From Struthio camelus (taxonomy: Eukaryota; Chordata; Aves; Struthioniformes; Struthionidae), in the NCBI RefSeq assembly GCF_040807025.1, contig NC_090967.1, positions 6,254,001 through 6,318,000 on the forward strand: a stretch of 64,000 nucleotides of DNA, read 5' to 3'. The first letter of the stretch is position 1. Each line of letters begins with the position of its first letter. The notes below the pieces were generated by a model. That model had not been told where the DNA came from. It was given only the letters and a program-made list of their open reading frames with translations, and searched no databases. Shown piece after piece: positions 1 through 64,000 of the stretch. Both the position numbers and the translations under genes were made by a program.

Positions 1-266
1 GAAAAGGAGACGGGGGGAGGATGAAACCGGCCCGGGGGGGGGACGGACGAGGGTCCTCGGCGGGAGCAGGTGGGTGACAGCCGCAGCCGGAGCTGGTGCG
101 AAGTCACACAAATTGTGACATAACGGGATGGGATGGGACGGGACGGGACAGGACGGGTGCACCAAGGGCAGGCAGCAGCTTCGGCACAGCCCATCCCGGG
201 CACAGAGCGCTCAGCACCCCCTTTTCCCAGCTCCCCGGCCCCGCTGGCAGCCCCGCTCCCGGGGCG

Positions 267-284
267 AGGAGGAGGAGGAGGAGG
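267..284. repeat. (GAG)n microsatellite
   Basis: A pure run of GAG triplets, about six units, in a CpG-rich context. No frame around it is supported as coding. Confidence 0.85.
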
Positions 285-2224
285 ACGGTGGGAGCCGTGC
301 CCGGAGGCCAAGCGCAGCCCAGAGAGGAAGGTGAGCGGCCCATGGGGCAGCCCAGGGCCCGGCCTCGCGCGCGTCCCTGCCGTGTGCGGCCGTGCACACG
401 CGTGTGCCGGGGCGCTGGCGGCCCCGCCGGGCGTTTCATCCCTTCGCCGGGCCCAAGCGCCGCGGAGGCAACTTGAATTCTTTGAGCAAACTGCTCCCGC
501 TCGCTTGCATGGCTAAGTGGGTATTGATTTATTAGGCTGTTAATTTAAGGCCGAATGCTTTAAAATGAACTCGCACACTGAGCCCAGGCACCAGAATAAA
601 CACTGCCTGATTTATTTGTTGCCTGGCCCTCGGCGGATGCCCGTCCTGGCTGCCGGGCCAGCAGCACGCGAGGCAGCTCGGGCGGCCTCGGTGGCCACGG
701 GGCAGGTTTTCCAGCCGGAAACCTTGGCTCCGAGAGCCCCCGGCTTGGGAAAGGCCAGGAGAGGAGCATCGTCCTCACCCCCTGCCCCAGCTCTCCCAGC
801 ACGTCAATGCAGGGCCACAAGCCTCGAACACCTCCCTGCTCCGTGCCTCAGTTTCCCCACTTGCAACTGTCCCGTTTGGGGGAGCCCGTTCGGCAGCTTG
901 CAACGGTTTGAGCCACCTCGTCCCGCACCACATTCAGGCTCTGCAAACTGCAGGTTTGCACCGGGGCTTTAATTTGGCTCCATAACGAGCCGGGTTTAGC
1001 CCCCAACGACTGACTGAACCTCGGCGGCCCTGCAAACGCAGCCGGACCAGAGCTCTGCCGGTGTAAATCAGGACGGCTCATAGGCATGGAGGAGATCTGG
1101 GGTGGGGGGGGAACATTCCCACCTGCCGGAGCTGGGCATCACCCCACTCGAAGCCAGCCTGCCGTCGGGTGCCGGGGGGACCCCACGGCCGCCCCCGGGG
1201 TGCAGGGAGGGCTGGGGATGGCCGGGCCCATAATGGGGCCGGTGGGGCAGACGGGGTGGCGGGGGGGGGGTGAAGGCAAGGGGACATTAGTGTCAGTGTG
1301 CGCGCCTTAAGCAAACCTGCGCCGGGGTGACGTGAATGAGGGCACAGCCTGTGTATATATTAGTGATGGGATGTGACCTCGCTGGGAGGGCTCCTTCCCT
1401 CGCTCTGCTCCTCTGGGCGTGGGAAAAAGGCCCGGGCTCTTTTCACAGCTGTTCTCGCGGCTGCACTGAGCTAATGGAGGGGCTGCCGGCTCCCCTCCTC
1501 CCCCTCCTTTGCCCTTTCAGCTCGGCAGCAAAACCCCCCCTTTCACACTCCCTTAAAAACACACCTCATTGTTCCCGCCTGGTTTGCATTGAAATGCCGC
1601 TCGCCCCCGTCTCCCGGAGCAGCCGGCCCCGCTCCCGGCCGCGCCGCGCGGGCACCGAAGCCGCCGCCGGCCCCGCGCGGGGCGGGCCGGGTGCGGGCAC
1701 GCGTGTGCACGCGTGTGCGTGTGCCCGTGCATGCCCGTCCACAGCTTTACGCATCGCGGCTGAGCAGGATTTCTTCCCCCAAGGCCCACGCCGAGGGAAG
1801 GGGGCTGGCGGCGATGGGACGCTTGCAGGGGCCGAGGGCCCTTTCTGCTCCGCTCCCCCCCGGGAAACCAAACCCAGGTTCAGGCCCCCCCCCACCCTCC
1901 CAGTCTCTCCCTTTACCTAACAGCAAACCTGTGGGTTTCCAGCAAACTGTCTTCTAACTCAGTGGAAATCTGAGATTTATAGACAGCAATAAACAGCCTC
2001 GCTAGGAGCAGCCCTTGCCTGGTTTCCCGGAGAATTAGGGCAGAGAAAGTCCATGCTCCAGCTCCGGACGGGGCGGCCGGGGGCCGTGGAGCTGCTCGAA
2101 ACGCAGCCGCGGGGGGAGCAGGGCTCGGCCTCGAGCCCCCTCGCAGCCGCCCGCGCAGCCCCGGCCGGCCAGCTTTGCCGCGAGCCTCGCCAAGGCCCGG
2201 CCCCAGAACGGCGCCAGCAGCGTG

Positions 2225-2400
2225 CTTTGCCTTAAAAAAATATATAAATACATTTGTTATGGTTGTGGGGAGAGGTATAAAGATTGCCCCCTCCGCAAAG
2301 GCTCCAAAACCGGAAGGCAAATGGAGAGAAACCTGCAGGTAGTGTTTTTGGATTTGATTTTTTTTCAAGCTACTAGCCTGCTATTTCGGGGGGGGAGAGA
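2225..2400. promoter_or_regulatory. AT-rich conserved-looking noncoding island
   Basis: A sharp drop in GC between CpG-rich flanks, with an A/T run, a GGTATAAAG word near 2274 and a T-rich tract near 2350. No open frame is supported. The composition resembles developmental enhancers, but I cannot test conservation here. Confidence 0.3.
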
Positions 2401-3539
2401 GGCCTGGGCGGCCTGCGGGCCGGGAGAGGACGCGCTGCCCTCGCCCCGCCGGCCGCGCGCGTCTCCCGCTGACCTTTCCCCACCGCGCTGACAGATCCTT
2501 TCCGACAAACGCGGGGCTCCCGCGCACCTTCAGTCCGCCGCGCTGTGCCTAGCGCGGGGACACCGCCGCGAGCAAGAGCCTGTCGCTGGGCATTAGCGGG
2601 AGAAGGTCTCCGCTCCTTCCGCATGAGCGCCAGCGCCCGGCTCCTCCCGGGGCTCCCGCGGTCCCCGTGCCGCCCGGCCGCCGCTGTCCCGGGAACGCCG
2701 GGAAAAGGGCGATGGAGCCGCCGGTGCTCGATGCAAACCTGCTCAGCAGCCGCGCGCCCCTCCGTTATCCTCCGCCAGGATGAGCCGACGCGCTTCGAAG
2801 TCAACATACGCGCGTGGGCGCGTGACCTACAGTCGGGGCGCTGCGGCGGCGCTGCCAGCGGGCTGGGACTCGGCCTTCCCCACCACCGCCGTCTCCCGGG
2901 CGTCCGTCGCTAGCGCTCCGCGGGACGGTTTGCCACGCGGGGCTCCTGCGTCGGGGGGATCTGGGGGCGCGGGGAAGGGGGAAAGTTTTTGGCGAATGCT
3001 GCCCCGGTGGCTGGGGACCGGTGCCGGGGCCGGGCGCGCGCCCCGCTCTGCTCGCCGCCTCTCTCGCTTCCCGATATTGCCCTTTCCCCAGGTGGTTTCG
3101 GCTTCTCCGCCCAGCGCAGCCATGGAGTTTCCATAGAAACATGAAGATATTAAACTGTAAATAATAATTTCTCCATAAAAAAAAAAAAAAACCACACGCG
3201 GCTTCGGCGCGTCGCATCGGGCTGTCAGCCCGGCGCACCGTCAACCCGCTCCCCGGCGGCGAGTCCTCCCTCCGCCGGCTCGGCCTCCGGCGCCGCAGCG
3301 GGGACGGGTGGGAAGCCGCTGCCTTCGGCCGTTCCTCCAGGGCTGGGCGGCCGGCGGGGCTGGGCGACGGGCCCAGGCGTCCGGGTGCCCCGGTCCGGTC
3401 CCCCCCCCCCAACCACACCGAGGACGCAGCGGCTGAGTGATACTCGTATCGCTCCCGCCACCTCCAGCGCCCGGTTCCTCCAAGTTGGAGGCTTCAGCCT
3501 GACATCGATAGAGATGAGCAGCGGCAGAGCAGGCTGGGC

Positions 3540-3800
3540 CTCCTCGGCCGGCTCGGGTGAATAAACGGGAGCTCTGCAGCGGCAGCGACACGCACCTGAT
3601 TGGAAGGAATTGTTATTTACTGTTGCCTGTTCAATGGTTATTTTTAAATGGCCGAAAGTTAAACACATCAGCGTTTTTCATTTTCTCTTGCTCGGGGATA
3701 TGTTTTTGTCTGGAGCTTTTACCCTTTCTATCTGTTTAAGTGATACTTTTTATCATAAACGACTTCTCTTCCTCCCTGCTATCAAGTACAAAGCCGAGTT
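3540..3800. promoter_or_regulatory. AT-rich conserved-looking noncoding island with MEF2-like site
   Basis: An AT-rich island containing TTATTTTTAA at 3638-3647, which fits the MEF2 consensus YTA(A/T)4TAR, near the words TGTTATTTAC and TGATTGG. It has low CpG content inside a CpG-rich region. An enhancer role for the nearby miR-9 locus is inference. Confidence 0.35.
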
Positions 3801-4489
3801 GGAAAATCATCTACTTTTGCTCTCCGGCTGGCGAGCGGGAGGAGGGAGCAGCGCCGGGATCCGAGCGGCGAGAGGCCGCCGCAGCAGGGACCCCCTTCTC
3901 CAGGGGACGGAGGAGCCGGGCGTAACAGCGAAGCAGCCCCTGCCCCGGCGCCGGGGACGCGGGGCCGACGGCCGTGGCCGGGACCAGCCCGCCGAGCCCT
4001 GCCGGGGCCGAGCGCCGTCCCGCTGCCCCCAAACTAGCCGGGACGGGCGCCCGGCGAGCCGGCAGGATTATCCTCAGCGTAACATCCCCAGGGAACGAGA
4101 TTGCAGCTTAAGGCCTAATGGAAAAGAGGCAAGAGATGGGATTAAAAAGGAAAATAATGACTGTTTCTTTAGGCAGGCTGGGGAAATGAGACGGGGATTA
4201 ATGTCCTCTTTACTCCCAGACCCCAATCCCGCTGGGCGGTCCCGGACACACGGACGTCCGGGGCAGCCGGAGACTCCCGCTCACGGCATCGCTTCTCACC
4301 GCCGGGACCTGAAGGCTTTTACCCCAGGATGGACCGGGCTGACCTGTCTCGAGTCTAAATTGCTCCCATCCTGCCGACCGCCAGCCGGGCAGAGGGGCTC
4401 CCGGGCGCCGCGCGGCCCCGGGCTCGCACCCCGGCGCAGGACGAGCCCGCGCGCCGCCGCGACCGTCTCCACCTGCCTCTGCCCCGACG

Positions 4490-4840
4490 CGGCAACGCGA
4501 GAAACGAAAGAGATTTTGAAAATATTTTCCATCGCCGTTATTTCCCTCGCCCTGCACATTTGCCAGGAGAAATGATAAAATATTCTGAATGGAATAAAAC
4601 ACTGGAAATTAAAACTTCACTTGCAGAGGCACAAGCCCGAGAATAAACCCGAAAGGCTCCTTTCTCTCGCCTTGGGTTGCACACAGCGCGCTTTCCGATT
4701 GGCTGATTTCCTGGAATAGATTCAGTTGCTATGATACCAAGTTTGCTTTTAACGAACCCCAGAAAATTAATGGCATTCAGAAGATAAGTCCTTAAAGTGG
4801 AACCTATTTTAAGAAATTCTTTCTGAATGGTTTACAAGCA
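4490..4840. promoter_or_regulatory. AT-rich conserved-looking noncoding island with CCAAT box
   Basis: About 350 bp of AT-rich sequence with GATTGGCTGA (inverted CCAAT) near 4697, a GTTGCTATG half X-box near 4727, and TTAATGGCATT. I see no supported coding frame. The density of recognisable transcription-factor words suggests an enhancer, by appearance only. Confidence 0.35.
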
Positions 4841-7239
4841 GTCGGCGGGGAAGAGAAAGCTTCCCGAACGCGGCAGCCCCCGAGCTCTGCCCCGGCTCTT
4901 CCTCTCCTGAAAGCCGGGGCATCAGGGGCCGTGAGATTATTATTTTTTTTTAATTTCGGGACAGACTCCTCAGTCCGGGACCGCGAGCAAAGAGGGCAGG
5001 ATCCGAGCTGGGGCATCGGCTACCTGCACCCGTGCTTTGTGCCGTGCCGCAACGCACGTCCATCGCGCAGGTTGTCGCCGGAGCAGATGGCGTGGACGCT
5101 GCCCGTGTTCCCCGTCTTTCCCCTCCTTCCCGTGGGCCGGCCTCACTCCGGGAGCGCCCGGTGCCGAAACGCTTCTTCCACGAAAGAGCAGCTTCCACAG
5201 CCAAAGCCACGGAAAGTCATGCCCCAGCCCTCGCCGAAGTCGCAGGCCTGCTTGCCCAGCACCCAGGGCTGCAGGATTTACAAAGGCTGAGACTTTCCAA
5301 GGGATGGGAAAGGGTTCGGCATGGAAATCCTATTAATATTGAGCCCTGCTGCCCCCTTGGAGAAGTTCAGGGCAGCTGAGGCGGCAAGGGAAGACTTTCT
5401 TCTACCAAAAGGCTCCAAGTCCAACCCGGGGAAACGGATAAAGAAACCGGGAGCTTTAGCGGAGGCGGGAAGGTTGTGCCTGCAGAGCGAAGCGCAGCAC
5501 CGCTCTCCCGCGCGCCCGTCGGGCTCGCCCCGCCGGAGGCCCTCGCAGCCCCGTGTCCTCGGCAGGGGCTAATTCGGGCAGCCGCGGGGCAAAGGCCGTG
5601 CCGGGGTGGGGGGCCGAGTACCCGTGCATGAAAGGCCGGCTAACGACACAGCTGGCCGCTTCCACTCCAGCTCGCGCCCGACAAAGGGGTCCCGGCCGCA
5701 GCGGCAGCCCCGCGGCCGCCGCGCGAGGCTCCAGACGGAAGGCTTTCACCCCGTCTCGGCTGCTCGTTCCCGCTAAAGCACATCCTCTCCCGTCCCAATC
5801 GCCGCCAGCCCCCTCGTGAACGGGGGCGGCGCGCGGGGGCTGCGGGGGAAGCGGCCGCCGGACGCCCGCGCGACGCTGCGGTGCACCTACGGCACCGACG
5901 GAGCCGGCGGCCGTCCCTGACGCCCTCGTGCGTTTCAGGAGAAAGCATCAAAAAGTTGAAGCCCCCGGAGCACATCCAGAGACGCGTAGGTCAGGCTGCC
6001 AGCCGCCTCCAGCCCAGCGATCGGCCGAGCCGAGGGCTGAACGCCGCGCCGCGCTGCCGCTGCCGGCACCCCGCCATGCCTGGATCCTGCATGGATGCAC
6101 CCGGTGCAAGTCCTGCCTGCCCAGCGGGAGGTCCAAACCGGGCAGGCCCAGGGGTGAAGGATCAGTGCCAGGGCTCACGGGCTCCTGGGACGAGGCATCT
6201 GCCAGTCTCGCTGCCCGAAGAAATCAGGGAGTCGTAGTGAGTGAGAAAGGTGCAGCCTTTCCTCTCCCACCCCAAAACATGCCTCGCTCCTCCAGCTCCG
6301 CGAGCTCCAGCAGCCAGTTGCAATAGGAGGAGCAGCCGCATGCAGAGCTAAACTCTGGCCAGGCTGCGCAGGGCAGGGGGGGCTCACGGGGTGCGAGATC
6401 GGGGCGGGCTGGTTATCTACCTCACGTTTGGAGCGGCTGCTTTTTGCCTTCTCTCCACTTGGCAACAAACCAGCTAGGAAATAGATGCATCAAATAACCG
6501 AGCAGCGAACGGGGAGAGTGAAAGTGCCTGAATGCAACCGCTCTGCAAGGGCGGCCGAGCACGAGGGAGGGTGCTGAGCCCCCTGCCTGCCTCCCCGGCG
6601 AGAGGGGTGGATATTTCTGCGCGGTTGGGGCCGACCTCAAACGCTTCAAGCACATGCAGGACCCGGCATGCCAACCAGCCTGACACTGGGGGCCGTGGGG
6701 CTCGGCAGAGCCTTCCCCCCTTCCCTGCTGCCAGCAGCCTCGCTCAAAGCCAGCCCCCTCACCGCTCCCAAGCGGAGCACGGGCCAAAACCACGCGCCTG
6801 AATATTCCTATACCCCTTCTCACCTCCCGCAAACTTGCCAGAAATAGCTAGCTAATGCTCAGCATTTGCTGTCACCGCTCGCAGCCTTCCCCTCACTTCC
6901 ATCCTCGGTCCTCTGGGGCTGATGGAGCGCGGCCCTGCACGCCGAGCTGCCGCAGCGCCAAGGGCAGCGTGGCCCGGCCACGGCCCGGCCCCAGGAAACC
7001 CCCTCGCCGGGGCCGGGGCCGTCGCGCAGCAGGGCGAGAACAAGCTCGCCGCGCCGACGCGCGCCGTGCACAAAGCACCCCAGCCGGCGTGCAACGCCAG
7101 CAAGGGCGAAGCAGGACAAACCGCAACGTCCGTCGTGCGGGAGAGAGAGCGGGGAAGGAACGGCGCAGCTGGAGCTGGGCTCCCAAATCCACCTCTCCTA
7201 AGACCAACGCTGCAACGTCTCTGCAGATGCAGAATAACT

Positions 7240-7640
7240 GACTGGCCACAGTGATTTATTCCTCTTCCCTAGTAGATAAACCAGCCCCAGAAATGGGTTT
7301 GCGCTAAATTATAATTTGCATGTGGTAATATATTTAAGCAACTTTCCTTCTACTTTGTTATAAACAGTGTTTCTGGGGGTTATTTTTAAGCTGGCCCCGT
7401 TTCATTTATCCCTAGCACAGCCAGCAGAGCCACGCTTCATTGGCAATGTGAAAATTAAAACCACTGCAGAAAAATAAAAAATTAAGAAAATAAAAGGTGC
7501 TGGGTTTGTAGCTAGCCTGAGGAGCCCCGGGTTTGAATAGAAATAATCACCTAAGCACAGACACTAGCTCTGGGCCTCAATAAAAATGATTAAATACAAA
7601 ACCCCACTGAAATTTCCACTCAACAGACACGGCGCGTTTC
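7240..7640. promoter_or_regulatory. AT-rich island next to the miR-9 hairpin
   Basis: A long AT-rich stretch with a MEF2-like TTATTTTTAA at 7380-7389 and several TAATTT/AATAAA words. On the minus strand it begins about 150 bp beyond the 3' arm of the miR-9 hairpin, so it would lie within or just after the primary transcript. Function is inferred from position and composition. Confidence 0.35.
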
Positions 7641-7790
7641 GCTTTCAATCGCTCTCCCTTTGTAAAGGTGCATGCACCTCTGCTAGAAAGCGGCCAGCAA
7701 TTTTGGGGAGGCCAGTGGCTGCTGAGCCCCCTCTCCCCGCCGGGAGGGCAGAGCTCTCTGATGGTGGAAAGTCCCGGAGAATAGCGAGTC

Positions 7791-7864
7791 GGTTTTTACA
7801 TTCGGTTCTCTAGCTTTATGATATCACATACACTCATACAGCTAGATAACCAAAGAGAAAAACC
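7791..7864 (-). ncRNA. mir-9: miR-9 precursor hairpin (MEF2B-linked copy)
   Basis: The minus strand carries the complete 23-nt mature miR-9-5p at 7834-7856 (begins TCTTTGGTTATC, ends GCTGTATGA), identical to the sequence known throughout animals. A 14-nt loop at 7820-7833 separates it from the 3p arm at 7798-7819. The 3p arm differs from canonical miR-9-3p at two places: position 12 is G not T, and position 20 is T not A. Its seed TAAAGCT is intact. A perfect 7-bp lower stem (GGTTTTT with AAAAACC, 7858-7864 and 7791-7797) extends the hairpin. The 3p changes add mismatches to the duplex. miR-9 drives neural progenitor exit and neuronal differentiation in vertebrates. The gene lies 12.7 kb beyond the MEF2B poly(A) signal on the same strand, as MIR9-1 and MIR9-2 lie relative to MEF2D and MEF2C in human. 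The host transcript cannot be delimited from sequence alone. Confidence 0.97.
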
Positions 7865-10139
7865 AACCCAGTTCTTTAAAAACGGGCCTTGGTCACCCCA
7901 CGCACAGCACGCCCGGGGGGCATCGCTCTCTGTGTGTACCCAGCCCAGCGCAAACCAAGCACCGACCGCTCGAGCCCCGCCGAGGGACGGCCGCCTTTCG
8001 CCTCTCCTCGCCGCGTCACAGATAATAATTAAGAAGCCCCCAACATTTTCAGCGGGAGAGCAGGAATCGGCGCTTCCTGACCCGGCGCGTTGGGATGCCG
8101 GTAGCGCACCGGCCCGGCGCTCGCGCACCGAACGCACGCCGCACCCCAGCACCTAAGGCAACACCTTCGCAGCCCTGCGCCGGGGCAGGATGCTCCACCA
8201 GGAGCCGTCCCTGCGGCTGGTCCCTGCTTCCCAGCCACCTGCCTCCTTCCCAGCCCCAAATTCACCCCCAGACCCTCGCCAGGCCCTGCTCCCACTTTTG
8301 TAATTACTGTAAATTACTGGCACGGAAATGCTGACTCATGAGACTCGCTGATGAAGGGAAGAGCTCAGCGGAAAGGGCCCTGCGGGGTTTCCAAGGCGCC
8401 TCCGCTCTGCCCTCCTCTTCCTCCTCTTCCTCCCACAGCCCGGCTCTGCAGAGCCTGGAGAACCGGGCCCTGCTCGCTACCTCCAGCCCCACAACCCCGG
8501 TGGGTGGGGTGGGGGGGGAATCCCTAAACCCAGGGGGACCCTGACCCTGCATCATCTTGGGACCCGCTAGACCCAAGAGGGACCCGCACCCCCGGGGCGG
8601 GGGGGGAACCCCAATACCCAGGGAAACCTGCACCTCCAGCGGGGAACCCCATAGCCGGGGGGAACCTGCACCGCCGGGGGGGGCCAGGACCCCTCACCCA
8701 GGGCACCCCATCGCCTCCTGCACTCGCAGCAGCAGCCCGGCCAGGGGTGCCCCAAGCCTGGGCTGCGCCAGGGGGACAGTCCCGGGCTCGGGGGCAGCTC
8801 CCCAGGCCGGGGGGCGGGGGGGGAGTCTCCAGCCGTGCGGGGAGCATCGCGGCGCACCTGCCCCCGGTGGGGCAAAGCTCCCCCCGGGGCCCAAAAGGGG
8901 AGCAGGGAGAGGAAGGGGGGGGTACCGGGGAGAGGGGCCGGGCAGGGGTCCGGGCGGTACCTGCTCGCTCCGCTGCGGCCAGTAGCTGCCCGCAATCGCC
9001 GTCGGCTGCGGGTCGCCGCGTCCTTCCGAGCCTGGCCGGGTGGGGAAGGGGCTGGGCCGGGGCGGCGGGGGGAAGCCCCAGCCCCGCTCCCCGGCGCCGC
9101 CGGGACCCGCCGCTAAAGTTAAAGCAGAGGCGGCGGCGGAGGGCGGGCGGCGAAGGCGGGGGCAGGGCCGGGGCGGCCGGCGGGGACAAAGCCCGAGCCG
9201 CGACACTGGGACAGCCCGGGCCGGGCGGTGGGGCCGGGGCAGGGGTCACCCCCAACCCCCCCTCCGCCCCCCCTCGCCGAGGGCAGTGCCATTCGCCACG
9301 GCCGCCGCCGCCCCCGGGGGCCGGCCCGGCCAAGGCCCCTTTCCCAGGGTCGCAGCCTCCCGGCTGGCCAGCCCCGCCGGCCCCCCCGCCCCAGCCCGGC
9401 TACGGCCGGCCCGCCCCGTCGGGGAGGTGGCGGTGGCCCGGGGCTAACCCCGGCGGGCAGGGCTATGGCGGAACCATCCGCCCCCCCGCCCCCTCCCCCG
9501 GCCCCGGATCTGCCCCGGGGAGGCTGGAGCTTAAACCCGACGTGCTTGAAGCAGGGAAGGGCTGGGCCGAGGCGCTAGGCTCGGCGGGGTCGGGGGGAAA
9601 GGCCGGCCCGGCTGGGGCGGGGGGAATGGGGAGGCGGGGGCGGCCGGACCCTCCCGTCGAGGCTGCCCGGTTGCCGCCCCCGTTGGCGGGCTCCGTTTGC
9701 AAAAGGAAAAATTTGCACCAGATCATAAGTAAAAGCAGGCACGACCCTCACCTCCGGCAGAAGCAGGGCCGGGGCTGGAGGGCGCAGGACCCCCCCGACG
9801 GGTCCGGCCTCGTCTCTGCCCTCCGGCCGGGGAGAGACGCCTGGGGCTCGGCAGAGCCCGGGGTAGAGGGGGACCTGGGCTCGGGGGGTGCCGAGGGCCG
9901 CCCCGGGGCGCAGCGCCGAGGTGCCCGGCTCCACGTCCCCCCCGTGCGGCCGGCCCTGCCCGGCGCTCCGGGACCCGCTCCCCGCTCCCCGCTCCCGGCG
10001 CGGCGGGGCAGCCCCGGCCGCCCGCCCCGGTGGCACCGACCTGGGGCCGAAAAGGACTTGCAGGAGGGGAAGCGACCTTTCCCCGGCCCCCCGAAACGCC
10101 GTACGCTGGAAACGGTGCGGGATGGAAATGCAACGCGGA

Positions 10140-10475
10140 GCACAGCGGTGACCCGCCGTGTGCACACGCACTGTGGTGCACACACGCTCTGGTGCACAGG
10201 GGCCACGCAGGCACACACTCAGAGGTGTGCACGCTCTGGTGCGCTCCTGCTGGTGTGCACACACCCCCCGAGGCAGGCACAGGACCTGGTGTGCGCGTAC
10301 GGGAGCCCGTACCCTGAGGCGTGCACGGCGGTGCACACACGCTCTGGTGTGCGCGCACTGGGGCGTGCAAACACACACACACACATCCTGGTACACGCAC
10401 AGCGCCGCACAGGCACCAGTGCACACCCGCCCGTGTACACACACACACGCATGCACACACACACACACGGCAGGA
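10140..10475. repeat. Degenerate GTGCACAC-rich repeat, Z-DNA-prone
   Basis: About 335 bp of alternating purine-pyrimidine words (GTGCACAC, CACACACA, GCGCACTG), with an imperfect unit containing ACGCTCTGGTG. It ends in (CA)n runs near 10374-10384 and 10439-10467. Such sequence readily adopts Z-DNA. The coding-like translations across it are artefacts of the repeat. Confidence 0.75.
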
Positions 10476-10980
10476 CAATTTGGCTCTCCCCAGCCTCCTG
10501 CATCCTCCCGGCTCCGCAGCTCTGCCCCCTCGCCGGCCCCACTAGGCCGGCGGGGGCCCCCCGGTGACCGCCGAGTCGCACCTCGCTCCAGAGAAACCAC
10601 GGGAAACGAAACCAACAAGCGGTCCGGGCACCGCACCGGCCCCGGCCGCCCTCACGGTCACCGACAGCCGCCGGGGCCGGCTCCGACCTCCTCCTTCCCT
10701 GGGCTCGCCCCACTCCGGGGAGGAGGAGCCTCCTGCCCACGGCCCCCGGGCTCCCCCGGCCCCGGGACCCCGGGGCAGACCATCACCCTTGTACCCTGGC
10801 TGTGGGCACCCACTCAGTGTGCAAGCACCCACCCATCGCCCCAGACGGTCGGGCAGCGCTGGGAGCAGGTCGCAGCGGGCGGCGGGGCCCAGCTCCCGCT
10901 TAGAGCGCTCGGTATTTTGGGGAAGGACGGGAGAGCCAACGGCGCACGGCACCGTCCCAGCCACCTCTGCCCCCACTCGC

Positions 10981-10992
10981 CTTTATAAATAC
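10981..10992 (-). promoter_or_regulatory. TATA-like element upstream of miR-9
   Basis: On the minus strand the sequence reads TATTTATAAAGG, a good TATA-box match at the edge of a CpG island. Transcription starting about 30 bp downstream (near 10950) would run toward the miR-9 hairpin 3.1 kb away. Use as the miR-9 promoter is speculative. Confidence 0.25.
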
Positions 10993-11261
10993 AAATATCA
11001 TGTTTGGAGGGGGGAGCGGAAGCCATGCGGGGCCAACCCGTAAGTACCGGAGACCCCCGGGGGCAGCGGGGACCCCCGGGGGGGGAGGCGACGGGAAGAG
11101 CCGCCGCCCCGGCCGGGCCCGGCGCTCTCCGTGGTGCTGAACCGGGAGCGGCCGCCGCGCCCCGGCCCGGCCCGGCCCTGGCCCGGCCCCGACGGTCGCA
11201 CCGGGCCGGGCCGACCGGGCTTGTGCCTCCTTGTCCCTTCCCTTTGCAAGCCGCCAGCCAT

Positions 11262-11301
11262 TATTATTATTATTATCATTATCATCATTATTATTATTAT
11301 T
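11262..11301. repeat. (ATT)n/(ATC)n microsatellite
   Basis: About 40 bp of ATT triplets with a few ATC variants inside a CpG-rich region. It is a likely length polymorphism. Confidence 0.85.
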
Positions 11302-12387
11302 GCGATTCTTGTCGCCCAGGTGTAGGGCAAACAGTTCTGAACGTGGAGATTTTGGTGTCAAGGTAGCGGTTTATCTAATTAGCAGATTGTCCCCCCACGA
11401 ACGCCTTCTCCTCCCCCCCCCCTCACCCCAGAGAGCCGCTGCCGCCGCGGGGTGCCCCGGGGGTCGAGGACGGCCTGTGCACACGGACACCCCGAGCCGC
11501 CACCGTTACCTCCGCAGTCAACGCCGGGCTCCGAAATGTCCCTGCTGAAAACGGCTGGGGACGTGGCCGTATGTGGCCCTGGGAGGCCGGGGGCGAATGA
11601 GAAGGGGCGGCGACAGGGACACCCCCTCGGCCGTGCCTCGCGGCCCCGGGCCGGGCGGGCCGGGCTCGGCCCCGCTCGTGTCCACACTGCCCGGCGGCGG
11701 CGAGGCCGGGCGGGCCCGGGGGGCCGCCGCCTCCCGCTGCCTTTCACCGTCCCGCCGAGTTTCGTTTGCGAAACGCTCCTTTCCACGGAGGGCTCGGCGC
11801 GGTCCTTCCCGAAATGCTAAAACCCCCAACAACGACCTTCGCCCCAGAGCTGCGCCGGAGCAACGAAAGGGACCCACGGAGCGGCTCTGCCACCCGGGAG
11901 TGCCCTGGGGACCCGCAGGAAGGGTCCCCGGAGCAGCGCTTGGGGGAGCCGGCGGGGACAGGGCGCAGCATCCGCGCTGGTCTCGCTCCTTCCCCGGGAG
12001 CCGGCCCGGGAGCCGCCGCGCAGGGCCCGGGCGGGCCGCTGCGGCCCGGTTCGGCCCCGCCGGGTCCCCCGCCACCTCGGCCCCGGCAGCCGGAGGGCAG
12101 CCCAGCCCCGCTGCCCTCGGCGAACGGCTCCTTGAGCCCGAGGAGCCCCGCGGTGGCCCCGAGGCCGGGAGGAGAAGCTCGGCAATGCTGGCACGGAGAG
12201 GGAGGCCGCCCCACGCGTGTCCGCGGCGGGGGCCTCACGGGGCCCGGCCGGCCCCGCTCTTCCCCGGCACTTACCCGAGTCGTCGCCCGCCTCCATCCCT
12301 CGCTCGGAGGCAGCGCTCCGGCCCCGGCGCCTCTCTCCCCAGCTCTTTCCCTCGCCTACACCCTCGTGTGAATCAAATACCTTCACT

Positions 12388-12402
12388 ACAGCAGCCATGT
12401 TG
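12388..12402. promoter_or_regulatory. YY1-like motif in CpG island
   Basis: The word GCAGCCATGTTGG is the complement of CCAACATGGCTGC, a close match to the YY1 consensus (AAnATGGC). Such sites commonly sit just downstream of start sites in CpG-island promoters, on the strand carrying ATGGC, here minus. A minus-strand start near 12.4 kb would be a second candidate promoter for a miR-9 host transcript. Only the motif is seen. Confidence 0.3.
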
Positions 12403-13281
12403 GGCTCCGGTGCGAGCACGGCGCTCGCCGCAGGAGCCGCCGGCCGCCTCGGCGGGGGCGGCAGCGCCGGGAGCCGGCGCCTCGGGTCGGGGCTGCGGGT
12501 GCCCGGCGGGGGGAGCCGGGTCCCCGGGCCCCGCTCGGTGCCGCCGCAGTGGCCCCCGCCCAGCCTGCCCTCCCCGCAGCCCATCCCGGCACACTTGGCA
12601 CGTCGCGCCGGGGCGATCTGAAGGCGCGGGGGGCTCCTGTGCTCCCGGTGCGAGCTGCCAGCCCGGCTCCCCGCCACCCCGGCAACTTCCCACCGTTCCC
12701 GCTAATGCCAGAAATTGCAGCTGCGGGCAGGTTTCGCAGCCCGGCACCTGCACCGCGGCCGGCGCAGCGTCCTTCCTCGCCGCTGTAAATAACACACACC
12801 GGGTAACCGGGACCGGGCACGTCTCAGGGCTGCATTGGACAAGAGCAATGAAATTCCGCAATTACCTTCTCGTCAGACCTGCAAATCCCTCGGAAGCGCT
12901 CCTCACCCGAGCTCACCTGCGGAGGAAAAGAGAGAGAGAAAAATCTCTGTAACGCGAAGCAGCCAACACGACGGCAATCGCTCCAACTTGGAGCAACTTT
13001 CACGGCGAGGCTGGCAGCGCTGTAAGGGGGCGGGCGGTGCCGGTGCCCCGGCCGCGGGCAGTGCCCGGGGAAGGGCTGCAGCCGCTTCCCGGCCATCCGC
13101 GGCCGTTACCGCCTGCCTGCACCGGGCAGGGCATCCGCTCCCCGGACCAGCCCCCACCCAGCCGAGCGGGCAGAGCCGGGCCTCGACCCTTCCCAGAGGG
13201 CAAACCGGGGACACGGCCGGAGAAATAGAGGCAGCCCCGGCAATCCTGGCGTAGGGGCAACCCCACATCCAGGGGTATTTT

Positions 13282-13300
13282 CGTATGTGTGTGTGTGTGT
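13282..13300. repeat. (GT)n microsatellite
   Basis: A short run of GT dinucleotides, about eight units. Confidence 0.8.
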
Positions 13301-13589
13301 GCCGGGGCGGGGGGGATGCGAGCGGCGGCAGCGCGGGGCCTGCAGCCCCCGGGGTGACCGGACTCCCCGCTCTCGCCCGGCTCCGGGGCGGCGGGGAGCC
13401 GGGGCCCGGCACCGAGTCGCCCTCCCACCGCCGCTCCGGGCCACCCCGCTTCCGCCCTCCCCGGTGCCCCGGGAACCGGAGCTGCCCCGGCCGCGGCCCC
13501 GGAGCGAGCCGGCAGCCGCCGCCTCCCCGAGCCGCGGAGCTGCGCGCCCGCCGGGGCTCCCCGCCCGGCCACCTACCCCTCGGAAGCTG

Positions 13590-14170
13590 ATTTTCAACAT
13601 GCTTTTTTTCCAGGAGAGATTTATCTATTTTTTTCCTTTCTTTTTCTTTTTTCTATCTATCTTCTTCTTTTTTTTTTCCCGCCCCATTTTTGCGGTTTGA
13701 TTCCAATGTTGTCGCCGGGAATTATTTGCATTTAAAATGCAACGACTCGTTCCTTGCACATCGCTTCGCAGATCAATTGAATCAGTACCAGCGGATTGAG
13801 AGAGCAGCGGGAAGGGGGGCTAGATCCCGAGGAAAAGGGGGTGCAAAGCCCGAGCAGAATTTGCCCAAACTGCTACCAGCTTGGAAATATCGATGTGTAC
13901 GAAAACTAAAGGTTTAACAGACCTTCGAATTTGTTTTATTTCCGTAGTTGTTGTCACCCAAAGATGTTGTGGCAACAAAGACTGGGAGGGTATTTGACGT
14001 TCATATTTTTGGCCTGTTCCCGTGCAGAAATATTCTTCCTAAATCCTGCACACGCTTTGTAAAGATTGATCTCTCTAAAGGCAATAATAGCCTGCCTTGG
14101 AAAGTGCTTAGAAAGAAAATCTGATTTTATATTTATCCGCCTAGGATATCGCTCCTAAGCCCGTCGAAGG
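13590..14170. promoter_or_regulatory. Large AT-rich conserved-looking island with octamer
   Basis: The largest AT-rich block between miR-9 and MEF2B. It begins with a polypyrimidine tract (13612-13680), then has a perfect POU octamer ATTTGCAT at 13724-13731, a GTTGTGGCAACAAAG word near 13967 (SOX-like ACAAAG) and several TAAT words. I see no open frame with meaning. A neural enhancer for the miR-9 gene is a reasonable inference, because miR-9 paralogues in human lie among neural enhancers. Confidence 0.4.
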
Positions 14171-17100
14171 GCACGCACAGCACTTCCTGCAACTAATACC
14201 GAGGAGGGTGACTGGAAATCAGACAACAAAACCACTCCAACCCGAACTGGGGGCCAAATGCTTTCCTCGACGCACGGCAGATATTTTTCTGTGCGGTAAA
14301 ACAACGGTGCGGAAATCCCCGCCGTGCTCGCTCGGGCAGAGGCAGGCGCTTTAGCACAAGAACAACCCGTGTTACTTTTTTAGAAAATTTTTTTTTTCCA
14401 GAGTAACCGAAATCAGCCCTTTTGTGACGGGGAAAATATCCTAGATTTCCGCGGCTAGGAACACAGCCTCGGAGCACGGATGGCATTTCCTCGAGGGTCA
14501 GAAGGGGCTAGAAAAGACGCGCACACAAAATAACGAACCGGCGACCCCCTCATCCCCGTGCAGCTTCAAATCCCCTCGCCTCCAGGTTCCTAAGCCCCTT
14601 TCCCCCCAAAATAAAAACATATCTGCACAACAGCAACTTCGCTCCAAAGCCGGCTCCGCGGTGGTGCGCCTCGGGAGCCCCTTACCTCCGGCAGCGGCAC
14701 CGGGCAGGGCCGTCCGTCCCGGGAACCCCGGGCTATAAACCCCGGGTCGCTTTTGTAAGTTTGCCAGAGTTTCCCCCGGCTCTCCCCTTTTGTGTCCCAT
14801 TGCCATCTAGAGGCCCTGATTAATTAATTTCACACTGTAGCCCCGGAGAAAATTTTCCCACAAACAAGTGGCCGGGAAGACATGTAGCCCCAAAGAAAAG
14901 GAGTCAACATCAAGTTCAACAGCATGCGGGAAGGCGATTTCCATAACAATCGCGTCTGAGCGAGCAGAAGTGCTCCCGGCGAGGGGGCCGGCGGCAGCCC
15001 CTGCGCACACAGCCGCCCGCGCTTTCCCAGGCTCCCTAACAATCACACACTGTTTGTCTTACAGATGCCAACGTTTGGGCATGGAGGTTGCCTTATGATA
15101 ACAGAAATAATGAACAGGGCTGGGGAAGGGGGGCTAGGAAGAGCTGAGGAGAGGGGGGAAATGAAGCACTTGGGGCAGGAGCGGCGGGGGGTGGGGGAGA
15201 AACAGGGGGAAAAAGGGAGAGATACAAAGCGGCCCCGGCGCACCGGGACACGCCGGGCTGCGCGGCCCCGCCGCCGCCCCGGCACCGACCTGTTGAGCCC
15301 CAACGGGAGCCCCCGGGCCGGGCAGGGCCCGCGGCGGAGGCGGCCGGGACGCCGCAGCGCCCAGCCCGGCGGAGCTGCCCGGGCTCGGCTTTACCCCCGA
15401 AGCGGGGACTTTCTGCGGGGCAAGGCGCGGCGGGGAAGCAGGGGACGGAGCCGGGCTAGGGGGGGACGGAGCCGGGCTAGGGGGGGACTTTGCCCAAGTT
15501 TGGTGCGACACCCTCCCCCCCCGCCCCGGCGCCACGCGTTTTCCCACAGCCCCCGGGGAGCGGGGGGTCCCTGGGCCGGGCAGCGGGGGCCGGAGCCCGG
15601 GGTGGCCGAGGCGGTGGTGGACGTGTCCTGCAACCCAAGCAGCTGGGCTCCGCCGGGCATTGTCCCCACGGAGCCCGTGGCCATTGTTCCCGGCGCTGCG
15701 GGAGCCGGAGGAAGGGCAGCTTTCCACGCCTCGGGCCCCTCCTCGCCCCCACCCCGACACTCGCACCGGGCTGGCCGAACTGCAGCCTTTAATCCCGGAA
15801 AAAAATGAAATAAAATGACAAAATAACCACCACCCCCGAAAAGCCCAGGTGAGGGGAGGCTCGGCCTCCCCCCTTCCTCCCCCCCCGCGGACTTCCTCCA
15901 ACTTGGGAGAACTGGCCGGGGGGAGCGGCCGGGCCGCCGGGGAGGGGGCGGCTGCCGGTGCCCGGCTCCCGGCGCCCCCGGCCGGGGAGTTCATTGCAGG
16001 GCAGGGAGAGGGAAGCGGAGACGAAAGGGGAGTTGGGGGGTATTTACCTCCCTCCGCACATCTGCATCCTTACTGATTTAGCGACAGCGTGCGCCGAGAG
16101 CCGCCGGGCACCGGCACCGGCACCCTCCCGGGGCGGGGGCTGGGGCAAGCGGCACCGGGCAGGAGGCGGAACCGAGAGAAATCCACCCGGGGAGCCGATG
16201 CGGAGCGGGAGAGCCGGGCTGCGGCTCCCGGAGAGCGCTGCCAGGAGCAGGGCTGTGGGAAGCGGAGCCCCCGCGATCACGTTGCCTTTACGTGGGGTTA
16301 AATAGATACGTCTGCTCGGGGCTTTAACGGGAGGCACCTCCGGCCCGGGGAGCCGGGCAGCCCCGACCCCCGCGGCGGCGGCGGCCGGGCCCCCTGGGGG
16401 CGGCGATACTGCCCAAACATCCATTTTGTCCCTTTTGGAAATGGAGATGGGAGAGAGGAGGGAAAACGCTCTTTTTTTTTTTTTTTTCCTTTCTCCATAT
16501 TTTACTACGTAAGGCATGACGTCCTCGCGTCGGGAGCAGGATAGGTTAGCCCTGCGCTGGTGGTAATGCATGGGGTTTGGGGGGGGCGAGGGAGGCGGTG
16601 GCGACTCTGGGAGAAAACCTAAAAATAACGGGGATTTTATTAAAAAAAAATAACCGTGACCCCGCTGGGTGCAGTCCCGCAGGGGCAGCGGGAGGCAGGG
16701 CCGGGGGGGCCGGATCCGGATCCGCCAAGCGGCTCCGCCGGGCTCCGAGCGGTGCGGGACCGTCAGGGCTCGGGCACCCGCCGGGACCGGGGGGGCCAGA
16801 TCCGGAGCGGGCTGGGGCTGGCGCAGCCGCTGCGGCAGGAGGACGCTGGCAGCGCTGCGACGAGGCTCCGCCGTGCCAGCTTCACCCCGGTGCACCGGGA
16901 GCGCCGTGCCGCAGGCGTGCCCGGGCCCAGAGCTGCTCCCGAGCCTGTGCCGGATTTTTCCTCTATCTGTGCAAATTCAGCAGAAATTGACTATTTTGCA
17001 ACTAAAAAAAAGAGACATTTTAAGCGACCGCAAAATCCTGTGCTGCTAATACCTCTCAGCTCCGAAGTGGCCGGGAGCAGAGAGCGACCGCTCCCTTTGG

Positions 17101-19239
17101 CGCACCGGGATTTTCGTAGCGCTCTAAAAATTGGTGTCCGCAAATGCGACGTTGCCCCCACCCCGAGGAGGGGGTCTGCTCCCGAAATCCGGCCTGCGGG
17201 TCAACGGGACTAGAAAAACCTTGCCGCAAAACGAGCCGGGGAGCGGTGCTGGCGTCGGCCGCGCTCCGGAGCGAGGAAGCGCGGGGGGCTGCGCACCCAC
17301 CTTCCGAGCCGGCACCGAGCCCGGGCCGCCGGGGCGCAGCTCCCCTCCCGGTGCAGGCGGAGCGGCGCCCCCAGCTCTGCCGCCCCAGGGCCCGGCGCTG
17401 CCGGAGAGCTTTGCCGGGCTCCGTGCTTTCCTCTAATGAGCTCCGCTTATGCATTTCCCCCTCAACGAATATTTCTCCCGGCGGGGCTGGGGGCCGGCGG
17501 GGTGCGCTACTCCGGTCTCCCGCCGCCCGCCCCGTCTAACCGGGTCTTCGCATGGAGCCGGCCGGGCGGCTCCCCGCACTGCCCCGTGTCTGACCGCCCA
17601 GCACCCCCGCGGCCGGATCCCGAACCCCACGCGTGTCCGCGGTCCCCTCCGCCGGGGCCTTGTCCTGAAACCGCCTCGCTCACCGGCTCCTCCAGCCCCG
17701 CGGTACCGAGCACACCTCGGGCCCGGTCCCTCCCGGCGAGGGAAGCAGCGTATTTTGGCTTCCTGATAACGTTTTGATCAAAAATTCATTAAGAGGAGCG
17801 CTCCACGCAGCGCTATGAATATTTTAGTGCTTTTGCAAAACAACAAAGTGGGTGTTCGTGGGGGGAGAGGGGCCCGGGAGCCGCCGGGGCCGGCACGGCC
17901 CCCTTTCTGTACCGGAGAGGCGGGAAGAAGAGCTGCGAGACGAGCCGGGTCGCCCAGGACACCCCTGTCCCCTGGGGGCCGGACTCGCACCCCGCCCCGA
18001 GCCTCGCCGCCAGCCCTAATCCCCCGTAATCCACCGCCAGCCCGAGGCTCATTTCCTTTTCGTTAGAGATCATTAAACAGCTCCACAAAACCCTGGGGCT
18101 GGGACCGGTTCCGGCATCAGGAGGGGGCCGGTCCACCCCGTCGGGTCAGGGCCGGGCAGTCCGGAGCCACCCCTCCGTGGAATCAGGCAGTGCCCGGTGC
18201 GGAGCACCCCTGTCGGGTCCCGGTCCCCTCCCGGCCCCGGCAGGACCGCCTGGCCCTGGATCCCATCCCATCCCCACCCAGGGCATTCCCCCAGTAGTGC
18301 CACGGCCCCCAGGGACAGGGGGCATCAGCCCAAAACAGCCTTTTCCAGCACCCGTCCAGCTGGGATCCGATGCTGCGGGGCTGCTCTCCCTTGGTTCCAG
18401 GGAGGGGATGGTCCCCCCCCAAACTAGATCCATCCCCATTTCCCCCAGCGAGGGAGCACTGAGATTGCAATGCCCACACAGAGCCCCAACGGCACGTTCT
18501 CTCCCCAGCAGCTGCTGCCAAAGCGCCCCGGAAAGGATCCGGCACCAAGGGGAGGATGAGACACCTCCAGCTCTGCAGCCCAGAGCACCGGAGCCCAGCA
18601 TCCGGCCTTCCCTGCAGCGGCACAGCCCCTGCCATGCTGGGCCTGCAGGTAACGGGACTTTACTGGCGCAGCTCACGGGCCAGCTGGGAATGGGGCACTT
18701 CGGGCCGCAGAGCGGGAAGCGACAGAGGTGAGAAGATGCCCCGGCCACGCCACCGTGCAGCATGATGATGCTGGCAGGTGGGGGATATGGAGTGAGCTCA
18801 GGTGCCCATCTCTTCCCAGCATCATCCCGAGCCCTATCCCCCCAACCTGGGGCGATCTAGAGCTGCATGGAGCTGAGGGTCCCTCACTGCAGCTTTTGGG
18901 TCTTGCTCGATGGCGTGTCCCACCAGCAGGTCCATGCCGTGCCTGGGGGACACTCAACTGTGGGGAAAAGAGATGGGCAGGGGTGCGAGACCACCTCAGT
19001 GCAAGTCTGAAGGTGGCCTGGGGGCTCCCTCCACCCATCCCACTGGGATTTAGAGCCGGGACCTGTCGCAGCGGGGCATTACTGGACCTGCAGGCAGCCA
19101 GGGTGATGCGTGGCTCCAGTCCAACTCCGGGTCTCCCGTCGCTGCCCTCCGCGTCCCAACAGACGCTCCCGGGTCCCCGTGGCAGGATGTGGCGAGGCTC
19201 CCCGGCAGCCCCAGCCCCTCCCCGGGGCTCACCTCGCCC

Positions 19240-19400
19240 TGACATTTCCTGGCGTTCATTCCATGCCAGTGGGTTGCCATAGCAAATCTAAATCTTACAA
19301 ACAAAATGAGGAGAAAAGCCTTATTAGCATATATTCAAATGAACCATGCAATAATGCAAACCATAAATCATGCAGTCATTGCTATTCAATCAGTGTCTAA
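19240..19400. promoter_or_regulatory. AT-rich island with RFX X-box and POU/homeodomain words
   Basis: The sequence has a near-perfect X-box, GTTGCCATAGCAAA at 19273-19286 (consensus GTNRCC-RGYAAC), followed by TATTAGCATATATTC and repeated AATCATGCA/ATGCAAA words. X-boxes are bound by ciliary RFX factors. The block is isolated in GC-rich DNA 1.2 kb beyond the MEF2B poly(A) site. It looks like a conserved enhancer, but conservation is not tested. Confidence 0.4.
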
Positions 19401-20561
19401 CCCCAGCCCCCACACTTTCCCTGGGTGTCTCTGTTCCTCTTTGCACTCAGAAACCCGTTCCCAGCTGGAAAGCCATCCTAGGGCAGCCCGCAGATCCCTC
19501 CGGCAGCCAAATAGCCCGGGGTTGGGAGCTGTTGGCCAGGTGAGACCCCATCCCCTTTCACTGCCCAGGAGGACCTGGGCCATAGTCACCCACCAGGCAG
19601 CCTGAGCCTCCACCGCCCTGGGCCTCCCTCTTCCGCCTGGGACATAGAGGCCTTGCAGCTGTGCCTGCAGGCTCCCAGGGCTGGGGGTGCCCTGATTCCC
19701 CCCTCCTGCCCTGCTGAGGGCAGAGCCCCAGAGCAGTGACTGCACAGGGTCCCCAGCAGAGGATTTCCTCAAGGCAGGCCCCAGAGCTGGGCTGTGGCAG
19801 GCTCCTCACAAGCAAGGAGACAGGCCCTAATCCGGGCTGGGTATTTATGTCCCCCTCCAGGCTCTGTTAAACCGGACAAACTCTTCCCAGGACTAATCTC
19901 CCTCCCGTGTTTTAATCTTGAAGCTCTGCTGCAGGTAATCTCCCTGGAGCTGCCTGGCTGCGAGGCAGCCACGTTCGCCACGGCAGAGGGGCTCCATCCC
20001 ACCCGGGGGCTGCCACAGGGCCAGAGAGGGATCATGCCTGGGAGACAGCCCCCCGTGAAGCCAGCCCCAGCAGGCAATGCCAAACTCCAGTCTCCAGGAG
20101 CCCCCCCCCCGCCCCGCTCTCCTTCCCCTCCCTTACCTGCACCCACGAGGCCAGGAGCACAGGGGGCACATTGCAGGGGGCACATTGCAGGGCCCACAAG
20201 GCATTGCCCACCCTTGGGAGCACCAAAAAACCTGGCCCTGGCCCAGCCCTGGGCTATAAGAGAGGCAGCGCAGGTGGTGGGCAGGTACCTCCAGCCCCGT
20301 TAACCCCACGCCTGCCCCCACTGATGCAGATCTTAAGGGTACAGGAGAGAGTTTTCTTCCCACTCTTCTTCACCAGCTGGGAGCGCTCTGCCTTGCCAGC
20401 TCCCAGCCCTGCTCCTGCAGCAGGCTGCAAAGCTGAGACCTGACACATGTTTCCTGGGGTCTCCCAGGGAGCCGAACAGCCCAGGTCAAACCACAGGGAC
20501 CTGAAAAGAGTTACTCAGCCCTGCAAGAAGCTCACACCACAAGCCTGGACACCCCCAGATC

Positions 20562-20567
20562 TTTATT
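20562..20567 (-). terminator. MEF2B: MEF2B poly(A) signal
   Basis: AATAAA on the minus strand, 580 bases after the MEF2B stop codon. It is the only canonical signal I noticed in the downstream stretch and would place the transcript end near 20545. Confidence 0.75.
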
Positions 20568-21148
20568 GGTGAGAACGTAATAAATAGAAAAGAGTCCCTG
20601 GGCTGGCGGAGTGGCGTACACTGGCCTGGGCCGGCTCTGCGCAGACCCTCTGCCCTCCCGCGCTGGGCTGGGGGCCGCAGGGCAGCCCACTGCCGCCGCG
20701 TGCAAGGTTAGGCTGGCTGCTGTACGGTGCCGGCGCGCTCAGTCCTGCTGCCACCCCGTGGCATTTCGCAGCCATTCCCGCTCGGTGGGGACACACTCGT
20801 GCGGGGATGGCTGGACGGACGGGGTTACATGCTGCAGCCCGGCGCCATCCAGGCCGCGCGGACCCTGCAGCCGGGCACAGAGAACCACGGGGAAGCGCTG
20901 CAAAGAGGGGGACGGGCTGCTTGTGCGGGGACACTGGGGCAGGGGACAGGGTCTGCTGTGAGTTACGGCCCTGGCATCTGGGACAGAGCCCCGAGGGAAA
21001 CCCTGCCGTGCCACGTGCCCCGCTGCAGCATTGCAAAGGGCGCGGGGGCTTCCCAGGGACTCGGCTGCTGGCCCAGGATGGGCTAAAAGCAGGGGGCTGC
21101 TCCCCCAGTATGTACACGTAGCCAGGCCCCTGCACCCCCGTAGCCTTG

Positions 21149-24100
21149 CTATCTCTGCCAAGTGTCCATGGCCTGCACGCGCCGCACGGGGACCGCAGCC
21201 CGCTGCTCCTCTGCCAGCGGCCGGGACAGGCCCAGGGGGTAGGGGTAGCCCTTTGTGTAGTCCTCCCGCGGCTGGAGGTCCCCAGGGCCTCGGGGGGCTT
21301 CACTCAGGGAGGACAGGCTGCCCAGGGGAGGTTGGGGGGGCCCCGAGGGGCAGCTGAGCCCCGGAGAAACCCGCTCCGACTTGATGCTGATGGCTTGGTG
21401 CTGCAGGGGGCTGCTGGGAGCCGGGGATGGCTCTTCGGTGGGGATGATCCTGCTACTGACCCTGGGGAAAGAAGGGAGACAGGGTGAGGCTGGGTATCCC
21501 TGTGCAGCATCCCTCGCAGAGGAGCACAAGGTGGGGACAGGCAGGATCTCGTGCCGCCTTTCCTCCCGAGCCGTGTTGAGACCCACCAAACTCACCACGC
21601 GTACCAGCTCCAGCCAATTGCTCGTTCCTGACCTGCTCTAGACCAAAGCCCGGGACCCAGCAGGGCTGCGACGTTGCCGACCCAGCCAAGCACCCGCTTC
21701 CCAGGCAGCCTCCCACCCACACGCCTGGCACGGCTGCTGGGAGCCTGGTACGTGCTGGTGGGGGGAGATGGGGGCCAGGTCCCCTGGGGCAAATCCAGTT
21801 TTAAATAGTCTCTGCCAGCAGCGGGCTGAGCTGGGACCCGGTGGGTGGGAGGGTTCCCAGGGGCAGCGGGGCCCCGGCGCTGGGACCGCAGTCCCACGCG
21901 TGGGGGGAAATGTGCTCCTCCTGAGCACCCCGGCTCCCTTTTTGGGGCAGAAACCGGGCAGAGGCCAGTGTGGGACTGCTCCGACTTCCCTGTGCCAGGG
22001 CTGGGCTTTGGGTGCTGGGGTCCCGGCGGTGCCCAGGAGCAGTGCTGGAAGGTGGCATCCACAGGGGCAGCAGCTCCCCAAGGACAGGCTCAGACCCTCA
22101 CGCCGGTTCCCCCGTCCGCAGCCCCCACCCCAGGGCTGGACCCTGCACTGCGGGCGGCCGTTCCCTGTGCCCGCCGGCGCGCTGCCCGCAGCGGTCCTCA
22201 CCCCAGCGCTGCCATGTCCCGCGGATGCTGCCAGGAAGCGGCGGTGCCGGGCTGCAGGAAGCCGGGGGGGGCCGGGGCCTCGCCAGCCCCATACTCTGCT
22301 GAGCGGGAGGCCGAGAGTGAGCAGGAGCCCCCGGCCAGGGCTGGGGGCCGGGGCTGGCCCGGAGCAGGGGGGGGTCAGGGCTTACCCGCTTGGGCCGAGG
22401 CGAGGAAGGGGAAGCCAGTGAGGCCGTGGTTCGCAACGCTGGCGCTGCCCGGGGCGAGCACGGGGCTCAGGGTCTGCAGGCTGGGGTAGAGTGGTCGCTG
22501 CGGGGACACGGCGGTGCCTTCTCGTCAGGTGGCATCTCCCTCCCAGGGGCCTTCCCACCCCTGCGCCCCCCCCAGCAGAGTCGTGGGATGGGGATGGAGA
22601 CGGGGATGGGGACGGGGCTTTTCGGGCGGCAGGAGAGAAGCGCTGGAAATCCTCACCGGGGCACGGTGGGGAGGGGGGTGGAAATGCCCGCATGGCCCCC
22701 AGGGAGCCTGGGCAGGGACCTGGGGGGCTTTGGGATGCAACCCCTGGGGGACTGGGGTGCAAGCAGCCGGGGGGCTGGGTGAAACGGGGTGGGGGGAAGC
22801 GCTGCATCCACCAGCCCGGCTCCTGGGGCAGCGCGTCCCCCCTGTGTCGGCCAGGGCAGCGGGTACCGCAGGGACCGGGTGCCCTGCCGGGACCCCCGCG
22901 GCACTCACCGCCGCACTCACACCACTCCTGCCGCTCGCCAGGCTGCCGTGGGCTTCTCCGCGGCGCCCCTCGGCCCCCAGGTAAAGAGGGGGAGGCGTCT
23001 TGGTAGCCAGGGCTCGGCTGAGGTTGCCGGGAGAGAAGAGGGGGTAGCCGACACCTGGAAGGAGAGAGGGAGGGGGGATGCGCAGGGCGGCCCCGGAGAG
23101 CAGCCGCGGCAGAGGGACGGGGCTGCCGGGGGCTCCAGTCCTCGTGGCCGCCGTGCCCAGGCGTCACAGGGGCCGGATGCGAGGCCGCGGCCGGGGCCGC
23201 GCGGTGCTTGCACGGGGCCGTGCGTCGCCCTGCGCCGCTGCGCCTGCAAACCCACTTCCTGCACCGGGCCGGCCCGGGGGGGCCCCGGGCTGCCGCCTCG
23301 CACCTGGGCTGCGGCCACCGCCCCCGGCCGGCTGCGGCCGCGCTACGGCGGCGCTGCACCAGCAGCGGAAGCGACGCACCAAGGCGGCCGCCCGGCCTGG
23401 ACCGCGCGGCGTGCACGCCACCCCGGGCGGGCTGTGGGGCGACCACCGCCAGCCCCGGCCCCGGCTCAGAGCCAGTGGCCGGGACCCATCGTCGCCGGCC
23501 GAGGGGGGTGGCAGCTGCAAAATCCGCACGCCGGCCCGGGAGCATCGCGGTGCAGGCGGGCACGGTGCAAGGCGAAACCGCTCCTTACCCGGCCGCCCCC
23601 GTGCCACCTCGGGGGTTTCCACTGGTCAAGCCCCAGCGTCACTTTTTCCAGCCGCTTTTGCACCGAGCGGCACCGGGGGTGGATGAGGGCCCCCCCCTGC
23701 GCCCCGGCCGCCCGGCCCCGAGGGCAGCGGATGCTCGGGGTGCCCTGGGGCCACCTGGGCGCGTGGCGGTGGCCGTGACTCAGCGCGGTGCAGGAAGCAG
23801 CTGGAGGGCGGCCGGGGCCGGCGATGCCGCAGCTGCCGCCCGGCGCTACCTGCCCTCGCCCACGTGCCGGCCCCGGCCCCGTTGCCGGCACGGCCCGGTA
23901 AGTCCCCAGGAGATGCTGCCGGAGGAGCTTTGCATGCAGCGGCCGGGGAAAACCCCCGCGGGACGCGGGATGCGCCACTGGGCCGGCGCGCGGTGCACGC
24001 AAGCAGGCGAGGCTGGGAAGCCGCGGCGGCCGGGGAGCCCCGCCGTGCACCTTGCCGGCCGTCCCCAGGGCTCGCGCGGCTTCTGCTGGCTGCAACGAGA

Positions 24101-25266
24101 CCCGGAGCCCCAGCGCCGAAACCCTTCACCGCTCCGGGCTGCTCGCCGTGCGGAGGGGAAACTGAGGCACGAAGGGCAGCCAGCAGCCGAGGATGCCCGG
24201 CGGCGGCGCTGAGCCTACCTGGCGGCAGCGGCCCCGGCGAGCGTCCCGACGGCTGCCCGTGCTTTGGCGCGGCCGGCTTGAAGGCGGGCGGGCGGCCCTG
24301 GCTCTGCGGGGAGCCGCCGGCGCTGCCGAGGGTCCCGTCGGCGCCGGCCGGCGAGGAGCTGCCATAGGCTGCCTCGTGGCCGGGCAGCGGTGCCGGGGGC
24401 TGTGGGGCAAAGCGGGGGGGCCGGGGTCAGAGCCGAGGAGCTGCCGGCACAGCCGGGGTACGGGTGACCGGCCGGGGAGCCCCTCCACCCCGGCCTCGCC
24501 ACCACTCACGTAAAAGCGGGGCCGCGCCACCGTCAGGTCCATGCCCTCGTTCGGCCGCCGCATCTTCTCCCCGGCGTCCAGCCCCTCGTCCAGCTCCAGC
24601 TCCTGGCTCTCCAGCCCCAGCCCCTTGCGCTTCAGCGTCTGCCAGGCGGCGGGGCGGTGAGCGGGGGTCCCGCCGGCCCCCGCCGCCGGCCCCGGCTCGC
24701 CGCCTACCTCGAGGATGTCGGAGTTGGTGCGGCTCTCGTGCGGCTCGCTGTACTCCGTGTACTTGAGCAGCACCTTGTCCATGTCGGTGCTGGCGTACTG
24801 GAAGAGGCGGTTGGTGCTGTTGAAGATGATGAGGGCGATCTCGCAGTCGCACAGCACGCTCAGCTCATAGGCCTTCTTCATCAGCCCGAACTTCCGCTTG
24901 GTGAAGGTCACCTGCAGAGCAGGGAGGGGGGACGCGGCGCTGCCCCCAGGCCCGCGGACCAGGCACCGGCACAGCCCCCCCCCCCCACTTTCCTCCCAAG
25001 CGGCGCCAACCTCCCCCCAAACCCCGAGCTGCCACCCAAGCGCCCTGCAGGCTCTGGAAGACCGAGCACCCGCAGGCTCAGGCGTGAGAAGAGCTGCTTT
25101 GCCTTTCTCACGGCCTTTTCGCAGCCCTAGCGGCACCCGCCAGGCTGCCGGCCGGGTCCCCGGCCTCCCCATCGCCGCCGTGCCCGCCTCGTCCCTCCGC
25201 GGTGGCTCTCACCTGCCGGTTCCGCTGATCCAGTATTCGACTGATCTGTATTTTTTTCCGGCCCAT
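21149..25266 (-). CDS. MEF2B: MEF2B, MADS-box transcription factor (8 coding exons, 411 aa)
   Basis: MEF2B binds CTA(A/T)4TAG sites as a dimer and regulates muscle, neural and germinal-centre B-cell genes. Coding exons on the minus strand are 25266-25213, 24911-24708, 24638-24510, 24399-24219, 23054-22909, 22497-22386, 22298-22202 and 21461-21149. All have GT-AG ends and consistent phases. Residues 1-57 are the MADS box ([18 protein letters not shown], then [20 protein letters not shown]), and 58-86 are the MEF2 domain ending TNSDILE. K4, Y69, N81 and D83, sites of human lymphoma mutations, are all present. Exon 3 ([19 protein letters not shown]) and the words [10 protein letters not shown] and TKTPPPLYL identify MEF2B rather than A, C or D. 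The C-terminus has IKSERVSP (K335, S340), the MEF2-family phospho-dependent SUMO motif. Exon 5 has a second in-frame donor 12 bases upstream, giving 407 aa. Intron 2 is only 69 bp. Confidence 0.95.
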
Positions 25267-25522
25267 TTTGGCCTCCTATGCCCGCAGGGGAGGCTGGAAG
25301 AGAGCGAAATGCCGCTGAGCGCCTCCAGCCCGCGGCGGCGCGGAGCCGGCCCGAGGAGGCGTCCCCTCCGCCAGCCCGGCCGCGCAGCACGTGCTTCCTC
25401 ACCCCTCCGCAGGCGGCAACTGGGAGCCAAAAATAAGTTTTGCCGAAAGATAAGTTTTCAGAGGAAGTTTCGTTTTCAGTGGCATTTCCCAGCTTTTCAG
25501 CAAAGGTTGGTTGAAAAGCAAC

Positions 25523-25548
25523 AAAGCAAAAAAAAAAAAAAAAAAAAA
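25523..25548. repeat. Poly(A) tract
   Basis: A run of about 20 A residues preceded by GCAAAGC. No retrocopy body or poly(A) signal is recognisable upstream, so it is recorded only as a homopolymer. Confidence 0.8.
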
Positions 25549-26461
25549 GATTGGGAAATTCTGCTTGGGAGGGGCAGGAAAAAATCCCCTCGGCTCTGCT
25601 CAGCCAGTTGCATCGCCCCGGCCCCGCGCCGGCTCCGTCCCCACCGTGCCCCCCGGCAGCCCCCCGGCGAGGGAGCACCCCGGCCCCCGGCCCGGCTGCC
25701 TCGCTGCGAGCGCCGGCTCCGTCTTGGCACCTCGCAGCGCCGGCGCGGGGCCGCTCCGAGGCCGCCCCACGCGCTCGCGCCGGTCCCCTCGCCGCCGGCT
25801 CTCGCTGACCCGGGAGAGGCCGGGCTGGCAGCACGGAGAGTTCTCCGTAACATAAAGGGGCCGTTTTTAGGTTTGAGGGTATTTTTTTAATGCAATTTTT
25901 TCTTCCTTTCTTTCTTTTTTTTTCGCATCATGAATAGACTAAATTTGACCTCAGACATGCGCACGTCAGGAAGTGGCTCTCCGAGAAGACAGTAAAGCGA
26001 AACCGCCCACCTCTGCACGCTACGCGCGCCGGGGGTGGGACGGACGAGGGGGCCGGGGACCCCCGCGTCCTACCCCCCCGCCCGCCGCTGCTCCCCAAAA
26101 CCTCCCCTCGCCCTCCCGGCCGGTGCCATCGGCCGCAGCCGGCGGGGATGGACGCCGGGCACCAGCACCGCTCCGCGGCCAGCTCTGCCCCGGTGGCCCG
26201 AGGTGCCACCTCGCAGGGGGACAACCCGCCGCTGGCATCTTCCCCTGGCCACGTCCTCGCTCCAGGAGCCGACCCGGGAAGCGCGCGGGGCCGGGACCTC
26301 GTGCTCCCCGGAGCCAGTGCTCCTCGCCGCGGCCCCCAGTCGGGCCGGCGGCCTCTGGGTGCGGGTCGGGCTCGCTGCGAACCGCTGGCCCTCCGGTCCC
26401 CCTGATGCCACAGCGTCTCCCGCTTCCTTCTCTCAAGCACGTTGCCATTTACCATCTTGCT

Positions 26462-26477
26462 CAGCTGCTATATTTAG
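26462..26477. promoter_or_regulatory. E-box directly abutting a consensus MEF2 site
   Basis: CAGCTG (26462-26467) runs straight into CTATATTTAG (26468-26477), a perfect match to YTA(A/T)4TAR. The pair lies 1.2 kb upstream of the MEF2B start codon in an AT-rich notch of the CpG island. E-box plus MEF2 pairs are the classic muscle-enhancer arrangement, and MEF2C is known to regulate itself through such sites. Autoregulation of MEF2B is inference. A second MEF2-like site, TTATTTTTAA, is at 27016-27025. Confidence 0.5.
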
Positions 26478-28000
26478 CAGATCAAAACTAATTTTAATTT
26501 ATGGAAGGAAATTGTGCTGCGGTTCCCACGGCCCCGCTGCCACCCTCTGTCCCGGGCCCACGCACGGCACCAAGGTACGGCGGGCTGCCGAGGCTCCCCG
26601 GGCCGCCCGAGCCCCGCTGCGAGGGCACTTTCCGGAAAAAACCAGCTATTCCCTGGTGAAAATGAAGAGGTTTTCCCAACTATTCCCTGTGCCTGTGCAC
26701 AGGCAGGGCTGGGGGTGCCCCGCGGCGCGGGGGCAGGCGGCCGGGGCGCTTGCAGGCAGGTGGCCCCGGGCCGGAGGGGCTCAGGTCTCGCCTCCCCACC
26801 CCGATCCCACGGCCTTTCGTTCAGGGTGCGGAAATGTGAGTTTTTTTCCCCTGGTGGACGCTGGCTCTGAGCCCGGTTTGGCCCTCGCAGGCCAGATGCT
26901 GTTGCGCGGCGCAGTGGGGGGGGACGGTGCCTCCGGCTGCCCGAGGCCGCGGGGGGCCGCGGCGTGCCGAGCCCTCGCGCGCTCCCCCCGCGCAGGACAC
27001 GCTCACCTCAAAAGGTTATTTTTAAAGGCTCGCAAACCTCAGGCGGGAGGGGAGCGCGCGCTCAGCGGGGTGCTGGGACCGGCAGCCCTCCCGCGAGCAG
27101 GGCCCCCTCGGCCGCCCCGGCGCCCCGCTCCAGCATCCCGGCTTGCAGCACGGAGCGGGACGGTCCTGGCCCCGCGCGATGCCGCCGCCCTGGAGCATCC
27201 CCGGTGGCCGCCAGCCCCGAGCCCTGCGCGGCTCTGCCCCTCGGCATGTCCCCATCCGTCCCCCGCGAAGCGCGGCAGGGTCCGGCGGGAGCTGGGTGCC
27301 GCGCGCCGAACCGGCTGGAGGGAGGAGAGGCCGCAGACGGGGAAGAGCCGAGCGGCCGCAACTCCTGGGACCCCCGCGGAGCCGAGGGACCGAGGGCGCC
27401 CAGGTGAGCTGCTCCCCGGAGGCAGCCGCCGGGCTCGGCCCCGCGCTCCCAGCCCAGAATAGCAGGCGGAGGAAGGAGGTGCGAAACGAGAGAAGGGGAA
27501 GTGGCAGACAGCGCCGGCAGGACGGGCCCCGCGGCTCCGCGGCACGGGCGCTGGGCTGGGAGCCGGCCGGCGAGGCCTCGTGCAACGCGCGGGGCGCTTT
27601 CATCATCTGCCTCCCCGAGCAGCTCATTACCAGAGCCGGCGAGCGGGGCCGCGCGTTGCACGCCGCTCTGCTCCCCCGGGGCCTCGCCGGGGTCCGGCCT
27701 CGGCTGCCAGCTCCCCAACGGGGCTGGCCTGCCCCCGCGCCGTGACCCCGTGCCTGGGGTATGTTGCCAGGGCTTTGCCCGGCCGCGGTGCTGCGGGGGC
27801 AGCCAGGGGCACCGCACGCAGGGACAGACGCTCTCGGGACCGTGGCGGAGGGCGTCGCAGCTCGGGGGCCGTGCGCCCCGAGTTTGCCGGGGCTCAGGCG
27901 CCGCAGTGCGGCAGGGGTGCCGAGGGACGCGGCTGGATCCCTGCTGGCTCCCCCGGCAGGTATTAAGGGTCTGGGAGGGGAGGGGAGGTTTTCACTCTGG

Positions 28001-31000
28001 ATTTTAATTGCTTCGCCCGTGCAATAAGGCGATAAGCAGCATTACCACTGCAGGCGATTAGCGCAGCCTGCGGCGAAGGGCGCAACGGGGCGGCTCTGCC
28101 CGGCTCGGGGGACAGACCCCGGCCTGCCCGGGCAGGCGGCATCCCTGCAGCCTCGTCCCCACGGCCCGGGACGGTGCAAGGAGCTGGCCCCCAGCGAGGG
28201 CTCGCGGACCAAATCCCATCCTCTGCCAGGCAGGGATGTGACAGCACAGTCATTATGCACAAGCCCAGCAAAACCCCGTTCCAGCGCAAGCAGAGCCTTC
28301 AATTCCTCCGAAACAGCTTCGATGGCTCCTATCCCTTGTCAGGCCCAGGATAAAAGCCCGCTCGTCTCTCCCCTGCTTTGCCGGCTGGTTGAAGGGAGGA
28401 GATGCTTGGCTCTGCCTCGGCCGGCCAGAGGTGCCCGCGATGCCTGGCGTCCCGCTGGCCTCCGCGCCCTCCCACGCACGTGTATCTTTAGCCCGGGCTC
28501 GCTGCTCTTTCGCACGCACCGGGCTGGTTTCCACCCAGACGCGCAGCGGCTTTTACGAGCTGTCGCTTTGCCGGGACGTGCTTCCCCACCGGGCCCGCGA
28601 AGCGCGGCGAGGTGTCGCTCCAGACCCCCGGCTGCAGCCTGGGTTATAATTAACTGCACGGATCCTGCGTGTCTTTAGGGGTCATTTGCATCGCAGCAGC
28701 GTGTGTAAACTTCCTACCTAAACTCCTAATTAGCGCTCCGAGATGAAGCCACCCCCCCCGAGAGCAGCGTGTTTTTCTGTGTGCCACGGCACAGCCCCAG
28801 GGCAGCAGTGAGGTCGGACCACGAGGACCCGCGTTGCCCTGCGCCGTGCATGGTCCCGGACGGTGGTTTTGGTGTGCCGGGCCAGCAGCACGGGGGACCG
28901 GTCCCCAGCGCCGGCTTTTACAGCCATGCAACTTTCTCAGTCTCTGTAATGCAGCTGAAGTGGCCAAATTTGACAAATTCACCCTAAATCCATCCTGCAA
29001 CCAGAGCGGGCAGTCACTAGGGGAGCGACGTGGCGATGGCAGCTGGAGCACGCGCAGGGTCCGAGCCGGGTCCGGTGCCCAGACCCCCGGCCGGCAGGAC
29101 CCCGGGACGTGAGCGAAGGGGGCTCCCTCCTTCCCTTCGTCTCCTGGAGGAGGAAGAGGAAAGTTTTCCCCGGTCCCAGCAAGCACAGCCGAGGGCTCGG
29201 GAAGGCGCAGGGCTGGACTCGCCCGATCCTCACCCTCCCCACGTGCTCAGGGCTAAAACATTAAGAGCAGGCGTTGCTTCTCGCCGAGGCTGGGTACGGT
29301 CTCTCTTGGAGCTCGTTGCACCTTCCCACCTCCCGCTTCCCCTCCCCAACACGGCATTTTGGGGAAAAAAAAATGGGGAAAAAGTCCATTTTTGCCAAGC
29401 AATTGGGAATTTGGTTGCAAACCTGAAGCCAAACACACAAGAACGCCTGGGCAGAAACTGCGGGGAAGAGAGCGGCCAGCAAGTCCCTGCTGTCTGCGTT
29501 CGGTGCCTCCAGCGTTTTGTTGGAGCGAAACAGCAACCGAGTAGGGGCGCGCGGGGCCGGGCCCCTCCGGCTGCGGGCTGGGGACGCGGCCCCTGCCCTC
29601 GGCGCTCCCCGGGGAGCCCGACGCAAACGGCGTCCCGCGGCCAGCGCAGGGAAAAGGCCGAGTTTACCCGCACGGCTGCAGGGGCTCGACAGGCCCTTCT
29701 GCTTTTTCTAGCTTGTTTAGACAAGCGACCAGTATAAACCAGAGTCTGGCCGGCAGCGCAGTGCCGCGTGCGGGAGGGCGAGCGGGAAAGCCGGGAGGAG
29801 CCGCTGGGAAGCGGGGCAGCGAGGGCAGCCCTCGGCCGAGCCCGCGACCCGGCCTCGCGCCGGCTCCGGCCCCGCGCGATGTGACGCAGACCGAAAGTCC
29901 CTTCCCCTCCAGGCATCGCCGCTGCCCAGTGCGCTGCTGGCAAAACTGCTGCGATGGGTGGAGGCTTTTCGGTTCCAAAATGACTGTGCGGAAGGAGGAA
30001 GGATTGTCATGTCCCCACAAAACAAGGCGGCTATTTCCCCCCTCCCTTAGAAATACAGGCGCATGCACCAACCTCACCAGCCGTAGCGCTTCGGGGCTGG
30101 ACTGCCGGTTTCGGCCGGTGCTTGCAGCCCTGCAGGGACCCACTTGCACTGCTAGCAGCGGCCCAGGTAGGAAACAGGCTGCTCCTGCCTGGGCTGGGCT
30201 GTCCCACGCTAGAGCAGGCTGTTAATTTGGAAAATGCAGCATGTTTGCTAACAGAGAGTTTGCCGGGGGCAGCCCTGAGTTGCTGCCCACTGGCCTGAGC
30301 CCACTGGCGGGGAGTTTGGGCTGCGTGAGCCCAGTTCCCGAGAATCCTGCCATAATTAGTCTTGTTAAGAGGAGGGAAATCCAAAGGTCTTAAATACTGT
30401 AATTTCCTGCGCCCCCCCCTCCCCCTTCCGGGTGTAAATCACACCCAAACACAATTCAGCATCTCAGCAGCGCTCCAGCTCACAGCCCCACGCATCTCCT
30501 CGCTGCTGCCCCGTCCTGCCGTGCACGGACGCTTCTCCTGGGCTCCCAGGAACGATCCCTGCTCCCCTTGCACCCTGGGACGGTTTCTAAACCCTGCTTT
30601 GCTTCCACGCTGCGGTGCCAGACCATCCTCAGCTCCCCAGCCGAGCACCGCGGCCTGCCCTCGGCCAACAGCATCAGTGCTCGGAGATGAGCAGGAACGT
30701 TTGAAAGCTTAAATCAAACCCGGGGCCTGCATCTCCACCCCGAATTCACTCCCCACGCTGCACGAGTCTCCCCCACGTGGGAGCCATGTGCGATTTGTCC
30801 TGCTGACAGCCAGGAAGATGGGAATCAGCCGGGATCCGGCTCCGTGGCTGGGTCACCCGGGCTCCGTTTCCAACAGCGACCGGTACCAGCTGCCCCGAAG
30901 GACGTTCACGGACCAAGGGGAGCACAGCCCATCACCTCCCCCATTTAAGCCCTGAAGCAGGTCCCCGTCTGCCAGGTAACCGCACAGAGCTCACCTGCCA

Positions 31001-32100
31001 GCTGCAAACTTAATTCATTACCCGTAAAACCCCATCTCCAAAGCCAGCAGCTCTGGGAAACTTTCTCTCATTAGAAGAGTAAAGCCCTGGGGACAGGGAC
31101 TTGCTGGCAGTCGGTTGCAGTGGGCAGGAGGATCCGGCAGAGGATCCACCTCGCTCTCCCCGGAGGGACGTGCAACGCAGTGAGACTCGCATGCACTGGG
31201 ACAGTTTGGAAATGTCACATGCTGGGAAGAAAGAGCCATGGACGGGTCAAATCCCCACTTGGGAGCATCAGGGTACCGAGCTGGGTCTCTCAGCAAGTCA
31301 GCGCGTGCTATAAACTACCGGACAAGTGCAACAGCCCAGCAAAGCTAACGTGAAATTAGGCCCTGGGGCTGCATCGGGTCCTACTGAATTCAGTGGGGCT
31401 GCAGAGGCGCTCGGGGCCCCGATGCGGGCCCAGGGCTGGGGACCTGCCCTCCCACCACCACTCTGGGCGGTCCCCAGGCTCCCCATCTTCCTCGCCTCGG
31501 GGAAGAGGTGGGGAGGGGATGTCTGGGAAAGACCGAGGACGGGACACGGTTGCACTGGGTGACGGTTTTTGTGTTCCCAGCAAGCACTTCAGCTTCTGCT
31601 GGAAGCGTCCTCTGCGGTGGATAGAAATCACATCAAAACCCAATCAATAAACAACATCCTGAATGTTTTCCAGGGCGCTGGGCCACAGTGTGGCCTGCCA
31701 GCCCAGGGGCACGGTGTCACACTGTGTTGTGACACTGGGGCACCGGAGGTGGACACGGACCAAGGAGCCGGCTGGCCCCGGCCACGCACGGCAGAGGCCC
31801 TCAGAGCAGGACGGCCGAGCCCGGGGCCGGGTGTGCGGCAGCCTTAGCGCTGCCGCTGAGCAAACAGCCCTGCTGCCCCGTGCCTCAGCTTCCCCTGACG
31901 TGCGGCGGGCCGGGCAGGTCTCAGCCCTGGCGCCCAAAGGCCTCGCTGGGGCCCAGGAGCCTGGGGGAGGCCGATGCCAGGGCCAGGCCTCGCGTCCACC
32001 CGGCAACCTGCACTTTTGGGTTAAACTCAGGCGTTCCTCCCTGCGCAGACACGAGTAAAAATAACCGCCCCGAGCACAGCGCAAACCACAGGCTTTTTAT
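28001..32100. other. Intergenic between MEF2B and TMEM221, left part
   Basis: No gene is recognised. Composition is mixed, with less CpG than the flanks. AT-rich notches occur at about 28640-28735 (octamer ATTTGCAT at 28684-28691 and TAATTAG at about 28727) and 30200-30440, and look like regulatory elements. No interspersed repeat could be identified. Confidence 0.5.
28640..28735. promoter_or_regulatory. Octamer and homeodomain-site cluster
   Basis: ATTATAATTAACTG, a perfect octamer ATTTGCAT (28684-28691) and CCTAATTAGCG fall within 100 bp, flanked by GC-rich DNA. This resembles a POU/homeodomain enhancer. The target gene is unknown; miR-9, MEF2B and TMEM221 are the nearest. Confidence 0.35.
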
Positions 32101-32815
32101 AGCGCGCCATCCCTAGACGGCGGGGCGCGGGGACAGGGCTTTGCTGTGCCCAGCGCAGCCGCAGGGCGCCAGCCCCGCCGCACCGGCACCCCCGACGGGC
32201 CGGGCCCGAACCGCTTCCCCAGCCCGTGCGCCCCGACGGGGCAGCCGGGCGGCGGCGTGCGGGGCCGCGGGTAGGGGGGCTCCGTCGGGCCGGGGGAGCC
32301 CGGACCCCGCCGGTATCGGCACCCCGCGGTGGAGCGCGGCCGCGCCTCGACGGCGCCCGCAGGACGCCGCCCCGGGGCAAGTCGCCGGCGCACGGGCAGG
32401 TCCTGCCGGCAGTGCCCTGTCCCTCCTCCCCGGGGCTGGGGCGGCTCCGCGTCCCGGTGCACCCGGGACCCCCCCCCCCGGTCTGGGACACACACCTGGA
32501 CACCGGCTCTTCTTCCTTGGCAAGTCCCCGCCGGCACGGCCGTGGGTGTCCGGCGCTGCAGCAGAGCCGGCCCGGCCCCAGTCCGGCCCCGGTCGGGTCG
32601 GGTTCCCGTCCGGGTCCCCGTCCAGGTCCCGGTCCCGGTCCCGGTGCAAGTCCTGGGAGCAGCCCGCCGCCGCCGCCACCGCCGCCTGCCCGAGCCGCGC
32701 CGGCAGCATTTGCATAGCCCCGCCTCCCTCGGGGAGATATTTGCATAGCGCTGCCGGGCTAGCTCGCCATTGGCGGCCGCGCAGGGCTGGTTTGCATAGC
32801 TCCGCCCCTCCCGGG
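32100..32815. promoter_or_regulatory. CpG-island promoter with three TTTGCATAGC / GC-box modules
   Basis: A CpG island ends in three copies of a composite element. TTTGCATAGC occurs at 32709-32718, 32740-32749 and 32791-32800. The first two are preceded by A, giving a perfect ATTTGCAT octamer. The first and third are followed within a few bases by a GC box (CCCCGCC, TCCGCCC). An inverted CCAAT (CCATTGGCGG, 32768-32777) lies between copies two and three. This organisation is that of a real promoter, but I recognise no gene starting here on either strand. It may drive a noncoding transcript or be a distal promoter of TMEM221 or MEF2B. Confidence 0.5.
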
Positions 32816-32870
32816 AAGAGAGGCGGGGTGGGGTGTTCGGAGGACTCGGGGGGATAGGGGAGCTGGGCTC

Positions 32871-33262
32871 TGGGCTAGAGGGAGGTTGGGGGGCTGGGGG
32901 AAGGTTGGAGCAGATTTGGGGGGTCTGGGCTAGAGGGAGGTTGGGGGGCTGGGGGAAGGTTGGAGCAGATTTGGGGGGTCTGGGCTAGAGGGAGGTTGGG
33001 GGGCTGGGGGAAGGTTGGGGCAGATTTGGGGGGTCTGGGCTAGAGGGAGGTTGGGGGGCTGGGGGAAGGTTGGGGGCAGATTTGGGGGGTCTGGGCTAGA
33101 GGGAGGTTGGGGGGCTGGGGGAAGGTTGGAGCAGATGTGGGGGGTCTGGGCTAGAGGGAGGTTGGGGGGCTGGGGGAAGGTTGGGGGCAGATTTGGGGGA
33201 TCTGGGCTAGCGGGAGGTTGGGGGACTGGGGGGCAGATGTGGGGGGTCTAGACTAGGGGGAG
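32871..33262. repeat. 55-bp G-rich minisatellite, about seven copies
   Basis: The unit begins TGGGCTAGAGGGAGGTTGGG and repeats with starts at 32871, 32926, 32981, 33036, 33092, 33147 and 33203, so the period is 55 or 56 bp. Copies are nearly identical, implying recent expansion or homogenisation. Degenerate G-rich copies trail to about 33620. The plus strand has many GGGG runs and could form G-quadruplexes. A short frame across it is only repeat translation. Confidence 0.95.
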
Positions 33263-35869
33263 GTTGGGGGCTAGCGGGCAGGTTTGGGGGGGCTCTGGCC
33301 TGGGGGGAGGTTGGGGGGCTGGGAGGGCTAGGGGGCAGGGCAGATTTGAGGGGAGTCTTGGCTAAGGGTGAGCTTTGAGGGGTCTAAGGGCATCTGGGCT
33401 GTGGGTGAGGTTTGGGGGTCTGGGGCGGTGGGTTGGGGAGGCTGCAGCCTGAAATGTGGGTGAGAACTGGGGGGTTGGAGGGGGCTGAGATGGGGGTGAC
33501 ATTTGGGGGGCTAGCATAAGAGGCTGCAGCCAGGGATGGGGGTGAGGGTTGGAGGATTTGGGGGGGGACTGGGATGGGGGGGACGGTTGGGGGATTTGGG
33601 AGGCTGGGAGTGAGATTTAGGGGGTGCCAGGGCCCAGGGCCTGTGCCCTCACCAGGGGGCTCAGGCCCAGGCTGTGGGGAGGGAGCCTGGGCACAGGTTC
33701 AGGCTCTGGATCTGGACCACACCACATCCCCTGGACCCATCCCTAGGCTTTTGGGGGGGGTTCCTACCCCCCGGCACTGCTAGCTCCCTGCGCACCCATC
33801 AGTGAGCCCAGCAGCAGCTTGGGGGTGCATGGACCCCCATATTGCAGGTTGTTTGGTGGGGGGGGGGCTCAGCTAGGCCATGGCGAAAGAGTACTGCCCA
33901 TTTGCTCAAAATCCAGCCACGGACTTACACCTCAGGAAGGGAACGGTTATTTCACTCGCTCTTTTTTTTTTTTTTTTTAATCTTTTATTTTTACAAATGA
34001 AGTGATTTACCCTGTGAGGTCAGCTCTGGGCTCCTTCTCCAAGCCCAACCCTGCGCCGGGGGCCGACGTGCCCCGCGGCAGGCCTGGGGACACGGGTTTG
34101 CCTGCGGCAGCGTGGCCGCGCTCCTGGGTCCGGGCTGGGCCAGTGCACGCCGTGCTTGGCCTCGGGTCCCTAATGCACTTACAGCCCGAGCCCCGGCTTC
34201 TAGGTATTTCCCTAAAAACCAGCACTACCTTAGATCGATGGGGAGCCCATGAAGGAAAGCCAGCCACGGGGCTCTCAGCCGTGGAGAAAGGCACGACGGT
34301 CCCCGTGCAGGACAGCGCGTGCCGCCGGTCCTCCGCCCGGCTGGCCCCTTGCCGACGGCAAACGCACCCGCAGCAGCCGTGGGAGCAGCGAGCGGGCCCG
34401 GGAAACCTGAGCGGGGGCAAACGAACCACAATGACAGAATACGAGGGAGTCTGCGAGGAAGCGCTGAGGGTGCTGAGCGAAACCCTGCGAGGCACCTACC
34501 CTGCTACGGGGGATCCGTTTCAATAAAAGCAACCAGACTGGTGCTAACTGCAACCCCCAACACCCCCGTTGCCAGCGTAGAGCGGCACCGGGCCCTGGGG
34601 ATGTGTGGGACAATCCAGCGCTGTGATTTCCTGGCACCGTCGCACCCTTCCAGGCTGGGGCCGTGGCAGAAACCCGCTGCTGCGCGGGCTCTGCGCGGCT
34701 CGAGGCCAAGCCCAGGGTGCCAGCTGCAGGCGCTGGCAAAAGCTGGACCCCCATTTAGCTGCTTGGGGCGAGGGCTGGGGGTCCCGGATGCCTGGGTTCG
34801 TTCCTGGGCCAGGGAGAGAGCGCAGCTCCCATGTGCATCTGCGGCTCGTCCAGCTCGAAACCAGTGCAGAAGAACCGGGGCAGCCTCTGCCTGGGCTGCC
34901 GGTGCAGAGCCGTGGCCACCACGGGTGGTTTAGGCTGGCAGGGGTGAAAACCGGGCTACTGGAAAGGTGCATTTCCTGCAGGAAAGCACAACCAGCGCTC
35001 CGAGGCCGCTGATGCACCACACTTTTTTTGTCCAGGACCAAACTGGGGTCCCAAATCAGCTGCAAGGCAGCCACTGGCCAGTTCGCACCTCCGTTGGCCT
35101 CCTGTCCTTGCGCGACCGCTGCCCCTGCTGGGCTCAGGGCACCGATGGGGGTGAGCCCGGCGGTGCCACCAGCCCACCCGGCCCCTGCAGAGGCTCTGGT
35201 CCCCCCCGGAGCAGCGCTGGGTGTCGAGGAAGGGCTGGGTGGGCTCGGGGGCTTTTGGCAGAGCAGGAGGGGGGACGCCGCGGGGCAGCCGCAGGGATGG
35301 CTGCGAGCCCCGCGAGCCCATGGGGCCGACGTGCCGGACGTGCGCCGTGCGCCCCCAGGCTGGCCGAGCCAGGGGGGCCTTTGCCCTGTGCTGGTGCAGG
35401 GAGGCGAAGGGCAGCCCCGGAGCCGCCGGGCGCCGGGAGAGCGCCGGCTCCCGCGGGGCACGCACGTGTTTACCGCCGCGAGGTGCAACTGATGCAACTC
35501 CTGGGCTCTCGTTACGTGAGAGGCGCTGCCGGGGCAGCAGCTGGGAAGGGCGATCGGAAAAGGCTTGCTCGGCTCCCCCCCGCCGGGACCCTCGGGGCAG
35601 CGGCGAAGCAGGAGGGTCCCTGTCCTGCCCCTGCCGAGGCTGCGGGGGGCTGAGCCCTGATCACTGCTGCCGCAGATGGGCCACCTGGCTGCACTGGGGC
35701 ATGAAGCGCTCAGGATTCATTGCGGGGCCGCGTCCGTCCTTCCAGCCCGGCCGTGCCAAGGGACGCAGCTGGGCCTGGCCCCTGGGTGTTAGGACAGAGG
35801 GGGACGCCGTGGACGAGGCTTCCTTGCAGGCTACACTGGCAGAAAGGACACAACATCTTCCCTAGAGCT

Positions 35870-35960
35870 GCTTTTAAATCTCACGATTTATAGAGGGCTT
35901 CAGAGTGCAATTAGCAGGCTGTTAATTAGTCCTGCTCATAATCTTAATTGATCCTGAGGA
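35870..35960. promoter_or_regulatory. Homeodomain-site-rich AT island
   Basis: The words TGCAATTAGC, GTTAATTAGTCC and TCTTAATTGATC occur within 60 bp, all homeodomain-type cores, in a GC-rich neighbourhood. Enhancer identity is inferred from motif clustering. Confidence 0.35.
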
Positions 35961-37822
35961 GGAGGTAGGAGGGGGCTGCAGGAGCAGTGGGTGCTCTGGG
36001 ATGCCCAGCCAGCCCCGCTCCAGGGTGCTGGACACGCTGGGTGGCCCCTCGCCAGCCCTGTCCCATGCTACCCGCAGGGCCACCCGCTGCCATGGCCACC
36101 AGCTACTGGCCACCGGCTTCATCTCTGGCCTGGCTAAGAGCTGCCTCCAGCTGTGCTGGACGGACCCGCTCTCGGGGGCTGCCGGCCCCTCGCCCCGGGA
36201 CCAGGGGATGCTCCGGCTGCGGCTCAGCCCAGCTGCTCCCTGCAAGCTCCAGGCCGACAGCTCAAAAGCTTTGAGCTCCCTCTTGAGGCCCTTCCAGCCC
36301 CGAAATCCCCCAGGGTTTGGGGAGCGGGAGCTGTGCACAGGCCCCAGGCCTTGGGCTGACACCGGCTCTGGCCTCGCTCCCCCAGCTGGAGCAGGGCAGC
36401 CCCAGCAGCGCATGAAGCCCCTGCGCTCCCGGGCCGGACCGGTGCTGTCGGGCTCCCCGCTGGCCTCCCTGCCGGCCCGGTCCTGCTCAGCCGGCATCAA
36501 CTGCTGGTGGCAGGGAGGGGACTGAGACACCAGTGCTGGGTCTGTCACCCTGGGCCAAATGCCAGCGACAGGGGGCTGAAAAATCCCCCACAACCAAAAA
36601 AATGTGAGCGAGGCTGGAAACGAGCGGGAGCCAAACCAGAGCCGCCTGCCAAGGCCAACACACCAGCTTTCAAAATAGCCCGTGGCCGGTTTTGCTCCGG
36701 CTGGAGCGGAGGGTGCCAGCGGGAACCACCCACGCGGGACGGGACAGGACGGGACGGGCAGGCAGACAGCGACGCAGCGCAGCTCCGCCAGACTCAAAGG
36801 TCACCCGGCCAGATCCCAGCCCGGCAGTTTGGCACGGCCCCAGCCCTGATGATCCCAGGCAGGAGGAGTTGGCGTTGCCCCCGGTCCCCGGCCGCCTGCC
36901 CCTGGCGCGCTGCCCGGGACGTGCGCGGAAAGGCCCAGCCCCGATGCCCCCTTTTCTCAAACCCGGGGGTGGAGGGGGGAAGGATTGCTGCTCTGGGGCT
37001 GGAGAGTTTGAGCTCTTCCCTGTACAAAGCTGGTGTTTGAGCAGGTCAGTCTGCTAGTATCTAGCCCCGGCTCTAACTCTGCCTCAGTTTCCCCACGGCT
37101 CCCAAGGTGCAGTGTCTTTCCCGAGACAGCAGGGGAGTCACAGGCTGCGTTTTCCCAAGTTAACAGCCAATGTTCCCAGCGGAGGGCACACGGGCTGGGT
37201 GGGGGCTGCGTGCCCCGCGTCTCGCCGCAGCGAGAGCCCTGCAAGGAAGAGCGCTGCGGAGGGTGACCCTCCGGCAGGGCCATTCCCAAGCGAAAAGGCA
37301 TTTCTGCTTCCCAGTGGTATTTTTAAGATATGGCAAAGTTGTGTCGGCTCCATGGGCCTCCGGCTAAAAGCAAACCAGTGCCTCGCTGGTTGTTTCTCAG
37401 CTTCACAGGGGTGTATTTTGGGTGGTGATGCCAGCCCGGATGAGGATGTCCAGCAGCAGGTGGAGGCTGGAGGCGTCCGTCCCAGGGGAAGGAGATTAGG
37501 CCATTGCAGAGTCCCTGGCCTGGCCCCGAGGGTCCCCCTGTGCCCCGCTCACCCTGCTCGCGGCTGTCTGTCCCCAGGCAGAAACGTCATGCCCAGACCG
37601 GGGTTATGGTAACGGGGCCGATCCCAGCTCCCGGCCAACTCGGAGCATTTTCCCACCGAGCAGGAAGTCTGGGCTGGCGTGGGAAAAGGACAAGGACGAG
37701 GGGACAGCCCAGAGGGAAGCGGAGAGGGCCGGAAAGAGGCTCAGGCTGTGGCTGCGAGCGGAGGGGAGCTGGCGGGGTACGCTGCTCGGAGCGGCCGTCG
37801 CAGCGGCGATACCCACCTGTCT

Positions 37823-37866
37823 GTCCGTGCATCCACGCATCCATCCATGCATCCACGCATCCCTCC
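37823..37866. repeat. CATC-rich short tandem repeat
   Basis: Alternating CATCCACG and CATCCATC units over about 45 bp, 470 bp upstream of the TMEM221 start codon. Confidence 0.75.
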
Positions 37867-38110
37867 ACCCACTCAGCCCCAGGAGGGTGCAGAGCCCCAG
37901 CCGGGGGCTCCTCGGAGCTCCCCCCAGCCCTGCCGCTTTGCTGTAGCCCCAGACCCCGAGCAGCGCCGCAGCCCCTGCAGCACAGCCGAGAGGCTCCCAG
38001 GGCCGGGGACCCCGTCGGGGCAGGCGCAACCCTTGCGTGGGGGGGTGGAAATTAGGCCGGGGGGGCCGCTCAGCTCTAGCTCCCCGCGGCCAGGGCCAGG
38101 ACCGGGAGGC

Positions 38111-38205
38111 AGGACCGGCTCCGAGGGGGCAGGACGGGCTCCGAGGGGGCAGGACCGGCTCCGAGGGGGCAGGACGGGCTCCGAGGGGGGCAGGACCGGC
38201 CCGCC
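38111..38205. repeat. 20-bp GC-rich tandem repeat in the TMEM221 promoter
   Basis: The 20-bp unit, AGGAC(C/G)GGCTCCGAGGGGGC, occurs at 38111, 38131, 38151 and 38171 with a partial fifth copy near 38192. Copies alternate between C and G at one position, suggesting a 40-bp higher-order unit. The array ends 130 bp before the TMEM221 start codon, so it lies in the promoter or 5' UTR. Confidence 0.9.
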
Positions 38206-38336
38206 CCGGCCGGGCAGCGGGGCGCGGAGGGAGGCGCCCGCCGAGCGGGGCGCAACTTTCGCCGCTCGCAGCGGGTTTCCCGGTCTCGGTGCCACCCGGT
38301 AGCGGGGCGCCCGGTGCCCGCCGGGGCGGCCCCGCC

Positions 38337-43479
<5,143 letters not shown>

Positions 43480-44545
43480 GTGGAAGCAGGACCATTTTGC
43501 CCCAGCTTATCACAGGGCAGCTGTAGGCAGCAGGGCCAAGATCTGCATTTCTATTTAGAGCTTAACATAGGTCATGCCAGAACCCACACGTTAAGGAGCA
43601 TCATCAGACAGGGTGGATGACTGCTTTTCCATCCTCTGTCCTCCTGCATGGAGGAAGAGGCTTTGGTTCTCTCCCCAAAGTCTGGCTACATTAACCTGCC
43701 TGGTGAGCTCAGAGTGGGCAGAGCCACGGAGGACAAGTTTGTGCAGCTGCAGCCTGATGCTCTTCACTCCTTTTACTGAGAGGATACCATCTCCACTGAA
43801 ACCCAAAAGTGCTCAGCCCTCTGCCCTGAGCCCCCAGTCCCTCCTGCCAGAAAGCACAAGTACTAAAGGCAGTGCTTGTTTTTGTGAAACACAAGCAGGT
43901 TTAACTCACTCTGTTACTGCAGGCCTGCTCTGAGGTGACACTGCTGGTGACTCACAATCCCAGTCTGGCAACAGTTCCTGGTCATTCAGCAATCTGTAAG
44001 CATTTCAGGGAGTGAAGGGAGGCCGCTGATCCAAACAGATCCCCTCTAACCTCCTAAGTTACTACATCTGTAACCCTGAACACAATCCATGGTTACAAAA
44101 CAGTACTTTCGGGGGAACTGGGTCTAATACCGCTTTGTTTCATTTACTGAGCTTTGGAGAGCCCAGACTAAGCATCTTTCTATGATTTCAAGGTCTCTTC
44201 TGCACTTTCCTCCACAGCCCAAGGAAATCGCATCCTTAAATTCTTCAGCAGAGCAGAGTTGTTGGTTCCAAGGAAAGATTAACATTGAAGTTACATCCCT
44301 TTTAAAGTGATCTCCAAAGCTATGTGTAGAGCTTTGCTTCCACTGCTTGACAGGGGATGAAGAAAGTCCACCTTTTTTTTTTTCCCCCCCCTTCTCGGAA
44401 GAGCAGGACAGTTTCTTTTTCTCTTGAAAAGCTCTAATATGCATGTCTTTGTTTTGCTCCCTGCCCTTTGAAACATGCAGAATCCCCCCCACCCAGCCCA
44501 AGCGAGTAAGAGGGGAAAGCTTTAGACAGGACTTTGTTTTTTCTT

Positions 44546-44551
44546 TTTATT
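44546..44551 (-). terminator. Candidate BORCS8 poly(A) signal
   Basis: AATAAA on the minus strand, 1.57 kb after the BORCS8 stop codon, in an AT-rich context. I saw no nearer canonical signal. If used, the BORCS8 3' UTR overlaps the TMEM221 3' UTR. Confidence 0.4.
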
Positions 44552-45435
44552 ATTGTTCTCACTAAAACCAAACTCAGCAACTCTCTGGCAAACACATGAA
44601 AAACTCTTCTTGCAGAATGCCTCCTGAACAAGGCTGGAGTGTGCCTACTTCAAGTCTTTTTTTTTTTTCTTACATAGTCCTCTACAAAATACTGAAAGCA
44701 AGACCTAGTTTTTCTGAGATGTTTCTGTAACCAAGAGGTAGACAGAAAAATGCCTCATAACAGACCACCATCAAAAAAGAACAGGAAAGGACAAATGCAG
44801 AACAATCCCATCTCCCTTTTGCAAAGGGCTCCAGAGAAGGACGGAGCTGCTCCCTAAAGCATCCCCAAAGGCAGGCCTGATCCCAGCGGCAGGATTTGCC
44901 TGCTCAGGTACAGCACCTTGGTATTTGAAATGGAGAGGCAGGCAGAGGCATCTGTGCAGTTTCACAGATTGAGCAGGTTTCTCCCTCCTCCAAGTGGTCG
45001 GAGGACACACAGCTGGGCTGAGGACAAGGCAGAGGATGGCCAGTCTTGTCTGAAATCAGGAGCTGGCTGGAGGATTCTTGGCTTGCTGGGCAACAGTACT
45101 GTAAAGAGAAAGAGACAGTCACGTCCAGCAGGCAGCAAGGACACCAGCAGCCATGGGAACGTGAAGAACCAGGGGCTCCCTCAAATAAAATCTCACTGCT
45201 TGCAGCATGAGAGCAGCTTAGACAAGCATGGCTTATGGACAGCCATGGGTGTGCAGACGGCAAAGCAGCATATGCCAGCCTCCGTGGGTGTCAAGAGAGC
45301 AGTCTTCACAGCCACACCACATGCAAGCACAACTAGGAATTCTCTGCTGGGCTGAACTGAGCGTGACCCTGCCACATGGGGAGTTAGAAAAACATGGAAC
45401 TTGTACCATGAGTGTCTAAAACAAAGTCATTCTGC

Positions 45436-45437
<2 letters not shown>

Positions 45438-45472
<35 letters not shown>
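45438..45472. repeat. (GA)n(GACA)n microsatellite
   Basis: A run of GA dinucleotides passes into ACAG tetranucleotides, about 35 bp in all. It lies in the convergent TMEM221/BORCS8 3' region. Confidence 0.85.
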
Positions 45473-45871
45473 CCCCATTTTCCATGGTGGTTTTTCAGGG
45501 ATGGACATTCAAAACTGCTAGCGAGGAGCACGGGCATTTGGAATTTTCTCACTCCCACACAGTCAGACTCCAATACCAAGAAAGCTCTCAGGAGAGACAA
45601 ATACACTAGACTCAGACCATCTGCTAGAAGATGTTTTAGTAGCTGTAGCTCCACTGCAAACATATGAAAATGCATCATCTTTCTGCTACATCTGTCAGCA
45701 CCACTTCTCTCTCCAGATCTTTCTGGGACTCTTCCCACAAAGAGCCACATACATAACAGAACAGCACCAAATGCAGCCTCTGACCTGCTCCATCTCAGTG
45801 ACATCATCACACTCCAAATGCCTTTGACATGACAAACATCTAACGTATTACAGGAAAAAAATCCCTTTTTA

Positions 45872-45877
45872 AATAAA
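45872..45877 (+). terminator. Candidate TMEM221 poly(A) signal
   Basis: AATAAA on the plus strand in TTTTTAAATAAAGACAT, 2.4 kb after the TMEM221 stop. An earlier AATAAA at 45184-45189 is an alternative. The choice cannot be made from sequence. Confidence 0.4.
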
Positions 45878-46123
45878 GACATAAATTATTTTGCACTTAT
45901 CTCTTTGTAAACAGTATTATTTGCTTCCCAAGGTAAACAAAACCAGAGAATCACTAAGGCAAACAGCATACTCTTTAAATAGCAGCGTGGAATCACATTA
46001 CTGAGGTAACTGTTTGGCTTATTTGTACTGGGCTGCATTACATCACCAAAGCCTGTCAGCCAGAACGGTCATTCAGATAAACAGGTAGGGCAGTAACGGA
46101 AAGTCAGTGTCGCACATCCCTTG

Positions 46124-49100
46124 CTACCTGCGGCCCTGAGCAGAGTTCAGCTGATCCTTCATGGCTATGGCGTGTTTGAGCAGACTGTCAATGCTCTTGA
46201 AATACACGCTGCTGTCGGTCATGTTCTTTATGGCACTGAAACAGAGAGAGGGGGATGGAGGGAGAAGGAGGACTGGTTAATACTTTCCTGGGCATCGCTC
46301 TTTTAGTGCGCACACACACGCTGACAGGAGGGTACTGTTAATAAGAAGCCTCAGCTTTATACAGTGTTTTGCATCTTCAGACCCCAGCTAGTGGGTTGAT
46401 TTATTGCAGGAGACTGGCAGCTCTGCACTGGACACAAAAGCAGGGAAGAGCTGGCTTGCTAATCAAAGCGAAGCAGCCAAGTTTCATGGTAACAGTTCAG
46501 AGAACTGCCTCACACTGAGGCACTTCCACCCTGACCACGCTCCCTGCTGCCTGCCTGGTGTTGGCCAGGGAGAGAAACAGAAGCACAGCAGAAGCTGTTC
46601 ACATCACACTTGCAAAGCCTGTGCCCACAAGCACAACCCTCTTCCTTGGAAAGGTCTCCTGTACCTGCAGGCGTACTCCACAGTGTAGATCGCTCCTTGA
46701 CTTTGCTCCTCCCAGCTCTGCATGTCGGACTGAAAGCAGATCACAGAACAGGGAATGAGAACAAGGCATTGTTAGGGGCACACTAGACAGATGCTGTCCT
46801 CAGCAGTGCAGCCCTTGAGATACGCTTTGCCAGGCCTGCCCAAACAAGGGCTGTGACTGCTTTTCACTCGAAATTGCATTTAGACTGTTTTGCACTTGAC
46901 GGCTTTGACACACTCTGGGTCTGAGCACCATGCGCTAGTATTTAAAAGAAACATTCATTGTGCATATTTCTGAAAGCGCTACTGCTTCGGGCCAATGCTT
47001 TGGATGCTCTAGCAAAATTCCCCTTGGTTGTAGATGTGCCCATGAGCCAGCTGAGAGCCAAGGTACGACAGGCTCCTAGCAACCAGCAGCTAAACTGAGT
47101 GTAAGGAACCAGCTGGAAATTTCAAAGCTTTCAGCTCGCCTAGCATGCCTGGTCTGGCAAGGCAGCTAGGATCAGAACTAACGCAGCTGCTGGCAAGTCC
47201 AGTCCTCAGTCTCACGCAAAACCAGGCAGAACAGCTTCTTTTGCAGCGCTGAAAGTTCTTTCTCTTTCTCAAGCATTTTCACAGTCACAGGTTTCCCCGT
47301 CCTCCAGTCTGCTCTGAAACTCTGGCTGTCTGAACCCAAGTAATAGTCAGTATTCAATAATGAGAACATTCAGAATGCCTTTTCTTTCAAGGGATTAGAA
47401 GGAGCCCTGTAAACTTCACACAGACTCAAGCAGAACTACAAGCAGCTAATTCTGGCTTGGGAGATAATTGTACACAGCAGCTCCATGGAAAGGGAACACC
47501 AAACAAATGCACAAGTCGCAACGAAAATGTAGTTGAACTCAGAGGTGTAGCTCAATAGATGACTTTTTCAAAAGTCCTCAAGTAGCTCAGGCACTCTAAA
47601 ATATGTTCTCATGGGAGCTAATTCTCAAGTCTATTCTGCTGACTCTAGTTACAGGCCAGAGGAAATCCAAGGGCCTCTTTTTATGACTGAAGGAGGTCGG
47701 GTAGGAGCTTGGGCTGCATCCAAAATCCTTTCTGCTGTTCAAAGCCTGTCCTACATCAGGACACTTGACCACATAGCTCTAAACTACAAAAAAAAAAAAA
47801 AAACCAAGTCTCTGCATGCAATGCTCTGGACAGTTCTCTGCAGGAGAGGGTCCTTTGACCCAGGACTCACAGCTCCACACACTGTCCTCCATGGTCCACA
47901 CTCATCCCAGAGTCCAGTCACATTTTACAGCACTGTATCTGCTGCTGAAAACATACTTTGCTGGCAGAGGTAGCTGCAAAAGAAGTAAGGATCTTCCTGC
48001 AGCTACTCAGCCTGTTCTCTCCAAGAGGTGCTAGCAGATCTCTAGTGATGTTTAAGAGCCCAGCATCACACTGACTCAGTCATGTGCGTCACTAGTGCAG
48101 CACTCTCCTACCACTCTGGTGAAAGGAGAATCCGACCCACAAAGGGAAGGAGACCCCAGCTAATGGATTATCAGCACCATTTCCGCCAGCAGCAAGGCAG
48201 TCTCTGGACAATTCAAAGCATCAATTGTCAGCTTGCAAAGCCCAGTACAGGATGAGAGCACAGAGACAGAGCTGGAAAGCTGGAAACAGATGGCTGCAAA
48301 GTTCCTGTGAAAAAGTGGTGGAGATGATAAAGCCAGTCTGGTACAACAGTGTTTTTTCTTTGGTCCTGGAGTTTCTGAGCACCAGTAGATTTTAATCATC
48401 ATCCTGTATCAGAGCCAGTGATGTCCATTCCCAGCATTTCCACCACTTCCTGGGATTTTCATGTCCTTAATTAGGAACAAGAGTCTTTCCCTAGAGCTCC
48501 TGACTTCTTAATCTCTTTGTGATGGCCTTTCTTTAAATTCCCAGGACGTGTCCTTGGATGTCATTTAATAGCTAAAGCCAGCTATTAATATACAATAGCA
48601 TTAATGATGTATCACTGTTGCTTGCAGTAAATTAATGGGGAGGTATAAGTTCTCAAAAGAACAGGGGAAATACAAAAAGGCTGCTTTGTGCAGAGTGGGA
48701 GCAGGGCTTAGCAGCACCGCTAAGGCGCACGGAGGCAGCCAGGGCCTTGCATCACGCTGTATCTTATCAGTGATGTGGTAAATCTGCCTAGAGAGTTTGA
48801 GATGGCAAGGAAGGTATTAAGATTATTTTTAATCAAATGAAAGAAAGTTGCTTGTTGTAAAGGCATGGAGGTGACCTTCTCCTTGCATAAACTTTTTCTC
48901 CCTCTCCCTCCCAGTTTTTCCTAGGTTTAAGCCCTCTGGGAATTTCAAAGACTGCATCACAGTAGAACTCTGCCAGCCAGAGATGGAGTTGCTGCATGGG
49001 CCAAAGAAAGCTGGAAACCACCAATAAATCTTGTTTCCTTTTATACATCACCTTCATCTTGGGACTAAATTACATGAGGGGGAATCCACACAGAACATTC

Positions 49101-52100
49101 CTGTTTCTTCTTTTCCGTTCTGAAGAATTAAAGCCACCTCTGTTTAATGCCTTTGTTCTGATCTAGATAAAATCTGACAGCACTTTCACGGTGCACAGCC
49201 CCGCTGACACCCTCCTGTTCCAGTGTCTTGCCACAAAGCCGATGGGCTCTGGCAGAGCAACCCAAAATATCCATCCCCATCTAATTGAACACTCTGCAGC
49301 GACGATGGCTTTGGCAGGGCCCCAGGGAACATCCCTCTCTCCCAGGGGTTTGGCTGCCTGGGTGCAAGAGCTTGACAAGCCCAGCCTGTTCATCGCAAAC
49401 AGCAATGCATGAAGCTGATAGAATGAGAGCGGAATCGAGGACAACAGAGATAACCCGACCACAAGCTCTCGTTATCAGCAGCCTGGCAGTGCAGTCAGGA
49501 CGCTCACCTAGCTGAGTTATGTTTAAGTCTCACAATTACCACCAGGGCCCGGCAGGGAGGAGAGCATGCTCCCAAACACGATGCTGCAGCCTTGAAAGAG
49601 CCGAATCGAACTTTGGAGATGATGAAGCTGGGAGAAAAGTCACTAGCAGCAGCTCTGGATCCACTGTTTCAGCTGCAACTAATAGTTTTCTTTCCATTTT
49701 CTCCCAGCTCTTGCCATATCAGGGCACCGTTAAACAGACAGGAACCAAAAAACAGTTTAAGAAACTGAAAGTGCCAACGGTTTGGGCAAAAAGAAACAGA
49801 CTTAAACAGCAGCAGGTACGGAAACTCAGAGCAAGCGTTGGGAAATGCTTCCTAACGCTAGAGGAGCGAACAGCCAGCGGAGCAGCGCTGGGGCAGTGCC
49901 CTGCTGGCTGCGGCCCTGGGGCAGAGAGCACCGCACAGCTAGTTCACCTTCACCTTGACACCTGCTGCCTCTGCAGGGAGAGCTCGCTCTTGTGTTTGAA
50001 GGCAATCACCGCCCCAGTGGGGGCTGGCTTGAACAGGAAGGCAATCTGATGCTCGTGATGGCTGCAGGCACACAGGGATGCCCAGGGCCCTTTCACTTGC
50101 TGCGGGAATCCACAGGAAGACATGACCTCCTTTCTCACAGGAGGAAAGCGAAAAGCAGCAGCAATTTTGGCTAAAAAAGAGGATTCTCTGGAATGGCAGC
50201 AGCCAGGAAATGAACTTAGCTGACTCAGAGAGGTCACAAAGCACTGCAAATAACTGAAAAGACAAGCCTGCCTAGCAGGAAAAAGGAGAAAAATCAGATT
50301 TTTTGAGAGCTCTTGCCCAGCACACACCTCACTGCCTAGCAACACGCTCTGTGTCCAGCGCATTCACTGCACTGTCGTTTCCATTAGCGCTTCTGTGCTG
50401 CCCCTCGCCCCCATCCCTGTTACAAATTGTTCCGTGATGGAAACGGATCTCTTCCCTCTGCATGACTTGTCATACAACTTGCTCAATTTCCTTTTGTTCT
50501 GGACACGTTCCCTGAAATTGGGACTATTCTGATTAAATCAAAGCAAGTGACAGCTCAGGAATAACTTTACAACCTCACTCCCGTATCCCAGTGATGCGAT
50601 CGTATCGGCACGTGCTATACATACACATACTTCTCCATGTACCTACCATTGCACACAGACACATATATAAAATGTTAATAAATAATTGAATAATAAAGTG
50701 TCACGATCCAGGTTAATTTGGAAACTAGGGCTGTAAAGCAAAGGTGAAAAATGGGGCCTGACAGTGCATTAGCATAGACATGAAGCAGTAATCTATTCAT
50801 GGGACATCACTCCTAATGAATCACGACTGGCAGGAAAGGGAGAAGGACAACAAGGCTGGCATTAAAGTGCCTGTGCTCCGAGCTCTGGAGGAAAGCAGGA
50901 ACACAGCTGTGAGATGCGATTCATTATCCTGCTTTGCCTCTTGTGGGCTCTTTTCACTTGTTTCTTCACACTCCCCATCTCACCCTCCTCCTCATTTTAT
51001 GTAGGAAATAAAAACCTTGCAGCATAACTAGGGGTAATAAGATTTAACATCTCCCTCCTTCCCTCCTCCCTCCATACGAGACAGACTACTCATTTCTCTT
51101 TGTCTCTATGCTCAAGTCCAGCGGCAAAAGCATGGAGGATCAGTCACACTCTCCAGTTCTTTGCAAATTCACCAGCTGATCTGAGAAAAGTTATCTCATT
51201 CCTCCAGCTCAGGTGGATCGTGGGACCCACAGCACACCTCGCTTCCCTGCCCACGGCGCCTGTGCCCTGATGGGCGATTTCCTCCCTCCCACCAGAGGCG
51301 GGCGAAACCAGCACGACCTGCCAGGTCAAGAAAGCAGCCCGTGCCCGACTCTCTCCCAGCTCCCGAGCCCAAACCAAAGCAGGACTCACCTTGTGCTGTG
51401 CAAGCTCTGGAAGGGATCTCCTCACGTGCTCCTGGAGCCGGTACAGCGCCACGGATGGCTCATTGGCCAGGACATACATGCTCTCTGTGAATTTGTCTGT
51501 AACTGCAACAAGAAGAACAACCAAGTTGTAGAAAGCGGGGAGAAACAGGGAGGAACACAGGATTGCAAAGGCTCCCTTCAAGCACTGGTGTCATCCCCCA
51601 TGCAGTCTCTGAAACCTGCCATAAGCTGGAAAGGCTCAGAGACCACCCACTGCACACCGCTCATGCCACAACCGCCTCAGCGCCCTGCAGGGCCTTTGTG
51701 ACAGAAGGCTCAAAGTTTCAAAGGCTACAACGTGCCAGAGAAAAAGAGAGATCAGAGCAAAACCTCAATTATTTTGGATAACTAGTCTGTTAACAGGGTT
51801 TTGCTTTCACATTAAACAGGCAGTTTGCATTCCAGCCTCCCCAAAATGGGATCTACAGCCAGCAATGAGCTCAGCACCAGCTGGAGACAAATCACACCGG
51901 GACATCACTGATTCCAGCAGGCCCATTGAAGCTCCGGCTGTGCTGGTAGCATGGACCACTTGACCTGGCCTGTCGCTGGGCCCCCCTTGACCCATCTAGA
52001 GGCTGTCAGCAGATGGAAAGAGCCTAACAGCACTCGGGGGGGGGGGGGGGCCCTCCATAAGAGGACAGCAGAGCTCTAGGTTTCAACTCAGTCTTCGCAG

Positions 52101-53850
52101 GCTGAGAGTTACACTGCAGCTCTGATGTCTCTTTCTCCACGAGTTTGCAAGGCATAAACTCAAGGCTCATAATACCTAATAATTACAAGACACACACAGA
52201 TTGTTTCATTTTTTGTAGTGGGTGTGAGTTTCCTTCAATCACAACAAAAAATGAGGGGCATTTTCAACACACTGAAGTGGAATACCTTCTGGCTTCCGCA
52301 TAATTGTCTATTTTAAGGAAAATGATTCTCTTCTCCTTCCACAGCTTTTGTTTCAGTGACAACTGTTCAGATATTTGCAGTTTTGTTATGATGGCAGACA
52401 TGCCACACCTTTTGAATGCAAAAGGCAAGACTTTAAGAGAATAGTTATGTCCACCTGCCAAGCTCACATTCCTGATACAGCTGATATCCACCTCCCTTCT
52501 AGATACGGAGTGGTACCTACTGCAAGAATTCATACAGCTGGGCAGGTAAACAAGGGAGGAGTCGGGAGAGGAGGAAGCCACACACCTGGTTATCTGGCAG
52601 ACAAGAACACTCTCCTGAACGTTCCTCTCTAGCATGTGAGACCACATGAGCAAGGAAAGCACCCACAACAGTAACATTTAGCATTAAACCACCTTCCCAA
52701 GAGTCCTGATGCTCAAGGACACAAAGCAGCCCCTGACTATTTGGGATCAGCATAAACTGAGCACAGGGGACAGCTATTTACCATCTGCTACTGCCGATTC
52801 TTTGTTTCTTTCTCAGTTCAACCAACACAGGACTCTGCGCAATCTGCAGCTTGGCACAAAAAAAAGCAGTTCTTAGAAGATCGTTTTACTTCCAAATCCA
52901 CACCCTTGGAACGCTTTTCGCTTGGAATGTTTTTTGCTAGCAAAGTTATTACCCGTTTCTACTGGCCTTTAAAGTTCTCAAGCACCTCCCCGAGGCCAGC
53001 CGCCGCCGCAGCGGGCTGCTGAGCCCGTGATGGGGACGGGGATGGCCCCGGCCTTGGCCACACACGCAGCGCTGGTGCGTTTTTCCCAGTTTCCAGACAC
53101 GCTGGTTTAACCCAAACTGCAGACCCTCACTTCTTCAGCACGATGCTGCAGATGACTGAGCGCAGCCCCGCAGGGAGAGGCGGGAACCGAGACGGCCAAA
53201 AAGGAGCAAAAGAAGGTAAAAACTGGGTGCGTCTGCCCCAGGCACGGGGCAAGGCCCGGGCAAGGGGGAGCCCCAAAACCCTGCCGAGAGCAGGGCACCG
53301 GGGAAGGGGAGCTCCAGGGATCCCAGCGTGGGGGCCCCGTCGGGACTAGCCGTATCGCAGCCTGCCATCCCTTATCGTGACCTGCAGTGCCCTGTCGCGA
53401 CCACCCCCCCCCAGCGCTCGTTCATGCCCTACCTTGGGCCGGCACTGCAACACCCTGCCGTGCCTCAGCCTGTCGCGATCTGCAGGGCCGTGTCGTGCTG
53501 GGGCTGTCGCTGCAGTGCCCGGCCGTGTCACGACCCGCAGGGCCCTGTCGCGACTAGCCCTGCCGCTACAGCATCCTGCCCGGTGACGACTTGGCCTTGT
53601 CGGCGCGCAGAGCTCTGTCGCGACTCGCCCTGTCGCTGCAGCTCCCTGTCGCGACTAACCCGGCACGGCCCCTAGTGCCCTGTCGCGACTCGCCCTGCCC
53701 CGTCACGGCCCGCAGAGCTCTGTCGCGACTCATCCCACGGTGAGTCACTCCGGGAGTCACGGAGACTCACCCCGGCTGGCCCCGACCCCGGGCGGCGCCG
53801 GCTCCGCTCTCACCTTTCTTCACCTTCAGCTGCATCTCGGGCTCCTCCAT
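46124..53850 (-). CDS. BORCS8: BORCS8, BORC complex subunit 8 (4 exons, 108 aa)
   Basis: BORCS8 (formerly MEF2BNB) is a subunit of BORC, the complex on the lysosome surface that recruits ARL8 and so couples lysosomes to kinesins. Minus-strand exons are 53850-53814, 51502-51390, 46729-46665 and 46235-46124, all GT-AG with matching phases. The protein begins MEEPEMQLKVKK, continues VTDKFTESMYVLANEPSVAL and YRLQEHVRRSLPELAQHK, then SDMQSWEEQSQGAIYTVEYA and SAIKNMTDSSVYFKSIDSLL. This is nearly the human protein until the last residues. The C-terminus (KDQLNSAQGRR) is shorter than the proline-rich human tail (human 119 aa). The family is largely helical. The gene is divergent from RFXANK, sharing its CpG island. 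In human BORCS8 reads through into MEF2B; here about 21 kb and the opposite-strand TMEM221 lie between. Confidence 0.96.
52036..52050. repeat. Homopolymer G run
   Basis: Fifteen consecutive G residues within BORCS8 intron 1. Confidence 0.9.
53365..53735. repeat. Degenerate CCTGTCGCGACT tandem repeat in BORCS8 intron 1
   Basis: The core (C/T)CTGTCGCGACT, often followed by CGCCCTGTCGCTGCAG or similar, recurs about eight times at irregular spacing of roughly 30-40 bp. Each copy contains the CpG-dense palindrome TCGCGA. The array ends about 80 bp inside intron 1, close to the BORCS8/RFXANK promoter. Confidence 0.8.
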
Positions 53851-54310
53851 CCCGCCGCCCGCCCGCCCCGCCGCTACTTCCGCTTCCGCCGGCGCCCGCT
53901 TCAAACCGCCCCGGCCGGAAACCGCGGCGAGGCCCCGCCCCGCCCCTCTCCTCCCCTGCCCTGCCCACCGCCCGGCGGCCCCCGCGGCGCCCTCTCCAAA
54001 CCGCTCCGGCCGGAAACCGCCTCCCCCAGCCCCGCCGTTCCGCCGCCCGGCCCCGCCGCGGGGGCACCGGGGTTGGGGGGGGGGGGCGCCCCCAGCACCC
54101 CCCCCGCCGGGGCCCGGCCCGCACGGGCGGCCTCCCCCGCGGCGGAGGCTCGAGGGCCGGAGGAAGGGGAAGCGCTGAGGCCCGGCAGCTCCTGGTTGGG
54201 GAGCCCAGGCCCGTCGCCGGGGCGGCCCGCGGCCTGCCCCGAGTCCCGGCCCGGCCCGGGACGTGTCGCCGTTTCTGTCCCTTTCCTAAGGCCTCTGTCG
54301 TGCAGCCGCT
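53800..54310. promoter_or_regulatory. Bidirectional BORCS8/RFXANK CpG-island promoter with duplicated element
   Basis: The start codons of BORCS8 (minus, 53850) and RFXANK (plus, 54316) are 466 bp apart in dense CpG DNA without a TATA box. ETS-type sites occur next to BORCS8 (CTACTTCCGCTTCCGCC near 53872). A 24-bp element, beginning CAAACCGC and ending CCGGAAACCGC, occurs at 53902-53925 and again at 53997-54020 with one mismatch, 95 bp apart. An acceptor (CCTCTGTCGTGCAG ending near 54304) suggests that RFXANK has a noncoding first exon here, as in human. A divergent promoter is also known for the human pair. Confidence 0.8.
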
Positions 54311-54315
54311 GCCCC

Positions 54316-59524
<5,209 letters not shown>

Positions 59525-60393
59525 CGCAGTTTGCGCTGCATCGCTGCAACGCCAGCACTTCTGTTGGCCTATGCAAAAGCTCTCCTCTATGACCAAAGGG
59601 GCCTGACCCACCACTCCCAAAAGGGACAGCCGAGTGATGCTTCTAGCAAGGAGCGTGTGGAGGAAGCAGGGAACCGCCTGCCTGGGCAGATTTACACCTC
59701 TCCTAGAGGGCAGCACGGCCTCAGCGCCTCGCACCCAGAGGCACGAGTTCCTCAGGGCAGCTGCGCTTCTGCTCCATCCAGGCTCAGCTGCTTTGTGCAC
59801 GCAGGTATTCAGGTATTGCATTTTTGGAAGTAAACTCTAAAGCAGCCATGTGGAGCCCTGTCTATTGCCTTGGTGGCGTCACAGCAGCTGGTCCCTGATC
59901 CCAGCACCAGCTACCAGAGAACGAGTGAAACTGGGCCAACCAACCTCTTCAAGGGCTAGGCCCTCCTGGTGCCCAGTGTTCCTCTCCAGAGCTGTCTCTT
60001 TGAAGAGCAAAGCTCCATCTTTCGCCCACGAGCTTGCCAAGCTCTCCCTGCACGCAGCCCTGCTAGTGAGCTGCGGAAAAATCCATAGGCAAGAGCTAAA
60101 CCAGGGAAGCATCGCCCTGCCAGCCACAAACAAAGCTGCAACCCAAGGCTGAGCCCTGTCAAGCTGGCAAACAGCTGCTCCAAGAAGGGATTTGGGGGTT
60201 ATTAGAGTAGGCGAGAGACAGCCAGAGCCCTGCAGCACACGGCAGGAAGCAGTTTCTCCTCCTTTTCCCTGCTCCAGCCACACAATTGCATCGTGAAGCA
60301 GCAGAACCAAGCCAGGGCTGGGCATGGAGGGCACCAATCCACGGGTACCACTTGCCCAAGAAGCAGTCAGGAGGGCACGGGGGGCCACAACCG
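59525..60393. other. Convergent 3' region of RFXANK and NR2C2AP
   Basis: Between the two stop codons (59524 plus, 60690 minus) I see no other gene. RFXANK has no canonical AATAAA here. The best candidate is the weak variant AGTAAA near 59829. Open frames on both strands lack any recognisable domain. Confidence 0.5.
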
Positions 60394-60399
60394 TTTATT
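60394..60399 (-). terminator. NR2C2AP: NR2C2AP poly(A) signal
   Basis: AATAAA on the minus strand, 290 bases after the NR2C2AP stop codon. It would end the transcript near 60375. Confidence 0.8.
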
Positions 60400-60689
60400 C
60401 AGCCAGTTATATGGGCTCTATCCCACACGAGAGGCCCCAGGCTGGCTTGCAAGTCCAGGCACACGGGTTTCTGCACTAGTGTCCCTCTGCCACAGCTAGC
60501 TGGCCATCCTGCAGGGCAGCAGGGTCCCCCCTCTACCAGCACCTTGGGGCACACACAGGGCCAGCATGTTCCTGCTGGCAGGACTTGCTGTCCCACACCC
60601 CTTTCACATGGCAGAGCCCCCAGAAACAGCTGGCCATGGGGACCCCAGTCATCAGGGAGCGACCCACCCCGTGGTCCCTCACTGCTGCC

Positions 60690-62152
60690 CTAGAGCCTCT
60701 CCCCCAGCACCCTGAGGTGGTACACCACGATCCTCCCGAAGAAGTCGGTGCTGTTCTCAAAGGTGATCCTCAGCTTATCCAGAGCCGTCTCTTCCACCCG
60801 GAAGCTGTGCAGAGCGCGTCAAGGAGGAAACAGGCAGAGGGACGCAGTGACATGCGAGGCAGCTGCAGGACAAACTCCAAACCGCGACTCAGGTGCCAGA
60901 CCCCCTCCCTCTGCGGGTGGCTTTGAGCCCCTCTGCCAAGCCATTCGACCCAGCTCGCAGTGAACCAAAGGATATCTGCAGGGCGTTGACATCCTCGGGG
61001 TATAAGTCAGATATTTTCACCAGTTCCTCGCCCGTTCTGCAGCCTGAGGAGGGCAAGGGTGGAAGGAGCCGTGCGGTGGGCTCACGTGCCGGGGGAGCCT
61101 CTGCTGGCTGCCACGGCCACGTTGGGGCTCAGCTGCTCTGTCTCAGCCACCCTGACGAGCCTCCCCACATGGGCTTTGCTGCAGGGAGCCGGGTGGGAGC
61201 AGCACCAGCACCCGCTCACTTGCCTCCTGTCTCCCTTCACCTGGCTCTTGGGTGCACCGTGGGAGCAAAATGACCTGTCCTAACACAAGGATCTGCTGGA
61301 TCCAGCCTAGGACCTGATGCAGGCCCCGTTGTCTAGCCCAGCACCTGCATCCTGAATTTGGGGCTGCAGAAACCCACAGGTGTTGTAGGGGGTTTGTTAT
61401 CTAATGGATTGGGATTAGCAGATGGCAAGGCATTTTCTAGCCTGCAAACGAGGGGTCCTGGAGGACCACAGGGCCTGCACTATTGACCCCTTTCTGCTCC
61501 AGCCTCAGCCCCCCCACCAGAGCTTCAGGAACAGTTCCCAAAGACCTCTGGGCTCTGCAGTAAAAAGTTGCGGGATCCCAGTGTGGGTGAAGAGAGGGAA
61601 AGGCACCGCACATCCCCAGGCAGCTCCTCACCTTCCAGCGTGCACAGCCGGCTGGAGAATCCCCCCTGGAACTGGATGTGGAGCCGCGAGACCTTGACGG
61701 TGCGGGGGAACTCCAGGGTGACCCACTGGGACGTGCCCTAAAGGCAGGAACGACACCGGGGCTCAGTCACCAGGTCCCCGCAGGGCTGGGAGCCCACAGC
61801 TCCCTTGGCACAGCCTGGCCTGGGGCGTAACGCCCGCACGGCCATGAGTGCGGGGCACCCTCCAGCTTGCCCCGTCCTCGTCGCCCAACCTGGTCCGAGT
61901 TCCAGCACGTCTCCTCGCTCGCGTCGAACATGTGCTTCTTCCCGAACTGCTTCACGTCCCGGTTGAGCACGGAGCTCACCCTGCAGGGACAGGCGCCGCC
62001 GGCCCGGGGACGCGACGGCGGACGGTGTCAGCCGGGCAGCGAGGCGGCGTCGGGGCGCACCGGGGGCAGGGAACCGGGGACAGCGTGGGGCGCCCCGTCC
62101 CCTCGACTCACCGCGCGGCAGTGTCAGCGCAGATCAAGGGCACCTCGGGCAT
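60690..62152 (-). CDS. NR2C2AP: NR2C2AP, nuclear receptor 2C2-associated protein (5 coding exons, 140 aa)
   Basis: NR2C2AP (TRA16) binds the orphan receptor TR4/NR2C2 and represses its activity. It is built as a single galactose-binding-like (discoidin-type) beta domain. Minus-strand exons are 62152-62112, 61980-61890, 61737-61632, 61043-60976 and 60806-60690. The protein reads MPEVPLICADTAAR, then VSSVLNRDVKQFGKKHMFDA, EETCWNSDQGTSQWVTLEFP, LHIQFQGGFSSRL and DFFGRIVVYHLRVLGERL, tracking human (139 aa) throughout. Introns 1-3 are GT-AG. Intron 4 is a U12-type AT-AC intron, and only that choice keeps the frame. A 5' noncoding exon probably ends at 62340 (GGGCG|GTGAGTA) and joins at 62173. The gene is convergent with RFXANK. 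Confidence 0.96.
60807..60975 (-). other. NR2C2AP intron 4, U12-type AT-AC
   Basis: The minus strand reads CTGCAG|ATATCCTTT at the donor (60975 downward), the exact U12 5' splice site. A perfect TCCTTGAC branch site (consensus TCCTTRAC) lies with its A 12 bases before the acceptor GCAC|AGC (60806). Treating it as a GT-AG intron breaks the frame. As AT-AC it joins NALQ to SFRVEE in phase 0, matching the human layout PEDNNSLQ|TFPI. The intron is 169 bp. Confidence 0.93.
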
Positions 62153-62460
62153 CGCGGCGTGCGGCCCCGCTGCCTGCGGAGAGACGGGGCTCAGGGACGG
62201 GGCCACGGAGCGCGGCGGGGACACCCGGGCAGGGTGAGGGTACCCCGGCTGGGCTGAGGCACCCGGGAGTCGCGGTTCTGAGTCCCGCGCCCATCCCCGC
62301 GGCCTCGGACCGCAGCAGCCGCCACCGCCGCGTACTCACCGCCCGGCGCCGCGCAGGAAGAGGCGGAACTGCTTCCTCGGGGCCCAGGCGTTCGGGAACG
62401 CCCCCCCCTCGCACAGTGCTCCGCCTCTTCCCCCCCCTCACCCCCGCTCCGGGGACCCAG
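62112..62460 (-). promoter_or_regulatory. NR2C2AP CpG-island promoter and 5' noncoding exon
   Basis: CpG-rich DNA surrounds the start. A likely noncoding exon ends at 62340 and splices to 62173, 21 bases before the start codon. CCGGAAG-like ETS words on the minus strand near 62360 are consistent with a housekeeping promoter. The exact start site cannot be read. Confidence 0.6.
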
Positions 62461-62551
62461 GCGTCCCGGAGCGCCCTGCCCCCCTCCCCCAGCCCGGGGT
62501 GGTGGCTCCGAGCTGCACAGTTGGGGCAGCACGGGGGGCAGCACCGGCCCG

Positions 62552-62690
62552 CCCCCCCCCCCCCCACTCGGTTCCCCCCCTCGGCCCGGCCCCCCCCCGC
62601 CCTCCCGCCGCGACGCTCCAGGTGGCGCTGCCGGAGCGCGGCTCGCCCGGCTCGGGGGCACCGTGCGGGGGGGGGGGGGGCACATCTGGG
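62552..62690. repeat. C-runs and a long G-run
   Basis: Several homopolymer C tracts (up to about 14 C near 62553-62566) and a G tract near 62668-62680 in very GC-rich sequence. Such tracts are error-prone in assembly. Confidence 0.75.
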
Positions 62691-62960
62691 CCCCTCGGCA
62701 CATCTGGGTGTCACCAGACACACGGGCGTCCCCGCACCTCTGGGCATCTCCAGACACACAGGGTCCCTGCACATCTGGGCATCCCTGCACCTCTGGGTGT
62801 CCCTAGACACACAGGGTCCCTGCACATCTGGGCATCCCCGCACCTCTGGGTGTCCCTAGACACACAGGGTCTCTGCACATCTGGGCATCCCCGCACCTCT
62901 GGGCATCCGCACACATCTGGGCATCCCCGCACCTCTGGGCATCCCGGCACACCTGCACCG
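62690..62960. repeat. 53-bp minisatellite built from a CTGGGCATCCC sub-unit
   Basis: The 53-bp unit (ACACAGGGTCCCTGCACATC, then TGGGCATCCC, TGCACCTCTGGGTGTCCCTAG) has GGGTCCC/GGGTCTC anchors at 62761, 62814 and 62867. Shorter related units flank it at 62690-62760 and 62880-62955. The (C/A)(A/C)(C/A)(A/C)TCTGGG(C/T)(A/G)TCCC core recurs about every 20-30 bp, so the array has a two-level structure. Frames reading MCRDPVCL and similar are repeat translation. Confidence 0.92.
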
Positions 62961-64000
62961 GGGCGAGACACCGGCCTGAAGCGCGGGGTAGTCCAACAAA
63001 TCGCCTCTTCCCCCTCCGAGGCGCAGGCAGCAGCGGGGAGCTGAACGGCTGCACGCGGAGGGACAGGCACACGGACACGCACACACGTGTGCGCACGCGG
63101 TGGCTGCTTACAATTAACCTTCCCGGGCAGGTGGTGCCTTTGCGCTTGCCTGCAGTCCCCACGTTTTTGGGGCCCTGGCCCCCCCCCCGGTGCTCGGCAG
63201 CTCAGTCCTACCCTGGGCCCGTGTCTCCGGACCCCCCCCCAGCGCAGCCTTCCTGGGGGAGGCAACAGCAGCGAACCCCGAAGGCACCGTCTGCAGCGTG
63301 CGCGAACCTCCCCGGGCGCTGCCTGGGCGCATGAGTCACGCCGAGCGCGCCGGGCTGCCTTCGCTCAGGCAACAGCAAAAATAAAACCAGCCGAGCGCCG
63401 CAAAGCCTTCACCTCCCCCTCGCAGTGCGGCCACCCGCAGCGGCGGCGGCTCGCGGGCCGCGGGGCTCGCGCCGGCACGGCCTCCGAGCCCCTTCGCTGG
63501 GGCTGCACCCACGCGTGCACGCAACGACCCGCGGCGCGTCCAGCGGCACGCACGCCGCTGCACACGTGTGGCCCGCGGGTCACGCTCGGCCCGGCGCCCC
63601 AGCGGCCTCGCCGCCCGCAGAGCAAGGGGGCAATTAGCAGCCCCAGCCCACCAAGGGCGCAGAGCCGCAGCTGCAGCCACGTTGCTAAAACACCCCCCCC
63701 CCCCAACCACCCCGGCTGCCCCACAACCATCACCTGGTGCGGGGGGACCCGGACACGGGCCTGCAGCCGCCGCGGGTGCCCGGGGCGTCGCGCCCCGTCG
63801 CCGCAGGCCAGCGCTTTGCAGCCGCACCGCTGCTCCTGCCTCGCTCCGCGCCGGTGCCGGGGGTCTTGGGGCCAGGCGTGCGCTGCCGCGGGCACCTCTC
63901 CTCCCAGCCATTTCTGCTGGCGGAGCCTCCCCCCGCGCGCCCCCGGCACCTCGCCGCCTTTCTCAGCCGCCTGAGCCTCGCTGGAGCTGCCGAGCGGTGG
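62961..64000. other. GC-rich right flank
   Basis: CpG-rich sequence runs to the window edge, with CACACG-rich words at 63066-63090 and many frames on both strands. No domain is recognised. In human the neighbour beyond NR2C2AP is NCAN, but no NCAN exon is identified here. CACGTG/CACGCGTG words near 63505-63570 are noted without interpretation. Confidence 0.5.

Follow-up and report, generated by a model that had tools for sequence, protein, structure and literature searches.

Amplification of the miR-9 genes in vertebrates parallels the genome duplications, and eutherians have lost one of the vertebrate classes, named miR-9-4 or miR-9b (Coolen et al. 2013, PMC3834235, in the portion of the paper available). 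The locus described below, which a first-pass annotation had called the "missing" fourth member of the MEF2/miR-9 set, probably falls in a fourth class that had already been described as lost in eutherians; the gene class is known, and only the linkage to MEF2B and TMEM161A may be unstated in print. Four miR-9 entries for frog and two for birds stood in miRBase 21, and chicken mir-9-1 is closest to zebrafish mir-9-4 (PMC5824543, excerpt). The available part of a study in rat reports that Mef2C and Mef2D adjoin miR-9 genes and that there is no Mef2 near miR-9-3 (PMC3979806). In mouse, miR-9-2 is carried by the Visc-1 transcript in the interval between Mef2c and Tmem161b (PMC4585502, excerpt), and chicken MEF2D has been placed on chromosome 25 (PMC7006513, excerpt). 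Gnathostome miRNA genes have been named by subgenome (PMC8789304, PMC8728216); in the accessible text of these two papers, a search for mir-9 matched only MIR-92 and a reference title. MEF2 occurs 0 times in the main text of PMC3834235. Titles and abstract openings yielded no link between miR-9 and either MEF2B or TMEM161A, which supplements and miRNA catalogues may well hold.

We analysed a 64,000-nucleotide stretch of Struthio camelus DNA (the window), which lies on an 8.03-Mb contig (C26) and contains a miR-9 hairpin beside MEF2B. We put at about 0.92 the probability that the miR-9 gene found here is intact and represents the MEF2B side of a set that arose in the two early vertebrate genome duplications. 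Coordinates of the features are collected in Table 1.

Table 1. Features of the miR-9 locus and its neighbours (positions within the window)
Feature	Position	Strand	Basis
mir-9 precursor hairpin	7790..7865	-	RF00237 bounds, 74.8 bits, E 7.4e-13
Mature miR-9-5p, 23 nt	7834..7856	-	exact match, 0 mismatches to canonical
miR-9-3p arm	7798..7819	-	locus alignment and script; exact mature 3p ends inferred
Hairpin including 13-bp basal stem	7785..7870	-	fold; 7858-7870 pairs with 7785-7797
UG, -14 from 5p start (basal Drosha motif)	7869..7870	-	sequence position
CNNC starting +19 after inferred 3p end (processing motif)	7776..7779	-	sequence position
MEF2-consensus site between MEF2B and miR-9, candidate control site	16619..16628	+	pattern match
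Candidate poly(A) signal of MEF2B	20562..20567	-	sequence signal
MEF2B exon 2 (MADS/MEF2 domain)	~24714..24911	-	PF00319 1.5e-20; PDB MEF2 chains; own-genome search
MEF2B coding exon 1	~25213..25266	-	reading frame
BORCS8 exon	46145..46240	-	PF10167 1.2e-6; codon-bias exon finder coordinates
RFXANK exon	57918..58040	+	ankyrin Pfam families; PDB RFXANK chains 3v30, 3uxg ~2e-18
Probable NR2C2AP exon	60699..60812	-	reading frame

The Rfam covariance model RF00237 matched the hairpin along the whole length of the model, scoring 74.8 bits where the cut-off is 58.6, and this was the sole Rfam match at the gathering threshold in the window. The mature 5p agrees in all 23 positions with what we take to be the canonical miR-9-5p, our comparison standard. 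It is the only match in the window at three or fewer mismatches, where 100 shuffles gave an expectation of 0.00. The hairpin folds at -36.8 kcal/mol (z -6.96), and none of 200 shuffled sequences was equally stable (0/200). The earlier report of a perfect miR-9-5p in a minus-strand hairpin was thus accurate, coordinates included. With a score over the cut-off, a canonical 5p and a stable hairpin kept across loci, the sequence belongs to the mir-9/mir-79 family; two changes in the 3p arm and a basal stem of its own set it apart from the remaining miR-9 loci in the genome. Both 3p changes lie outside the seed, so the 3p arm is diagnostic of the locus and distinguishes the output of the MEF2B-side gene from that of the others.

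A basal UG and a downstream CNNC are motifs of Drosha processing. Their spacing at the MEF2B-side hairpin (UG at -14, CNNC at +19) would suit such processing; at the other miR-9 loci of the genome the CNNC starts at +18, and no UG was found there between -16 and -12. Extrapolating from the family, a non-coding neural primary transcript would be read from the minus strand in the MEF2B-TMEM161A interval and cut by Drosha and Dicer. Its 5p arm would then enter Argonaute and join the common pool of miR-9-5p from the other loci, with silencing of miR-9 targets as the expected outcome. By analogy, the most likely role of the MEF2B-side locus is that of an ordinary neural miRNA gene. Immediately upstream of the hairpin, on the hairpin's strand, a GC-rich stretch (8001-13000, 70-79% per kb) is a candidate promoter region of the primary transcript. 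The locus could instead be a fourth miR-9 gene in decay that has lost its transcription or processing, as the two 3p-arm changes, one of which opens an A-G mismatch in the duplex, might suggest; we regard this as very unlikely in view of the perfect 5p, the unchanged 3p seed, the strong fold, the preserved basal stem, and a UG and a CNNC near their expected places.

Homology between the miR-9 loci of this genome is confined to the hairpin (72-77 nt; 86.1, 86.3 and 87.0% for the three locus pairs). Beyond it we found one 33-base match between the MEF2B-side locus and miR-9-3 (E 0.008), which we took as chance. The first-pass annotation had pointed to a recent duplicate of another miR-9 locus as the outcome that would speak against an ancient origin. 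The loci proved to be equally divergent (86-87%) and their flanks to lack clear homology, from which we conclude that the MEF2B-side miR-9 is not a recent duplicate. A lineage-specific copy of miR-9-2 or miR-9-3 that had recently landed near MEF2B by chance would carry an identical mature 5p, as any miR-9 copy does, but it would hardly be expected to stand equally far from both other loci with flanks unlike either, and we consider it extremely unlikely.

The stem argues in the same direction, in that the basal part has its own sequence compared with the other loci and is mostly still paired there. Over the three loci, 93.8% of all cells were paired, a score reached by 2 of 500 shuffles, and five stem pairs were changed on both sides, a number reached by 4 of 500; slid versions of the structure paired at most 50% of cells. 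The upper helix, which has 19 pairs, is invariant. The 13 basal pairs comprise five that are doubly changed, three changed on one side, three that are invariant and two that depart by unpaired cells only, and 84.6% of the basal cells are paired (6 of 39 do not pair). Since the comparison has three rows, one of which supplied the structure, the pattern is no more than suggestive of covariation in the stem.

The hairpin lies 12,697 bases beyond the candidate poly(A) signal of MEF2B and both are on the minus strand, in agreement with the 12.7 kb and the shared orientation given previously. The MEF2 paralogues cannot be told apart by exon 2 alone, for which MEF2C came first among the PDB chains. 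We assign the gene in the window to MEF2B because BORCS8 and RFXANK are nearby and because the four other MEF2 exon-2 places of the genome are on other contigs; its later reading frames also resemble, by eye, what we take to be MEF2B. MEF2D was considered for the gene in the window and ruled out, as a MEF2D-type exon is on C30 and BORCS8 and RFXANK are in the window. Chains 3v30 and 3uxg were the best natural single-domain PDB matches for the RFXANK exon, among many ankyrin proteins. The exon that we presume to be NR2C2AP had no Pfam match. The codon-bias exon finder gave 9 segments only, and the list of genes in the window is accordingly incomplete.

We then compared the locus with the rest of the 1.45-Gb assembly (262 contigs). 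RF00237 detected at least four miR-9 places, on C26, C12, C40 and C41 (8 rows, both strands each), a lower bound, as are all counts from this search, in which 64 of 228,109 candidates were scored; a DNA search returned the same four places. MEF2 exon 2 was found on C26, C40, C41, C12 and C30 (5 matches, 6 scored candidates). Gene names on the other contigs are based on family matches and on human and chicken gene order. We take the C40/C41 locus to be miR-9-2 and the C12 locus to be miR-9-3, after the human precursors, and, from neighbours and gene order, we assume MEF2A on C12, MEF2C on C40/C41 and MEF2D on C30. Gapped alignments show C40 and C41 to be nearly identical in the samples compared. 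Around miR-9-2 they agree at 99.4% over 2216 bases and at 100% over a further 574, an intervening 288 bases being unaligned, and around MEF2C exon 2 they agree at 99.8% over 3204 bases, so that at least three distinct miR-9 genes are visible.

The gene order around miR-9 is repeated. On C26, MEF2B, miR-9 and TMEM161A follow each other in this order, all on the minus strand; on C40 and C41 the order is MEF2C, miR-9-2 and TMEM161B, all on the plus strand. All 25 TMEM161 matches fell on these contigs (9 on C26, 8 on C40 and 8 on C41), and C12 and C30 had none. The spacing is tighter at MEF2B: the hairpin is 16.8 kb from the nearest scored exon of MEF2B and 22.3 kb from that of TMEM161A, and on C40 miR-9-2 is 113.6 kb from the nearest scored exon of MEF2C and 165.5 kb from that of TMEM161B. 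Genes with a link domain (Pfam Xlink), probably HAPLN and lectican genes, are present on every contig that has a MEF2 gene. Each of C12, C26, C30, C40 and C41 has some, together 26 of 36 matches, the other 10 being on C1, C2, C5, C6 and C14. They lie in the vicinity of MEF2B and of MEF2D, but on C40/C41 ~2 Mb separate them from miR-9-2, and on C12 4.7 Mb separate them from MEF2A. Rh-family exons are distributed more unevenly, with 5 of 16 matches on C12, ~98 kb from miR-9-3, 2 on C30 between the link-domain genes and MEF2D, 9 on C3, C18 and C23, and none on C26 or C40/C41.

The shared order and strand, together with link-domain genes on every MEF2 contig, point to a block that was copied by whole-genome duplication and later suffered losses. 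An ancestral block of MEF2, miR-9 and TMEM161 would have been copied whole, with order and strand kept in the MEF2B and MEF2C blocks. The matching order and strand on C40/C41 also weigh against a recent copy that landed near MEF2B by chance. The proposal that a MEF2-miR-9 pair was multiplied by the vertebrate genome duplications is in keeping with the repeated order and the link-domain genes on all MEF2 contigs; as an account of ohnologues it is well supported and right for MEF2B and MEF2C, weak for MEF2A on account of distance, and may or may not hold for MEF2D. A miR-9 is adjacent to MEF2B and MEF2C, 4.87 Mb from MEF2A and not visible at MEF2D. MEF2A and miR-9-3 do share one contig (C12), but on opposite strands, and at that distance the pairing had been overstated as a link.

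Around MEF2D, 180 kb, of which 166 bases are N, were searched by a script allowing up to five mismatches. Its readable bases contained no miR-9, and Rfam found none in 15 of the 18 pieces of this region, each scanned alone. The N bases form two short stretches, so a MEF2D-side miR-9 may be either present or absent, and the proposed survival of all four copies may or may not hold. These results could be read to mean that the original MEF2D-side miR-9-1 moved to MEF2B and is for this reason not seen near MEF2D. We give such a move hardly any probability, given the 166 bases that read N and, on the far side of the MEF2B-side hairpin, TMEM161A, which corresponds to the arrangement at MEF2C and argues for an original position.

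As an original MEF2B-side gene, the locus resembles the described miR-9-2 and miR-9-1, linked to MEF2C and MEF2D, in that a miR-9 adjoins a MEF2 gene, with TMEM161B beyond it in the MEF2C case (PMC3979806, PMC4585502, both in excerpt). It differs from them in having MEF2B and TMEM161A as partners and in its distance of 12.7 kb to the poly(A) signal of its MEF2 gene. By linkage and elimination we assign it to the miR-9-4/miR-9b class, the additional vertebrate class that eutherians lack in the account of PMC3834235. The fourth vertebrate miR-9 class would thereby be anchored to one defined ancestral order of MEF2, miR-9 and TMEM161, so that the mammalian loss could be dated from one short interval.

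In rat cells, Mef2C acts on miR-9-2 (PMC3979806, in the part available). The MEF2 consensus occurs at three sites in the window (4 rows, one palindrome being counted twice), with 0.43 rows expected. One of them lies between MEF2B and miR-9 (Table 1), and it is a guess that MEF2B might act on its neighbouring miR-9. A more far-reaching idea, which appears unlikely to us, is that MEF2, miR-9 and TMEM161 were kept together as an old regulatory unit in which MEF2 drives miR-9, and that in this genome MEF2B and miR-9, 12.7 kb apart, form such a feedback pair, which would have been lost in eutherians, where the interval between MEF2B and TMEM161A has, we presume, narrowed. Target sites for the miR-9-5p 7-mer on the minus strand of the window occur only at 40316 and above, with none near the end of MEF2B. 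The other two MEF2-consensus sites are 20 bases apart (26468-26497), ~1.2 kb upstream of MEF2B coding exon 1, and would be compatible with a possible control of MEF2B by itself.

The succession of MEF2C, miR-9-2, TMEM161B and link-domain genes is shared by C40 (70.4 Mb) and C41 (89.9 Mb). Z and W of palaeognath birds share a large region, and the two contigs are perhaps Z and W with such a region, or else unmerged haplotypes. A CR1-tail motif, sought as a marker of lineage, was not found. Unlike C40 and C41, contigs C12, C26 and C30 were single-copy in the same searches.
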